Shown here piece by piece: positions 1 to 64,000 of a stretch of DNA of 64,000 bases. The notes under the pieces were generated by a model. That model did not search any database and was not told the DNA's origin. It saw nothing but the letters and a program-made list of their open reading frames with translations. Position 1 is the first letter of the stretch; every line of letters begins with the position of its first letter. The DNA lies in assembly GCA_007122455.1 (NCBI GenBank), contig SKTU01000011.1, positions 1-64,000 on the forward strand, written 5' to 3'. Position numbers and translations under genes: made by a program. The DNA is from Haloarculaceae archaeon (lineage in GTDB: Archaea > Halobacteriota > Halobacteria > Halobacteriales > Haloarculaceae).

Positions 1-485
1 CGTCGGTTGGCGTCCGTCGGCGAGTACACCGCGACGTCCGCGATGTCGCGGACTGCCGCGGTCGCGAGCAACTGCGCTCGGGCCTGGGTACCGCTGCCGA
101 CGATGCCGACCCGTTCGGCGTCCTCGCGAGCCAAGGCGTCGACGGCGACGCCGCCCGCGGCGGCGGTCTTGTAGGGGTTCAGCAGTGCACTGTCGACGAT
201 CGCCAGCGGATCACCCGTCTCCGCGTCCATCACGTAGCTCAGGGCGACCCACTCCGCGCCGCCGAAGCCGTGGGCGTGGAGGTAAAGCCCTGCCGTCTTC
301 GGGAAAATCACTCCGTAGAACATGAAGAACGGATCGGGCGTGCCGTCGTAGAGTTTGGTCGTCGGCTCCGTCACCGCGCCCTCGCCGTGCTCTCGGTAGC
401 CACGTCTGGCGGCCGAGATGCACGCCGGGATCGTGACGAGCGATCGGGCTTCCTCGCCGGGGACGTAGCGGACGGTCTCGTCCAT
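1..485 (-). CDS. Ornithine cyclodeaminase/mu-crystallin family protein (C-terminus outside the window)
   Basis: Minus-strand translation MDETVRYVPGEEARSLVTIPACISAARRGYREHGEG...KTAAAGGVAVDALAREDAERVGIVGSGTQARAQLLA; GSGTQAR dinucleotide-binding motif typical of the OCD family. Confidence 0.85.
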   Translation of the reverse strand, partial: MDETVRYVPGEEARSLVTIPACISAARRGYREHGEGAVTEPTTKLYDGTPDPFFMFYGVIFPKTAGLYLHAHGFGGAEWVALSYVMDAETGDPLAIVDSALLNPYKTAAAGGVAVDALAREDAERVGIVGSGTQARAQLLATAAVRDIADVAVYSPTDANR

Positions 486-591
486 GCGCTCACGCCTCCC
501 GTAGTTTCGACTCGATGCAGGTTCGTCCTGTGCCGGTGGCCCGTACCGTTCGTCCGTTACCCATGGTACCGTGGGTCGTCCCGACGGGAAG

Positions 592-1035
592 TTAGCTCTG
601 TCGGCGCCGCTGTAGCTCGTCGACGAGGTCGCGTACGTACCGTTCGATCCGATCGCGGATGTCGGCGACTTCCGCCGGGGGCCTGTCGTCGGGATCGTCG
701 AGATCCCAGTCGCGCGATTCACCGGCCCAACCGGCCGGACAGACGTCGTCGGCTGCACACCCCATCGTGATCACGTAGTCGCTGCGCTGTATCTCCTCGA
801 AGGCCACGTCCCGTGGCGATCGATCGGAGATGTCGATCCCGATCGTCGCCATCGATTCGACGACTTCCGGGTGGACGTTGTCCGCCGGCTGTGTCCCCCC
901 GGTCAGGATCTCGACGTCGTCCTCGAGGTCGCGAGTTTCGATCTCCCGTCTGGCAAACGCGTCGGCCATCTGTGAGCGGCCGGCGTTCTGAACGCAAACG
1001 AAGGCGATTCGGAGTGGATCTCTCTCGGTCGTCAT
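592..1035 (-). CDS. arsC: Arsenate reductase, low-molecular-weight phosphatase type
   Basis: N-terminal CVQNAGRSQMADAFA P-loop motif; ATGA overlap with the upstream usp gene in an ars operon. Confidence 0.9.
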   Translation of the reverse strand: MTTERDPLRIAFVCVQNAGRSQMADAFARREIETRDLEDDVEILTGGTQPADNVHPEVVESMATIGIDISDRSPRDVAFEEIQRSDYVITMGCAADDVCPAGWAGESRDWDLDDPDDRPPAEVADIRDRIERYVRDLVDELQRRRQS

Positions 1036-1946
1036 TGTGGATCCGTCGCCGGTTCGTTCTCCGATCGGATCGTCACGACCGGAACCGGTGCTCTGCGAAC
1101 CACCGCGTCGGCGACGCTTCCGACGATCAGCCGTTCGATGCCGCCGCGGCCGTGCGTCCCCATCACGATCCCCCCGACTCGCGCTTCCGTGGCGTAGTCG
1201 ACGATCTCCTCGGCCGGCCGTCCCTCCCTCGTCACCGTGACGCAGTCGACGCCCCGGTTCCGCGCTTCGGTGACGAGGGCCTCGAACGGATCGTCGGTCC
1301 GCGCTGTGGGCCGGTCGTTCGCCTCGGCGTCGTCGAACAGCTCCTCGAGTTCCTCCGTCGCCTCAGCGTCGACGACGGAGAGGAGGTGAACGGTCGCGCC
1401 GAGCTGTGCCGCGAGCTCCACTCCGCGAGTGGCGGCCGCCTCTGCAGGTGCGCTCCCATCCGTCGGGAGGAGAACCGAGTCGATCGGTGACGCCTCCCGT
1501 TCGGCGTCGACGACTGCCGGATTGAGCGTGATCACCGGAACGGACGCGGTTCGGACGACCTTGTCGGCCACGCTCCCCATTACCGCCCGTGCGACGCCCC
1601 CGCGACCGGACGTCCCGATGACGATCCCGTCGATCTCCCCCTCGTCGGCGTAGTCGGCGATCTGCGTGGCCGGGATCCCCTCGCGGATCACGGCCGTCGC
1701 GTCGAGCCCCCGCTCGGCGGCCTCCCGTTGGAGCGACGTGGCCCGGTCGTTCGCCGCGTTCCGGAGTCGTTCGCGAATGTGTGGCGAATCGCCGGAGTAG
1801 CCGGCACCCGTCGCGAGACTGCTGTCCGCGACCGAGAGAACGTGAACCGCCGCTTCGAGCTGTGCTGCGAGGTCGAATCCGCGTCGCGCTGCGGCCTCGG
1901 CCGGTTCGCTGCCGTCAGTCGTGATCAGGAGTGTTTCGAATGGCAT
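1032..1946 (-). CDS. Tandem-domain universal stress protein (UspA family)
   Basis: Two Usp domains, each with the GTSGRGG/GTHGRGG ATP-binding-type motif. Confidence 0.9.
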   Translation of the reverse strand: MPFETLLITTDGSEPAEAAARRGFDLAAQLEAAVHVLSVADSSLATGAGYSGDSPHIRERLRNAANDRATSLQREAAERGLDATAVIREGIPATQIADYADEGEIDGIVIGTSGRGGVARAVMGSVADKVVRTASVPVITLNPAVVDAEREASPIDSVLLPTDGSAPAEAAATRGVELAAQLGATVHLLSVVDAEATEELEELFDDAEANDRPTARTDDPFEALVTEARNRGVDCVTVTREGRPAEEIVDYATEARVGGIVMGTHGRGGIERLIVGSVADAVVRRAPVPVVTIRSENEPATDPQ

Positions 1947-1961
1947 GGGTATGTATCGGTA

Positions 1962-3149
1962 TCAGTCGTCCTCCGCCGTGGAATCGGCGGCTGGGTCCTC
2001 GGCGACGGCGGCCGACGGTGCATCGATCTGACCGGTTTCGTAGCCGGCCCAGTCGAACTTCTCCTGGAAGTAGATGGCGACGTTGACTAACGCGAGTAAC
2101 ACGGGAACCTCGATGAGCGGGCCGACGACGGTCGCGAAGGCGACGCCGGAACCGACGCCGAAGATGGCGACGGCGACGGCGATCGCGAGTTCGAAGTTGT
2201 TCGACGCGGCGGTGAAGCCGATGGCGGTCGTCGTCGAGTAGTCCGCACCGATCCCACGACCCATCGCGAAGCTCACGAGGAACATCACGACGAAGTAGAT
2301 CGTCAGCGGCACCGCGAGCCACAGCACGTCGGTCGGCCGGGCGATGATGTTGTCCCCTTGCGTTGCGAACATCACGACGACAGTGAAAAGCAGCGCGATC
2401 AGCGTAAACGGGCTGATCTTCGGAACGAACTGCTCTTCGTACCACTCCTCACCCTTCGAGCGGACGCCGCCGAGTCGGGTGAGGATGCCGCCTGCGAAGG
2501 GGATCCCGAGGAAGATCGCGATCGCCCAGAACACCTGTTCGACGGTGATGTCGAACGCTTCGATGCCGGCGACCATCGCGTCCAATCCGAGCACCGGCGG
2601 CAGAAAGAGCGCGAAAAACCAGATGTACACCCCATAGGTGACGATCTGGAAGACGCTGTTGAACGCGACGAGGCCGGCGGCGTACTCGTTTGAACCCTCC
2701 GCGAGGTCGTTCCAGACGAGCACCATCGCGATACAGCGCGCCATCCCGATGAATATCAATCCGAGGAAATACTCGGGACGGGCGGGGAACCACGGGACGA
2801 TCCCGCTGAAGAAGATCATCGCGAGCAGAAACATCAGCGTCGGTCCGATGAGCCAGTTCTGTAGCAGGCTGAGGCTGAGTATTCGCCACTTCCGGAATAC
2901 CGTCGGGAGCTGGCGGTAGTTGACCTTCGCGAGCGGCGGGTACATCATCAGGATGAGCCCGATTTCGACGAGGTGATACTGCTGGATCGGCTCGGTGATC
3001 GACGGTGCGACGTAGCCGAGTCCGACACCGATCGCCATCGCTCCGAATATCCAGACGGTGAGGTACTTGTCGAGGAAATCCATCGACCGGGGATCCCCGC
3101 AGTCGGGGCAGCCACACTCCGGTCCGTGTTCGTGCCCGACGTCACTCAC
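1962..3149 (-). CDS. acr3: Arsenite efflux transporter, ACR3 family
   Basis: Multi-TM protein with MARCIAMVLVWNDLA and TAASNNFELAIAVAVA motifs; adjacent to arsR and arsC. Confidence 0.93.
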   Translation of the reverse strand: MSDVGHEHGPECGCPDCGDPRSMDFLDKYLTVWIFGAMAIGVGLGYVAPSITEPIQQYHLVEIGLILMMYPPLAKVNYRQLPTVFRKWRILSLSLLQNWLIGPTLMFLLAMIFFSGIVPWFPARPEYFLGLIFIGMARCIAMVLVWNDLAEGSNEYAAGLVAFNSVFQIVTYGVYIWFFALFLPPVLGLDAMVAGIEAFDITVEQVFWAIAIFLGIPFAGGILTRLGGVRSKGEEWYEEQFVPKISPFTLIALLFTVVVMFATQGDNIIARPTDVLWLAVPLTIYFVVMFLVSFAMGRGIGADYSTTTAIGFTAASNNFELAIAVAVAIFGVGSGVAFATVVGPLIEVPVLLALVNVAIYFQEKFDWAGYETGQIDAPSAAVAEDPAADSTAEDD

Positions 3150-3537
3150 CGTCGACCACCTGTCGTTCGGCGGTGTCGAACAGGCTCTCGGCGAGAGGCG
3201 TCGAGCTGTAGTAGCGCCAGTTTCCCTCCTTGCGCCGGGTCAGGAGGCCGACGTCGACCAGATCCGAGAGCGCGTGGCTGACGGCGCTCTCGCTGACGTC
3301 GACGAACGACTCGAGCTCGCAGACGCAGAGATCGTCGTCCGCGGCCGCGAGCGCCCGGGCGAGGCGGTAGCGCGTCTCGTTGCCCAGCACGGCGAAGACC
3401 GGGCGAACCGGATCGTCGTCGAACGTCTCTCCCGCCAGCGACTGTAGTTCGTCGAGTCGGCGTTCGACGTCCTCCTCACAGCAGTCGTCGAGTTTCTCGG
3501 CGAGGAGCCGCTGGATTCGAGGCTGCGTCTCTCCCAT
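3142..3537 (-). CDS. arsR: ArsR-family winged-helix repressor
   Basis: LGNETRYRLARALAAADDDLCVCELESFVDVSESAVSHALSDLVDVGLLTRRKEGNWRYY; ELCVCEL-type metal site and HTH; overlaps acr3 by 8 bp. Confidence 0.9.
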   Translation of the reverse strand: MGETQPRIQRLLAEKLDDCCEEDVERRLDELQSLAGETFDDDPVRPVFAVLGNETRYRLARALAAADDDLCVCELESFVDVSESAVSHALSDLVDVGLLTRRKEGNWRYYSSTPLAESLFDTAERQVVDGE

Positions 3538-3547
3538 CGAGATCTAC

Positions 3548-3563
3548 TTGAAAGCCAGTTCAA
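3548..3563. promoter_or_regulatory. Candidate ArsR operator: TTGAA-N6-TTCAA inverted repeat
   Basis: Sequence ttgaaagccagttcaa, perfect 5-bp arms, 10 nt upstream of the arsR start codon and next to a TATA-like ctaatt on the minus strand. Confidence 0.5.
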
Positions 3564-3793
3564 TTAGCCCTTTCGATGTGAACGGGAATTCAGATAGAGT
3601 GTGGCGCCTAGCGAACGTCGACTCACCGGTGCTGACGCCGCCGCTTCGGCGTCCTCCGTGATTCATACGGATTATCTCGCCGACCGGATATTTCGTGGTC
3701 TCCGATACTCCCTATCAATCTGTCCTCGGTCCGTGCACTCGCCGCTCCTCGATCGAGAGATCACGCCATATGCACGGAAACGAGTTGATAACG

Positions 3794-5059
3794 CTACGGC
3801 CTGTCGGTGTCCGGCTCGGTCGCCAGCACGTCGGCGATCGTCTCCCGCTCTCGGATCACCCGGGAGGTGTCGCCGTCGACCGCGACCTCCGCCGGCCGCG
3901 GCCTGGTGTTGTAGTGACTCGCCATCTCGTAGCCGTAGGCGCCGACGATCCCGACCGCCAGGCGGTCGTCGCGCTCGACCCGCGGGAGTGGCCGGTCGGT
4001 ACAGAAGACGTCCGAACTCTCACAGATCGGTCCGGCGACGGTCGTGGGCACGTCCTCGCCGTCGCCGTTCAGGGGTCGGATCGGGTGGTAGGCGTCGTAC
4101 ATCGCCGGCCGCAGGAGGTCGGTCATTCCCGCATCGACGCCGACGACCGTCGACCCCGGCGTCGGCTTGACGGTGTTGACTTCGGTCAGAAGGACGCCGG
4201 CGTCGGCGACGACGTATCGGCCCGGTTCTACGGCGAGGTTCGGAGCTCCCTTCGGATCGTCCAGGGCGTCGGCCAGTTCCCTCCGCGTCGCCGCCGCGAC
4301 GGCCGAAAGGTCCAGCGGGGGCTCCGTCTCTCGGTAGGGGACGCCGAACCCCCCGCCGACGTCGACGTATTCGAGGTCGATGTCCGAAAGCGAGGTCGCA
4401 AGGGCGCCCATCCTGGCCACGAGCTCACGGTGTCGGTCCAGTTGATCGGCGTCGATGCCCGAGCCGGCGTGGGCATGGATTCCAACGACGTCGAAGCGGC
4501 TTGTCGCCTCCCGGACGACCGATTCGGCCCGGTCGTACGGCACGCCGAACGTCGCGTCCGCGCCGGTCCGGACCTTCTCGTGGTGGCCGGCGCCGACGCC
4601 GGGGTTGACGCGGACGCAGAGCCGCCCGTCGTAGCCGCGCTCGGCGAGCCGGTCCAGCGTGTCGACCGCGCCGGCCGTGATCGTCAACCCGGTGGCTTCC
4701 GCCCGGATCGCCAGGACGCGATCCAGATCCCGAGCCGGCGGATTGACTGCCGTGTAGTGAAGTCGATCGCCGGGGAAGCCGGCGCGGCGTGCCCGGACGA
4801 CTTCGCCCGCTGAGGCGCACTCGACGCCCAGGCCAGCGTCCTTGACCGTCTCTAGGACGGCGCCGGCGGCGTTGGCCTTCGCCGCGTACCGAACGTCGGC
4901 GTCCGGAAAGGCCGAACGGAGCCGCGCACAGTTCTCCCGGATTCGCGCCAGATCGATGACGTACAGCGGCGTCCCGTGGGTCCTTGCGAGTTCGGTCAGC
5001 CGTCCGTCGTCCCAGTCGGCGAGCCGCCGGACGGGCGGCGCGTCGGTCGTTCCGCTCAT
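3794..5059 (-). CDS. lysA: Diaminopimelate decarboxylase
   Basis: TPLYVIDLARIRENCARLRSAF...YAAKANA...HAHAGSGID...DVGGGFGVPY...EPGRYVVADAG; PLP group IV decarboxylase motifs. Start set at MSGTTDAPP. Confidence 0.92.
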   Translation of the reverse strand: MSGTTDAPPVRRLADWDDGRLTELARTHGTPLYVIDLARIRENCARLRSAFPDADVRYAAKANAAGAVLETVKDAGLGVECASAGEVVRARRAGFPGDRLHYTAVNPPARDLDRVLAIRAEATGLTITAGAVDTLDRLAERGYDGRLCVRVNPGVGAGHHEKVRTGADATFGVPYDRAESVVREATSRFDVVGIHAHAGSGIDADQLDRHRELVARMGALATSLSDIDLEYVDVGGGFGVPYRETEPPLDLSAVAAATRRELADALDDPKGAPNLAVEPGRYVVADAGVLLTEVNTVKPTPGSTVVGVDAGMTDLLRPAMYDAYHPIRPLNGDGEDVPTTVAGPICESSDVFCTDRPLPRVERDDRLAVGIVGAYGYEMASHYNTRPRPAEVAVDGDTSRVIRERETIADVLATEPDTDRP

Positions 5060-5150
5060 ACCGGCTCCTGGGTACCGATCACCAACACCGTTCCGATGCC
5101 GGGGGCTTTTTGTTCCGTACCCTCCCTGATGGCTGGTAGCGAGACTCACT

Positions 5151-6743
5151 ATGGTCGACATCCTGTTCACCGACGCACGTATCGTCGACGGCACCGGTGC
5201 GCCCTGGTTCCGCGGCGCCGTCACGGTCGAGGGCGACCGGATCGAGGGCGTCTACCGCGGCCGGCAGACCCGTCCCGACGCCGATCGGACGATCGAACTC
5301 GACGGCGCGGTTCTCTGTCCCGGCTTCGTGGACACCCACTCCCACTCGGATCTGGAGTTGTTCCGGGATCCCGCGCTCGAACCGAAGGTACGCCAGGGCG
5401 TCACCACCGAAATCCTGGGCCAGGACGGCTTCTCGCTGGCCCCCGTCGCCGACGAGAACCGGACGGAGTGGGAACGCCAGGTGCGGGCCCTGGCCGGCGA
5501 CGTCGATCGCGAGTGGGACTGGAACACGATCGAGGGGTATTACGACGCTCTGGAGTCGACGGGTATCGGCCCCAACGCCGCCACGCTCGTCGGCCACGGG
5601 ACGGTCCGTCACGAGGTGATGGGAATGGCGGACCGCGAGCCGACCGAAGCGGAATTGGAGGAGATGGTCGATCTCGTGGACGCGGCGCTGGACCGCGGCG
5701 CGATCGGCTTCTCGACGGGACTGATCTACACGCCCCAGACCTACGCCGACACCGCGGAGGTCGAGCAGCTCGCCGGCGTGCTGGCACCCTACGGCCGGCC
5801 GTTCGTCGCCCACATCCGCAGCGAGCGGAGCCGGATCTGGGCGGCGATGGACGAGTTCGTCGACATCGGCGCACGCCAGGGGGTCCCGCTTCATCTCTCG
5901 CACTTCAAGATGGGCCCGCCACAGCACGGTCGCGCCGAACGGGGCATCGCGCTCCTAGAGACCGCACGGGATCGCGGCGTCGACATGACGGCGGAGGTGT
6001 ATCCCTACACCGCCGGGAGCACGCAGTTGAGTTACGTCCTGCCGCCCTGGGTTCACGCCGAGGGCGCCGAAAAGGCCCTGGAGTACGTCGCCGAGGAGGA
6101 ATCGCGGCGCCGGATCCGCCGGGACATCGAGGACCACCGCATCGACGGTTGGGAGAACCCCGGCAAGGCGTCCGGCTGGGAGAACGTCGTCGTCACTCGC
6201 GCCGAGGCGACGCCGGAGTTCGAGGGCGAATCCGTCGCGGATCTGGCCGACGAGCAGGACACCGACCCCGTGACCGCGGTCTGCGACGTGCTCCGTGCAA
6301 ACGAGATGGACGCCACCTGCGTCAACCACTTCCTGGAGGAGTCCGACGTCCGGGAGATCCTGGCCTGTGATCGGGTCTGTATCGGCTCGGACGGCATCTT
6401 CGGCGGCCGCCCACACCCACGCGTCTACGGAACCTATCCCCGCGTCCTGGGCCACTACGCCCGCGAGGAGAAGCTACTCGGCCTGGAGGAAGCCGTCAGG
6501 AAGGCTACCTCCCTGCCCGCCAGGGCGATGGGATTACACCGCAAAGGGGTCGTCCGCACCGGGCTGGACGCCGACCTGGTCGTCTTCGACCCTCGCACCG
6601 TCGGTACCGACGCAACCTACGAGACGCCCCACCGGTATCCCGAGGGGATCGACCACGTACTCGTCAACGGCGAGTTCGTCGTCCGGCACGGCGAGACGAC
6701 CGAGGCGCGCCCGGGACGGGCGATCCGAGCCGGGTTCGATTGA
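5151..6743 (+). CDS. D-aminoacylase / N-acyl-D-amino-acid deacylase family amidohydrolase
   Basis: CPGFVDTHSHSDLELF...EILGQDGFSLAPV...HLSHFK...GSDGIFGGRPHPRVYGTYPRVLGHY; amidohydrolase metal-site motifs. Confidence 0.88.
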   Translation: MVDILFTDARIVDGTGAPWFRGAVTVEGDRIEGVYRGRQTRPDADRTIELDGAVLCPGFVDTHSHSDLELFRDPALEPKVRQGVTTEILGQDGFSLAPVADENRTEWERQVRALAGDVDREWDWNTIEGYYDALESTGIGPNAATLVGHGTVRHEVMGMADREPTEAELEEMVDLVDAALDRGAIGFSTGLIYTPQTYADTAEVEQLAGVLAPYGRPFVAHIRSERSRIWAAMDEFVDIGARQGVPLHLSHFKMGPPQHGRAERGIALLETARDRGVDMTAEVYPYTAGSTQLSYVLPPWVHAEGAEKALEYVAEEESRRRIRRDIEDHRIDGWENPGKASGWENVVVTRAEATPEFEGESVADLADEQDTDPVTAVCDVLRANEMDATCVNHFLEESDVREILACDRVCIGSDGIFGGRPHPRVYGTYPRVLGHYAREEKLLGLEEAVRKATSLPARAMGLHRKGVVRTGLDADLVVFDPRTVGTDATYETPHRYPEGIDHVLVNGEFVVRHGETTEARPGRAIRAGFD

Positions 6744-7100
6744 CCCGGCGTCGTGTGGTGGGACGCCAGTGGTGGTTTGAGGAGCGGTGACTCCTCGTCA
6801 CGATCGGCAGCTGGTCGGCCGGTCGTCTCGGGATCCCTCGATCGGGATACTGCTGACGAATGGCTCGACACGTGGCGAGAACAACGTGGGTACTACGCAC
6901 CCGTCGAACGCGTGACCGAGATACTCGACGACACGTAGTGGTTTCATATACTGTTCGCTGTACGTTCGTGAAGAGGTTCAGTAGCCCTGGTGTCGAAGTT
7001 CGTCCGAGACGCTTCAGTAGTGGGACGTCTGTATGGACGACAGACAGCGTAGTTCTATTCCACGTCAGAATATCGTATTGAGCTTTAAGAAAGGTGCTAA

Positions 7101-7172
7101 AGCCTAGGCCGGGATTTGAACCCGGGCTCTCGTCCTTACCAAGGACGCGCTTTACCGCTAAGCTACCCAGGC
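7101..7172 (-). tRNA. tRNA-Thr (anticodon GGT)
   Basis: Reverse complement GCCTGGGTAGCTTAGCGGTAAAGCGCGTCCTTGGTAAGGACGAGAGCCCGGGTTCAAATCCCGGCCTAGGCT folds as a cloverleaf; anticodon loop TTGGTAA; T-loop GGTTCAAATCC. Confidence 0.95.
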
Positions 7173-7201
7173 AGGCAGTTTTCCGTAGCCCGGTTGCGTT
7201 G

Positions 7202-7834
7202 TTAGTCGTTTCGATTCAACGGTCGTCCGCCATCGAGTGCCAGGGCACCGATCGCCCCGTCGACCCCGTCGAAGAAGTGATCAGCGGCTTGAAACGGGTG
7301 GTCCTCGGGGGCGATGTCGGCGGCGATTCGGGCGGCGTCGACGGGATGGCCGCCGGATGCCGTACTGCCGGCGATGAGCGCGAGTTCGAGTACGTCGGCT
7401 TCGAGGTTTCGGTCGAACGATTCGGGTCGGTCGTCGGTCTCTCGTTCGGTCTGGTCGCGCCCGAACGATCTGACGACGCCGACGGCGGCCTCGGCGGCCT
7501 CCGTGCGGGCGAGGAGGTAGAATCCCCGTGCGACGAGCACGTCGGCGGCGAGGATGTCCATGTCGGCGTCGTCCCGGTTTCCGCTGGTCCACGGGTCGGA
7601 CTGGACGAGCGCTCTCGTCAGTCGGAGCCCCTCGTAGATCAGTTGGACTCCCGCGGCGCGTTCGGCGATCGCGTCGAGATCGTCGCCGGTCGCACCGGCG
7701 CTCAGTATCGTTAACACGCCCGGGACCGTTGAGCCGGCGTCGACGTGGTCGTCGATAGTTTCGCGGAGTTCCTCGGGGACGACGTCCGCGGTCGCATCGG
7801 ACGCCGCGCGACGGACCGCGGCGACTTCTTCCAT
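7202..7834 (-). CDS. Conserved haloarchaeal protein of unknown function (helical)
   Basis: Long ORF MEEVAAVRRAASDATADVVPEELRETIDDHVDAGS... with acidic composition; supported over the antisense ORFs. Confidence 0.75.
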   Translation of the reverse strand: MEEVAAVRRAASDATADVVPEELRETIDDHVDAGSTVPGVLTILSAGATGDDLDAIAERAAGVQLIYEGLRLTRALVQSDPWTSGNRDDADMDILAADVLVARGFYLLARTEAAEAAVGVVRSFGRDQTERETDDRPESFDRNLEADVLELALIAGSTASGGHPVDAARIAADIAPEDHPFQAADHFFDGVDGAIGALALDGGRPLNRND

Positions 7835-7941
7835 CGATGCTCCGTAAGGCCGGCACCGGCAAAGACCTTTGGAAACCACCCACAGCCGACGCGGCGCCGG
7901 CACCGTAACCGTTGAACGCGTCGACGTCGTAACGCGGATGA

Positions 7942-8589
7942 ATGCCCGACTGCGACTACTGCGGGGAGACGTTCGACGACGAGGGCAGCTATCTCCGGCA
8001 TCTCGAAGCGACTCACGAAGACGAGCTCGGCGCGATCGATCGTCGACGGGTCGCCGGTCTCGAGGCTGACGGCGACGGATTGCCGACGGGACCGATCGCG
8101 ATCGGCGTCGTGGTACTGCTTTCGGTCGCTCTCGTCGGTTACATCGTCTTCGCCGGCGGCAGCTCGTCCGCGGCCGCCGACGAGCCGACGCTCGACTCGA
8201 GCGTGCACACCCACGGGACGATGACGGCCGAAATCGACGGCCAGACGCTGGAGTTCTCCGAACAGCGGTTCCTCGAGAACGATCCGGCGTTCCACTTCCA
8301 CGCGGGATACTACGAGGAGTACGGCGAGCACATCTGGCACATCCACGCCCGCGGCGTGACGCTGCAGTACGCCCTCGAAACCCTCGGGATCGAGGTCGAC
8401 GACGAGGGGACCGTGCTGCGCTACGACGGCACCGAGTACGACGACGCCGACGGGGAGACGACGGTGACGATCGAGGTGAACGGCGAGGCCGTCGCGCCGA
8501 GCGAATACACGCTCGAAGGGGTCGGTCCGGAGGAGGCGGCGGCCGCCGGCGAGGGTGACGACGTGCGGATCGTCGTGACGACCGAGTGA
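7942..8589 (+). CDS. Membrane protein with N-terminal C2H2 zinc finger, one TM helix and a His-rich exported domain
   Basis: CDYCGETFDDEGSYLRHLEATH (C-x2-C-x12-H-x4-H), TM segment IAIGVVVLLSVALVGYIVFAGG, then HTHG/FHFH/WHIHARG. Confidence 0.8.
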   Translation: MPDCDYCGETFDDEGSYLRHLEATHEDELGAIDRRRVAGLEADGDGLPTGPIAIGVVVLLSVALVGYIVFAGGSSSAAADEPTLDSSVHTHGTMTAEIDGQTLEFSEQRFLENDPAFHFHAGYYEEYGEHIWHIHARGVTLQYALETLGIEVDDEGTVLRYDGTEYDDADGETTVTIEVNGEAVAPSEYTLEGVGPEEAAAAGEGDDVRIVVTTE

Positions 8590-8652
8590 CGTTCCGTCGG
8601 TTGTGGCCACCCACGACCATCGAACGCTGATCGCAGGGCACTCACGATCCGG

Positions 8653-9888
8653 TCAGGATCGGCGCGGGCTGTCGGGCGCGAGCGCGTCGTCGTAGAGCGT
8701 CACGTAGAGCTCCCTGATCTCCGCGGCGGTGGGTTTTCGCGGATTGTTCTGGGGCGATCCCGAGTCGATGGCGTCCTGGGTCATCTCGTCGACGACGTCG
8801 AGATACGCCTCCCGGGACGGGACGTCGCCGAACTCGTCCAGATAGCTGGTCAGCGTGAGGTCCTCACAGAGCTGGAGGATCCCCTCGGCGGCCTTGTCGG
8901 CGGCCTCTCGGGTGCTGTCGCTTTCGTCCGCGACGTCGAGGATGCTCGCGACGGTGGCGTACTTTCCGGGGGCCGCCATCGCGGAGAACTCGGTCACGTA
9001 GGGGAGAATGAGCGCGTTCGCGAGCCCGTGGGGGATGTGCAGCTGTGCGCCCAGCGGACGGGCCATCCCGTGTACGAGCGCGACCGACGCGTTCGTGAAC
9101 GCCTGTCCGGCCTGGAGCTGGCCGACGAGCACGTCCGCGCGGGCGTCGAGGTCGTCGCCGTTGGCCCACGCGACCGGCAATGACCGGGCGATGCGCTCCA
9201 TGGCCTGCTCGGCGAACCCGTCGGGAACGCTGTAGGCGTGGACCGAGACGTACGCTTCGATGGCGTGGGTGAGCGCGTCGATCCCGGTGAACGCGGTGTG
9301 ACTGCGCGGGAGCGACACGGTGAGTTCGGGATCCTCGATGGCGACCTCCGGGACGACGTTCTGGGAGACGATGAGGAACTTCGTCGACGTCGATTCGTCG
9401 CTGACGACGACCGAACGGGTCGCCTCGCTGCCGGTCCCGGCGGTGGTGTTGACGGCGATCAGGGGTGGCGTCGGGTTCGGAACCCCCTCGTAGCCCGCCC
9501 TGTCGACCCCGAAATCCCGGATTTCGCCGTCGTTGGTCGCGAGAATACCGACGCCCTTGCCGGTGTCGATCGAAGACCCTCCGCCCAGCGTCACGATCAC
9601 GTCGCAGTCGTGATCGGTCCACATCGCGTAGGCGTCCTCGATGTTCTCCACTGTGGGGTCGGGACGGGTGTCGGTGTAGACGACGGTCTCGACGCCGGCG
9701 TCCTCGAGCTCCGCCAGCACCGTCTTGCCGTGGAACTCGAATATCTGCTCCGTGGCCACCACGAGCGCCGTGCTCCCGTAGAGGGACGCGTACTCACCGG
9801 TCTGTTCGACCGCACCGGCCCCGCAGATCATCTTGCTCGGCGAGACGACCGTTCGCGTCTCTCGGGAGAGAACCGTGTCGTAGGTCAT
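8653..9888 (-). CDS. Iron-containing alcohol dehydrogenase
   Basis: GGGSSIDTGKGVGIL, TTAGTGSEATRSVVV, GIDALTHAIEAYVS, HGMARPLGAQLHIPHGLANALILPYV; group III Fe-ADH motifs. Confidence 0.93.
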   Translation of the reverse strand: MTYDTVLSRETRTVVSPSKMICGAGAVEQTGEYASLYGSTALVVATEQIFEFHGKTVLAELEDAGVETVVYTDTRPDPTVENIEDAYAMWTDHDCDVIVTLGGGSSIDTGKGVGILATNDGEIRDFGVDRAGYEGVPNPTPPLIAVNTTAGTGSEATRSVVVSDESTSTKFLIVSQNVVPEVAIEDPELTVSLPRSHTAFTGIDALTHAIEAYVSVHAYSVPDGFAEQAMERIARSLPVAWANGDDLDARADVLVGQLQAGQAFTNASVALVHGMARPLGAQLHIPHGLANALILPYVTEFSAMAAPGKYATVASILDVADESDSTREAADKAAEGILQLCEDLTLTSYLDEFGDVPSREAYLDVVDEMTQDAIDSGSPQNNPRKPTAAEIRELYVTLYDDALAPDSPRRS

Positions 9889-9975
9889 ACCAACGTTGTG
9901 CCGCGCTGCCTTCATTAATCCTTCTCGGGTCGAAGAACTCCTGGACGCGCCGAACCGCCCGACTGCTTCGGACCG

Positions 9976-10800
9976 CTATAGTGGCGCCGGCGCCGGCGGC
10001 ATCGATCGCTTGTGCATGCTCGTCTCGTAGAGCTCGACGACGCGGTCGATCGCCGACTCCGGAAGACCGAGCGTTCGGACCGTCGCGGCCTTCGACAGCG
10101 GGCCGTCGACGTGGAGCGCGAGAACCGCGTCCAGTTCGTCGTAGCCGAGTCCCATCTCCTCCTCGTCGGTCTGGCCCACCCACATCGCCGCCGTCGGCGT
10201 TCGCGTGACGAGGTCGTCCGGCACACCGAGATCACGGGCCAGCTGGCGCACCTGACACTTGTAGAGGTTGCCGATCGGATTGCAGTCGACCGCCTGATCC
10301 CCGTACTTGGTGAAGTAACCCGTGGCGGCCTCCGAACGATTGCCGGTGCCGAGGACGATCCGGTTCTCCGCGTTGGCGACGAAGTAGTTCAACACCGCGC
10401 GGGTCCGGACGCGAACGTTGCCGATCGCCATCCGGTCGTCGACGCCCTCGGGATAGGCGTCGGCGAACTGGTCGACGATCGGGTTGATGTCGATGACGTC
10501 GTACTGGATCCCGAGCTCCTCGGCGACGCGCTCTGCGTCCGTCTCGTCGGCGTCGGGGTTGACGGAACTCGGCATCAGGAGGCCGTGAAGCGACTCCGGA
10601 CCGAGCGCGTCGACGGTCAGATAGGCGGTCGTCGTCGAGTCGATCCCGCCGGAGAGCCCGAGCACCGCACCGTCGGCACCGGCCGCCTCGATCGTGTCAG
10701 CGATGAACGCCTGAATGTGCTCGCGACGCTCGGCGAGCTCGGCCTCCGAAAAGCGAAGGTCGACGTTCGTCCCTTCGACGAGTGGTTCGTGTTCTACCAT
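9976..10800 (-). CDS. nadE: NAD+ synthetase
   Basis: LGLSGGIDSTTTAYL (SGGxDS), GTGNRSEAATGYFTKYGDQAVDCNPIGNLYK. Confidence 0.95.
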   Translation of the reverse strand: MVEHEPLVEGTNVDLRFSEAELAERREHIQAFIADTIEAAGADGAVLGLSGGIDSTTTAYLTVDALGPESLHGLLMPSSVNPDADETDAERVAEELGIQYDVIDINPIVDQFADAYPEGVDDRMAIGNVRVRTRAVLNYFVANAENRIVLGTGNRSEAATGYFTKYGDQAVDCNPIGNLYKCQVRQLARDLGVPDDLVTRTPTAAMWVGQTDEEEMGLGYDELDAVLALHVDGPLSKAATVRTLGLPESAIDRVVELYETSMHKRSMPPAPAPL

Positions 10801-10937
10801 CAGGTTTCAGTGGGGGTGGTAGTGACTAATAAGCACCCGTTTCGGTGGATTTCCTGGACGAGCGTTCGGTTTCGACTACGTGGATAAACGCTACGTTCAA
10901 GTGTCACCGGCCGGTACGGCCTCTCGAAGCGACGCGA

Positions 10938-11008
10938 GCGCCGTTGGTCCAGTGGTAGGACAGTGGCTTCCCAAGCCACTAGCCCGGGTTCAATTCCCGG
11001 ACGGCGCA
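10938..11008 (+). tRNA. tRNA-Gly (anticodon CCC)
   Basis: GCGCCGTTGGTCCAGTGGTAGGACAGTGGCTTCCCAAGCCACTAGCCCGGGTTCAATTCCCGGACGGCGCA folds as a cloverleaf; anticodon loop TTCCCAA. Confidence 0.95.
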
Positions 11009-11105
11009 TTTCTGCGACGAACGGACGTGAGGAGCGAAATCGTCAGCAGGATTGAACCCTGCCAGTCGCGGCGCTCGAACGAAGTGAGAGCGACCGTCTG
11101 GTTCC

Positions 11106-11127
11106 GGTTCAATTCCCGGACAGTGCA
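11106..11127 (+). repeat. Partial copy of the tRNA-Gly 3' end (T-arm plus acceptor), att-like
   Basis: ggttcaattcccggacagtgca versus tRNA 10987-11008 ggttcaattcccggacggcgca (20/22 identical). Confidence 0.75.
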
Positions 11128-11327
11128 CTCTGATCCCCTTGCTCTCCTGTGGTTTCGGCCTGTGACGAGGAAACTATGACGCCACACTCGCAGATCATCC
11201 AAATTAGAACGAATCGGACCCTCCGACGCAGTCGGGCGAGTATCGCTGTTGGACCGCCAACCCGATTCGCACGAACGAACGATGTACGAACCGGTCGGGA
11301 GATGCAGCAACCGTCACGAGAGGTGAC

Positions 11328-11465
11328 CGCTCAACAGTCCATGCCGTTGCTTCGGACCTCCGTGATACGTATGGCCGGATTGACGTGTTCGTTCACAATG
11401 TCGGGCTTTCATCGCGCCGTCGGACGGAACCCGAAGACGGGAGCGAACTGACCATCAAGAGCTGA
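11328..11465 (+). pseudogene. Relic of a short-chain dehydrogenase/reductase gene
   Basis: One frame reads VHAVASDLRDTYGRIDVFVHNVGLSSRRRTEPEDG...stop, resembling the SDR YGRIDVLVNNAG segment; no N-terminal Rossmann start and no catalytic YxxxK. Confidence 0.5.
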
Positions 11466-11501
11466 TGCTAAACCCTTTATTTTCCCCTTCGAAGTTCGGG
11501 T

Positions 11502-11849
11502 ATGGCTTTCGAGGAGCTGCAGACGGATGTTCGGGAATTCTGTGAGAAACGGGACTGGAGGCAGTACCATACACCGAAGGAGTTGGCGATCGGGATGGTG
11601 ACAGAATCAAGCGAGCTCTTGGAGCAGTTCCGGTTCAAAGACCACGCTGACCAATCCGAACTGCTGGCGGACCCCGATCGCAGGGAGGCAATCGAGGATG
11701 AATTGGCTGACGTTCTGTTTTTTATGCTTCGCTTCGCCGATTTATACGACATCGAGTTGGACGAGGCGTTAACGAGCAAGCTTGAAAAGAATAGATCCCG
11801 ATACCCGGCAAACGAATATAACGGACGGAATAAAACGTACGACGAGTAA
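11502..11849 (+). CDS. MazG-like nucleotide pyrophosphohydrolase
   Basis: ESSELLEQFRFKD...EDELADVLFFMLRFADLYDIELDEALTSKLEKNRSRYP; all-alpha NTP pyrophosphatase ExxE...ExxD motifs. TATA-like TTTATTTT about 25 nt upstream. Confidence 0.88.
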   Translation: MAFEELQTDVREFCEKRDWRQYHTPKELAIGMVTESSELLEQFRFKDHADQSELLADPDRREAIEDELADVLFFMLRFADLYDIELDEALTSKLEKNRSRYPANEYNGRNKTYDE

Positions 11850-11855
11850 CCGCTG

Positions 11856-13742
11856 ATGCTTGTCTATGAAAGCACGAAATCCGGGTTCTTAGACGACGTT
11901 GTTGAGGGGCATTTAGTCCCGGAGATCAAACAAGGATACGAGTCAGAGGGAATCGGGATGGGCGGGGCGGGTGAGGTTCAAGCCTGGAAGAACTCTCTGC
12001 AGTACATGCATACTGTCCTGAGTGGCAGTTCAGTCCCGGACGACGCCGGCGTGGCAATCGAATTTAAAATCCCACTCACATCTCGCCGCATCGATTTCCT
12101 GGTCTCCGGCTACGACGAAGCAGACAACGCGAACGTCGTGATCATCGAACTCAAACAGTGGAATGGCGACAGTACACAGGCAGTCAACGACAAAGACGGA
12201 ATCGTGAAAACTGCTCTTGGTGGCGGCATCCGAGAAACAACCCATCCGAGTTACCAGGCGGTTTCGTATGCTCAACTGCTGAAAGACTTCAATATTAGTA
12301 TCCGCGAGAAACCGATCAATCTGCATCCACTGGCGTATCTCCACAACTTCGAACCCCTGTACAGAGAGACCCTCGACAACGAAACGTATCGCCCGTACAC
12401 CGAGCAGGCACCGCTCTACATCCGCGGAGATACGAAGAAGTTGCGTGCGTTTCTTGAATCACAGATTAATGTCGGGGATGACCGGGAAAATCTCTACGAG
12501 ATGAACGAAGGGAAGATCCGGCCGGCAAAATCCCTGCAGAACTCGCTGGTGGAGATGCTGGACGCCCGGGACGAGTTCACGCTGATCGACTCCCAGAAAG
12601 TCATCTTCGAGAAAGCCGTTGAACTGGCGAAGCAATCACGCCGTGACGGGAAAAAGCGCGTCTTGCTCGTCGACGGCGGCCCCGGAACTGGGAAAACGGT
12701 GGTGGCGATCAACGTCCTCGCGGAACTGATTCAGAGCGACATGGTCGCCCAGTACGTCTCGAAAAACCGAGCGCCACGAGAGGTCTACAAAGAAAAACTC
12801 CGAGGTGACAAACTCGTCAAAGAGATCGAACACCTCTTCACGGGTGCCGGAAGCTTTGTCGACACAGATACGGATACACTCCCAGCGTTAATCGCTGATG
12901 AGGCCCACCGACTGAACGAAGAATCAACGTTCTTCGGTCGCGGTGAAAACCAGATCATGGAGATAATCAACGCCGCCAAATTCAGCGTGTTCTTCATCGA
13001 CGAAAGCCAGCGCGTCCACATCGACGACATCGGATCCAAACAAGAAATCCACAAACACGCAACTGACCTGGGTGCTGAAATAGAGGAGTTGACGCTTGAA
13101 TCGCAATTCCGCTGCAACGGCTCAAAAGGCTACATTGCGTGGGTTGACGACGTACTACAGATCCGACGGACCGCGAACGCAGACGGGTTCGATCTGGAGT
13201 TCGACCTCCGGGTCTTCGCCTCACCCGAAGCCCTACATACGGCGATCGAAGAACAGAACGAACGGACACGTCTGTCACGGGTTGTAGCCGGGTATTGCTG
13301 GGAATGGGAGAAAGACGGCCGCTCCGACCCAGATGTGACAGACATCACGATCGGTGACTACGAGCGGAGTTGGAATCTCGACACCAGCGACCCCTGGGCG
13401 ATCGCGGAAGGCTCGATCGACGAAGTCGGCTGCATCCACACGTGCCAGGGTCTCGAATTCGACTACGTCGGCGTGATCATCGGCGAGGATCTGAAATACC
13501 GCGACGGAGAGATCGTCGTCGATCACGAAGCACGAGCGAGTACTGATCGATCGTTGTTCGGTATCAAGAAGATGTTCAAAGAGAATCCCGAGCAGGCTGC
13601 CGAGACGGCTGAAGAGCTCATCAAAAACACCTACCGGACGCTCATGACCCGTGGCATGAAAGGCTGCTACCTCTATTGCTGTGATGACGAACTCCAAAAG
13701 TATCTTAAAACACGCATCGAAAACAGTTCCATCACTCACTAA
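11856..13742 (+). CDS. DUF2075-type ATPase/helicase with N-terminal PD-(D/E)XK-like nuclease segment
   Basis: Walker A GGPGTGKTVVA; Walker B LIADEAHRL; C-terminal CIHTCQGLEFDYVGVIIGEDL and TYRTLMTRGMKGCYLY; N-terminal RRIDFLVSGYDEADNANVVIIELKQW (D...ExK-like). Confidence 0.85.
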   Translation: MLVYESTKSGFLDDVVEGHLVPEIKQGYESEGIGMGGAGEVQAWKNSLQYMHTVLSGSSVPDDAGVAIEFKIPLTSRRIDFLVSGYDEADNANVVIIELKQWNGDSTQAVNDKDGIVKTALGGGIRETTHPSYQAVSYAQLLKDFNISIREKPINLHPLAYLHNFEPLYRETLDNETYRPYTEQAPLYIRGDTKKLRAFLESQINVGDDRENLYEMNEGKIRPAKSLQNSLVEMLDARDEFTLIDSQKVIFEKAVELAKQSRRDGKKRVLLVDGGPGTGKTVVAINVLAELIQSDMVAQYVSKNRAPREVYKEKLRGDKLVKEIEHLFTGAGSFVDTDTDTLPALIADEAHRLNEESTFFGRGENQIMEIINAAKFSVFFIDESQRVHIDDIGSKQEIHKHATDLGAEIEELTLESQFRCNGSKGYIAWVDDVLQIRRTANADGFDLEFDLRVFASPEALHTAIEEQNERTRLSRVVAGYCWEWEKDGRSDPDVTDITIGDYERSWNLDTSDPWAIAEGSIDEVGCIHTCQGLEFDYVGVIIGEDLKYRDGEIVVDHEARASTDRSLFGIKKMFKENPEQAAETAEELIKNTYRTLMTRGMKGCYLYCCDDELQKYLKTRIENSSITH

Positions 13743-13756
13743 GAACGTCTTGACCC

Positions 13757-14494
13757 ATGGGAACGCTCGTCCTTGATATTGAAACCGCAAGCCCGTTCGA
13801 AGAACCCTCCGCGAACGCGAACGACACGCAGTACTACGAATGGGTCGCCGTCGGCCTCGCCTACGCCAACGAGTTTCATGACACGCCTGAAACCGACGTG
13901 TTATTCCGTCGCGGTAGTTGGGATAGCGCCTATACGCGCGACCTCTTCGAACAGCTATTCGAATGGTGTGACACGCGAGAAATCGAGCGGCTGCTGACGT
14001 ACAACGGGACGTGGTTCGACGGCAAACACCTGCTCAACTGGGCCCGCGAACTAGACGACACGACCGACATCGAATTCCAGCAGCGAACCGAGGCCCTGTT
14101 CGAGAACCATATCGATGTCGCACTCGCCGCCGCCGACGAGTACGCCGACGAACTCTGGGACGACCAGCAGATCCTCCCAGACTGGAAAGCCTACGACCTC
14201 GCAGACATCGACAACGACAGCATCTGGTACGACGATTACGACTTCCCAGACACGTACCTCTCAGAAATTGACGGTCCAGCTGTACAGGGCAAACACATTG
14301 GACAGGTCATCGGTGAACGATACGTCGACAATGTTGATGCCGGGATCGAAGCAACCAGCGTTCATCGAGAACTTACTCGACTCCTCGAAGACTACTGTAG
14401 AAGCGACGTTGCCGACCTGATCGACCTTTACACCACACTCGGCGGTCCCGAACTCGATGACACGTACTGCCGCCCACCGGCACGGTTCAGCTGA
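13757..14494 (+). CDS. DnaQ/RNase H-like (DEDD) 3'-5' exonuclease, YprB-like
   Basis: LVLDIETASPFEE (DxE), LLTYNGTWFDGKHLLNWA (NGxxFD), LEDYCRSDVADLIDLY. Confidence 0.8.
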   Translation: MGTLVLDIETASPFEEPSANANDTQYYEWVAVGLAYANEFHDTPETDVLFRRGSWDSAYTRDLFEQLFEWCDTREIERLLTYNGTWFDGKHLLNWARELDDTTDIEFQQRTEALFENHIDVALAAADEYADELWDDQQILPDWKAYDLADIDNDSIWYDDYDFPDTYLSEIDGPAVQGKHIGQVIGERYVDNVDAGIEATSVHRELTRLLEDYCRSDVADLIDLYTTLGGPELDDTYCRPPARFS

Positions 14495-14654
14495 ACTATT
14501 TCTCTATTGAATCCCTTCCTTGAGAGAACGAGACCGCGATTAAATTCTGTCGTTCGCAACTACTGTTCGGGGTGGGTGGATGTCAAGAACCGGGAACCAC
14601 TGATGGAGAACGTGTACATCGAATCGGAAATCAAGGAGGCGCCGTTGAACTCGT

Positions 14655-15092
14655 TTACTCCGTCGAGCCTGAACGGTATTCTTTGCACCCGCCACGAAAA
14701 CGGCTGCACTCCGAACTTCGCTCATCGACGCAGAGATTCAGATTCCGGTACTCCTCCGCGAGTACGTCGTCGAGGAGCTCGATCTCTCGGTCCCCGTAGT
14801 CGCTATTCGCGATGAAATACGGTACGAGGTACTGTTCGGCGATCCGTCGCCCGCAGAGCCCTCGTCGCTTGAATCGCAGTACTTCCTCTCGAACGTCTTC
14901 ACGGGTCGGTTCTACGCCGAGATCCGTATCGACGACGCGCCCCTGAGACAGTCCCGTGACGATGCGGTCGGGTTCGATCATCTCGTGCCCGAACGCACGT
15001 CGAGAACCGTATAAATAGTTACCCTCAGCCACTGTCACTGAACGTTTCTGAGGTGCCGGTGTATCGGGGTCCATCGTCGCTCTATCGGTCAC
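14655..15092 (-). CDS. Hypothetical protein, possibly 3'-truncated
   Basis: ORF reading ...HEMIEPDRIVTGLSQGRVVDTDLGVEPTREDVREEVLRFKRRGLCGRRIAEQYLVPYFIANSDYGDREIELLDDVLAEEYRN; TATA-like sequence inside the ORF near 15015 suggests a downstream start (about 14979). Confidence 0.4.
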   Translation of the reverse strand: MTDRATMDPDTPAPQKRSVTVAEGNYLYGSRRAFGHEMIEPDRIVTGLSQGRVVDTDLGVEPTREDVREEVLRFKRRGLCGRRIAEQYLVPYFIANSDYGDREIELLDDVLAEEYRNLNLCVDERSSECSRFRGGCKEYRSGSTE

Positions 15093-15096
15093 CGAT

Positions 15097-15591
15097 TCAG
15101 TCGGTGTCGACGACGTAGAGTACGGTCAGGAAAACCAGCAGTGCGAACTCTGTCGCCTTGCTGACCATCGCGATGAGATCGCCCCGGAGATGGGCGATCA
15201 TCGATTCGACGAGCCCCACGTCCTCGTGGTGATGGGAGTCGATGTGTGGCCAAAAGGCGCCGTGGTCGAGGACGGTGTGCCAGGCGACGTACCCGAGCAG
15301 GTACGTACCGGTCAGAGCGATTCCGAGCAGGTAGACCGGGCGTTTCGCGACGCCCTTGAAGACCACGACGACGCCGGCGAAGATTCCCAGTCCCGAGAGC
15401 ACGAACAACGGCGGACGTGGGTCGTACACCGTTCCGAATTTGACGTATCGGAGTAGCTGTTCGTAGCCGTACTCCGGATGCAACAGATGGAGCCAGGCGA
15501 CGAGGATCGCGAGGGCGCCGGTACAAACCCGTACGAATCGAGTATGCCGGTCGTCGAGCGGCTTCGAAACGTCCGCGGCTTCGGCGACCAT
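15097..15591 (-). CDS. Haloarchaeal membrane protein, unknown function
   Basis: Several TM helices in MVAEAADVSKPLDDRHTRFVRVCTGALAILVAWLHLLHPEYGYEQLLRY... Confidence 0.7.
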   Translation of the reverse strand: MVAEAADVSKPLDDRHTRFVRVCTGALAILVAWLHLLHPEYGYEQLLRYVKFGTVYDPRPPLFVLSGLGIFAGVVVVFKGVAKRPVYLLGIALTGTYLLGYVAWHTVLDHGAFWPHIDSHHHEDVGLVESMIAHLRGDLIAMVSKATEFALLVFLTVLYVVDTD

Positions 15592-15679
15592 GGTGATCGA
15601 TGTCGGCCCGCTCTCAAAACCGGTTCGGTGTTTACGACGAGTTACGATAACGGCGCAAGGCTTTCGACGCTCCGCGTGA

Positions 15680-18145
15680 ATGAGCGTGTCAATGGGTTCC
15701 TGCGATCTCTGTGACCTCCCCACGCCCGATCCGCCCGTGACGGGCGACGACGTCGATGGAGCCTTCTGCTGTCGGGGATGTCGCGCGGTCGCGGCGAAAC
15801 TCGACGAGGTCGACGAGGCTGCCGAGTCGACCGTCGATTCGCCCGGTACGGACTTCGACGACGGGGGCGTTCCGGACGACGCCCTCGAGACGTATCTCGC
15901 CGTCGATGGAATGCACTGCACGACGTGTGAGGCGTTTCTCGGGCTACACACCGACGATATCGGCGGGATTTACGCGATGGATGCCAACTACGCGATGGGG
16001 ACGGCTCGGGTCGTCTACGACCCGGAGGCCGTATCCGAGGCCGAACTCCCGGAGCTGCTGTCGGGATACGGCTACACGGTCCGGTTTCGTGACGACGACG
16101 GAGGCCCCGGAGTCGACGATGCTGCCAGGGCGCGCCAGCGCGACACCGTTGAGCGATTGATCGTCGGTGGGTTCTTCACGATGCTCGTGATGCCGTGGTA
16201 CTTCTTCTTCCTCTATCCCAGCTACCTCGGTATGGAGACTGGTTTGATCGCCGTCGACACGACGACCTCCCTCACGCTCTATCTCCCGATGGTGTTCATC
16301 GGTCTGTTCACGTCAGCCGTCCTCTTCTACACCGGCTATCCCGTACTTCGAGGTGCCTGGGTGAGCATCAAGACGCGACAGCCGAATATGGACCTGCTCG
16401 TGTCGGTCGCGGCGCTGTCGGCGTACGCCTACAGTACGGTCGCACTCGCGACCGGGAGCACCCACCTCTACTACGACGTCACCGTTGCGGTGATTATGGT
16501 CGTCACGGTCGGCCGGTACTACGAGGACCGGATTCGAAGCCGTGCGACGGACGCGATCTCGACGCTCACGACCGCCCGCGTCAGCGAGGCCGTGCGACTC
16601 ACCGCCGACGGCAGAGAAACCGTTCCCGTCGGTTCAGTCGAGCCGGGTGACCGACTCGTGGTCGCGCCCGGCGAACGCGTGCCGGTCGACGGTTCCGTCG
16701 TCGAGGGGGTGGCTGACGTCGACGAATCCGTCCTGACCGGCGAATCGCTGCCGGTGACCAAGGAGCCCGGTGACGAGATGGTCGGCGGGTCGGTCGTCGC
16801 CGACGACGCTCTCGTCGTCGAGGTCGGGCCAGACGCCGAGAGCACTGTCGACCGAATCGCGTCGGCACTGTGGGAGATCCAGAGCCGCTCGCCCGCGGCC
16901 CAGCGGCTGGCGGACGCGCTCGCAACGGTCTTCGTTCCGCTGGTGCTCGTGCTCGGGACGACCGTCGCACTCTGGCAGCTCCTGACCGGTGGCACTGTCG
17001 CCGCGGCCTTGCTCGCCGGTCTGACGGTGCTGGTCGTCTCGTGTCCGTGTGCGATGGGACTCGCGACGCCGCTCGCGATCTCCGCCGGTTTACGCGACGC
17101 ACTCGAGCGAGGTGTCGTCGTCACGAACGAGTCCGTCTTCGAGACCGCACCTGACGCCGACATCGTCGTCTTCGACAAGACCGGGACGCTGACGACCGGC
17201 GAGATGCGCGTGACCGACGTCACTGGATCGAGCGAGACGATTCGACTCGCGGCGGCAGTCGAGCGGTTCGCCAGCCACCCCGTCGCAGATGCGGTTCTGG
17301 ATGCGGCGATTCCGGATTCGGGGGGCAACCGCTCCGGAGTGGCGGCCGACGGCGGCGTCTCAGGCGTCGAAGCCGACTCGCCGGACGACCTCTCCGCCGT
17401 ACGTGAACTCCCCGACGCGCGGGAGTTCAACCGCCACCCCGGCGAAGGGGTCTCGGCGACCGTCGGTTCGCGCCGAGTCGTGGTCGGCACTCCGGATCTC
17501 GTGGAGCGAGAAGTAGGTGCGATTCCCGAGGAACTCGACGCTCGCATCGCCGAGGTCGATCGTCAGGGCGGGTTACCAGTCGTCGTCGGATGGGGCGGTC
17601 GTGCCCGTGGCGTCGTCACGATAGCGGATCGGGAGCGAGCCGACTGGGAGTCCGCGGTCGAGACGTTCGCGGACTGTGACGTCGTTGTGCTCACCGGGGA
17701 CGACGGAGCGAGCGCGGGACGGTTCCGCGACCACCAGGCTGTCGACCGAGTGTTTACCGGCGTCCCCCCGGACGGGAAGGTCGAGACCGTCCGCCGTCTC
17801 GCCGCGACGGGGACGACGGTGATGGTCGGCGACGGCACCAACGACGCGCCGGCACTGGCGGCGGCGGATATGGGAATCGCGATGGGCGACGGGACGGCCC
17901 GTGCCGCCGACGCCGCCGACGTCGTGGTCACCGACAGCGACCTCACGGCGGTCGACGACGTCTTCGCCCTCGCGACGGGGACACGTCGGCGCATCCGAGA
18001 GAACATCTGTTGGGCGTTCCTCTACAACGCGGTCGCGGTCCCGCTCGCCGTCGTCGGCCTCATCAACCCCTTCTTCGCCGCGCTGGCGATGGCCGCCAGC
18101 AGTATCATCGTGGTCACCAACTCGCGACGGACCGTGATCCGGTGA
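15680..18145 (+). CDS. Heavy-metal (Cu+) translocating P1B-type ATPase with N-terminal Cys-rich domain and HMA domain
   Basis: CDLCDLPTPDPPVTGDDVDGAFCCRGCRAVAAKL; HMA motif MHCTTCEAF; SCPCAMGLATPLA; FDKTGTLTTG; GDGTNDAPALAAADMG. Confidence 0.93.
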   Translation: MSVSMGSCDLCDLPTPDPPVTGDDVDGAFCCRGCRAVAAKLDEVDEAAESTVDSPGTDFDDGGVPDDALETYLAVDGMHCTTCEAFLGLHTDDIGGIYAMDANYAMGTARVVYDPEAVSEAELPELLSGYGYTVRFRDDDGGPGVDDAARARQRDTVERLIVGGFFTMLVMPWYFFFLYPSYLGMETGLIAVDTTTSLTLYLPMVFIGLFTSAVLFYTGYPVLRGAWVSIKTRQPNMDLLVSVAALSAYAYSTVALATGSTHLYYDVTVAVIMVVTVGRYYEDRIRSRATDAISTLTTARVSEAVRLTADGRETVPVGSVEPGDRLVVAPGERVPVDGSVVEGVADVDESVLTGESLPVTKEPGDEMVGGSVVADDALVVEVGPDAESTVDRIASALWEIQSRSPAAQRLADALATVFVPLVLVLGTTVALWQLLTGGTVAAALLAGLTVLVVSCPCAMGLATPLAISAGLRDALERGVVVTNESVFETAPDADIVVFDKTGTLTTGEMRVTDVTGSSETIRLAAAVERFASHPVADAVLDAAIPDSGGNRSGVAADGGVSGVEADSPDDLSAVRELPDAREFNRHPGEGVSATVGSRRVVVGTPDLVEREVGAIPEELDARIAEVDRQGGLPVVVGWGGRARGVVTIADRERADWESAVETFADCDVVVLTGDDGASAGRFRDHQAVDRVFTGVPPDGKVETVRRLAATGTTVMVGDGTNDAPALAAADMGIAMGDGTARAADAADVVVTDSDLTAVDDVFALATGTRRRIRENICWAFLYNAVAVPLAVVGLINPFFAALAMAASSIIVVTNSRRTVIR

Positions 18146-18154
18146 GACGCGCCG

Positions 18155-18844
18155 TCAGAACGTTCTGACGTGGCGACGGAGCGTCTCCCCATCCCCGTCC
18201 CGATAGTCGACGACGAGCTCTTTCCCCGTCCTGGTTTCGTCGAGGTCGTCCGCGTGTACCTCGAACGCGAACGGTGGGTCGTCGACGGTTGCGACGACTG
18301 TTCCGCCAGAGGTAGCGACGACGTGGTCGATCCCGCGAGCGTCCTCGACGTGACAGGAGACGACGTCGTCGTCGACGTCACAGACCAGGTTGCCACGAAC
18401 CTCCCCTCGGTCCCCGTCTCCGCCGCCGAGCCCCGGGGCGAACTCGAACATCATGATCCCTGGCGTGAACGTCCCGAAAACGATCACGAGCGTGAAAAAT
18501 ATCGAGAGGTTGATCTTGCCCGAGTGCCGGTTCACCGCTCGAACGTACGGATGTTCGGCGGTTCGTCGAAGGCGTATCGAGACGGGAACGACGACGAAGT
18601 GAGTGAACGGTCCCCAGAAGAGCAGCAGGAAGCCGTACGCCATCACGTACGTGAGGAACTCCCACTCGGGTCGGACGGACAACAGGACGGCGCCGCTCGT
18701 CCAGGCGAAGAAGCCAAGAAAGATCAGTGCACCGCTCTTCAGCCACCTCCAGACTGGCGTGTTGGCGTAGTAGACGCTCAACAGGTCGCGCCACATTCGA
18801 CCGAGATACCACCGAAGCGATCTCGAAGTACGTTGATCTGACAT
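18155..18844 (-). CDS. Membrane protein associated with the ba3 oxidase locus
   Basis: TM helices ALIFLGFFAWTSGAVLLSV and LSIFFTLVIVFGTFTPGIMMFEFAPG; same strand and directly downstream of coxI. Confidence 0.65.
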   Translation of the reverse strand: MSDQRTSRSLRWYLGRMWRDLLSVYYANTPVWRWLKSGALIFLGFFAWTSGAVLLSVRPEWEFLTYVMAYGFLLLFWGPFTHFVVVPVSIRLRRTAEHPYVRAVNRHSGKINLSIFFTLVIVFGTFTPGIMMFEFAPGLGGGDGDRGEVRGNLVCDVDDDVVSCHVEDARGIDHVVATSGGTVVATVDDPPFAFEVHADDLDETRTGKELVVDYRDGDGETLRRHVRTF

Positions 18845-18910
18845 CTTGAGTGTGTTGCGTAGGTGACGTGAACTCGGTAGCCGGCAGACGTCGAATGACG
18901 GGGACGGAAC

Positions 18911-20641
18911 TCAGGCGCCGATGGACCACAGCTGGACGAGGAGGAACCAGTTGAGGACGTAGAGGACGACGAACGTCGCCATGAAAATCAGGCACATTCC
19001 GAAGGTACCGCGCATGTCGACGGCGTGGACCGGCTCTCCGCCGTCCGGTTGCAGTCCGCCGTCGGGGCGCAGCCCGGCATCGTCGCCCTCGTCGAGGCGG
19101 TCGCCGAACAGCAGCGATCCGACTGCAACGAGGACGAACAGAACGCCGCCGAGTATCGCCAGCACGGCAAACACGCCGAAGAGAGACATGAGTGGTGCGG
19201 CCGCCGAGATACTGAAGTCGGTGCCGGGGATCTCTCGAACGACGCTGGAGGTCCGCCGCGGTACGCCGTAGAGGATGCCGAGGTAGATCATGGCCAGCGT
19301 CGCGATACCCATCGCGCCGGCGTAGAAGTACGGCACCAACAGGGCGAGCGTTCCGGAGAGGAAGTCCCGACGGAACATGGTCTGGATGACGAAGAAAACC
19401 AGGCCCATGAAGGCGAGGGTGGTGCCGAGGGCGACGGTGCCGTGGAAGTGCCCGACCGTCGCGAACGTGTTGTGCCACGTCATGTTGAGCTGGAGTTGAC
19501 CCATTAGGACGCCGGTGATGCCGCCGACGAAGCCGAAGAGGATGATGCTGAATATCGTCGCCGAAAACACCGGATTCCGCCACGGCGCCGACGTCAACCA
19601 GCCGAACAGCCCGCCGCCGAGACCGCGCTGACGGCGGCCGGCCTCCAGTCCTGCCGGAATGGCGAAGGCGTGTACCATGCTCGCGAACGCCGCCCCGTAG
19701 AAGGCGTACGACGTGTTGAAGAGTTTCCAGCCGACGCCGAGGCCGGGATCGACCATCAGGTGGTGGGCCGCCCCGAGGTTGATGAAGAACAGATAGAGGA
19801 TGAACGCCGACCGCGAGACCTTCTCGCTGACGACCACCGCCCCGCCGACGACGTGAGTCAGGAAGTACCACACCGTGATCATCGCCAGCAGGTTGATCTG
19901 CTGGGAGCCGTGACCGATCGTCCAGAAGAGCGTCCGATAGACGCCACTGTTGATCGTCTCGATGATGCCGAGTTTCCAGATGAGGCCGTAGCTGAAGGCG
20001 GTGATCCCGCCGAGGATGGCCTGGACGGCGATGATGCTCGTGACGAACGCACCGAAGGTGACGAGCGGGAGCGTCTCCCTCGTTCCCCAGCGCTTCTCCT
20101 TCCAGATGGTGGCGAAGAACGGCAGTGCGGCAATGGTTGCTCCGAGTAGGAAGACGATCGCGCTCGCGAAGAATCCGGTCGGGATGTTCAGCGGGACGTA
20201 GGCCGTGAGCAGCGGTGCCTCCTCGGCGCCGGAGGTCGTCCAGATGAAGTAGTTGACGCCGAGTGCGCCGGCGACCATGGTGATCCAGCCGGCTTTCGCG
20301 AGTTTCGTCAGCGGCAGTCGCCGACCGAGCACCATCGCGCCGCCGACGTAGAGGATCGCGATCTCCATGAACACCATCCAGAAGACGAGGATGTTCCAGG
20401 CGTGCATGCTGAGGTGTCGGTAGTAGTCGGCCTCGCCGATCAGTCCGATAAACTCCCAGCGCGTCAGCGCGACGGTGATGGCGAAGCTGCCACCGACGAC
20501 GAGCGCGACGACGGCCGTCAGCCCGAAGAGCTTGACGTGGTTCTCGGCCGAGCGGTGGATCTCGAGGCCGGTCACCGAGCAGGTCCGGAACCCCTCCTCG
20601 TCGTAGTCGTTGTCGAACAACTGCGTGATAGTCGACAGCAT
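18911..20641 (-). CDS. cbaA: Cytochrome c oxidase subunit I, ba3 type
   Basis: HLSMHAWNILVFWMVFMEIA, MTVWYFLTHVVGG, TWHNTFATVGHFHGTVALGTTLAFMG haem-copper oxidase motifs. Confidence 0.93.
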   Translation of the reverse strand: MLSTITQLFDNDYDEEGFRTCSVTGLEIHRSAENHVKLFGLTAVVALVVGGSFAITVALTRWEFIGLIGEADYYRHLSMHAWNILVFWMVFMEIAILYVGGAMVLGRRLPLTKLAKAGWITMVAGALGVNYFIWTTSGAEEAPLLTAYVPLNIPTGFFASAIVFLLGATIAALPFFATIWKEKRWGTRETLPLVTFGAFVTSIIAVQAILGGITAFSYGLIWKLGIIETINSGVYRTLFWTIGHGSQQINLLAMITVWYFLTHVVGGAVVVSEKVSRSAFILYLFFINLGAAHHLMVDPGLGVGWKLFNTSYAFYGAAFASMVHAFAIPAGLEAGRRQRGLGGGLFGWLTSAPWRNPVFSATIFSIILFGFVGGITGVLMGQLQLNMTWHNTFATVGHFHGTVALGTTLAFMGLVFFVIQTMFRRDFLSGTLALLVPYFYAGAMGIATLAMIYLGILYGVPRRTSSVVREIPGTDFSISAAAPLMSLFGVFAVLAILGGVLFVLVAVGSLLFGDRLDEGDDAGLRPDGGLQPDGGEPVHAVDMRGTFGMCLIFMATFVVLYVLNWFLLVQLWSIGA

Positions 20642-21187
20642 TTACGGTTCCTCCACGTAGAGCGTGCCGTGCATGCCGTTGTGGCCCCGGCCACAGAATT
20701 CGTTGCAGATGACGTGGTACGTACCCGAGTCCTCGAAGGTCATCGGGACGACCCACTCGGTGTCCGGGAGGATCTGGAGGTTGATCTGCTGGCTCAGGCT
20801 GTGCTCCGGGCGGATCGAGAAGCCGTGCTGGACGTCGTACGCTCCCATGTGGATGTCGTACTCCCGCCCCGCTTCGAGGACCACGGGGAGACCGTCCCAG
20901 TTGAACCGCTGGCCGCCGATGTAGACCGAGTCTCCCGGCGGGATGATGTGTCCCTCGTCGGTCTGTTCGGCCTCCTCCTTGTACTCCTGGACCGTCTGTC
21001 GGTATTCGGCCGGCTCGACCGCGTACGTCTCACCGACAGGGTTTTGATCGCCAAAGCGGGTGAAGCCGCTCATCCAGCCGAATATGGCGAGCGACCACAC
21101 GCCCGCGATGCCGAGCCAGGTGGCTTCACGCCGATTGACCGGTTCGTCCCACCAGTTACCTTCGGGTTCGTCGAATGGTCCCGACAT
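20642..21187 (-). CDS. cbaB: Cytochrome c oxidase subunit II, CuA-containing, ba3 type
   Basis: DVQHGFSIRPEHSLSQQINLQILPDTEWVVPMTFEDSGTYHVICNEFCGRGHNGMHGTLYV CuA site (CNEFCGRGHNGM). Confidence 0.95.
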   Translation of the reverse strand: MSGPFDEPEGNWWDEPVNRREATWLGIAGVWSLAIFGWMSGFTRFGDQNPVGETYAVEPAEYRQTVQEYKEEAEQTDEGHIIPPGDSVYIGGQRFNWDGLPVVLEAGREYDIHMGAYDVQHGFSIRPEHSLSQQINLQILPDTEWVVPMTFEDSGTYHVICNEFCGRGHNGMHGTLYVEEP

Positions 21188-21190
21188 AGG

Positions 21191-21337
21191 TCACCTCGCA
21201 GGCACCGACAGGATATCCACCAGTCCCCATCCCACGTACGTGATGAAGAAAAAGAGGATACCAGCTACCGCCAGTAGCCATATGCGGTTGTAGAGTCGCT
21301 GCATGACCGGGATGTCCTCGGGATCTTGGTGGCTCAT
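21191..21337 (-). CDS. 48-aa single-TM protein, CbaD-like oxidase accessory peptide
   Basis: Minus-strand MSHQDPEDIPVMQRLYNRIWLLAVAGILFFFITYVGWGLVDILSVPAR*; directly upstream of coxII; absent from the ORF track. Confidence 0.75.
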   Translation of the reverse strand: MSHQDPEDIPVMQRLYNRIWLLAVAGILFFFITYVGWGLVDILSVPAR

Positions 21338-21598
21338 GCGGTATGAAACCAAATGTCAATGCCAGCGAGGTTAAAACTTTCCTCTATATCAACGTCTCCC
21401 TGATATTTTGTTATTCATTTATACAGGTAGAGGGCTTCACGTTCGCAGTGTTCAGCGTGACCGGCGGCAAGGGCTACGTATGGTTGATTGACACCGGTGT
21501 TGCTACACTGGCGTTCTCGAAACAGCACCTGGCGCCAGTTCGTATAGGATCGCTGAACGCTCGGCCTCCTGAATCATCAACTGCTGCATAGGGACCGC

Positions 21599-22064
21599 TT
21601 ACTCATCAAATTCGACACCGGTGATCTCGAATCTGGCTCCATCCTCAGACCCGGCTGTGATTTGCAATGACCACCCATGCGCTTCGATGATTTCCTGAAC
21701 GATTGCCAATCCGAACCCTGTCCCGCTATCGGAGTACGAAGATCCCCATTTGAGCAGCGTCTGGCGTTCGGTTAGCGGAACTCCTGGGCCATCGTCTTCG
21801 ACAAAAAAGCCCGTTCCATCTTCTAATAGACCGACGGTGATCGTTACGTCCTCTCCGCCGTGTTCGATGGCGTTTCGAAATAGGTTCTCGAACACTTGCT
21901 CTAGTCTGATAGCATCCCCCTGAATCGTGACGTCCGTCTCGATATCGAGGGTCGCCTCGGATTGGGCAATGGAGCTCCAGCACGTTTCGGTTAGATGTGG
22001 CAGCGATACCGGTTTCATATCGTCGATCGTCGCTCCGATTCTGGCCAGCTCGAGTACGTTCGTA
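21599..22064 (-). pseudogene. 3' fragment of a histidine kinase (HATPase_c), separated from its 5' part by a TnpB element
   Basis: VLELARIGATIDDMKPVSL...EQVFENLFRNAIEHGG (N box), VEDDGPGVP, GTGFGLAIVQEIIEAHGW. Confidence 0.9.
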
Positions 22065-23598
22065 TTGACATCCTCCCGCGCCTGGAGACGCGGGAATCCC
22101 ACGGCACCGCACCGCTGGATTGGGATATTACGGTTTGCAGTCTACCATCTCGGCTTGCGGTTGGAATCCGCAGGAGAGGTCATACAGGTAGACTCCGGGC
22201 TGTGCCAACCAGCCGGTACTCCTATCCCCACCCAAATCGGGTGCAGATTCGGAGTTACTTTGCTTCAGGTCGAGTCGGATGTTCTCCGCCCCGTTCACGT
22301 CAGCGTTGAACGCCGCATCACATACCTCGCACACGTACAACCCACGTTCAACACGCTGACTATCATCTTCTTTACCACACACGCAACACGTCTTGCTCGT
22401 GTCTTGTTCAGACACCTCCACGACTTCGATACCCTCGACTTTGGCCTTGTATTCGAGGATATTCGTGAAGCGGTCGAACGCCCACCCGTGCAGGTCGAGG
22501 TTGCCGTGCTTGCCCCAGTTCTTCGACACACCGTTCTCGTCCTCACGCACGCCTTCCAGGTCCCCGACGTTGATGCGGCCAACGCCCTTCTCGACACATC
22601 TTTCAACGATGTGTTTTGCTAAGGAGTGAAAGAAGTGAGTGCGGCGTTCCGACCACGTGTGGTGCAGTCGCGTGGCTTCGTCACCACCAGAGTCGTCGCA
22701 TTTGCCGATTTCTTTCGGGAAGTAGTAGCCGTCCTGTTTCAATCGGTTGCCGGGGTACAGGTCGGCGTCTTCGGTGCTGTAGGCAACGGCAGCGAAGTTG
22801 CTGATGCCGAGGTCGATACCGGCTGTCTCGTTGCCGGGAGCGTCGGGAGTCTCGATTTCGTATTTGCAGACGAGGTGGAGATCCCATCGATCCTTCGCCT
22901 TGTCGTAGACGGCCCTGACTTGTTGTAGATTCTCGACCGTGACACCGGGGCGGGTTTCGTACTCTACAAGGATGTACTCCCACGCTTTCGGGTGTTCCTT
23001 GTGATTTGCACCCTTCGAGAGCCGAACCCGATTGTTCTTGGTATCGTGTCGAATACCGTTTTGCTTCCACGTCACCGTACTACGCGGGTGTTCTTCGTGA
23101 ACACGGCGGCCTTGGTTGTCGTAGTAGTTTTCTTTGCGGTAGCCGGGCGGATTATCCCGTTTGTCATCACTGGAGTACCACGAGTTGAAGGCTTCAGCGA
23201 GTTCCTCCAGAACCCGCTGACTGGACTGACTGTGCAGTCCCTTGTACTTTGGATGCGTCTTCAACTCGTCTTTCAACTCCTCGTGGTCGGGAATCTCGCC
23301 GGTTTCCTCCCACACGTCTCGGGAGTAGTAGTTAGCGACGTTCCAGAGTTTGCTGGCCGACCACCCGTGTCGGTCGAGCGATTCCGCGACCTGTGAGTGG
23401 TTACGGATTTCCGCTCGATAGGTGCGGTGGACTTCCAGCATTCTGAACGTCTGTATAATCACTTATACTCGCTTTCTTGTAAAGATTAGGATTGAGAATG
23501 GTGGAATATCCAGCTCTGTCGAAGCCTGTGGAACTGGGTCACGGAGTGACGGCGCGTATCCACGGCCTGAAGGCCGTGGTATTTCGCCTGTTCAGCCT
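22065..23598 (-). mobile_element. IS200/IS605-superfamily TnpB-only (IS1341-type) insertion
   Basis: Right-end hairpin 22075-22094 (cccgcg...cgcggg) next to ttgacatcc; left-end hairpin 23560-23579 (ccacggcct/aggccgtgg); removal rejoins the kinase frame. Confidence 0.9.
22128..23441 (-). CDS. tnpB: RNA-guided endonuclease TnpB (OrfB, IS605 family)
   Basis: RuvC motifs GIDLGISNFAA, INVGDLEGVRED, DAAFNADVNGAENI; zinc ribbon CCVCGKEDDSQRVERGLYVCEVC; all look intact. Confidence 0.93.
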   Translation of the reverse strand: MLEVHRTYRAEIRNHSQVAESLDRHGWSASKLWNVANYYSRDVWEETGEIPDHEELKDELKTHPKYKGLHSQSSQRVLEELAEAFNSWYSSDDKRDNPPGYRKENYYDNQGRRVHEEHPRSTVTWKQNGIRHDTKNNRVRLSKGANHKEHPKAWEYILVEYETRPGVTVENLQQVRAVYDKAKDRWDLHLVCKYEIETPDAPGNETAGIDLGISNFAAVAYSTEDADLYPGNRLKQDGYYFPKEIGKCDDSGGDEATRLHHTWSERRTHFFHSLAKHIVERCVEKGVGRINVGDLEGVREDENGVSKNWGKHGNLDLHGWAFDRFTNILEYKAKVEGIEVVEVSEQDTSKTCCVCGKEDDSQRVERGLYVCEVCDAAFNADVNGAENIRLDLKQSNSESAPDLGGDRSTGWLAQPGVYLYDLSCGFQPQAEMVDCKP

Positions 23599-24542
23599 AT
23601 AATCCGATCCATTCTCGCCAACGCATTCGACACCCGTTCCAGTTCCTCGCTGTCATCCTTGGATCGGGCGATCTCCAAAAAGCCGTCAGCGACGTTCCAC
23701 GGGTTTCGGAGGTCATGAGCGACGACGGAAGCGAATCGATCAAGCTGATCGTTTTTCCGTTTTAGCTCCTGCGCATACTCCTTCCGCTCCGAGATGTCTC
23801 GGGTATACCCGACAATCCTAACCACTTCACCGTCTTCGGTGACCGGTTTGGCATGCGATTCCACCCACTTTTCATCCGTGCCTGCGGTATCGATTCGGTA
23901 ATCGATTTGAACGAGTTTACCATCCGAAACACGTTCCATCGCCATCGAAACCCGCTCACGGTCGTCGGGATCGATCGCCTGGAGGAAGGCTGACGGTTCG
24001 TGTTCGACCGCCTCCACCGGTTGCTCGAAGACCGTTTCGTACGCCGAATTAATGAACAGGAGCTCACTCCAATCGCCAGCGAATATATACAAGACGTCGT
24101 TAGCCTGCTCACTTAGCTCTCTGAGATATTGTTCAACTTGATCAGCTCGTTGAGCTGTCCGACGTTGTTCCACAACGGTGACGATCTTGGTTGCCAGTAG
24201 CTCGTACTGTTCCGCGACGGTCTCCTTGATCAAGTAATCCGTGACATCCGCACTAATGGCGCGGCTTGCGACCTCCTCGCTTCCGGTATCGGTAAACAGT
24301 ATGACTGGAACGCCGGAGATCTCCTCTCGAGCAGCTTCGAGAACTTCCAAACCCGTTCCATCTCCCAGCTGGTAATCACTGACTATACAATCCGTCTGAC
24401 CGTTCAACTGATCGAGTCCTTCTTCAACCGAGGTAGCCGCTTGGACACTGAGTCTATCGTTCTCACGTTCGAGATTCGTCGCAACCAACCTGGCAAAATC
24501 GGGTTCGTCATCGATGTGGATGACCCGGATCGGTTCAGACAT
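23592..24542 (-). pseudogene. 5' part of REC-PAS-HisKA histidine kinase, truncated by the TnpB element
   Basis: REC domain IRVIHIDDEPDFARLV...CIVSDYQLGDGTGLEVL; PAS/PAC; FASVVAHDLRNPWNVADGFLEIA (H box); stops in element DNA after RMDRII. Confidence 0.9.
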
Positions 24543-24663
24543 GGATACAAACGGATCGACGTAGGTGAAAATGGTTTGTCTAGATTCGCCTTCTGTGCAG
24601 TAGAACGATCGAATCCGAGTATCGGGACGAATACGCACGTTGTATCGTCGTACGCGTCACGTC

Positions 24664-25957
24664 CTACAGTTCGTGCGTGAAGTCGACCTCGTCCTCACCG
24701 TCGTAGAACACAGTCGTCGTCCGATCGGTTCTGGCCAGCGGGGCGCCGTCCTTCAGCACCAGTGTCCGGGGGGCAACGGTTCGAATGGCGTCGAACGCCG
24801 AGACCGCGTCGTAGACGACCAGCGATCCTTCGTTGCCCTCTTTTAGCCCGTACTCGTCGGGATCCACGCCAAAGACCGCAGCGTTGTTCCGGGTCATCAT
24901 CTCCCAGAGAACCGGCGCGTCGTCGATTCGATTCATATGTGCGAAGTGTGCCAGATAGTAGACGACTTTTAACAGGTCACCATCGCCGTATGGGTTCGCC
25001 GAATCGCTGATGTCGTCCTGACCGATGGCGACGGTGACGCCGGCGTCGGATAGTTCGTCGATTCGAGTGTGGCCTCGTCGGCGTGGGTAATCGTCGTAGC
25101 GCCCCTGGAGCACGGAGTTCGATAGCGGGTTTGTAACGACACTGACGCCACTCTCGTCGAGCAGGCGGCACAGTTTGTCCGCGTAGGCGTCCGGATACGA
25201 GTGCATCGCGGTCGTGTGGCTCGCCGTTACTCGGTCGCCAATCCCTCGATCTCGGGACGATGCCGCGAGCACCTCCGTGTATCGGGAGTTCGGATCATCC
25301 GTTTCGTCGACGTGGAAATCCACGGGAAGAGCGAACGACTCCGCGACGTCGAGCGCGGTGTTGACGTGTTCGACGCCCCGCTCGCGCGTGTCCTCCCGGT
25401 GAGGCATGCCGCCGGTCGATCCCCATCTCGAACATGGTCTCGAACGTCTCGAGGAGCGTCTCGTTCCGGGCGAACCCCCTCGTTGGGATCGCGACTATTT
25501 GGATTTCGAGGTCACCGGCGAACTCCTCCCGAAGGTCCAACATCACCTCCGCGGCCATGAACGGATCCTCGTCCTCGGAGGTCGTCGACAGATGCGTTCG
25601 GATTCGCGTGATCCCGTAGGCGGCAAACCAGCTGAGAACCTTCCTTGCCTTCTCTTTGACCCCCTCTTTCGTCAGGTCTGCTCGGTTCTTTGCCCCGGTT
25701 CGCCACGCCTGTTCCAGAGTTCCCTTCTGATTCTTGTGGGGCCGCCCCTCGGTCAACGAACCGAAGACGTGCGTGTGCGGTTCGACTAGCGGCGGTGAGA
25801 CGACTCTGCCGTCGGCGTCGAAACGCTGGTCCCGATCGAAGGACTCGACGTCGCCCTCGCCTGCAGGACTGATCCGATCGATAGTGCCGTTCCGAATCTC
25901 AATATCTACCTCTTTTCGACCGGGGATCGAGCAACCAGTTACGATATAATCTGACAT
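24664..25957 (-). pseudogene. Cytosine deaminase-like amidohydrolase, frameshifted
   Basis: N-half (25295-25957) VEPHTHVFGSLTEGRPHKNQKGTLEQAW...MFEMGID; C-half (24664-25407) GMPHREDTRERGVEHVNTALDVAESFALPVDFHVDETDDP...VTASHTTAMHSY; frame break near 25408-25420. Confidence 0.85.
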
Positions 25958-26027
25958 TTGGCTATCTATTGTCGCGTTTTGGTATAAAGCATGGTGGCAA
26001 TGCGATACTCGACCGTCCCGTCCCCGT

Positions 26028-27401
26028 TCACTCCTCGGCGACGCCGCACCAATCCAGCATCGTGAGCGCGTGGATCTGTGCGGTCTCGACGAGCGAATCG
26101 ACGTCGACGTATTCGTCGGCCGCGTGCCCGTTCGCTCCTCGCGGACCGACGCTCGGGCACGGGATGTCGTAATACCGGTTGTAGAACCGCTCGTCGTTGC
26201 CGCCGAGCCCGCCGCGGTAGTCGACGGTGCCGCCGGTCACCGCCTCGACGTCCTCACAGACCAGCTGGAAGAACTCGCTGTCGAAGTCGACTTCGTGGGG
26301 ATCCGTGCTCCAGCCGAACCACTCGAGTTCGGGCGGATTGTCCGCGAGCCACTCGTCGTCGGCGACGACGGCGGCGATCGTCTCCTCGATCTCCGTGCGG
26401 ACGTCGTCACGATCCTGATGCGCGCTCGGCGGCCAGCCGACGCGGAACTCCATCACCGCTTCACCGGGCACCGTCGAGGTCCACGACCCCGGAACGTAGA
26501 TGTCCGTCAGACTCAGGTTCGTCGTGCTTCCCTCGGCCTCGGCGTACTGGTTGATCGCGGGCTGGTAATCCTCGATCCGCTCGTTTCGGCGCTCGTGTAG
26601 CTCCTCGAGAGCCTGGTAGAGCTTGAACGCCTCTCCGACTGCGTCGACGCCGAGGAACTTGTAGGCGGTGTGGGCGGCCTTCCCCGGTACGCGAACCCGG
26701 AAGTACATCACGCCGGCGCTAGCGACGCCGACCGTCGGGATCCCGGACGGCTCCGGGATGATGGCCGCGTCGGGCTGGTAGCCACGCTCCAGCGCCGAGA
26801 GGACGCCGCCGACGCCGCCGGCCTCCTCCTCGATCGTCGTCTGGAGCGTCACGTCGCCGGCCAGCTCGATTCCCAGCGCGTCGATCGCCTCGAAGGCGGC
26901 GACGAACGCCGCGATACCGCCCTTCATGTCGTACGTTCCGCGCCCGTACAGCCGACCGTCTTCCTCGTGGGTGTCCCACGGATCGAACGTCCAATCGGAG
27001 ACTGGATCCGGCGGGACGACGTCGACGTGGCCGCTGAATGCGATCGAGCGCCCGTCGCCGGTGCCGGCTCTCGTCGCGGCGACGTTTTCGCGCCCCTCGT
27101 AGCCGTACTCCTCGTAGGGGGTCGTCTCGAAGAACGCGGGGTGGCCTGCGAGAGCGTCAGCGTCGGGTTCCCACGCGTCGACGTCGAGGTCGAGCGACTC
27201 GAATCGCTCGATCATGAGCTCCTGGGCCGGTTGCTCCTCGCCGGGGAGCGACTGTGCCGCGACGAGCTCCGAGAGGAACTCGACCAGTTCGTCCCGGTGG
27301 TTCTCGATGTGCGAGCAGACCGCGTTGCGGGTGTCTCTCCGTGTCACGGGTGACGTTGTCGGCCCGACCGGGTAAATCCCCACGAACTGCCGCTCCGTCA
27401 C
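26028..27401 (-). CDS. M20 family metallopeptidase (ArgE/DapE-like deacylase)
   Basis: IAFSGHVDVVPPD, GRGTYDMKGGIAAFVAA, IEEEAGGVGG, GGLGGNDERFY; GTG start overlaps the stop of the upstream gene. Confidence 0.9.
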   Translation of the reverse strand: MTERQFVGIYPVGPTTSPVTRRDTRNAVCSHIENHRDELVEFLSELVAAQSLPGEEQPAQELMIERFESLDLDVDAWEPDADALAGHPAFFETTPYEEYGYEGRENVAATRAGTGDGRSIAFSGHVDVVPPDPVSDWTFDPWDTHEEDGRLYGRGTYDMKGGIAAFVAAFEAIDALGIELAGDVTLQTTIEEEAGGVGGVLSALERGYQPDAAIIPEPSGIPTVGVASAGVMYFRVRVPGKAAHTAYKFLGVDAVGEAFKLYQALEELHERRNERIEDYQPAINQYAEAEGSTTNLSLTDIYVPGSWTSTVPGEAVMEFRVGWPPSAHQDRDDVRTEIEETIAAVVADDEWLADNPPELEWFGWSTDPHEVDFDSEFFQLVCEDVEAVTGGTVDYRGGLGGNDERFYNRYYDIPCPSVGPRGANGHAADEYVDVDSLVETAQIHALTMLDWCGVAEE

Positions 27402-28576
27402 CAGCCGACGCGGAGTTTCGGTTCGATGCCGTGTCGCTCGGCGACGGCGCGATAGCCCGCGATGATCTCCTCGGTCACTGAGAGCGCCTCGTCGGGGGCG
27501 AAGCGTTTGAGATCGACGCCGAGAACGTCGTCGATCGCCTCGCGGGTCGCGTCGGTGAAGACGATCGACCCGTCGTCGTCGATCCGCTCGACGCCGTCCC
27601 GCACCAGCGCCCGACGGTTGCGCGACTCGGCCTCCTCGAGTGTGATGTCGTCGGGGAGTGCGACCTCGGCGCCGTCTCGATCGAGCCGGACGGGGTAGCC
27701 GCCCTCCAGCCCGTTCGGTGCCGGTGCGTGAACGAGGGCGCCGGAGTCGTCCAGTAACGCCTTGACGATCCGCGTCGAGACTGCCCCCGTCAGCACGCTC
27801 ACCTCCCGCGCGCTCGGCTCGTCGGCGAAGGGGAGTCCGCGCCGGTCGAGTTCGGCGTCGAGGTCGATCCCGTCCGTGACGTCGGTGCCGTCGACGAGTA
27901 CCTTCAGGTAGTACGGCATCTCGTGGGTCGTGCCGGCGAAGAGTACCTCGTGGGCCGTCGAGTGAGCCATCGACAGGTACACCTCGACGTCGCCCATCGG
28001 CACGCCGTGTTGCTCCGCCGCGATCTGTCTGATCGGCGGGACGACGTTACCCAGATTTCCCGACCCGACGAGCGGTGGATGACCGGCTCGAGCCAACGCC
28101 GGGTTGATGACGTCCGGCATCGAGACGTTCACGACGTGCGGATCGACGCCGTCGGCGGCCTCGGCGGCGCGAACCACGTTGTACGCCAGCGGGAGCTGTC
28201 CCGGGAGGATGCAGGCGTACCCCGGCCCCTCCGGTCCGAACCCGATCAATCGGTCCCGCTCCGCTTCCGGGAGCTCCTCGAACGGTGCGTACCGGAGCAG
28301 CGTCGCGGCCGTGTGAACCACGTCCGGCTCGACGCGCTCGATCGCCTCGACGACCGCGTCGAGATCCAGTAAATCGAGCTGCGAGAACTCGACCTTCGGG
28401 TTTCGACCGAGGTGGTCCGCCCTGAACCGCGCCGCGTTCGTTCGCCGCTGGCCGACGTCGGTCGCCACGTCGGTTGCGACGATCCGGTCGATACCTGGGT
28501 CGCCACAGAGGTTCTGCAGCATCTCGTAGCCGACGCCACCGATTCCCGCCATCAGGAGTGTGCGTCCGTTGCCCAT
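27398..28576 (-). CDS. NAD(P)-binding (saccharopine dehydrogenase/epimerase-like) protein
   Basis: N-terminal Rossmann motif LLMAGIGGVGYEMLQNL...IVATDVATDVGQRR; coupled to the M20 peptidase gene. Confidence 0.65.
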   Translation of the reverse strand: MGNGRTLLMAGIGGVGYEMLQNLCGDPGIDRIVATDVATDVGQRRTNAARFRADHLGRNPKVEFSQLDLLDLDAVVEAIERVEPDVVHTAATLLRYAPFEELPEAERDRLIGFGPEGPGYACILPGQLPLAYNVVRAAEAADGVDPHVVNVSMPDVINPALARAGHPPLVGSGNLGNVVPPIRQIAAEQHGVPMGDVEVYLSMAHSTAHEVLFAGTTHEMPYYLKVLVDGTDVTDGIDLDAELDRRGLPFADEPSAREVSVLTGAVSTRIVKALLDDSGALVHAPAPNGLEGGYPVRLDRDGAEVALPDDITLEEAESRNRRALVRDGVERIDDDGSIVFTDATREAIDDVLGVDLKRFAPDEALSVTEEIIAGYRAVAERHGIEPKLRVGW

Positions 28577-28619
28577 GCTAGAGAGTAGCCTCCGCTCGGC
28601 GAGTTAACTCTACTGGCGT

Positions 28620-28934
28620 CTACGGTCCGGCTTCGCTCTGGACCCGCCAGCCGCCCTCGATCCCGCAGGCCTCCCGGATCTCGTAGTCGATCTCGGTCTT
28701 CTCGGTCAGCGTCGCGCCGCCGTCGACGCGTTCGACGCGCAGCGGAACGTCGAGCGTGTCGCCACAGCAGCCGACGCCGACGAACTCCTCCCAGACGTCG
28801 CCCGCTTTGGCCGTCCCCTTCGTCCGGCGGAGAAACGTTCGAAACGACGGCTTCTCCACCTGAAACCGTCCCCAGTCGCTGAGGTCGGCCGGATAGGAGA
28901 CGACGATCCGGCGGGCGGTATTGTCGTCGACCAT
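28620..28934 (-). CDS. Conserved hypothetical protein
   Basis: ORF MVDDNTARRIVVSYPADLSDWGRFQVEKPSFRTFLRRTKGTAKAGDVWEEFVGVGCCGDTLDVPLRVERV... Confidence 0.6.
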   Translation of the reverse strand: MVDDNTARRIVVSYPADLSDWGRFQVEKPSFRTFLRRTKGTAKAGDVWEEFVGVGCCGDTLDVPLRVERVDGGATLTEKTEIDYEIREACGIEGGWRVQSEAGP

Positions 28935-29033
28935 AGCTCCCCTTGGCGGGCCGCGAGGAAAGCAGTGTCGCCGAGTCGGTGCGGTTCACCTCTGGTACGG
29001 GGGGCTTTTGAGGCGAGCGACCGACGAGGGGCC

Positions 29034-30263
29034 ATGGAACGGTTCGTGACGACTGACGAACTTCGCTCGGCGCTGGCGGCTGCGGAGTTCGATCGCCCGC
29101 CCGCCCTCGTCGCCAACGCACATATCACCGGGTTGAGCGTCGCCCGGTCGCTCGCGGCCGCCGACGTGCCGGTCGTCGCGATCGATCGGAGCGGTGACGG
29201 GGTCGCACCCTCCTCGAACGCCGTTGACTACGCCGGCTCGGTTCGGTACCCGCTCGCCGACGCCGACGCGTTTCGCGAGGACGTCGAGTCGATCGTCGAC
29301 GCTGCCGGCACGGAGATGGTCGCCTTCGCGTGCATGGACGAGTGGGTGCACGCCTTCGCCGAGACCGCTCCCGACGGTGTTCGACTCCCCTTCTCGGATG
29401 AGGAGACAATCGATCGAGTCCTCGACAAGGAATCGCTCTACCGCCTCGCCGAAGCGTTGGACGTTCCGTATCCGGAGACGCACCCGATCGACGAACGGTC
29501 GGCCGACGCCGTCCTCGACGCCCTGGAGTTCCCGTTCGTCGTCAAGCCAGCCAGAAAGCGGGAGTTCGAGGAGGCGATCGGAACGAACGTCCTCGAAGTC
29601 GCCGATGAGGAGGCGTTCGCGGAGATCGTCGCGACGGCTGCCGACGAGGGGATACGGATCATGGCTCAGGAGAAAGTCCCGATCGCGACGGGGCGGGATC
29701 GGTCGCTCGGCTCCTACGTCCCGCCGTCGGGGGTCGACGATGCCGTCTCGGTCGTCGGCAATCCGGTCGCCCGCCACCCCGCCTCGTTCGGCACCTCCTG
29801 TCTCGTCGAGCGCGTCGACGACCCGGAGATCGAGGCGCGCTCGATCGACGTGCTCGAGGAAACCGGCTACACGGGCATCAGTGAGGCGGAGTTCGTCTAC
29901 GACACCGATCGGGAGGAACACGTTCTCCTGGACATCAACACCCGGCCGTGGAAGTGGATTGGGCTGTGTGTCGCTGCCGGCGGTGACCTGCCGGTGGCGG
30001 CCTACGCCGACGCGACGGAACTCGACTACGAGCGTCGCGTCACCCGGGAGGCGACGTGGATATCGCTGCGGGAGTACCTCGCACGGCTCTCCGGCGGCGG
30101 ACCGGACCTGCTCTCCGCCGAACAGTGGCGTGCGCTCGCGTCCGGCCGCTTCGAGAACGATCCGCGGCTGACGACCGCGGTCCACCGTCCCTCCGATCCG
30201 GAACCGACCGTCCAGCTACTGCGAACGGAGTTCTCCGAGCGAGAGTACTACTGCGCCTGCTGA
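29034..30263 (+). CDS. ATP-grasp carboxylate-amine ligase-like protein
   Basis: MERFVTTDELRSALAAAEFDRPPALVANAHITGLSVARSL...FPFVVKPARKREFEE...DREEHVLLDINTRPWKW. Confidence 0.8.
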   Translation: MERFVTTDELRSALAAAEFDRPPALVANAHITGLSVARSLAAADVPVVAIDRSGDGVAPSSNAVDYAGSVRYPLADADAFREDVESIVDAAGTEMVAFACMDEWVHAFAETAPDGVRLPFSDEETIDRVLDKESLYRLAEALDVPYPETHPIDERSADAVLDALEFPFVVKPARKREFEEAIGTNVLEVADEEAFAEIVATAADEGIRIMAQEKVPIATGRDRSLGSYVPPSGVDDAVSVVGNPVARHPASFGTSCLVERVDDPEIEARSIDVLEETGYTGISEAEFVYDTDREEHVLLDINTRPWKWIGLCVAAGGDLPVAAYADATELDYERRVTREATWISLREYLARLSGGGPDLLSAEQWRALASGRFENDPRLTTAVHRPSDPEPTVQLLRTEFSEREYYCAC

Positions 30264-30799
30264 ACCGGGTCCGTTCGGGAGCCGACCGCTTCGAGGAGGT
30301 AATCGGTCACGAGATCGGTCACCGGCGCCCAGCACCGATAGAGGCGACGGGCGAGTGCCGCGAGCACGGCGACGCCCGCGAGCAGGAAGGCGAGGTGGTA
30401 GATACCGCCGATCCCGAACGCCGAGAACAGCGGTTCGACGGCGGCGGCGAACCCCCGGTAGGCGATGGCGACCGCGAGGAACCCGATCAGGAGCTTCCCG
30501 GCCGCCGCGGCGTCGGCGACGGCCGCGTCCGGTCCGTCCAGCACCTGAGCGAGGACCGACTCGACGGTCGGTGCGATGCGTACCAGCCCGACCACGACTA
30601 AAAGCGTCGCGACGGCGACGAACAGTGCCGTCGGCGAGATAGAGAGCCCCGCGACCAGTCGATCGAGCGCCGGCAGCGCGGCGGCGACGACGAGCAGGAA
30701 CAGAAGCCCTGCGACGGCTACGCCGATCCCCACGATCCGGCGAACGGTCGATCGATCGGGCTCCGTGGCGAAGCGAAGCGTTCGATTGTCGTCAGTCAT
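30248..30799 (-). CDS. Haloarchaeal multi-TM membrane protein
   Basis: TM helices GIGVAVAGLLFLLVVAAALP, ALFVAVATLLVVVGLV, IYHLAFLLAGVAVLAALA. Confidence 0.65.
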   Translation of the reverse strand: MTDDNRTLRFATEPDRSTVRRIVGIGVAVAGLLFLLVVAAALPALDRLVAGLSISPTALFVAVATLLVVVGLVRIAPTVESVLAQVLDGPDAAVADAAAAGKLLIGFLAVAIAYRGFAAAVEPLFSAFGIGGIYHLAFLLAGVAVLAALARRLYRCWAPVTDLVTDYLLEAVGSRTDPVQQAQ

Positions 30800-30845
30800 C
30801 GAGCGTGAATATCCGGTTGAGAAGCATAAGGTTCGTGGCCGTTAT

Positions 30846-31574
30846 TTATATAGGGTCGGAAAAACAGCGGTCGTAGGTACCGCTCGCGTGGATCGCCAGC
30901 AGTTCCTCGGTCGCGTCGGCGTCGAACCGGAGCGGCCGTCGCCACCACGGCCCCTTCCCGGAGTCCGCCGAGAGCTCTGTCACCAGACGGTTGGCGTCGA
31001 CGCCGGCGTCGGCCCCCGACAGCGGTATCGCCCGTTCGAACAGCGCCGAGTCGTCGGGATCACCGTAGAGGAGTACGGCGGCGTCGAACGGATCGCGCTT
31101 GACGTGAGCGTTGTTCGCGAACCGCTTCCGTCGCTCGGCCGGCAGCTCGGCGTACTCCTCGCCGCCGATCGGATCGGTCGCGAGCCGGAACGCCCCGATG
31201 AGATACGCCCCCCACTCCGGAGCCATCCAGGCCGCCGGCCGGCCGATCGTCGAGAGCGTCGCGTAGAAGAAGACGTAGTCGCCGGCCGAACAGTCCAACA
31301 GTGGCCGGGCCTTCACGCCGTGAGGATCTCCGTAGGTGTAGCGTCGACAGCCGTGAACGCCCGCGAACGTCGGATCGAGGTGGACCGGCCGATCGGCGAC
31401 GTCGCTCACGTCGGTTTCGAGATCGAGATCGGCGTACGTCGGTACGCCGGCGTCCGATCGGGTCGGTGCCTCCTCGGGGATCGGAACGTACTCGAACCGG
31501 CCGTTCTCGTCTATCGGACCACGGAACCCCGGCTCGTTGGTGTTGGCGGCGACGTTGATCGCGACGCTTCGCAC
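30846..31574 (-). CDS. Nmad3-like (nucleotide modification-associated domain 3) protein
   Basis: NVAANTNEPGFRGPIDENGRFEYVPIPEE...HLDPTFAGVHGCRRYTYGD...LDCSAGDYVFFYATL resembles the Nmad3 layout (GG.PSPI..dGr...PIP....hlDP.......l..GD.flFf); family call by recollection. Confidence 0.5.
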   Translation of the reverse strand: MRSVAINVAANTNEPGFRGPIDENGRFEYVPIPEEAPTRSDAGVPTYADLDLETDVSDVADRPVHLDPTFAGVHGCRRYTYGDPHGVKARPLLDCSAGDYVFFYATLSTIGRPAAWMAPEWGAYLIGAFRLATDPIGGEEYAELPAERRKRFANNAHVKRDPFDAAVLLYGDPDDSALFERAIPLSGADAGVDANRLVTELSADSGKGPWWRRPLRFDADATEELLAIHASGTYDRCFSDPI

Positions 31575-31580
31575 GGTCGA

Positions 31581-32483
31581 TCACCCGTCGGGCGGCTGGA
31601 GCTCCCGCTCGAACTCGTCGAACTGCTCGAAGTCGTCGCCGAGTTCGTACGGAATCCGTCGATCGGTGCGCCCGTCCTCGTGGTCCCCGTCGATCGGTTC
31701 GGCGACCGACTTCCACCCCGGTTTTACCCGGACGCTCTTGGCGGGCATGCCGACGGCGACGTGGTGGGCCGGTACGTCCGACTGTGCGACCGCTCGAGCG
31801 CCGAGAATCGAGTTCTCCCCGACCTTCACGCCCGCTCGAACCATCGCGTCGTACGTGACGCGGGCGTCGTCCTCGACGATCGTGTGGTAGTTCTCGATCC
31901 GCGTCTGATCGACGACGTCGTGGTCGTGGCTGTAGATGTGTGCGCCGTCGCTGATCGACACGCGGTCGCCGATCGTCAGCTTCCCGCGGTCGTCGAGGTG
32001 GACGTCGTCGTGAATCACGACGTTGTCTCCCATCTCGATGTTGTGGCCGTAGGTGAACGTGATCCCCTTGAAGAGGCGGAGCTTTTCTCCCGCCTCCGCG
32101 AAGAGGTGCCCGGCGAGCATCTCTCTGAAGCGGAGCGCGAAGGCGATGTTGTCGGCCATCGGCGTGGCGTCGAACTGCCGCCAGAGCCACTGGAGGTGTT
32201 TCGACCGTTGGAAGGCTTCCTCGTCCTTCTCGGCGTAGTACTCGCTCTCCAGCGTCGCGTTACACGGGTCGTACCCCTGCAGTCGAACCCGTTCGGCCGG
32301 CGAGACGTCGCCGCCGGCCCGCCAGCGATCGTAGGCGTCCCGGTCGCCGTGCAGGTCGACGAGAACGTCCTCGACGACCTTGCAGGTGTCCTCATCGCTC
32401 GACAGTCGACGATCGACCGTTTCGAGGAACTGCTCGAGTCCCTCCTCGGCTTCGGCCGGCAGCGAGACGTGCCGCTTTGTCAT
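31581..32483 (-). CDS. Left-handed beta-helix acyltransferase
   Basis: Hexapeptide repeats VVIHDDVHLDDRGKLTIGDRVSISDGAHIYSHDHD...AMVRAGVKVGENSILGARAVAQSDVPAHHVAVGMPAKSV. Confidence 0.88.
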   Translation of the reverse strand: MTKRHVSLPAEAEEGLEQFLETVDRRLSSDEDTCKVVEDVLVDLHGDRDAYDRWRAGGDVSPAERVRLQGYDPCNATLESEYYAEKDEEAFQRSKHLQWLWRQFDATPMADNIAFALRFREMLAGHLFAEAGEKLRLFKGITFTYGHNIEMGDNVVIHDDVHLDDRGKLTIGDRVSISDGAHIYSHDHDVVDQTRIENYHTIVEDDARVTYDAMVRAGVKVGENSILGARAVAQSDVPAHHVAVGMPAKSVRVKPGWKSVAEPIDGDHEDGRTDRRIPYELGDDFEQFDEFERELQPPDG

Positions 32484-32655
32484 ACGTGTCCTCTGGGCAC
32501 CCCCGTTGTTATCGATTGCTGTTGCGTCACTCGCACACGACCGCCGTCTTGTGAATTTGACCAATAACGTTCACAACTACTTATAAATATGGACGAATCC
32601 GACCTGTCGGGACGAACCACGACCGCTAAGTGACGCCCTCACTAATCGTCGACGT

Positions 32656-33714
32656 ATGAACTATCGGACGCTGGGCGACACCGACGTCGAGGTGAGCGAA
32701 ATCGGCTTCGGTGCGTGGGTCGTCGGCACCGACTGGTGGGGCGATCGGACGGAAACGCAGGCGATCGAGATGGTGCAGCACGCCGTAGATCGCGGAATCA
32801 CGTATTTCGACACGGGCGACGTCTACGGACACGGAAACTCCGAGGCGCTGCTCGGGGACGCGCTCGCGGAGGTTCGCGACGAGGTGACGCTCGCGACGAA
32901 GATCGGGTACGACTTCTACAACAACCCCCAGGCCGGTCACGGCGAACTCCCGAAGGAGCTCACTCGGGAGTACCTCGAGACGGCGTTCGAGCGATCCCTC
33001 GATCGGCTCGGCGTCGACTCCGTCGAACTGCTACAGCTCCACAACGCCAACGTCGCGGAGGTCGACGACGACGTTCTGGAGTTCCTCGACGAACTCCGGG
33101 AGGACGGTCGCATCGACGCGATCGGCTGGGCACTCGGCCCGTCGATCGGCTGGCTCGCCGAGGGCGACGCGGCCATCGAGGCGGAGTTCGACAGCGTCCA
33201 GTTCGTCTGGAACGTCCTCGAACAGGAGGTCGGCAATCACTTCCTCGAGACGGTCGAACGAACCGGTTCCAAGACGAGTCTCGTCCCCCGCGTCCCGCAC
33301 TCGTCGGGACTGCTCAACGAGCAGGTCACCCCCGACGTCGAACTCGAGGAGGGTGACCACCGCGCCTACCGCCCCGACGAGTGGTACGAGACCGGCTGGG
33401 AGAAGGTCGAACGGCTTCGGTTCCTCGAGCGGGACGGCGAGCGGACGATGGCGCAAGCCAGCCTCCAGTGGCTGCTCTATCACGACTCGGTCGCAACGGT
33501 GACGCCGACGTTCCGGACGCGCGAGGACATCGACGCGTGGGCGACGGCGAGCGACGTTCCGCCGCTCTCTGAGGCAGAGTACGCCCGCGTCGCCGACCTC
33601 TACGAGCGGAACTTCGGCATCGATCGCGAGGACGGGATGGACGCGCTCCGATCGTCGGTCGGCGGCGACGACATCCGCTCGGCGGGCCTGAAGAAGGAGT
33701 CGGCCGGCAGCTAG
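32656..33714 (+). CDS. Aldo/keto reductase
   Basis: MNYRTLGDTDVEVSEIGFGAWVVG...ITYFDTGDVYGHGNSEALLGDAL...VTLATKIGYD. Confidence 0.92.
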   Translation: MNYRTLGDTDVEVSEIGFGAWVVGTDWWGDRTETQAIEMVQHAVDRGITYFDTGDVYGHGNSEALLGDALAEVRDEVTLATKIGYDFYNNPQAGHGELPKELTREYLETAFERSLDRLGVDSVELLQLHNANVAEVDDDVLEFLDELREDGRIDAIGWALGPSIGWLAEGDAAIEAEFDSVQFVWNVLEQEVGNHFLETVERTGSKTSLVPRVPHSSGLLNEQVTPDVELEEGDHRAYRPDEWYETGWEKVERLRFLERDGERTMAQASLQWLLYHDSVATVTPTFRTREDIDAWATASDVPPLSEAEYARVADLYERNFGIDREDGMDALRSSVGGDDIRSAGLKKESAGS

Positions 33715-33767
33715 CGCCGTCGCGACCGATCGTAACGCGGTTATGCATCGACAGTCGAGCGTGGCGT

Positions 33768-34247
33768 ATGGAGCCCATTCGTATCGTCTGGGGCACGGCC
33801 GCCGCGCCGACGAAGATGGCGTCCTACGACGCCGCGCTCGCGGCCGGCAACGTCCACAACTACAACCTCGTCTCCGTCTCCTCGGTCATCCCCGCCGGCG
33901 TCACCGTGGAGGCGGTCGGCGAGGCGCCGGATCTCGGCCCAGCCGGCGGTCGGCTCACCGTCGTCGAGGCGTGCGCGACGGTGCCGCCGGGAGCGTCCGA
34001 CGACGCCGTCGCCGGACTGGGATGGGCCCGAGATCCGAACGGCCCGGGGCTGTTTTACGAGGCGTCGGGCACCGATCGCACCGACGTTCGCGAAGCTCTC
34101 GAGTCGGGGTTGACCGCCGGGCGAGCGCTCCGCGAGTGGTCGTTCGACGAACCGGTTTACCGCGTCGTCGACGCACCCCCAGATCCGGAATCGTACACGA
34201 CAGCGGTCGTACTCGCCGTCTACGGCGATAGCGACCCGATCGTGTGA
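33768..34247 (+). CDS. pdaD: Pyruvoyl-dependent arginine decarboxylase
   Basis: NVHNYNLVSVSSVIPAGVTVE with the VSS self-cleavage site; GLFYEASG. Confidence 0.9.
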   Translation: MEPIRIVWGTAAAPTKMASYDAALAAGNVHNYNLVSVSSVIPAGVTVEAVGEAPDLGPAGGRLTVVEACATVPPGASDDAVAGLGWARDPNGPGLFYEASGTDRTDVREALESGLTAGRALREWSFDEPVYRVVDAPPDPESYTTAVVLAVYGDSDPIV

Positions 34248-34314
34248 CGTCTCGACAGGAGCTGCGATAGCCGACGGGTTTTTGTCGCCGCGAGCAGTAT
34301 GCGCGGTCGTCTCA

Positions 34315-34638
34315 ATGCATGGAAACACGCCGTACGCCGGTCGCGAGAAGCTGGACGTCTCGCCCGAACGCCGCCGTGCGCTCCGCCGCGAGCTAACGAA
34401 CGTAGCGACGTCGACGCGCGCGCTGTTGCCGGACGACTTTCTCGTCGGCGGGGAGATCTCCGACGGCGCCGATGGTCCGCGGGCAACGGTCGCGGTCCGG
34501 CCGCCCTCCGGCTCTGTCGTCTCGACCGGCTTCGGCTACGACGAGGACGCTGACCCGACCACGCTTGCTCAGGAACTCGCCGCCGGCGCCGTGATCGAGG
34601 CGCGTCGGTCCGCCGACGTCGCCCAGACGGCGAGCTAG
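34315..34638 (+). CDS. Conserved haloarchaeal protein (DUF5811-like)
   Basis: MHGNTPYAGREKLDVSPERRRALRRELTNVATSTRALLPDDFLVGGEISDGADGPRATVAVRPPSGSVVSTGF. Confidence 0.7.
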   Translation: MHGNTPYAGREKLDVSPERRRALRRELTNVATSTRALLPDDFLVGGEISDGADGPRATVAVRPPSGSVVSTGFGYDEDADPTTLAQELAAGAVIEARRSADVAQTAS

Positions 34639-34669
34639 CCGCGACCGTCCGTTCCCCGCACGGAAACAG

Positions 34670-36478
34670 TCACTTACCCCAGAAGGGGTCGCGCTTGCGG
34701 TGTTTCTCCAGATACAGCCGGAGCGCCTCGAGCTCGTCGGTGGGGATCTCCTCGGCCAACTCCTGCTCGAGGATCTTCGCGTGTTTCTCGGGAAGTTCGG
34801 TCCACAGCTCGTCGTCCTCGTCGATCTGCCGGCCGACCGTCGGCCCCTCGATGGAGGCGGCGACCTGCTCTCCAGTTCGGGCTACGTCGATGTCCTCGCC
34901 GGCGTCCTGTAGCGACTTCAGCTCGCCGACCCGCGTCGGCTCGTTCCCTTCCCACTTTTCGACGCGGGAGTTGCGCTTCAGCGTTCCGTTGAGAACCTCG
35001 ATCCCGACGACGGCCGGATCGGACTGTCGGAAGACGTGATCCTTCAGGATGCGGAACCGACACGGTCGCTGGATCTTGTCGAGCACCTGTTCCTGCTGGG
35101 CGCGCTCGAGGGCGGTGACGTGCTCGTCGTACTCCTCGACGAGCTGGTAGATGACGTCGTCGACGTAGAGCTCGACGCCCTGCTCGTCGGCCGCCCGCTC
35201 GGCGTCCTCGAGCACGCCGACGTTGAACCCGAGGATCGCCTCGTGTTTCGGCTCCTCCGCCGTCGAGGCGACGGCGACGTCGCGCGGCGCGATGTCGCCG
35301 ACCTCCGCCCGGACGATCGGGATCTCCGCTTCGCCGAGGGCGTCGGCGATCGCCTCCAGCGAGCCGAGCGTGTCGGCTTTCACCACGACGCCCTGCTCCT
35401 CGGTCGTCACCTCGAGTTCGGCGAGTTCGGCCTCGACCGACTCGACGACCGACTCGACGGGCCGATCGCGAACGACGCGGACGGGTGCACCGGCCATCGC
35501 CCCGTCGAGGTCGGGCGCGGCGATCTTCACGCCGGCCGCCGCCTGCACTGTCTCGACCTGCTCGAACTGCTTTTCGGTCCGTATCTCGGCGAGCGGTCGG
35601 GGTTGCAGCAGCGCTCTCACATCGGTGACGATCGGGCCGCTCGTTCCGCCGACGACGATCGTGTCGTCGGCCCGGAGCGTCCCGTCGTAGAGGACGACGT
35701 CGAGCGTCGTGCCGAACCCCCGTTCGTCGGTCACCTCGAGTACCGTCCCCGCACCCGGTCCGCCCACGTCGACCGACATGTCCTCCTTGAGATACCGCTG
35801 TGAGAGCCCCATGAGCACCGTCAGCAGGTCGGGGACGCCCTCTCCCGTCTCCGCCGAAACCGGAACGACGCCGATGTTGGCGCGGAAATTCTGGACGCGC
35901 CAGTACATGTCCGCCGAAAAGCCCGCGTCCGAGAGCTGACCGATGATCTCGTAGAGCTGTTCGTTGAGTCGGTTCTCGGCGCGGTCGCTCTGTTCCTGCA
36001 GCGTCGCCTGGATCGGGAGGTCGGGCCGCGGGTTCCACCCCGGAACCGTGTCGATCTTGTTCGCGGCGACGATGAACGGCGTCTGCGTCCGCTTGAGAAT
36101 GTCGAGCGCCTCGTGGGTCTGGGGCTGAAAACCGTCGTTGACGTCGACGACGAGGATCGCGATGTCGGCGAGCGCGCCGCCTCGGGAGCGCAGCGTCGAG
36201 AAGGAGTGGTGGCCGGGAGTGTCGATGAAGAGCAGTCCCGGGAGATCGAAGTCGGCCGGATCGACGAGGCTGCCGGCCATCTCGGAGATCGTATCGAGCG
36301 GAACGGCGGTCGCTCCGATGTGTTGGGTGATGGCGCCGGCTTCGCCGGCCGTAACCGCCGAGCCGCGGATCTTGTCGAGCAGGCTCGTTTTGCCGTGGTC
36401 GACGTGGCCGAGAACGGCAACGATCGGTGTCCGCAGTGAGCTTCCACCCGCAGCGTCGGTCGTTTCAGTGTCGGACAT
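34670..36478 (-). CDS. infB: Translation initiation factor aIF5B
   Basis: [23 protein letters not shown]...[18 protein letters not shown]...[12 protein letters not shown]; intein-less length. Confidence 0.95.
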
Positions 36479-36688
36479 AGAAGAGGTCTCCTTACGACTA
36501 CTGGCCGCTGACGGCATTTAACTCTTGCAGACTCGGCTCCCCTCGTCTTCGCGTTCGCCGAGCGAGTGACGACCCCGTGAAGAGTCGGGAGGCTGGCGCT
36601 CGCGGGCGATCGATCGGACCGAACGCGCCCGTCGACACCGATCGATCGGACCCTAACGTTGAAGCGTACGCACGGAAAAACGCCGATC

Positions 36689-36928
36689 ATGCGCGACATA
36701 CTCGCCGAGAACCTCTCGGGAATGGCGGTTCAGGGGACGAACGCGACCGAACTCGGCATGCTGTACAACGTGACGATGGATCTGAAGACCGGAAAGCTCC
36801 GGAACCTCGTCGTCGATCCGGGCGAGCGGACGGTCGACACGGAGTTCCAGACCGACGAACAGGGTCGGATCCACATCCCCGTCACCCGCGTTCGGGCGAT
36901 TCAGGACCACATCACGATCGCTACCTGA
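36689..36928 (+). CDS. PRC-barrel domain protein
   Basis: MRDILAENLSGMAVQGTNATELGMLYNVTMDLKTGKLRNLVVDP. Confidence 0.85.
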   Translation: MRDILAENLSGMAVQGTNATELGMLYNVTMDLKTGKLRNLVVDPGERTVDTEFQTDEQGRIHIPVTRVRAIQDHITIAT

Positions 36929-36931
36929 CGT

Positions 36932-37390
36932 ATGCAGGTTCTGGACGCGTCGGCGTTTATTCACGACTACACGACTGACGATCCCATCGCGACGATTCCG
37001 CTGGTTCGCGAGGAACTGGAGGACGAGTCCGGCTACCGCTTCGACGCCCTCGAGGGATCGGGGATGCGGCTTCACATCCCGAACGCCGAGACGATAGAGC
37101 GGATCGAGCGCGCTGCCACCGAAACCGGCGACAGGGAGACGCTCTCTCGGACCGACATCCGACTGCTGGCGGCTGCCTTCGAGCTCGATGCGACGCTCGT
37201 CACCGACGACTACGCGATGCAGAACGTTGCCGACAAGCTCGAAATCGACGTTTCCGTCATCGAACAGGACGGGATCGAACGGCGGCGCAACTGGCAGTTC
37301 CAGTGTCAGGGGTGCGGTCGGACGTTCGAGAATCACCACGAGCGCTGTCCGATCTGCGGAAGCGATCTCGAGCGGAAAAATCCGAGCTAG
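36932..37390 (+). CDS. nob1: rRNA maturation endonuclease Nob1 (PIN plus zinc ribbon)
   Basis: LDASAFIHDY, LVTDDYAMQNVADKL, CQGCGRTFENHHERCPICGSDL. Confidence 0.92.
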   Translation: MQVLDASAFIHDYTTDDPIATIPLVREELEDESGYRFDALEGSGMRLHIPNAETIERIERAATETGDRETLSRTDIRLLAAAFELDATLVTDDYAMQNVADKLEIDVSVIEQDGIERRRNWQFQCQGCGRTFENHHERCPICGSDLERKNPS

Positions 37391-37518
37391 TCGAGTTCTT
37401 CCAGCCCCGTCTCGACGAGCTGCTTGAGTACCTCCTGTTCGGTGAGTCCGTACTCGGCAGCCAACCCCTCCACCCGATTTGCCATCCGCTCATCGCAGAA
37501 GAGGGTATATCGATGCAT
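37387..37518 (-). CDS. 43-aa protein, likely ribbon-helix-helix-like
   Basis: Minus-strand MHRYTLFCDERMANRVEGLAAEYGLTEQEVLKQLVETGLEELD*; beta strand plus two helices; overlaps the nob1 stop convergently; absent from the ORF track. Confidence 0.65.
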   Translation of the reverse strand: MHRYTLFCDERMANRVEGLAAEYGLTEQEVLKQLVETGLEELD

Positions 37519-37618
37519 TGGGAACGCCTACCACGCTGGCACCCTTAAAATTCAGTCAGACGGACGACCGACGATGGACTGACAAGGCTCATGGATGCCG
37601 GCCCCGTACCGCCGCACA

Positions 37619-38359
37619 ATGTCGAGTGCCGAACGCCGATCGCCACCGCTCGCCGTCGCCGAGGCGGCCGGGTTGGGTGTGGCCGGACTGCTCGTCGGCA
37701 GCGTCGTCGCAGTGCTGCTGTACTCACTCGCGATAGGGATCGCGCCGCCGATCTCGGAGTCGCTGCCGGCACAGAACGTCCTCATGACGTTCGGTCAGGG
37801 AGTGGGGATCGTCGCCGCCGCCGTCTTCTACCTTCGGGTGAACGATCTCGGGGTTTCGTTCCTGCGGTTCGAGTGGCCCGGGGCAAAGGACGTCGGCTGG
37901 GCACTCCTCACGACGGTCGCGCTGTTCGCGCTGTTCGTGATCGGGGTGTCGATCGCCGATCTGATTGGGCTCTCCCCGACGGAACACTCCGTCGCCGACC
38001 GGGCTGAGGAGGACCCGCGCGTGCTGCTCGCGCTCGTTCCCGCCGCGGTTCTCGTCACTGGTCCAGCCGAGGAGTTGCTCTACCGCGGCGTCGTCCAGTC
38101 GCGACTGGTCACGGCGTTCGGAACCGCCACCGCCGTCGCGGTCGCGTCGGTGATCTTCGCGCTCGTGCACGTCCCGGCCTACGCAGCCGGCGCCGGTCTC
38201 GACGCGTCGCTCTTGACGACGCTGGCGCTTCTGTTCGTACTCGGCGCCGTACTGGGCGCGGCCTACGAGTACACCGGAAACCTCGCCGTTCCGATGCTCG
38301 CTCACGGCTTTTACAACGCGGTCGTCTACGGAAGTAGCTATCTCAGTGCAGTCGCCTGA
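37619..38359 (+). CDS. CPBP family intramembrane glutamic endopeptidase
   Basis: TGPAEELLYRGVVQSRL (EExxxR), FALVHVPAY, VPMLAHGFYNAV. Confidence 0.9.
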   Translation: MSSAERRSPPLAVAEAAGLGVAGLLVGSVVAVLLYSLAIGIAPPISESLPAQNVLMTFGQGVGIVAAAVFYLRVNDLGVSFLRFEWPGAKDVGWALLTTVALFALFVIGVSIADLIGLSPTEHSVADRAEEDPRVLLALVPAAVLVTGPAEELLYRGVVQSRLVTAFGTATAVAVASVIFALVHVPAYAAGAGLDASLLTTLALLFVLGAVLGAAYEYTGNLAVPMLAHGFYNAVVYGSSYLSAVA

Positions 38360-39646
38360 TCACTCGATCCATCGGACTGTCTTCTCGGCGACGGCGTCGG
38401 CTTCCTCGAAGTCTCCTCCACCGAGCAGTCCGCGCGCGGCCCGCTTTCCCCACTCGACGGCCGGCTGGGTGAACGTCTCGACGCCCATCAACTCCCCGCA
38501 GAGCACGCAGGCGGCCTCCATCCCGTAGAGCAGTTCGCCGATCCCCTCGGCGTCGAGGCGATCGACCTCGATCCGGACGTTTGGCTGGCCGACCGCCGCA
38601 AGCGACGCCTCCGTCGCCTCGAACTCCGCGTCGAGCAGTTCGCCGAGCGTCTTGCCACCGAGATACGACAGTTCCTCGATGTCGGTGTCGGGGATCGCCA
38701 GGTCGTCCCGCTCGCGTGGGCGGACGAGCGTGACGAGCTTGTCCTTTCGCCCCGCCCGATAGAGCTGCAGTTGGGAGTGTTGATCGGTCGCGCCCAGTGC
38801 CCGCGCCGGCGTCTGTCCGAGTCCGTCCTTCCCCAGGCTCTCGGCCCACAGTTGGGCGAACCACTCGCCGAACGGTTCCAGCGACTCGGCGTAGGGGACG
38901 AAGGCGTTCGTGGTCACGCCGCGATTCTCCAGGGCGTACGCGACCGCACCGTAGGCGTAGGCCGGCGTCTCGAAGAGCGACGGCGACAGCGACGCTCGCC
39001 CGGCAGCGCCGCCGTCGATGACGCCGTCGACGTCGCCGCCGAGCGCCGCTGCGGGGAGCAGACCGACCGGCGACAGCGCGCTGAAGCGCCCCGGAACGCC
39101 GTCAGGAACCGGAAGCGTCGGGAGGTCGTGAGCGTCGGCCAGTTCCCGGAGCGGGCCGCTGTCGCCGGTCGTGACGATCGTTCGCTCGGTCCAATCGACG
39201 CCGGCGGCCGCGAGCGCCTCCCGCACGACGAGGAAGTTCGACAGCGTCTCGGCGGTCGTCCCCGATTTCGAGACGACGTTGACGAGCGTCCGCTCCAGCG
39301 GAAGCCGCTCGAGCAACCGGCGGTTGTATACCGGATCGACGTTGTCCAACGTGTAGTGGCCCTCCAGACCGAGTGCAGCCGTGACGGTGTCGGCGCCGAG
39401 TGCGGAGCCACCGATGCCGACTGTGAGGACGGCGTCGGGATCGAACCTCGCGAGTGCGTCTCGGATCACGGTCGGGTCGGTGTCGGACGGCAGTCCGAGA
39501 CTCGCGTAGCCGAACTCCCGGTTCGCGAGCCCGCTGTCGATCCGCTCGTGGGCCCGCCCGACTCGCTCGTCGAGTCGGTCGAGAACGGCTTCGGAGAGCC
39601 CGTGGCTATCGGCGGTCGCGATCACGTTGCCGATATCGACGTTCAT
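38360..39646 (-). CDS. pgi: Glucose-6-phosphate isomerase
   Basis: LTVGIGGSALGADTV, VVSKSGTTAETLSNFLV, FSALSPVGLLPAA, QHSQLQLYRAGRKDKLV. Confidence 0.92.
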   Translation of the reverse strand: MNVDIGNVIATADSHGLSEAVLDRLDERVGRAHERIDSGLANREFGYASLGLPSDTDPTVIRDALARFDPDAVLTVGIGGSALGADTVTAALGLEGHYTLDNVDPVYNRRLLERLPLERTLVNVVSKSGTTAETLSNFLVVREALAAAGVDWTERTIVTTGDSGPLRELADAHDLPTLPVPDGVPGRFSALSPVGLLPAAALGGDVDGVIDGGAAGRASLSPSLFETPAYAYGAVAYALENRGVTTNAFVPYAESLEPFGEWFAQLWAESLGKDGLGQTPARALGATDQHSQLQLYRAGRKDKLVTLVRPRERDDLAIPDTDIEELSYLGGKTLGELLDAEFEATEASLAAVGQPNVRIEVDRLDAEGIGELLYGMEAACVLCGELMGVETFTQPAVEWGKRAARGLLGGGDFEEADAVAEKTVRWIE

Positions 39647-39728
39647 ACCGTATCGCCGACCGGCGCCGATAAGGTATTGGCGGTCAGCGATCGGGCCGTT
39701 TATTCGATCGCCTCCCGTACGTGCTCCA

Positions 39729-40262
39729 ATGGCTGACGACGGCTACTCGGGCGTCTTCGGTGCCTTTCCCTATGCCTTCCGGCGCAGCGACTCGCGGCTG
39801 TTCCGGTCGTACGTCCTCGTCGGCGGGCTCCTCGCCGCCGCGCTGGCGCTGTTTTTCACGTTCGCCGTCGTCGTCTCGATCGCCTCGACGCTCGGTACCG
39901 GCGAGGGGACGATCACGTTCGTCCGCTCGATCTTCGTCTTCCTCGGCCTCCTCGTCGTCGCGCCGGTCGTCGCCCCCGTGCTGTTCGTGGCCCGACGACA
40001 CCGTCGGACCGGAAGCGACGGTCGCTACGACGCGGGGCTGGCGCTGGCAGGCTACTGCTTCGTCGTCGCGACGTACGCCGGGCTGGTCGCGTCGATGCCC
40101 GCAAGCTTCGAGCTCGACGGTGAACCCGTCACGCGCCCCGAACCGTCCGGGCTGTCGGCTCCCGTCGTCGAGATCCTCTATGGGATTCCGGAGCTGTTGT
40201 CGTGGACGATCCCGTTCGCGGCGGCTATCGGCATCTACGTCGCTCACCGGCGGCTCGGTTGA
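39729..40262 (+). CDS. Haloarchaeal membrane protein, unknown function
   Basis: Four predicted TM helices; acidic ORF MADDGYSGVFGAFPYAFRRSDSRLFRSYVLVGGLLAAALALFF. Confidence 0.7.
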   Translation: MADDGYSGVFGAFPYAFRRSDSRLFRSYVLVGGLLAAALALFFTFAVVVSIASTLGTGEGTITFVRSIFVFLGLLVVAPVVAPVLFVARRHRRTGSDGRYDAGLALAGYCFVVATYAGLVASMPASFELDGEPVTRPEPSGLSAPVVEILYGIPELLSWTIPFAAAIGIYVAHRRLG

Positions 40263-40301
40263 GCGCGAAACGCGGAAAAGGATCGAGCGCGTTCCCGAAC
40301 C

Positions 40302-40766
40302 ATGGACGAAACGGACGGTCGGTTCCTCGTCACGCACGCCGACGACGACTCGGCCGTGCTGAAGGACGTCGATCGCGGACAGGTCCACACGCTCGGCGAG
40401 AACCCCGGCGTCGAATCCGGTGACGTGATCGACGGTACGGTCGCGCCCGAGCCGCCAATGGAGGTCACCTACCGACTGGTCGACGTCGAGCGACGCCGCT
40501 CGGTCGGTATCGAACGGAGTCCGGAGCCGCCGACGACCCAGGAGCGGACGATCGCGACCGAGCAACCGGTCGGCGAGCTCACGCGCGAGGAGCGCGCCGG
40601 CGTGGGCGAGATCCACGTACTCACGGTCCCCGACGGGGAGACCGACGACGCGGTCGACGACGTCGTCGACGACGAGGCGACACTCGTCCGCGCGGCGCGA
40701 CTGGACGTCGACCGCGTCGAAGTGCGGTCGGAACCGGGCGTCGTCAGCGTCCGGTATCTCCCCTGA
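40302..40766 (+). CDS. Conserved haloarchaeal protein (DUF5812-like)
   Basis: MDETDGRFLVTHADDDSAVLKDVDRGQVHTLGENPGVESGDVIDGTVAPEPPMEVTYRLVDVE; upstream of secF. Confidence 0.7.
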   Translation: MDETDGRFLVTHADDDSAVLKDVDRGQVHTLGENPGVESGDVIDGTVAPEPPMEVTYRLVDVERRRSVGIERSPEPPTTQERTIATEQPVGELTREERAGVGEIHVLTVPDGETDDAVDDVVDDEATLVRAARLDVDRVEVRSEPGVVSVRYLP

Positions 40767-40816
40767 CCGATAGTGGGAAGGGAAGGCTTATTCGGCACCG
40801 TTTCACATCGGAACGC

Positions 40817-41674
40817 ATGGACGTTTCGGTACCGACGGTCGACTATGCCGACTACACCAATCGGCAACTGGTCGCGATACCGCTCGGACTGCTGGCGGTG
40901 GCGCTCGGTATTCTCGCGATCGCCACGGTGGTGACCGGCGCTCCGGTCGCGCTCGGAATCGAATTCACCGGGGGGACCGAAATGCAGATCGCTACCGACG
41001 ACTCCCCCGAGGAGATCCGCGCGACGTTCGACGGCGAGGTCCACTCGCTCACCCCGATCGCCGGACAGGCCAACACGTACCAACTGGAGTTTCAGACCGA
41101 CGACGCCGATCCGCTGATCGAGCAAGCCGAGGGGTCAGGCTACGATATCGAGTCGGTCGGCGAACGGTCGGCGAGTTTCGCGGCCGACTCACAGCAGCAG
41201 GCGATAATCGGTCTGGCAGTCGCCTTCGCCGGTATGGCGATCCTCGTCTTTCTCATGTTTCGGACGTTCGTTCCGTCGATCGCCGTCGTCGCCTCGGCGT
41301 TCTCGGACATCATGATCCCGCTCGCGCTGATGCGGCTGTTCGGGATCGAACTGACGCTCGGTACCGTCGCGGCGCTTCTGATGTTGATCGGATACAGCGT
41401 CGACTCGGACCTGCTGTTGAACAACCACATCCTCAGACGTCACGGTGACTTCTACACCTCGACGTTCCGGGCGATGCGAACCGGGGTGACGATGACGGTG
41501 ACGTCGATCGCGGCGATGATCGTGATGACGATCGTCGCCACGCTGCTCGGCGTCCCGCTGCTTCCGGAGGTCGGGATCGTGCTCGTCTTCGGACTCACCG
41601 CCGACCTGATGAACACGTATCTGCTCAACGTGAGCCTGCTTCGCTACTACAAATACGAGGGGATCGCCAAATGA
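40817..41674 (+). CDS. secF: Protein-export membrane protein SecF
   Basis: GIEFTGGTEMQI, AIVAS-type helices, IGYSVDSDLLLNNHILRRHGD; ATGA-type overlap with secD. Confidence 0.93.
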   Translation: MDVSVPTVDYADYTNRQLVAIPLGLLAVALGILAIATVVTGAPVALGIEFTGGTEMQIATDDSPEEIRATFDGEVHSLTPIAGQANTYQLEFQTDDADPLIEQAEGSGYDIESVGERSASFAADSQQQAIIGLAVAFAGMAILVFLMFRTFVPSIAVVASAFSDIMIPLALMRLFGIELTLGTVAALLMLIGYSVDSDLLLNNHILRRHGDFYTSTFRAMRTGVTMTVTSIAAMIVMTIVATLLGVPLLPEVGIVLVFGLTADLMNTYLLNVSLLRYYKYEGIAK

Positions 41675-43254
41675 GATCACCACAGTTCAAGAAACACTGG
41701 CGCGTCTGGCTGCTCGTCCTCTTCGTCGCGCTGAGTACGTTCGCGCTGTTCGCGCCGGCCGGCGGCGACGACGCCGAAGCCGTCGAGACCGAGGAACCGA
41801 CCGCCTCACAGTTCACGAACCTCAAGTTCGGGCTCGAACTCTCCGGTGGGACGCAAGTGCGGGCACCGCTCGTCGGGATGACCGCGACCGGTCTCGAGAT
41901 GGAACCGGACGACGAGAGCCAGGTCGAAAGCGCCGTCCGGGAGCAACTCGATCTCGGCGCTGGCGACATCCGCGTCGACGCCCGAGAAGGTATCGTCGAG
42001 GTGTACGTCGACGAGCACGTCGGTGACGTGACCCGCGAGGAGTTCGCCGAGGCGCTCGGTGCCGCCGGGCTCGACGCGACGACCGGCGACGTCCGGATGG
42101 GCGTCACCGAGCAGACCCGGGACGGAACTGAGGACGGACTCAACGAGCGGATCAATCAGGGCGGACTCACCGGCGGCAGTGCGACGCAGGTGGCCGGGCC
42201 GGGCCAACATTTCATCGTCGTCGAAGTGCCCGGCGCCGACCGTTCGGAGGTCATCGAACTGATCGGCGAGCGCGGTCTCGTCGAGATCGTCGCGCTCTAT
42301 CCCAACGAGGACGGCGAGTACGAGAGTCGCTCGCTCGTCGACCAGAACGACTTCACGACCGGATCGGCCCAGCAGGAGGGCGGGGAGACGTGGGTGCCGA
42401 TCACGCTCGGCGAGCAGGCCGGCACCGACTTCGCGGCCGCGATGCGGGAACTCGGCTTCGCTCAGGACGGCGGGACGACCTGCACGTACGACGACGAGCT
42501 CTCCCTCGAGGAGAACATGGAGGAGGATCCCGGCCGATGTCTCATGACCGTCCTCGACGGGGAGGTCATCTTCGCGGCGGGCGTCTCCTCCGGGCTGGCG
42601 AGCTCCTTCGACGACGGCTCCTTCGAGAACGATCCCAGCTACCGGACGCTGACGAGCGACTTCGAGGAGGCCCGTCAGCTCGAGATCAACATCCGTGCTG
42701 GCGCGCTCCCGACGACGCTGGACATCGACAACCGCGGGACGACGTTCTTCCTGCTGCCGAGCCTCGCAGAGCGGTTCAAGCCGCTGTCGCTTCTCACCGG
42801 CGCCGCGGCGGTCGGCGCCGTCGCGATGATGGTGTTCCTCCGCTATCGGAAACCCGAGGTCGCCGCGCCGATGCTCGTCACCGCCGCCGCGGAGGTGTAC
42901 ATCCTGCTCGGCTTCGCCGCCGCCGTCGGGTTACCGCTCGATCTCTCACACATCGCCGGCTTCATCGCGGTGATCGGTACGGGGGTCGACGACCTCGTGA
43001 TAATCGCCGACGAGATCATGCAACAGGGTGAAGTCAGGACCTCGAGGGTGTTCGAGTCGCGGTTCCGCAAGGCGTTCTGGGTGATCGGTGCAGCGGCCGC
43101 GACGACGATCATCGCCATGTCGCCGCTCGCCGTGCTGTCGCTCGGTGATCTCCGCGGGTTCGCCATCGTCACCATCGTCGGCGTGCTGATCGGCGTTCTG
43201 GTCACGCGGCCGGCGTACGGGGACATCCTCCGAATCCTCGTGTTGGACGACTGA
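41671..43254 (+). CDS. secD: Protein-export membrane protein SecD
   Basis: LKFGLELSGGTQVRAPLVG, IAVIGTGVDDLVIIADEIM. Confidence 0.93.
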   Translation: MRSPQFKKHWRVWLLVLFVALSTFALFAPAGGDDAEAVETEEPTASQFTNLKFGLELSGGTQVRAPLVGMTATGLEMEPDDESQVESAVREQLDLGAGDIRVDAREGIVEVYVDEHVGDVTREEFAEALGAAGLDATTGDVRMGVTEQTRDGTEDGLNERINQGGLTGGSATQVAGPGQHFIVVEVPGADRSEVIELIGERGLVEIVALYPNEDGEYESRSLVDQNDFTTGSAQQEGGETWVPITLGEQAGTDFAAAMRELGFAQDGGTTCTYDDELSLEENMEEDPGRCLMTVLDGEVIFAAGVSSGLASSFDDGSFENDPSYRTLTSDFEEARQLEINIRAGALPTTLDIDNRGTTFFLLPSLAERFKPLSLLTGAAAVGAVAMMVFLRYRKPEVAAPMLVTAAAEVYILLGFAAAVGLPLDLSHIAGFIAVIGTGVDDLVIIADEIMQQGEVRTSRVFESRFRKAFWVIGAAAATTIIAMSPLAVLSLGDLRGFAIVTIVGVLIGVLVTRPAYGDILRILVLDD

Positions 43255-43301
43255 CCGTCCCGGCTTCGAAGCGTTTTCCCCCACCCAAACGAAGGGGAGG
43301 T

Positions 43302-44915
43302 ATGACCTTCCGTGACGGGACGCTCGTCGACTGGCATCCGTGGGGCGAGGAGGCCTTCTCGCTCGCCGATCGGACCGCTCGCCCCGTACTCTGTTCGCTC
43401 ACCGCACCGTGGTGTGAGTGGTGTGAGACGATGGACGAGGAGACGTACTCCGATCCGAAGATCGCTGCGAACGTCGGCGAGAGCTTCGTTCCCGTTCGGG
43501 TCGACGTCGACCGACAGCCCCGGGTTCGAGAGCGGTACAACATGGGCGGATTCCCGACGACCGTCTTCCTCACTCCCGCCGGGGAGGTGCTCTCCGGAGC
43601 GACGTACATGGGTCGGGAGGGAATGCGACAGGTACTCGACAGCGTCCGTCGATCCTGGGACGCGAAGGGGGCCTCGGCCGGGCGCGTTCCGCGAGCGCTC
43701 GGAGGGGAGGCTCCCCCCGGCGGCGAGGTGACGGCCGACATCGAGGCACACATGGTCGAGCAGGTCGCCGCCGCGTTCGACGAGGAGTTCGGCGGCTGGG
43801 GCAACGGGGCGAAGTTCCCGCTGACGGACACCGTCGCCTTCGCGCTGAAGCGGGACCGCGACCGGGCGACGCGGACGCTCGAGGCGATTCGGACGCACCT
43901 GCTGGACACCTACGACGGCGGCTTCTATCGGTACACCGAGACGAGACGCTGGGGCGAACCTCACCGGGAGAAGCTGACCGACGAGAACGCCGCCGTGGTA
44001 TCGGCGTTCACCAGCGGCTACCTCTACACCGGTGAGGAGGCCTACCGCGGCGCAGCCGAGCGGGGGATCGACTATCTGACGACGACGCTGTGGACCGGCG
44101 AGGCCTTCGCCGGCAGTCAGGCGGCGAGCGACTACTACCTCCTCGAGCCGACCGAGCGGGAGGAGACCGAACCGCCGCACGTCGACGAGACGGTGTTCGC
44201 CGACCGGAACGGGATCGCCGCGGCGGCGCTGCTCCGGTTCGCCGCCGTCACCGACCACGACGGTGCGGCCCGGTACGCCGAACGCGCGCTCGAACACGTC
44301 CTCGACGAACTCGTCGAAGACGGCCGAATCGCCCACTACGACGGCGGCGAGACGGGGTTGCTCGTCGACCACGCCCGCCTGCTATCCGGGCTCACTGCTG
44401 CGGCGCAGCTGCTCGGTCCCGACGAGTGGCTCGCCCCGGCGCGAGCCATTGCCGACGACGCGATCGATCGGTTGCAGGCCGCCGACGGTGCGTTTCTCGA
44501 CGGAGATCCGGCCGGAGCCGGGCTGCTCGATCGGCCACTCCGGCCGCTGGAGGCCAACGCCGTCATCGCCAACGGGTTGCTCGACCTGTGGGCACTCACC
44601 GGTACGGAGCGGTATCGATCGGCTGCCGGCGACGCGATCGGCGCCTTCGCCGGCGCCTACGACCGGATGGGCGTCGAAGCCGCCGAGTACGCGACGGCCT
44701 GCGCTCGCTACCACTACGATCCGCTCGTCATCAGAACGCCGCCAGCCGGCGAGGAGCTCCATCGGGCGGCGCTGCGGATCGCCGACCACGAGAAGGTCGT
44801 CGTCCCCGAGGAGCGTTCGGACGCGGTCGCGGTTCGATCCGGCGTCGAAACCGAGCCGGCGACGACGCCGGATGCGTTGCTTGAGCGGGTGGTCGAGGAG
44901 CCGCAGTTCGACTGA
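43302..44915 (+). CDS. Thioredoxin domain-containing protein, YyaL/SSP411-like
   Basis: LCSLTAPWCEWCETMDEETYSD...VRVDVDRQPRVRERYNMGGFPTTVFLTPAG...GGFYRYTETRRW. Confidence 0.88.
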   Translation: MTFRDGTLVDWHPWGEEAFSLADRTARPVLCSLTAPWCEWCETMDEETYSDPKIAANVGESFVPVRVDVDRQPRVRERYNMGGFPTTVFLTPAGEVLSGATYMGREGMRQVLDSVRRSWDAKGASAGRVPRALGGEAPPGGEVTADIEAHMVEQVAAAFDEEFGGWGNGAKFPLTDTVAFALKRDRDRATRTLEAIRTHLLDTYDGGFYRYTETRRWGEPHREKLTDENAAVVSAFTSGYLYTGEEAYRGAAERGIDYLTTTLWTGEAFAGSQAASDYYLLEPTEREETEPPHVDETVFADRNGIAAAALLRFAAVTDHDGAARYAERALEHVLDELVEDGRIAHYDGGETGLLVDHARLLSGLTAAAQLLGPDEWLAPARAIADDAIDRLQAADGAFLDGDPAGAGLLDRPLRPLEANAVIANGLLDLWALTGTERYRSAAGDAIGAFAGAYDRMGVEAAEYATACARYHYDPLVIRTPPAGEELHRAALRIADHEKVVVPEERSDAVAVRSGVETEPATTPDALLERVVEEPQFD

Positions 44916-44961
44916 GCGCGCCGTCCGGACGTTTATAAACGTTCGTGCTGTTTGTCGAGTA

Positions 44962-45768
44962 ATGGCGACGCTTCGAGATCTCGGCCTCTCCGAGTACGAG
45001 GCGCGGGCCTATCGGTCGCTGCTCGAGCACAGCCCGACAACGGCCAAGGAGTTGTCGCGAACGAGCGACGTCCCGATGGGACGGATCTACGACGTACTCA
45101 ACAGCCTGGAGCAGAACGGACTCGCCCGCTCGCAGTCGGCCTCGCGGCCGAAGAAGTACGTCGCCGTCGAGCCGGACGCGGCGCTCGATCGACTGCTCGC
45201 GGACCGTCGGCAGGAACTGGCCGAGAAAGCCGACCAGTACGAGGCGATCGTCGAAGAGCTCTCCGGGGAGCTCCAGTCGCCACCCCCCGTCGACGAGACG
45301 TTCTGGACCGCCGCCGTCGGGCCGACCGAGGCGGTCGAGCTGCTCGTCGAGCGGATTGCCGCAGCCGATCGCTCCATCGTGATGGTGCTGTCGACCTACA
45401 CCGAGCAGTTCTTCGACGTCGAGGACGCCAGCCCGCTCATCCTCGACGAACTGGCCGCGGCGCTAGATCGTGGCGTCGAGATCCGCCTCCTCATGCTGTC
45501 TGATCTCGTGGTCAAGTTCCCCGAGACGGTCGGCGAGCGCTACCGCACTTCCCTCGCCGAACACGAGCGCTTCGCCGTCCGTACGGGCGAAGACGTCTCC
45601 AGCACGTTCGCGCTGGTCGACGAGGGGGAGGTCGCGATCGAGGTGCCGCACCCGCTCCAGCGTCAGGAGGCGTTCGCGATGATCGATCTCAAGGACCAGG
45701 AGTTCGCCGACGAGGTTCGCGCGGAGTTCGAGCCGCGCTGGCGTGCGGCGTCGGAGTTTTCGCTGTGA
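44962..45768 (+). CDS. TrmB family transcriptional regulator
   Basis: LRDLGLSEYEARAYRSLLEHSPTTAKELSRTSDVPMGRIYDVLNSLEQNGL HTH plus C-terminal regulatory domain. Confidence 0.92.
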   Translation: MATLRDLGLSEYEARAYRSLLEHSPTTAKELSRTSDVPMGRIYDVLNSLEQNGLARSQSASRPKKYVAVEPDAALDRLLADRRQELAEKADQYEAIVEELSGELQSPPPVDETFWTAAVGPTEAVELLVERIAAADRSIVMVLSTYTEQFFDVEDASPLILDELAAALDRGVEIRLLMLSDLVVKFPETVGERYRTSLAEHERFAVRTGEDVSSTFALVDEGEVAIEVPHPLQRQEAFAMIDLKDQEFADEVRAEFEPRWRAASEFSL

Positions 45769-45799
45769 GATCGGCTCCCCGCAGCGATACCGGTGGCGG

Positions 45800-46735
45800 T
45801 TAGCTCGCGTCGCCGCGTATCTCCTCGCGTAGCTGCGCGAACTCCGCGACGCGCTCGGCGTGAGCGTTGTGCTGGTGGATCGACTCGTCGTTCGACTGTT
45901 CGATGTAGACGACGGCGTCGTCCGGGAGATCCGGGTAGCGTTCGACGATCCCCTCCGCCATCGCCCGAACGCAGTCCTCGACGAACTTCGCGTCGCTGTG
46001 GGACTGATACGTCATGTGGTCCTCGTCCGGTCGCTTTGCGAGGTTGTAGATCCGCGCGCTCATCGAGTCGCGCGCGATCCGGATCAGTTCGTTGAGATCG
46101 ACCTCCGGGGACCCGTCCGTCTCGACTGTCAGCGTCGCGTGGCCCCGCTGGGAGTGGCCCGGCTGAGGTACCTCCTCGAGGAACGCATCGATAGTCTCCC
46201 GGTCGACGTCGAGCCCGTCGAGAACGTCGCGAGCGCGCGACTCGGACATTCCCTGTGAGCAGGGACAGACGGTCATCCCGACGACGTGACAGCCGATCTC
46301 CTCGCGGGTTCCGTTCTCCGTCGCGGTCGCCGAGGCGACGATGTCCGCGGTCGCCTGCGTCGGACGGTCGCTGGCGGGCGTCCGCTCGCGGATGACGTAT
46401 TCGGCTTCCATGCGAACCTCCGCACGGCTGGTGTACTCGTGCTTTTCGAGGAGTCGCTCGGCGACGTCGCCGCAGACGTCCTCGACGCGGAGGGCGGGTT
46501 CGGAAACGGCGTCTTCGAGCATCTCGTCGACGACCTCCATGTTCCGGCTCATGTCGGCGCCCTTCCGCCAGCTCGGCAGATCGACGAACACCTCGAAGTT
46601 CGCCATGAGGACGATCGGGCGGTCGTCGTCGCGATGGAGTTTGAGGAGCTTCTCGACGCCGGTGACGCCGACCCGGTTGAGGCCGACGCTCACGTCGGGA
46701 CTCGACGCCTGTACGTCCGGCAGCTGCTGACTCAT
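45800..46735 (-). CDS. mptA: GTP cyclohydrolase MptA (type IV/FolE2-like)
   Basis: [18 protein letters not shown]...[27 protein letters not shown]...[13 protein letters not shown]. Confidence 0.93.
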
Positions 46736-46785
46736 TGCGTATATAAACGATCGCACCGGCGTTAGGACTTTCGAAAGGGGAACCG

Positions 46786-47598
46786 CTAGGCCAGCTTCCC
46801 CAGTGCCGCGAAAAATTCCAGCGGCGGCCCGGCGATCCGGACGACGTCGTCGGCCGTTTCGATTCGAACCGTCGCCGGCGGGGTCACCTCCTGTCGCGTT
46901 CTGCCGTCGGCGACGACGTACGCACGGTCGGCCGCTTCGACTCGAACCGTGATCTCCGCGTCCAGCGGAACCGAAAGCGAGGGCATCGGGCCCTCCGAGC
47001 ACATCTCCGTGAGGAGGAGCGACTGGACGTCGGGGTGGACCAGCGGACCCCCCTCGCTGAGGTTGTACGCAGTCGACCCTGTCGGCGTCGCGACGAGCAA
47101 CCCGTCGGCGTGCGTTCCCGAGTAGAGCTCCCCGTCGATGCGCGCTTCGACCCCGACACCTCCGCCGCGACCGCGCTGTGGTCCGAGAACCGTGATCTCG
47201 TTGACCGCCGCCGGCAGCATCCATCCGTCGCCGGACGCGCGCACCTGCGGGAGCTCCTGACAGCTCACGTTCCCGGCCCGGAACTGATCGACTACCCTCT
47301 GGGTCTCCTCGATCGCGTCCTCGGGCGCGACGGCGTTGAGGAAGCCGACCTCGCCGAGGTTGATTCCCATGATGGGGGTCGGCGACACCTCGCGGGCGGC
47401 GAAGAGGAACGTCCCGTCGCCGCCGATCGAGACGACGAGATCACAGTCACCGAGTTCGTCGACGGGGCGACCACGCCGACCGATCGAACTCGCGGTCGCG
47501 GCGTCGACCGAGACCGTACAGTCGACGCCGCGTCGAATCTCGGCGGCGATCTCGGCGGCGTGGGGGTTATCCTGCTGGGCGACGATCCCGACGTGCAT
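46786..47598 (-). CDS. nadK: NAD kinase
   Basis: [17 protein letters not shown] (GGDGT), [33 protein letters not shown]. Confidence 0.95.
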
Positions 47599-47633
47599 CG
47601 GCGGTGGTTCGCCGCCGGGTGACTAAAGCCCTG

Positions 47634-48236
47634 TCACCGCCGGCTCGTTCGCACCCGCCCGTCCTCTACGACGAGGCGAACGCCCGCACGGCGAAGCCAC
47701 GTCGCCGATCGACCGTCGGCGTGTAACAGCACCTCCGCGAGATCGGACGGTTCGTCCACGTCGACCGCGAGGCGGAACGAATCGACCGTCTCGACTTCGG
47801 CACCGATTTCGGCGGCGATCTCGCGGTGATCCCGAAACGACGCGCCGTGGTAGTCGACGTAGAACTCCGGATGGTGGACGACGAGGGCGTTCGTACCGCC
47901 GCCGAGTCCGGGTGCGATCGCCACGTCCGAATCGGTGCCGAAGAGTGCTCTCAGTGCCGCCGGTGTCGCGAGCGCCAGATCGGCCATCACGACCGCGACC
48001 GGCGGTTCGAGCCGAGCGTTGACCGCGTCGGACAGCGGACGGTCGTCGACGACCGTTCGCGCCGGCAGTTCGATCGGGGCCGTCGCCACGACTGTCGGCT
48101 CGCCGCCGGCGTTTCGGACTGCGTCGAGGACATCCGCGAGCATCTCGCGAGAAAGGGCCGCCCGTTCGTCCTCGTCGAAGACGTCCGCGAGCCTCGTTTT
48201 CGGTTCGCGAGCCGCGAACGGCACGAGGACGTCCAT
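47634..48236 (-). CDS. cofC: 2-phospho-L-lactate guanylyltransferase
   Basis: MDVLVPFAAREPKTRLADVFDEDERAALSREMLADVLDAV...VAVVMADLALATPAALRAL. Confidence 0.9.
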   Translation of the reverse strand: MDVLVPFAAREPKTRLADVFDEDERAALSREMLADVLDAVRNAGGEPTVVATAPIELPARTVVDDRPLSDAVNARLEPPVAVVMADLALATPAALRALFGTDSDVAIAPGLGGGTNALVVHHPEFYVDYHGASFRDHREIAAEIGAEVETVDSFRLAVDVDEPSDLAEVLLHADGRSATWLRRAGVRLVVEDGRVRTSRR

Positions 48237-48237
48237 C

Positions 48238-48999
48238 TTACCGGAGTCTGCTCGGACCCTGCTGGCGCTTCTTGTAGAGGTAGCCGAGCCCGACGATCAC
48301 GAGCAGTGCTGCGACGCCGATCGCGGCGTAGGTGAGGAGCGTCTGCGTTCGTTCGGTTCCCGTCGCCTCGTCCTCGGCGCGCTCGGCGAGGCTGATCGCG
48401 TTCTCGAAGTTCCCGGCGTCGTACGCCGAAATGGCGCTCTCGAGCGTGCTCCGTGCCTCGTCGTCGTCAGCTCGATCGACGGCGCCGTTGGCCTGGTCGA
48501 TCCGTTCGCGGGCCTCTTTGCTATCAGCCGTGTAATGGTGGACCTGGTACTCGTCGATGTTCCCCTCGGTTCCGCCGTCACGGACGAGATCGAAGTTCGC
48601 GTACCGGAACGTCTCCACCGGTTCGTAGCTAAACGCCTCGATCTCCGGGGCCGTTCCGGTCACCCGAACGTGAACTTCCTGGGTGCTCTCGTCGATGTCG
48701 ATCTGTTCGGTGAACTCCCCGCCGTCGTAGGTGTTCTGTTCGACCTGGTTGCCGGCCTGGTCGTACTTCTGGACGGTCCACGTGACGTTCGTCATGTTCG
48801 TCTCACCGCGGAGCGTCCACGATTCGAACTCGTCGTAGAGGTTCGTCAGCTCGAAGGTCGCCTCCGTCTCGGCACCGGCTTCGACCTCCTCGGGGACGTC
48901 GTCGGACGCGCTGTCGACGGCCGCGGCCGGTGCGGCGATCAGCGAGACGGCGAGCAACCCGACGAACGCGAACGCCAGCAGCTTACTCCTCATCGTCAC
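48238..48999 (-). CDS. Secreted/membrane-anchored protein with signal peptide and C-terminal TM helix
   Basis: Signal peptide LLAFAFVGLLAVSLIAAPAAAVDSA, extracytoplasmic domain, C-terminal YAAIGVAALLVIVGLGYLYKKRQQ. Confidence 0.75.
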   Translation of the reverse strand: MTMRSKLLAFAFVGLLAVSLIAAPAAAVDSASDDVPEEVEAGAETEATFELTNLYDEFESWTLRGETNMTNVTWTVQKYDQAGNQVEQNTYDGGEFTEQIDIDESTQEVHVRVTGTAPEIEAFSYEPVETFRYANFDLVRDGGTEGNIDEYQVHHYTADSKEARERIDQANGAVDRADDDEARSTLESAISAYDAGNFENAISLAERAEDEATGTERTQTLLTYAAIGVAALLVIVGLGYLYKKRQQGPSRLR

Positions 49000-50149
49000 C
49001 GTACTCTATGAGCTTCTGCAGGTCCTCCTCGCTTCCCGCCTGAAGTTCCTCGACGTTCTCCTTGGCCTCGATCGCCATCCGCTGCATCTCCTTGACGCGC
49101 GGAATGTCTGTCACGCCCGAGAGAACGACGATCGCGGCGACGCGGTTCTCGTTAGGCAGCGGATAATCCCCCGCGCGAACCTCGAGACAGCCGGTCGTCT
49201 CCTCGAGCCACTTGCGCGCTTTGTCGATCCCTTTCCGATTGAGGTGCTCCGGTGGTCCGGAGACGAGCAACAGCGCGCGCTCGGTGCTGTCGACCTCACA
49301 CTGGAGGGTGAGCTTACCGAGCGTCGCCCGGCGAACCAGGGAGGTGATCCGGTTCGTCGCGTCGCCGGATTCGCTGATCCCGTCGCCGTTGGCTCCGCGG
49401 AAGCGGTCGAGAAGGCCCCTGTCATGTCGTTCGATCTCTTCGGACGCGTAGCCGACGCTCGTGATTCCCTGCTCACCGAGGGTGTTGATGATCTCTGAGG
49501 CGTCGACGACGGATTCGGCGACGTTGTCGCCGAGCGCCTCGATCTCCCCCGCCGAGAACAGCGCGCCGAAGCGGCTGACGATTTCGGCGTTGATCTCCGA
49601 GTACCCCTCGTGGAGGCTCTCCCCGCCGCTTTTGAACGCGTCGTTGTCGAACGCGAGCAGGTTGTCGACGCTCTCGACGAACTGCTGGAACGATCGCGCG
49701 GCGTTGCGGTTGTAGATCCCCCCTTCGTCACGAGCCGGAAGAATACCGAGACCGTAGACTGGCTCGACGTAGAGCCGCTTCAGGTGTTCCGCGAGAATCG
49801 GTGCGCCGCCGCTTCCGGTCCCCCCGCCGAGTCCGGCGAGAACGAGGAACGCGTCGACTTCGCTCGTCGTCGTTCGGTCGATCGCGCTCTGTATCTCTTC
49901 CATGTCCTCTCTCGCGCACTGTTCGCCGAGCTCGGGCTCGGTGCCGGCGCCGTGGCCCTTGACCACGGACTGCCCGATGAGAACGCGGTTTTCGTTGGGG
50001 ACGAACTCGAGGCCCATCAGGTCCGCTTTCGCGGAGTTCACCGCAACCGCGTGGCTGATGATCCCCGTCCCGCGCGTGGAGTCGTACTCGAGAAACCGGT
50101 CGAGAACCTTCCCACCGGCCTGCCCGAAGCCGATCATTGCGAGTTTCAT
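48983..50149 (-). CDS. cetZ: CetZ tubulin-superfamily protein
   Basis: MKLAMIGFGQAGGKVLDRFLEYD and LVLAGLGGGTGSGGAPILAEHLK (GGGTGSG tubulin signature); CetZ-type N-terminus. Confidence 0.9.
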   Translation of the reverse strand: MKLAMIGFGQAGGKVLDRFLEYDSTRGTGIISHAVAVNSAKADLMGLEFVPNENRVLIGQSVVKGHGAGTEPELGEQCAREDMEEIQSAIDRTTTSEVDAFLVLAGLGGGTGSGGAPILAEHLKRLYVEPVYGLGILPARDEGGIYNRNAARSFQQFVESVDNLLAFDNDAFKSGGESLHEGYSEINAEIVSRFGALFSAGEIEALGDNVAESVVDASEIINTLGEQGITSVGYASEEIERHDRGLLDRFRGANGDGISESGDATNRITSLVRRATLGKLTLQCEVDSTERALLLVSGPPEHLNRKGIDKARKWLEETTGCLEVRAGDYPLPNENRVAAIVVLSGVTDIPRVKEMQRMAIEAKENVEELQAGSEEDLQKLIEYGDDEE

Positions 50150-50276
50150 AGCGTCACTTACGCTGGGTAGCGGTCCACTGGAAGGATAAGCTTTCGGCCC
50201 GCGTCCGACAGTGAGCCGACGCGATTCAGTGAACACGCACCATGTTTCTTGTGTACGTGTGTGGAATAATGTGTGC

Positions 50277-51218
50277 CTACGCTTCGTCTTCGACGCCGAG
50301 ATACGACGCGAGCGTCGTCAGTTCCTCGGGCGAGACGCCGAACGCCTCGATGTCGTTGTCCTCTATCGTGCTGTCGAGTTTCAACGAGCGGTACTGGTCC
50401 GATCCAACCCGCGGTACGCCGGGAAGGACGTCGAGCACAGCTGTGGGAACGAAATCGAGCGTCGTCATCCCGATTTTCGCCACGGCCATCGGTATCGGAA
50501 CGACGGTAGCCGATTTGCCCTCAGCCGCGTACGCGAGTTTCGCGACGTCGGCGAGTGTCAGCACTTCGGGGCCGCCGATCTCGTAGGTTTTCCCCACGTG
50601 AGAAATGCCGGTTTCGGAGGTTTCCCCTTCGATCGCGTCGGCCATCATCGGAACGAATTCACCGACGTAGATTGGTTGGAATCGGGTCTTTCCACCACCC
50701 GGGATCAGCGTCAGGTACGGCAATAGGAGTCGCTTGGTGTTGTGGACGAAATCCTCTCCGTCGCCGAAGACGACCGTGGGTCGGAAGATCACCCACTCGA
50801 GATCCGACTCCCGAACGACCGTCTCGGCCTGTCCCTTGGCACGAATGTAGGCGATGTCGCTGTTCGGATCGGCACCGAGCGCGCTCATCTGGACGATCTT
50901 CTTCACGTCGTGGGTTTCCGCGGCGCGGACGACGTTCTCCGTCCCGCCGAGATGGACCTCGAAGTGCATCTCGTTGCCCCCGGAGGGCCGAAAGAGCGGC
51001 GCAAGCGCGACGAGGTTGACGACGGCGTCCTGTCCCTCGAAGGCGGCCTCGATCGAGTCGTACGCGGTGACGTCGCCCATCACCCGCTCGACGCCGTCGG
51101 GGAGATCGGCGTTCTCCGGATTTCGCGCAAGTGCGGTCACCTCGTGGCCACGCTCGTGGAGTTCGCGACACAGCGCTTCACCGATGAATCCGGTTCCGCC
51201 GGCGACCAGAATACGCAT
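50277..51218 (-). CDS. NAD(P)-binding protein, complex I NDUFA9-subunit-like epimerase family
   Basis: [50 protein letters not shown]...[27 protein letters not shown]. Confidence 0.9.
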
Positions 51219-51311
51219 ACTCCCCTAGATGGTCGGATTCCCCATAAAGGATCGTGGCGAGGCAACCCGCTCGATCGGGGTACTCTTTGTCCCCCCTCGC
51301 CACGAACGGAT

Positions 51312-51890
51312 ATGCTCATCACGCTGGAGGGGATCGACGGGAGCGGCAAGACGACTGCCTGGGAGGCGCTCACCGATTCGATGTCGGACGCCGTCTTCAC
51401 TCGCGAGCCGACCGACTCGTGGTACGGCGACGCCGTCGACCGCTCGATCGCCGACGACGACGCCGATCCGCTCGCGGAGCTGTTCCTCTATACGGCCGAT
51501 CACGCCGACCACCTCGCTCGCGTGATCCGTCCCGCGCTCTCGGACGGCAAAATCGTCGTCTCGGACCGCTACTCCGACTCGCGCTACGCCTACCAGGGGG
51601 CGACGCTCTCCGGAACGATCAAACGTCCGATGGAGTACATCCGCGGCATCCACACGCCGTTCACTCGGCCGCCCGATCTGACGCTGTACTTCGACGTTCC
51701 CCCCGCTGTCGGTGCCGAACGGGCAGGGGCGACGAACAAGTTCGAGACGGCGGAGTATCTCGAGCGCGTCCAGGAGAACTACGAGCGGCTCATCGAGGCC
51801 GAACCCGAGCGGTTCGTCCGGATCGACGCGACTCGATCGCCGGAGGCAGTCGTCGACGCCGCCGAGGCGGCCATCGACGCGGTCAGGTAG
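51312..51890 (+). CDS. tmk: Thymidylate kinase
   Basis: [53 protein letters not shown]. Confidence 0.94.
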
Positions 51891-52191
51891 TCGGCAGTTC
51901 GACCTCGTCGGGTGCGGGCATCCAGAAGTAATCGAAGGCGACTCCCAGCGTCATCGGCAGGAGGATCGTCAGGCCGACGACGGTGTTCGGATCGCCGAGA
52001 TTCGGGCCGAGCACCGTTCCCGCGACGAGCGTGACGACGAGCAGTGCGACGGGCGTTATCAACAGCGTGTAGAGGACACTCCCCCAGTGGGTCGTCATGT
52101 AGACGCGGAACACCCGCGTCAACACGGCGGCGATCGCGGTGTTTCCACCGATGATCGCGACGAGTCCCACGGCTTCGAACACCGAGACCAT
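51883..52191 (-). CDS. Small haloarchaeal membrane protein
   Basis: Three TM helices; convergent 8-bp overlap with tmk. Confidence 0.65.
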
Positions 52192-52234
52192 ACCGTTCCT
52201 TCGTCGTCCGGCGCCTTTGATCTGTCTCTCGAGA

Positions 52235-52465
52235 TCACTCGAGACAGACGTACGTCTTCGTGTCGTCGACGTCCGCCAATCCGCGTATCTCGGTGGCGGC
52301 GGCGTTGATGACGTCGTATACGGCGTCGGCCTCCGCCTCGACGATGAGGTCGAAGTCGCCGGCGACGACGTTGACTTCGGTGACGTGGTTCAGTGTACCG
52401 ATCGCGTTCGAGAGCGCCTCCGCCTCCCCGGAGCCGGCTTTGACCATGATAAACGCTTTAACCAT
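52235..52465 (-). CDS. Stand-alone Lrp/AsnC ligand-binding (RAM) domain protein
   Basis: MVKAFIMVKAGSGEAEALSNAIGTLNHVTEVNVVAGDFDLIVEAEADAVYDVINAAATEIRGLADVDDTKTYVCLE; no HTH. Confidence 0.88.
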   Translation of the reverse strand: MVKAFIMVKAGSGEAEALSNAIGTLNHVTEVNVVAGDFDLIVEAEADAVYDVINAAATEIRGLADVDDTKTYVCLE

Positions 52466-52481
52466 GGTATTAATTACCATG
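52463..52481. promoter_or_regulatory. Perfect inverted repeat CATGGTA-TTAAT-TACCATG at the RAM gene start
   Basis: Direct reading; 7-bp arms, 5-nt centre. Confidence 0.45.
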
Positions 52482-52510
52482 ATCTTCGCCAAAAAGTTTC
52501 GCCCGAGGTA

Positions 52511-52525
52511 TGTTAATGGGTAACA
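52511..52525. promoter_or_regulatory. Inverted repeat TGTTA-ATGGG-TAACA upstream of trkA
   Basis: Direct reading; ends 30 nt before the trkA start codon. Confidence 0.35.
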
Positions 52526-52555
52526 TTATTGCGTGCTCTCGACGTAGCCTCCAGC

Positions 52556-53242
52556 ATGAGATTCGTTATCGTCGGCGCCGGGAGGGTCGGAATGCGAACC
52601 GCTCGCGTTCTCGGCGAGGAGGGTCACGAGGCCGTCCTCGTCGAACGCGAGCGCAAGAAGGTCGAGCGCCTCCAACAGGAGGATTTCGACGTGATCGAGG
52701 GCGACGGCAGCGACGAGGCAACGCTCCTGTCGGCCGATCTCGAGAGCGCTGACGGCTTGGCAGCGCTCTCCGGGGATCTGGTGGTCAACTTCATCGCCTG
52801 CATGATCGGGAAGGCGAACGGCTGCAGAACCGTCCTGCGCGCCGACAGCGACGAGCGGGAGTACGTCCTCCGGAAGTACGGCGAGATGGTCGACGAGGTG
52901 ATATACCCCGAGCGGCTCGGTGCGATCGCCGCGAAGAACGCACTCGTCGGCGGTTCGGTACGCGCCGTCGCGGACGTCGCCTACAACCTCCAGCTCGTCG
53001 AGCTGACGATCACGCCGAAATCACCGATGCTCGGCTACTCGCTCCCCGAACTGGAGCTACCGGCCGACGCGCGACTGCTCGCGTTCGGGAAAGAGAGCGG
53101 CACGCTCGATCTCCCGGATCCGGACGTGTCGCTGGAGGCCGGCGATCGAGTGGTCGTGATCGCCGACTTCGACGTGCTCCGGGATGTCGAACAGCTCATC
53201 GTCGGCGAAGCCACTCACACCCGTGCACTGGGTGATGCGTGA
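52556..53242 (+). CDS. TrkA family potassium-uptake regulatory protein (TrkA-N plus TrkA-C)
   Basis: MRFVIVGAGRVGMRTARVLGEEGHEAVLVERE, VIEGDGSDEATL; RCK_C-type C-terminus. Confidence 0.9.
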   Translation: MRFVIVGAGRVGMRTARVLGEEGHEAVLVERERKKVERLQQEDFDVIEGDGSDEATLLSADLESADGLAALSGDLVVNFIACMIGKANGCRTVLRADSDEREYVLRKYGEMVDEVIYPERLGAIAAKNALVGGSVRAVADVAYNLQLVELTITPKSPMLGYSLPELELPADARLLAFGKESGTLDLPDPDVSLEAGDRVVVIADFDVLRDVEQLIVGEATHTRALGDA

Positions 53243-53469
53243 TGGTCGTCGCCTACGTGATGGTGAAAGCCTACACGGGCGAGGCGGATCGTCTCAAGCG
53301 GGAGATCGAGTCGATAGAGGGCGTCGTGAGCGCTCACATCGTCGCCGGCGACGTCGATCTCATCGCGAAGGTCGACGTCGAGACGCCCAGGGACGTCCGG
53401 GAGATCGCCGCGACGCGGATCCAGGGGCTCGACGGCGTCGAGGACACTCACACCTACGTCGCGATGTGA
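53242..53469 (+). CDS. Stand-alone Lrp/AsnC ligand-binding (RAM) domain protein
   Basis: MVVAYVMVKAYTGEADRLKREIESIEGVVSAHIVAGDVDLIAKVDVETPRDVREIAATRIQGLDGVEDTHTYVAM; ATGA overlap with trkA. Confidence 0.88.
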   Translation: MVVAYVMVKAYTGEADRLKREIESIEGVVSAHIVAGDVDLIAKVDVETPRDVREIAATRIQGLDGVEDTHTYVAM

Positions 53470-53486
53470 GAGCGCCGAACGCGATA

Positions 53487-54140
53487 TCAGTCGCTCGCGG
53501 TTCCGCCCGTGCTGCGGGTTCGGTTCGCCCGAGATGGCGGCGGGTAGCGGTCCTCGTCGGCCGCTCGCCACCGGTCGTCCCGCGGCAGCACGCAGCGATC
53601 CCGCTCGGCGTTGACGTGACCGTACTGCTCCGGCGCGTTCGCCAGCGGGTGGGCGGGGTTGTCGCCGCTGTCGATCTGCGCTGCCCGGATCTCCGCGAAG
53701 CCGGCAACCCGTGCGCGGATACCGCGCCAGTGGTGTGCGGTCGTCTGTGGAACGGAGAACGGATGCGGCGGTCGGTCGTCCGGTCCGCTCGCGGCGATCG
53801 TCGCCCGATTCACGTTCGCCGCCAGGTCGTCGTGATCGACGAGGACGCCGATCCGGGCGTTCTCGGGCGCACGCGCGGCGAGGACGTCGAGGCCGAGGTG
53901 GAGCGCCCGGTACTCGGCGACGTTGTTGTCCGGAACCGAATCCGGTATCGAACGTCGAGCGATCCGCTCGCCGTCTCGCGTTTCGATGACGACGCCCAGC
54001 CCTCCTCTCCCGTCTCCGCGATAGGAACCGTCCGTGGCGACGTAGAAGTCGCGCCGATGGGTCCGTGGCGGGTGTGCGATGTGCGGAGTGGGTGAGTCGT
54101 CGAATAGGTTCCGCAGGTCCGGCCGTCGGTAGGCGGCCAT
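53487..54140 (-). CDS. rnhA: Ribonuclease H (RNase HI-type fold)
   Basis: DFYVATDGSYRGDGRGGLGVVIE, DNNVAEYRALHLGLDVLAA, GVLVDHDDL; TATA-like tttatattt upstream. Confidence 0.85.
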   Translation of the reverse strand: MAAYRRPDLRNLFDDSPTPHIAHPPRTHRRDFYVATDGSYRGDGRGGLGVVIETRDGERIARRSIPDSVPDNNVAEYRALHLGLDVLAARAPENARIGVLVDHDDLAANVNRATIAASGPDDRPPHPFSVPQTTAHHWRGIRARVAGFAEIRAAQIDSGDNPAHPLANAPEQYGHVNAERDRCVLPRDDRWRAADEDRYPPPSRANRTRSTGGTASD

Positions 54141-54228
54141 GACTCACCTTCGGCGGTCCCCAAATATAAATCCACGGGCACGTTGTAACACCATCGCATC
54201 CGGCAGGTAGAAATGATAAACACTTACT

Positions 54229-54242
54229 TTAGACACGTCTAA
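54229..54242. promoter_or_regulatory. Perfect palindrome TTAGAC-AC-GTCTAA in front of the ZIP transporter
   Basis: Direct reading; ends 8 nt before the start codon; shaped like a DtxR-family operator. Confidence 0.5.
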
Positions 54243-54250
54243 TCGCTGCC

Positions 54251-55174
54251 ATGGTCGGTGGGAGAACGACGCGTACTGACGGACCGCCAAGCTGGTTGCT
54301 CGCGTTCGGTCCGTTTCTCGTCATCGGTGCGGTCGTGGCCGTCGCACTCGCGACGCTGTCGGCGTTCGAGTTCGAGTGGCTCGCCGTCACCGGAACGGCG
54401 AACGTCCTCGCGGTGCTCACCGTGATCGGCTTCATCGCCGGCATTCTCCCCGTCTTCGTCGGCATGCTGTGGTTTCCGTACGTCCGGCAGCTCGACGTGA
54501 CGTGGATTCACGCGGTGTTGGCCTTTTCGGCCGGAATTCTGGCGTTCATCGCCTTCGAGATGGGCGAGGAGGCGATCGAGTTCGCGGTCGAGGTTCCCAC
54601 GCCGATGCTCGGTGAATCGGTCGCCTTCGCGGGTGCCGTCGGCACGATCGTCTTCATGGAGCTGGTGAGCCGCTGGCGGAAGCGACGGTCGAACGTCTCC
54701 GGCGGCGACGGGCTCCGCGTGGCATATCTCGTCGCGATCGGCCTCGGTCTCCACAGCGTCGGCGAGGGCCTCGCCATCGGCAGCGCGTTCGTCCTCGGCG
54801 ACGCGGGGCTCGTCGTCCTCCTGACGGTCGGCTTCGTCATCCACAACGTCACCGAGGGTCCGGCCGTCATCTCGGCGATCGCCCGTGACCGGACGGCGCC
54901 GCCGCTGCGTCACTTCGCCGCGCTCGGTGTGCTCGCCGGCGGCGGCGTCATCGTCGGCGGCTGGCTCGGCAGTATCGTCGACTCCCCGCTGCTCGCGGCC
55001 GCCTGCTTCGCGATCGCGTTCGGCGCCATCGTGCAGGTGCTCTGGGAGATGGTCGAACTGATCCGCCGCGACGCGGGCGCGCTCGTCACTCGACGGACGG
55101 TGATCGCTTTCGTCGTCGGCGCCGTCGTGATGTTCTTCCTCGAGGAAGTCGTCGTCGACGCGTGGCTGCTGTAG
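54251..55174 (+). CDS. ZIP family divalent metal transporter
   Basis: GLGLHSVGEGLAIGSAFV, VGFVIHNVTEGPAVISAI (HSxxE / HNxxE metal sites in TM helices). Confidence 0.9.
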   Translation: MVGGRTTRTDGPPSWLLAFGPFLVIGAVVAVALATLSAFEFEWLAVTGTANVLAVLTVIGFIAGILPVFVGMLWFPYVRQLDVTWIHAVLAFSAGILAFIAFEMGEEAIEFAVEVPTPMLGESVAFAGAVGTIVFMELVSRWRKRRSNVSGGDGLRVAYLVAIGLGLHSVGEGLAIGSAFVLGDAGLVVLLTVGFVIHNVTEGPAVISAIARDRTAPPLRHFAALGVLAGGGVIVGGWLGSIVDSPLLAAACFAIAFGAIVQVLWEMVELIRRDAGALVTRRTVIAFVVGAVVMFFLEEVVVDAWLL

Positions 55175-55214
55175 TGCCGCAACGCCTAACCGACGCGTTC
55201 GCGAACCGATACGT

Positions 55215-55718
55215 ATGCAGGCACGCGATATCATGACTCGCGACGTCGAGACCGTCTCATCCGACGACGACGTCAGCCACGTCCTCACCCGACTGGCCCG
55301 CGCCGACTTCGAGGGGTTTCCCGTCACCGAGGACGGGCTGTTGGTCGGCATCGTCACTCAGAGCGATCTCGTCGATCTCTTCCAACCGTCGGACCGGACG
55401 CTGTGGATTCCGGTCGGCTTCCCGCCGTTCCTCGAGTCGCTGACCTACGCGATCGACCTCTCGTGGGACGAACTCGACATCGGGATCGACCTGGTTCGGA
55501 ACGCCGGCCGACCGATACGGGAGATAATGGTCGAGGACGTCGTCTCGGTCGGTCCCGACGCGACGATCGACGAACTCCTCGCGATCCTCGCCGACGACGA
55601 GCGGGACATCAACCGCGTCCCCGTCGTCGACGGTGCCGGCGTCGTACTCGGGATCGTCGCCCGGCAGGATCTCCTCCAAGCGCTGCGGACCGAGCGAGAG
55701 CGGCGAACGAACGACTGA
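55215..55718 (+). CDS. Tandem CBS domain protein
   Basis: MQARDIMTRDVETVSSDDDVSHVLTRL...FPVTEDGLLVGIVTQSDL...NRVPVVDGAGVVLGIVARQDLL. Confidence 0.92.
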   Translation: MQARDIMTRDVETVSSDDDVSHVLTRLARADFEGFPVTEDGLLVGIVTQSDLVDLFQPSDRTLWIPVGFPPFLESLTYAIDLSWDELDIGIDLVRNAGRPIREIMVEDVVSVGPDATIDELLAILADDERDINRVPVVDGAGVVLGIVARQDLLQALRTERERRTND

Positions 55719-55757
55719 TGTCGAAACGTTCAGGAGCACTCCCGATACAGGTTCGGC

Positions 55758-56681
55758 GTGCGCTACCGGAACGCCGCCCTGTTCTGTCTGCTGACCGCCA
55801 TCTGGGGGTCGGCCTTCGTCGCGATCAAGGCCGGTCTCGGTGATCCCGCGAACCCGGCGTACTTCTACGACGCCCCCGTCTTCTTCGCAGCGATCCGGTA
55901 CGAGATCGCCGGTCTGTTGATGCTCCCCTACGCGGCGTGGGCGACCAGCCGCTGGCGGCCGCGAGGTCGCGAGGAGTGGCTCCTCGTCGCGATCGGCGCC
56001 ACCCTCATGATCGGGGCGTACCACGCCTTTCTCTTCGTCGGCCAGCGCGGTACGACGAGCGCGGCCGCGGCAGTCATCATTTCGCTCTCTCCGGTGTTGA
56101 CCGCCGCGTTCGCCCGCGCACTTCTCCCCGACGAGCGGCTCTCGCTGCTCGGTATCGTCGGCATGGTGCTCGGACTGGTCGGCGTCGTCGTCCTCACGCG
56201 GCCCTCCCTCTCGAATCTGGTCGGCTCGCGGTTCGAGGCGTTCGTCTTCGCGGCCGCGGCGTCGTTCGCGCTCGGCAGCGTTCTGGCCCGGCGGTTCGAG
56301 ACGGGGCTCCCGATCGAGACGATGGAGGCGTGGTCGATGCTCGGCGGCGGTCTGCTGATGCACGCCGTCAGTGTCGGCCTCGACGAATCGGTTTCCGGCC
56401 TCCCGCCGCTCCGGGAAGCCACCGCGATGGTCTACCTCGTCGTCGTCTCCAGCGCCCTCGGCTTTCTGCTCTACTTCGATCTGCTCGATCGGCTCGGTCC
56501 GATCGAGATCAATCTCGTCTCCTACGTCGCCCCGCCCGTTGCGGCGCTAACCGGCTTTCTCGTTCTGGGCGAGCGGATCGACGCCGCAACCGTCGTCGGC
56601 TTTCTGATCATCGTGGCCGGGTTCGTGCTGATCAAGCGTCGGGCGATTCGTTCGGAGCTTCGGCGCCACTACCGCCGGTAG
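55758..56681 (+). CDS. EamA/DMT superfamily transporter
   Basis: ALFCLLTAIWGSAFVAIKAGL; two EamA repeats with PVLTAAFARALLPDERLSLLGIVGMVLGLVGVVVL and PVAALTGFLVLGERID. Confidence 0.9.
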   Translation: MRYRNAALFCLLTAIWGSAFVAIKAGLGDPANPAYFYDAPVFFAAIRYEIAGLLMLPYAAWATSRWRPRGREEWLLVAIGATLMIGAYHAFLFVGQRGTTSAAAAVIISLSPVLTAAFARALLPDERLSLLGIVGMVLGLVGVVVLTRPSLSNLVGSRFEAFVFAAAASFALGSVLARRFETGLPIETMEAWSMLGGGLLMHAVSVGLDESVSGLPPLREATAMVYLVVVSSALGFLLYFDLLDRLGPIEINLVSYVAPPVAALTGFLVLGERIDAATVVGFLIIVAGFVLIKRRAIRSELRRHYRR

Positions 56682-56911
56682 TTGTGACCGACGACCAGCG
56701 CGAGGACGTTCCCGACGAGCAGTGCGGCGAGCAGCGCGTACCCCGTGAGCGTTTCCAGCCCGCTGGCGAGCAGCCCGATCGTACAGAACGGGAGCAGGAC
56801 GGCCGCCCAGAAGGCACTCGCTTCGACCGGGGAGCGGAGCACCCCGAGCCGTGACTCCGAGGATCCAGTCGCTCCAAGCCCGGAATCGCTGGTCGATGCG
56901 GAGGAGGACAT
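56669..56911 (-). CDS. Small two-TM membrane protein
   Basis: AFWAAVLLPFCTIGLLASGL and YALLAALLVGNVLALVVGH. Confidence 0.6.
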   Translation of the reverse strand: MSSSASTSDSGLGATGSSESRLGVLRSPVEASAFWAAVLLPFCTIGLLASGLETLTGYALLAALLVGNVLALVVGHNYRR

Positions 56912-57016
56912 GTTACTTAGTTCGTGGTCCTGGACTGACTAATAACCGTCAGAGCCTTCGCATCGTTTCAGAACGTTTCACGGTGACAACGGATCCGTAC
57001 CGATCGTTTATGGCAG

Positions 57017-57032
57017 TCGTATATTTATACGA
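57017..57032. promoter_or_regulatory. Palindrome TCGTATA-TT-TATACGA containing a TATA-like core
   Basis: Direct reading; between the minus-strand genes 57055-57534 and 56669-56911. Confidence 0.35.
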
Positions 57033-57054
57033 ACGATTTCTCGCACCGTTTCGT

Positions 57055-57534
57055 TCAGTCGAGAGTGAGTACCGAAACCTCGTGCGGCCCTCTCGAGGTC
57101 GACAGTTCGACGGTGTCGACGATCGACTCCCGGACTGCTGCGCGCCAGCGCTCGACCGCGCGCTCGTGTCGCAGCCGGTGCGTTTCGGGGGTGTATCGCG
57201 CGTCGGGATCGTCGCGGAGTTCGTCCTCGGTGTCGTCCGGCGTCGGGAACGGGGGCGGGCTGGCGACGAGCCGCTCCGGTGAGACGTGTATCGGCGCCGG
57301 CTCGTCGTACGTCGACTCCGCGCCCTCGACGTGAATTCGGGCACGCATTCGACCGCTGTACGGTGGTGTTATCCGCACCACGACGCCGGCGTCTCGGCGG
57401 ACGTTGGCCTCGAGCGCAGTGACGACGTCGTCGACGGTGATGGCGATCGAACGAACGACGGTCGGATCGTCGGCGTCCACGTCGTTCGGGTGGGTTTCGG
57501 CGGTCAAGAGCGTGTCGCCGATCGAGGTGTGCAT
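57055..57534 (-). CDS. Conserved haloarchaeal hypothetical protein
   Basis: ORF MHTSIGDTLLTAETHPNDVDADDPTVVRSIAITVDDVVTALEANVRRDAGVVVRITPPYSGRMRARIHV. Confidence 0.7.
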   Translation of the reverse strand: MHTSIGDTLLTAETHPNDVDADDPTVVRSIAITVDDVVTALEANVRRDAGVVVRITPPYSGRMRARIHVEGAESTYDEPAPIHVSPERLVASPPPFPTPDDTEDELRDDPDARYTPETHRLRHERAVERWRAAVRESIVDTVELSTSRGPHEVSVLTLD

Positions 57535-57688
57535 AGCTGAGTCGTACGCGGAGGATCTGTGGACCGTTCGTATTACGGGGAACTACGACTCCGTCGTGGT
57601 CGACACGAGCGAGTGTATAGCTGTCACTGCCGTAGTCAGAATTACCGCTTTCTCGGGTGTTGAAGGTAGGGTCGGATGGAGTCCGTGT

Positions 57689-58573
57689 ATGCGAATTGGA
57701 CAGTACGAGACGGCGGACGGCAAGTCCTGGTGCGGCGTGAAGGCGACCGAAGAGACTGTTATCAACCTCTCCGAAGCCGGTGCTGCCGCCGGAATCGACA
57801 TTCCTCGACTGAGTACTGACTTACTGGCCAACTGGCAGTGGCGACGCAAGGTCGAGTTGGCGGTCGAGTACGCAGAGGAAACGGGGACCGGCGTTTACGA
57901 CGCGGATAACGTCGACCGACTCCCTCCGGTTACGAACCCGGAGAAGGTGGTGTGCGTCGGTCTCAACTACCGGGACCACGCCGAAGAAGGCGACAACCCG
58001 ATCCCCGACGAACCTGTGCTCTTTTCGAAATTCCCGACGTCTGTGTCCGGTCCGGAGAGCACTATCCGCTGGGACCCGGAACTCACCCAGAAGGTCGATT
58101 ACGAGGCTGAACTAGTCGTCGTGATCGGCCGCGAGACGCGTCGAGTCAGTCGAGAGGCGGCACTCGATCACGTCGCGGGATATCTCGTCGGTAACGACGT
58201 CTCCGCCCGTGATCTTCAGCACGGCGATGGCCAGTGGGTTCGCGGCAAGAGCCTCGATAGCTTCGCGCCGATCGGTCCCGAGATCGTCACGACGGACGAG
58301 GTCGAAGATCCTCACGATCTCGATATCTGGGCCGAAGTGAACGGCGAGCGAGTACAGGACTCGACGACCGCGAACCTGATATTCGGGATCGACGAGCTAG
58401 TCTCGTTCTGCAGTCAGGCATTCACGCTCAAACCGGGTGACCTCATCTTCACCGGAACACCACCCGGTGTCGGCCTCTACCGAGAGCCGCCGGTCCTCCT
58501 CGAGGACGGCGACAGCGTAACGATCGGTATCAGTGATATCGGTGAGTTGACAAATAGCTGTGCGTATCTGTAG
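57689..58573 (+). CDS. Fumarylacetoacetate hydrolase family protein
   Basis: VVCVGLNYRDHAEEGDNPIPDEPVLFSKFPTSVSGP...DYEAELVVVIGRETRRVS...GYLVGNDVSARDLQ...GDLIFTGTPPGVGLYREPP. Confidence 0.94.
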   Translation: MRIGQYETADGKSWCGVKATEETVINLSEAGAAAGIDIPRLSTDLLANWQWRRKVELAVEYAEETGTGVYDADNVDRLPPVTNPEKVVCVGLNYRDHAEEGDNPIPDEPVLFSKFPTSVSGPESTIRWDPELTQKVDYEAELVVVIGRETRRVSREAALDHVAGYLVGNDVSARDLQHGDGQWVRGKSLDSFAPIGPEIVTTDEVEDPHDLDIWAEVNGERVQDSTTANLIFGIDELVSFCSQAFTLKPGDLIFTGTPPGVGLYREPPVLLEDGDSVTIGISDIGELTNSCAYL

Positions 58574-58599
58574 TTAACCGAGCCCTCTGACGAGACGTC

Positions 58600-59301
58600 T
58601 CATCTCTCGAGCGTCTCGGCGAGAGACTCGATATCGGGTAGTACCAAATCCGGCTCTTCGCCGAGAAACTCTCTCGGATAGTTCTTCTCCGGTCTGTCGA
58701 GCCACACCGTCCGCATTCCGGCGTGTTTCGCTCCCCAGACGTCACGCATCGTTCCACCCGAAACGTGGAGGATACGGTTTATCGGCGTCCCCGTTCGGGC
58801 CGCACCGTGTCGGTATATCTCCGACTCGGGTTTGTAGCGCTCTATCTCGTCTGCGCTGATCGCGTCCTCGAGGAGGTCGGCTATCTCGGCCTGTTCGAGC
58901 ATCTCCTGTAGCATTTCGGGATCCCCGTTCGAGATGACGTACATCTCGTATCCCTCGTCCGCGATTCGCTCCATTCCCGGTCGAACGTCTGGAAAGATCG
59001 AAAGGTTGTTCTTGTAGACCTCTCGCCGGATGGTTTCGAGAACTTCGTCGGACACGTCGTATCCGTACGTTTCGAGCGCGAATCGGAGCGAGAGCTTCAG
59101 AATCTCGTAAAACGGCGTGTACGCGTCGATGTCGTTCGCGATCACCGTGTACATCATGTTCCGGGCTCGCCAAACCCTCGAAACCGATGGGGGGTCGTCG
59201 AGCCCGTCGACGTGTTCGGCGAGTGCCGCTTCTTGATAGTCGATGTCGACGAGCGTCGTGTAGGAGTCGAACGTGACCGTCTCTATTTCGTCGAGGTTCA
59301 T
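58600..59301 (-). CDS. HAD-superfamily hydrolase, haloacid dehalogenase type II-like
   Basis: IETVTFDSYTTLVDIDYQEAAL, YEMYVISNGDPEML, YKPESEIYRHGAARTGTPINRILHVSGG. Confidence 0.9.
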   Translation of the reverse strand: MNLDEIETVTFDSYTTLVDIDYQEAALAEHVDGLDDPPSVSRVWRARNMMYTVIANDIDAYTPFYEILKLSLRFALETYGYDVSDEVLETIRREVYKNNLSIFPDVRPGMERIADEGYEMYVISNGDPEMLQEMLEQAEIADLLEDAISADEIERYKPESEIYRHGAARTGTPINRILHVSGGTMRDVWGAKHAGMRTVWLDRPEKNYPREFLGEEPDLVLPDIESLAETLER

Positions 59302-59465
59302 TGAGAGGCAATCCTCTACCAACTGCTTAACCTTTCGCCGTGTGGTAGCAATCACCTCACAACCGCGACTCGCCCCGCCTTCCTCGATATTTGTTCATCA
59401 GTATTGCCACTCTTTCATGAGGGTTGAGGGAGAGATACTTTACCGACCACGGTGGCAGGGTACGC

Positions 59466-59936
59466 ATGACGCGCGAAATCACTGCCGAACGGATCCGCTC
59501 GTGGATCGACGACGAGCTCGTAGAGAACGTCGACCGGATGCCGGACGACGCTGCGGAGTTCAACTACGTCGTCGAGATGTCGAACGTCTTCGTCCACGTC
59601 GTCCGTCGAGAGCCGGACGGTCCGATCCTCGTCGGCCAGCAGATCGAGTACGGCGACGAGATCAGATCGCGAATACGGGAGATGGATCCTTCCGATCGGA
59701 ACGACCTCGTCGCACGGATCCGAGAGACGCTCACTGCCGCGCCGGTCGTCTACGGCTTTCACGACGAGTACGGCAACAACGTCCGGTTTGCCGACGTCTA
59801 CCGCGTCTTCCTCGAACACCGGATCTACCCCGACGCAGCGAGCCAACAGATGCTGATGTCGGGGCTGGTCGACGTCTGGAAGGTGATGCGCTACCTCGAC
59901 GACATCGTCACGCTGATGGGGAGTGTCGAGGGCTGA
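59466..59936 (+). CDS. DUF2299-like archaeal protein
   Basis: MTREITAERIRSWIDDELVENVDRMPDDAAEFNYVVEMSNVFVHVVRREPDGPILVGQQIEYGDEIRSRIREM. Confidence 0.7.
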   Translation: MTREITAERIRSWIDDELVENVDRMPDDAAEFNYVVEMSNVFVHVVRREPDGPILVGQQIEYGDEIRSRIREMDPSDRNDLVARIRETLTAAPVVYGFHDEYGNNVRFADVYRVFLEHRIYPDAASQQMLMSGLVDVWKVMRYLDDIVTLMGSVEG

Positions 59937-60037
59937 ACGTCGGGACGTAGTTCGGATTTCGACGTCACGCGATGTCGTTTTCGACAGAGTATTTATCACC
60001 CTCTCACTTCCATGGGAAGTAGTACCACCGAATACGG

Positions 60038-61810
60038 GTGATCAGTATTACCAACTATGGATTCGTAATAGACAACCGGAGATGTATCGGGTGCCACGCC
60101 TGTACGGTCGCGTGCAAGGCCGAACACGACGATCCGATCGGCGTCAACAAGACGTGGGTGAAGTACATCGAGAAAGGTGAATTTCCGAACACGAACCGGA
60201 ACTTCTCGGTGATGCGGTGTAACCACTGTGACGACTCTCCCTGTACCGACGTCTGTCCGGTGACAGCGCTCTGGGAGCGCGAGGACGGCATCGTCGACTT
60301 CGATCCCGAGCGCTGTATCGGCTGTAAGGCGTGTATGCAGGGCTGTCCCTACGACGCGCTCTACATCGATCCCGAAACGTCGACCGCTGCCAAATGTAAC
60401 TACTGCTCCCACAGAGTCGACGCGGGCCGAGAGCCGGCCTGCGTGACCGTCTGCCCCGAGGACGCAATCATCGCGGGCGACATGGAGAACCCCGATACGG
60501 AGATCACGCGGACGATCTCCGAACAGGAGGTCCAGGCCCGAAAGCCCGAGAAGGGAACCGAGCCGAAGCTGTTCTACGTCAACGGCGACGAGGGGAGTAT
60601 CACGCCGGGCACGACCGCCCGCGAGGAGCATTACATGTGGAGCGACGCACCGAACCGCACCGAGGTTCAGGGCGGCCAGCGCGAGGACTTCGACCTCCAG
60701 CGCGCCGCCCAGTCACTGGCCGACTCCGACGTCTCGCTGTCCGGTGGCGGTGAGGGAGACGGCGACCGGGCCCGCGCAGACGGTGGCTGTGGCTGCGGCG
60801 GGAACTGTCGGTGTCGCGGGAACGGTGATCGCCGGTACGCGTCCGACGGCGGTAGCCACGCCGCGACGCCGACTGCGAGCGGTACGGCCGGTGGAGAGAG
60901 CGGGTCCAGGACCGAGCGCGCCTACGAACTGCTCCACGAGGAAGCCAGGCGCGTCTACGACGTCGGCGAGAGCCACTACCAGTCGTGGGGCTGGGAGGTG
61001 TACTCCTACACCTGGACGAAATCCATTTCGGCAGGGGCGTTCCTCCTTCCCGCGCTGTTGGTCGTCACCGGCCTCGTCGACGCCAGTGCGACGCTGATCG
61101 GGACCGCCGCGGCCGTGAGTGTGGCCTTCCTCGGACTGACAGGTGTCCTCCTCGTGCTCGATCTCGAGCAGCCTTCGCGCTTCCACTGGGTGCTGTTGCG
61201 TCCGAACTGGCGTTCGTGGCTGGTGAAGGGCGCCTACATCATCACAGCGTTCGGCGCCTTCCTCGGGGCCATCGTTCTCGGCTGGGTGCTCGGCTACGGG
61301 AGCGCGATCACTCACCCCGTAACTCTGGTCGTCGGCATCGCGCTGTCGACGGCCACAGCCGTCTACACGGCGTTCCTCTTCAGCCAGTCGAAGGGGCGCG
61401 ACCTCTGGCAGAGTCCCGCGATGCCGATCCACATGTTCACGCAGGCAGTCATCGCCGGTAGCGCGGTGACGGCCCTGCTGGGGCTGCTCGGCTACGGCGG
61501 GCTCGTGGAGCCGTCGCGGCTGTTCCTCGCCGGTGGGCTCCTCGCTCACGCCGCACTCGTCGCCTCCGAGATATTCACGCCGCATCAGACTGAGGACGCC
61601 GAAGAGGCCGCCGCACGCATCACTCGCGGGCGGTTCAGCCGCACGTTCTGGATCGGCGGTATCGTCGTCGGGATCGCACTCCCGCTCATCGCACTCGCGG
61701 TGGGCGGCGCTCCCGCTCTCGTCGCGGGTGCCGGCGTGCTCGCACTCGCTGGCCTGTTTGCCTTCGAGTACTGCTGGATAATCGCACCACAGACGATCTC
61801 ACTCGCCTAA
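60038..61810 (+). CDS. Fused 4Fe-4S ferredoxin subunit plus NrfD-like membrane anchor of a molybdopterin oxidoreductase
   Basis: CIGCHACTVACKAEH, CNHCDDSPCTDVCPV, CIGCKACMQGCPYDA, CNYCSHRVDAGREPACVTVCP; then a Cys-rich linker CGCGGNCRC; then eight or more TM helices. GTG start. Confidence 0.9.
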   Translation: MISITNYGFVIDNRRCIGCHACTVACKAEHDDPIGVNKTWVKYIEKGEFPNTNRNFSVMRCNHCDDSPCTDVCPVTALWEREDGIVDFDPERCIGCKACMQGCPYDALYIDPETSTAAKCNYCSHRVDAGREPACVTVCPEDAIIAGDMENPDTEITRTISEQEVQARKPEKGTEPKLFYVNGDEGSITPGTTAREEHYMWSDAPNRTEVQGGQREDFDLQRAAQSLADSDVSLSGGGEGDGDRARADGGCGCGGNCRCRGNGDRRYASDGGSHAATPTASGTAGGESGSRTERAYELLHEEARRVYDVGESHYQSWGWEVYSYTWTKSISAGAFLLPALLVVTGLVDASATLIGTAAAVSVAFLGLTGVLLVLDLEQPSRFHWVLLRPNWRSWLVKGAYIITAFGAFLGAIVLGWVLGYGSAITHPVTLVVGIALSTATAVYTAFLFSQSKGRDLWQSPAMPIHMFTQAVIAGSAVTALLGLLGYGGLVEPSRLFLAGGLLAHAALVASEIFTPHQTEDAEEAAARITRGRFSRTFWIGGIVVGIALPLIALAVGGAPALVAGAGVLALAGLFAFEYCWIIAPQTISLA

Positions 61811-61811
61811 C

Positions 61812-64000
61812 ATGGGACACGAATACAACATCAGTCGAATCGAGTCGATCGCCGAGAAGTTGGGGCTGCTGTCGGACCGGTCACGCGACACCACGAAACA
61901 GCGACAGGGGACCAGCGACCGCGTCGACCCGATCGGAAACGGGGCGCTCACCGACTATCCCGATCCCGACCAGTGGGACGACTGGACGGAGTACGAGTCG
62001 TCGGGAGAGCCCCGGAGCTACTCGCTCGTCCCGACGGCCTGCTTCAACTGCGAGGCCGGCTGTGGGCTGTTGACCTACATCGACAGGGAGAGCGGCGAAA
62101 TCCGGAAGATCGAAGGGAACCCCGAGCATCCCGGCTCCCGCGGAAAAAACTGTGCGAAGGGGCCCGCGACGGTCAACCAGATCAACGATCCGCAGCGCAT
62201 TCTCCATCCGCTGAAACGCGACGGTCCGCGCGGAAGCGGACAGTGGACGCGGGTTTCGTGGGACGACGCGCTCGCCGACATCGCCTCGCGGATGCGCGAG
62301 GCCATCGAGGATGACCGGGGCAACGAGATCACCTACCACGTCGGTCGGCCGGGCCACGAGGATTACATGGATCGAGTGATCAACGCCTGGGGTCTCGACG
62401 GGCACAACTCCCACACGAACATCTGTAGCGCCGGGGCGCGCGCGGGATACGCCTTCTGGCACAAATACGATCGGCCGAGTGCGGACTTCGCGAACGCCGA
62501 GTTCATCCTCCTGCTGTCGGCGCATCTGGAGTCGGGACACTACTTCAACCCTCACGCCCAGCGCATCATGGAGGGGATGCAGGAGGGCGGAGAACTCGCG
62601 GTGATGGATCCGCGCCTGTCGAACACGGCGGCGATGTCCGACTACTGGCTGCCGACCCAGCCCGGTAGCGAGGCCGCGGTGTTGCTCGCGATGGCGAACG
62701 TCATCCTCGAGGAGGAGCTCTACGATCGACAGTTCATGGAGCGGTGGGTGAACTGGCAGCAGTTCCTCGACGAAGCTCACCCCGACACCGAGCGGACGTT
62801 CGACGCGTACGTTCGCACGCTCGGGGATATCTACGCCGAGTTCACGCCCGCGTACGCCGAGGCCGAGAGCGGGGTCGACGCCGACCGCATCGAGAAGGTG
62901 GCGCGAAAGATCGGCGCCGCCGGGGATCGATACGCCAGCCACATCTGGCGATCGGCCGCCTCGGGCAACGAGGGCGGGTGGCAGGTCTCGCGGACGCTTC
63001 ACTTCCTGTCGGTGCTCACGGGGAGCGTCGGGACGAAGGGCGGTACCTCTCCGAACGCGTGGCACAAGTTCGATCCGCATCTGCCGAACGAACCCCCACG
63101 CCAGCGGCTCTGGGACGAGATCCAACTTCCCCGCGAGTACCCGTTCGCTCACTACGAGATGAGCCAGCTGTTGCCGTACTTCCTCAAGGAGGATCGCGGA
63201 AAGCTCGCGGTGTATTTCACGCGAGTTTTCAATCCGGTGTACACCTATCCGGACGGATTCAGCTGGATCGAGGCGCTCACCGACGAGGAGAAGGTCGAAC
63301 TCCACGTCGCGCTCACGCCGACGTGGAACGAGACGGCGTACTTTGCCGACTACGTGCTCCCGATGGGCCACAGCCCAGAGCGCCACGACATTCAGAGTCA
63401 GGAGACCCACGCGGGCACATGGGTGACGTACCGCCAGCCGGTGTTGCGCGAGTACGCCGAACGGGAGGGGACGGAGATAGAACACAGCTACGAGGCAAAC
63501 CCAGGCGAGGTGTGGGAGGAAGACGAGTTCTGGATCGAGCTGTCGTGGCTCGTCGACGAGGACGGCGAACTCGGAATCCGCGAACATTTCGAGTCGCCGT
63601 ACCGGGAGGGCGACGACGACGCCCCGGCGAAGATGACTATCGACGAGTATTACCGGTACGTCTTCGAGCAGGAGGACCGACTCGTCGACATCGCCGAGGA
63701 GCGCGACATGACGCCGCTGGAGTACATGAAACACCACGGGGCGTTCGAGGCGTCGACGAACGACTACGAACTGCACGAGACGCCGCTCGATCCGGCGGTG
63801 CTCGAGGCGGACGACGTCGTCGTCGACGAATACGGAACCATCCACCGGCTGCTCGCCGACGAGGCCGTCACGAGGAGCCGCGACGTCGCCGAGACCGACG
63901 GGCGGGGCGACCCCCCCGCCCACGACACGGTTACGTCCGATGCACTCGACGGGATCGAGACGGAGGTCCTCGGCGTCGTCGTCGACGGCGAGCCGAAACG
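61812..64000 (+). CDS. Molybdopterin oxidoreductase catalytic subunit (truncated by the window edge)
   Basis: MGHEYNISRIESIAEKLGLL...VPTACFNCEAGCGLLTYIDRESGEIRKIEGNPEHPGSRGKNCAKG (4Fe-4S), HTNICSAGARAGYAFW; open to the end of the window and absent from the ORF track. Confidence 0.93.
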   Translation, partial: MGHEYNISRIESIAEKLGLLSDRSRDTTKQRQGTSDRVDPIGNGALTDYPDPDQWDDWTEYESSGEPRSYSLVPTACFNCEAGCGLLTYIDRESGEIRKIEGNPEHPGSRGKNCAKGPATVNQINDPQRILHPLKRDGPRGSGQWTRVSWDDALADIASRMREAIEDDRGNEITYHVGRPGHEDYMDRVINAWGLDGHNSHTNICSAGARAGYAFWHKYDRPSADFANAEFILLLSAHLESGHYFNPHAQRIMEGMQEGGELAVMDPRLSNTAAMSDYWLPTQPGSEAAVLLAMANVILEEELYDRQFMERWVNWQQFLDEAHPDTERTFDAYVRTLGDIYAEFTPAYAEAESGVDADRIEKVARKIGAAGDRYASHIWRSAASGNEGGWQVSRTLHFLSVLTGSVGTKGGTSPNAWHKFDPHLPNEPPRQRLWDEIQLPREYPFAHYEMSQLLPYFLKEDRGKLAVYFTRVFNPVYTYPDGFSWIEALTDEEKVELHVALTPTWNETAYFADYVLPMGHSPERHDIQSQETHAGTWVTYRQPVLREYAEREGTEIEHSYEANPGEVWEEDEFWIELSWLVDEDGELGIREHFESPYREGDDDAPAKMTIDEYYRYVFEQEDRLVDIAEERDMTPLEYMKHHGAFEASTNDYELHETPLDPAVLEADDVVVDEYGTIHRLLADEAVTRSRDVAETDGRGDPPAHDTVTSDALDGIETEVLGVVVDGEPK

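Follow-up and report, generated by a model that had tools for sequence, protein, structure and literature searches.

Introduction

Human SLFN11, a Schlafen protein of group III, blocks stressed replication forks and limits HIV, and house-cleaning is an established role of the MazG and dCTPP1 pyrophosphatases. Among described defence systems, Hachiman (HamAB) and Gabija (GajAB) share a general nuclease-plus-helicase logic, and AbiO and Nhi, which are single-gene phage defences, unite nuclease and helicase in a single polypeptide. Nhi (nuclease-helicase immunity) is reported to target and degrade phage-specific replication intermediates (PMC10734457), and MazG has been listed as a predicted, unvalidated defence domain (PMC13092281). 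In the literature we found no paper describing a pair of MazG and helicase genes, although the pair may be mentioned in earlier work on nucleotide-centric conflict systems (2015).

Here we analyse a locus in a stretch of 64,000 nucleotides (hereafter, the window) from a Haloarculaceae archaeon. An earlier note on this DNA had proposed that three adjacent genes, encoding a MazG-like protein, a nuclease-helicase and an exonuclease, act together in defence or nucleic-acid processing. The first two genes are a true, very widely conserved unit. As the best explanation, to which we give about an even chance, we propose that they make up a mobile module of two enzymes, directed most likely against viruses or plasmids, and that the third gene was recently appended to it as an accessory exonuclease.

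Results

A Three-Gene Locus beside a tRNA-Gly Integration Site

The features of the locus, all on the + strand, are as follows:

10938-11008, +, tRNA-Gly (CCC), identified by ARAGORN; an integration site apparently used in the genus
11106-11127, +, att-like repeat, a 22-nt copy of the tRNA-Gly 3' end (20/22 identical)
11106-11327, +, putative remnant of the region upstream of a lost integrase gene; 82% identity to the att-integrase junction of congener G016
11476-11483, +, TATA-like box TTTATTTT of a putative leaderless operon, starting 26 nt before the gene 1 ATG
11502-11849, +, gene 1, MazG/dCTPP1 (RS21-C6)-like NTP pyrophosphohydrolase, 115 aa; PF12643/PF03819
11856-13742, +, gene 2, Schlafen-group-III SF1 helicase with a predicted PD-(D/E)XK-type nuclease domain at its N-terminus, 628 aa; PF09848
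13757-14494, +, gene 3, DEDDy 3'-5' exonuclease-like protein (AF2 fold, DEDDy residues), accessory gene, 245 aa

The three open reading frames are intact and lie on one strand with intergenic gaps of 6 and 14 nt, as had been claimed. All three are under purifying selection between two species (dN/dS 0.11, 0.08 and 0.12 for genes 1, 2 and 3, respectively), which rules out chance ORFs. The box that the earlier note had placed about 25 nt 5' of the first ATG, TTTATTTT, occurs once in the window, against 0.09 occurrences expected, and TTTA-type boxes lie at a comparable distance 5' of the MazG gene in four relatives (G003, G016, G049 and G242); the position of the box and its counterparts in relatives fit the leaderless haloarchaeal operon suggested in the earlier note. 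Searches for sigma-70 promoters and intrinsic terminators revealed none above chance. The GC content at 11-15 kb is 53.5-56.5%, compared with ~62-70% (about 65%) in the adjoining kilobases, so that the local AT-richness remarked on earlier is genuine, as are the tRNA-Gly gene and the copy of its 3' end.

Similar 3'-end repeats are found beside the same tRNA in congeners that lack the cassette there, and a putative tyrosine-integrase gene lies immediately behind this tRNA in congener G016. A 222-nt segment of the window (11106-11327) shares 82% identity with the start region of that integrase-like gene; the gene itself is absent, the match to the integrase region being found only within 11232-11327, with none beyond. 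Together, the repeats in congeners, the putative integrase gene of G016 and the 222-nt remnant indicate that this tRNA-Gly has served repeatedly as an integration site within the genus, and that the cassette appears to lie in or beside a decayed element. The repeat was rejected as a simple att site of the cassette, because it occurs in congeners without the cassette and because there is no right-hand copy of the tRNA 3' end within 64 kb. Nor could the empty site be reconstructed, since in congeners the sequence on the tRNA side does not adjoin that on the P-type ATPase side. What stands of the proposed link to a tRNA integration site is therefore the site itself, with its repeat and integrase remnant, but its connection with the cassette is indirect.

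Elsewhere in the window (21599-24638), a TnpB/OrfB-like transposon gene (22128-23462) appears to split a sensor histidine kinase gene into two parts (21599-22102 and 23592-24638), and at 24664-25957 two overlapping ORFs resemble a single cytosine-deaminase-type gene with a frameshift.

Gene 2 Combines a Schlafen-Type Helicase with a Predicted PD-(D/E)XK Nuclease Domain

Gene 2 matches PF09848 (formerly DUF2075, now SLFN-g3_helicase) with an E value of 2e-111 over profile positions 1-354 of 354. Among 43 homologues the Walker-type residues K280 and E349 are invariant, and D348 is present in at least 90%. By its full-length domain match and its Walker motifs, gene 2 belongs with the Schlafen group III helicases, in agreement with the P-loop helicase core previously assigned to it. 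The best PDB fold match of its AlphaFold (AF2) model (pLDDT 87) is SLFN11, with Dna2 and RecD also being matched.

The N-terminal region, for which a PD-(D/E)XK-like character had also been suggested, contains E69, D80, E98-x-K100 and Q134xxxY138, all of which are invariant in the same 43 homologues. In the model, the elements H38-56, E65-69, E79-86, E92-100, H131-145 and E155-162 follow one another in the expected α-β-β-β-α-β order. The region would thus qualify for the PD-(D/E)XK superfamily by topology and motifs only (the D, the ExK and a RecB-like QxxxY), its match to NERD in Pfam being sub-threshold. By contrast with SLFN11, with which gene 2 shares the PF09848 helicase domain, no Schlafen RNase core was matched in Pfam at E values up to 1, a predicted PD-(D/E)XK-type domain taking its place; gene 2 was therefore rejected as a Schlafen protein proper.

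In PADLOC, gene 2 matched PDC-S41 (E 1e-18), AbiO (E 6e-13) and Nhi (E 3e-11), all with partial coverage of gene 2, while GajB gave an E value of only 0.004. The AbiO and Nhi matches span residues 238-422 of gene 2, i.e., profile positions 174-330 of 468 (AbiO) and 180-331 of 470 (Nhi). Because they are confined to the helicase part and leave the nuclease part unmatched, we rejected gene 2 as a member of the AbiO/Nhi family. Like AbiO and Nhi, it has the core of the same helicase superfamily, joined to a predicted nuclease domain; unlike them, it is longer (628 aa, against about 470 for the models), has a PD-(D/E)XK-type N-terminus and is linked to a MazG gene.

Gene 1 Is a MazG-Like Pyrophosphohydrolase

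Gene 1 matches PF12643 (40 bits, cut-off 27) and PF03819 (32 bits, cut-off 22). Its closest solved structures are an archaeal MazG pyrophosphatase (PDB 4qgp, E 3e-19) and RS21-C6/dCTPP1 (E 5e-18), both matched over nearly the full length. To these relatives gene 1 is similar in keeping the metal-binding glutamates and aspartate, and from them it differs in being linked to a helicase-nuclease. In an alignment of 76 helicase-adjacent MazG proteins (69/76 being distinct sequences), the metal ligands E35, E38, E67 and D70 were each kept in at least 75. The MazG-type motifs recognised earlier are thus accompanied by a family match and conserved ligands of the ExxE/ExxD type, which place gene 1 in the MazG-like family. 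It had no match in PADLOC.

The MazG-Helicase Pair Is Widespread but Patchy

Homologues of gene 2, full-length or interrupted (two were interrupted), occur in 19 of 400 haloarchaeal genomes, a patchy distribution, and 15 of these 19 genomes have an adjacent MazG gene. Conversely, when coordinates were compared, the 15 best matches to gene 1 in the 400 genomes all adjoined a helicase homologue. We also assembled 100 helicase loci from haloarchaea, Methanobrevibacter, one woesearchaeon and many Firmicutes, the bacterial figures referring to the best 80 loci. A MazG gene lay within 300 nt of the helicase in 75 of them (46 upstream and 26 downstream on the same strand, and three divergent) and farther off in the same locus in five more. 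Since gene order changes while the linkage stays, a functional tie is indicated rather than inherited order. The count in 400 genomes is the cleaner one, because some haloarchaeal genomes appear under two locus identifiers in the 100-locus set.

The pair is also found on mobile carriers. In the Microcystis phage Mwe-JY31, a cyanophage (L216, a 22-kb record), the MazG gene (HMM E 6e-43) lies 14 nt before the helicase gene; both are annotated there as hypothetical proteins. Plasmids of Halalkalicoccus and Marivirga carry the pair as well, and on plasmid 1 of Halalkalicoccus jeotgali (L221/L205) it is followed, 21 nt on, by a gene of the EEP (endonuclease/exonuclease/phosphatase) family, suggesting that the third position may hold different nucleases. 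Several haloarchaeal pairs are located among metabolic genes. A plasmid of Hymenobacter canadensis (L218) has tandem DUF2075 helicase genes beside restriction-modification genes; the neighbours tested there are not MazG.

The remaining 20 of the 100 helicase loci have no MazG gene, which suggests that the helicase may work alone. These loci bear on the possibility that MazG is not an effector but restrains or tunes the helicase-nuclease, either in the manner of an antitoxin or by hydrolysing an activating nucleotide. Such a role would suit a small partner with a near-invariant active site that is tightly linked and usually encoded first, but helicases persisting without MazG, among them Haloquadratum copies (81% identical), imply that a protective partner is not always needed, and we regard a regulatory MazG as rather improbable.

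The pair might alternatively serve DNA repair or genome maintenance, with MazG cleaning damaged or non-canonical dNTPs and a Dna2-like nuclease-helicase processing stalled forks. This would be in keeping with the resemblance of the gene 2 fold to Dna2, RecD and SLFN11 and with the general house-cleaning role of MazG and dCTPP1, and some loci lacking MazG do have another nucleotide-cleaning gene nearby: a PRA-PH-like gene and a Nudix gene in L022, a Nudix gene in L056, and a Nudix gene 368 nt from the helicase on the opposite strand in L208/L210. However, these Nudix cases are few, and the true partner of the one in L056 may be another large gene, which follows it; moreover, a housekeeping role accords poorly with presence in only 19/400 genomes, with carriage by plasmids and by a phage, and with a location in an AT-rich, mobile stretch. 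We therefore consider a repair module unlikely, though less so than a regulatory MazG. In L079, Nudix and MazG genes flank the helicase on either side.

Gene 3 Is an Independent Predicted Exonuclease

Gene 3 matches no Pfam family and has no match in PADLOC. Its AF2 model (pLDDT 87) matched PolB 3'-5' exonuclease domains and the TREX1 homologue Plex9.1 with a Foldseek probability of ~1, and D7, E9, D88, Y213 and D217 are invariant among 21 homologues. With its predicted RNase H-like fold and its DxE, D and YxxxD motifs, gene 3 is therefore a predicted DEDDy 3'-5' exonuclease, which upholds the reading of its DEDD motifs in the earlier note. Although the predicted fold and motif residues are those of TREX1-like and PolB-type exonucleases, it has only ~10-15% identity to them, lacks a Pfam family and occurs in haloarchaeal defence islands.

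Homologues of gene 3 with at least 73% identity are present in 18 of the 400 haloarchaeal genomes, 15 of which lack gene 2. Neighbours of gene 3 relatives include BREX BrxC, OLD/GajA-like, EVE-AAA McrB-like, MkoA-like and HamB-like proteins, as well as MrfA-type DEAD helicases with RNase_H_2, and one relative lies on a plasmid with NurA and AAA ATPases. These contexts, together with the model, point to gene 3 as an independent exonuclease of haloarchaeal defence islands. Two loci (L163:4671-7675 and L164:4794-7795) have a gene 3 relative that overlaps a HamB-like DEAD helicase gene by 4 nt, with BrxC beside it in L163; the two genes possibly form a separate two-gene haloarchaeal defence system. 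In three others (L147, L149 and L154), the gene 3 homologue adjoins a conserved 462-aa protein lacking a Pfam match, and in L147 and L149 the other flank is occupied by an EVE-AAA_5 (McrB-like) gene and the gene for a 463-aa partner, both running in the opposite direction.

The complete trio was found only here and, at a different genomic location, in congener G003. The earlier suggestion that the three gene products act together consequently finds no support as a general rule, since the trio is not conserved outside close relatives, and we rejected the trio as a conserved unit. Gene 3 might indeed be a mere chance neighbour that came to lie behind the pair in an ancestor of the two species. 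In addition to its adjoining the helicase in these two genomes only and the many close homologues in genomes without the helicase, a third congener (G016) retains gene 3 only as an inverted fragment, and the nuclease gene behind the pair in H. jeotgali is a different one. Against this, the 6- and 14-nt spacing is kept in both species, and the DNA is ~80% identical over the whole of 11529-14483, in spite of the different locations; combined with the dN/dS value of gene 3, this argues for a functional gene 3 that has moved together with the pair on one occasion or more. We put chance neighbourhood somewhat below an even chance.

Defence Context of the Locus

Around the bacterial helicase loci, genes within 2.5 kb match 189 PADLOC families, whereas those at distances above 6.5 kb match 81; this crude comparison counts families rather than proteins, and many of the models overlap. 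The families matched nearby include type IV and type I restriction, PbeA and MkoA, and DUF2357/PDDEXK_7, Mrr and DUF3427 helicases recur near these loci. None of genes 1-3 of the window strongly matched a validated defence family in PADLOC, and this search lent no support to their being members of Gabija, Hachiman, BREX or Druantia; for all the shared logic of nuclease plus helicase, the window has neither HamA/HamB nor GajA. The defence character claimed earlier thus gains from the similarity to AbiO, Nhi and PDC-S41, the neighbours, the patchy spread and the mobile carriers, but not from a strong match to any validated family, and we regard the defence context of the pair as suggestive.

Discussion

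The antiviral reading of the MazG-helicase module is based on its AbiO/Nhi-like helicase, the linkage to MazG, the patchy spread, the plasmid and phage carriers and the defence-type neighbours. By analogy, the module is best read as similar to the nuclease-helicase immunity of AbiO/Nhi, supplemented by an enzyme that destroys nucleotides. We infer an antiviral function, a nucleic-acid target, a substrate for MazG and cooperation of gene 3 along the following lines. The helicase-nuclease, like Nhi, would load on viral or replicating foreign DNA, translocate and cut. MazG would split (deoxy)nucleoside triphosphates into NMP and PPi, with dCTP-type nucleotides as its probable and modified ones as its possible substrates; either DNA resynthesis would thereby be blocked or viral nucleotides would become unusable. 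The DEDDy exonuclease would trim the freed 3' ends.

A more far-reaching proposal, which we think less likely than not, is that the locus represents a widespread, undescribed form of two-enzyme immunity, in which a dCTPP1-like MazG would destroy viral or modified dNTPs, a Schlafen-type helicase with a PD-(D/E)XK nuclease would shred replicating foreign DNA, and extra nucleases (DEDDy here, EEP in Halalkalicoccus) would be swappable.

The analysis defines an unnamed haloarchaeal DEDDy exonuclease, predicted from its model and motifs, that recurs in defence islands. The pair itself is a testable two-gene unit, found in haloarchaea, a methanogen, Firmicutes, a Bacteroidota plasmid and a phage, in which nucleotide destruction would be joined to a Schlafen-type helicase. 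Because SLFN11, which acts on stressed forks and on HIV, is the closest solved fold, a prokaryotic relative of it equipped with both nuclease and nucleotide hydrolase could reveal the part that this family of helicases plays in immunity.
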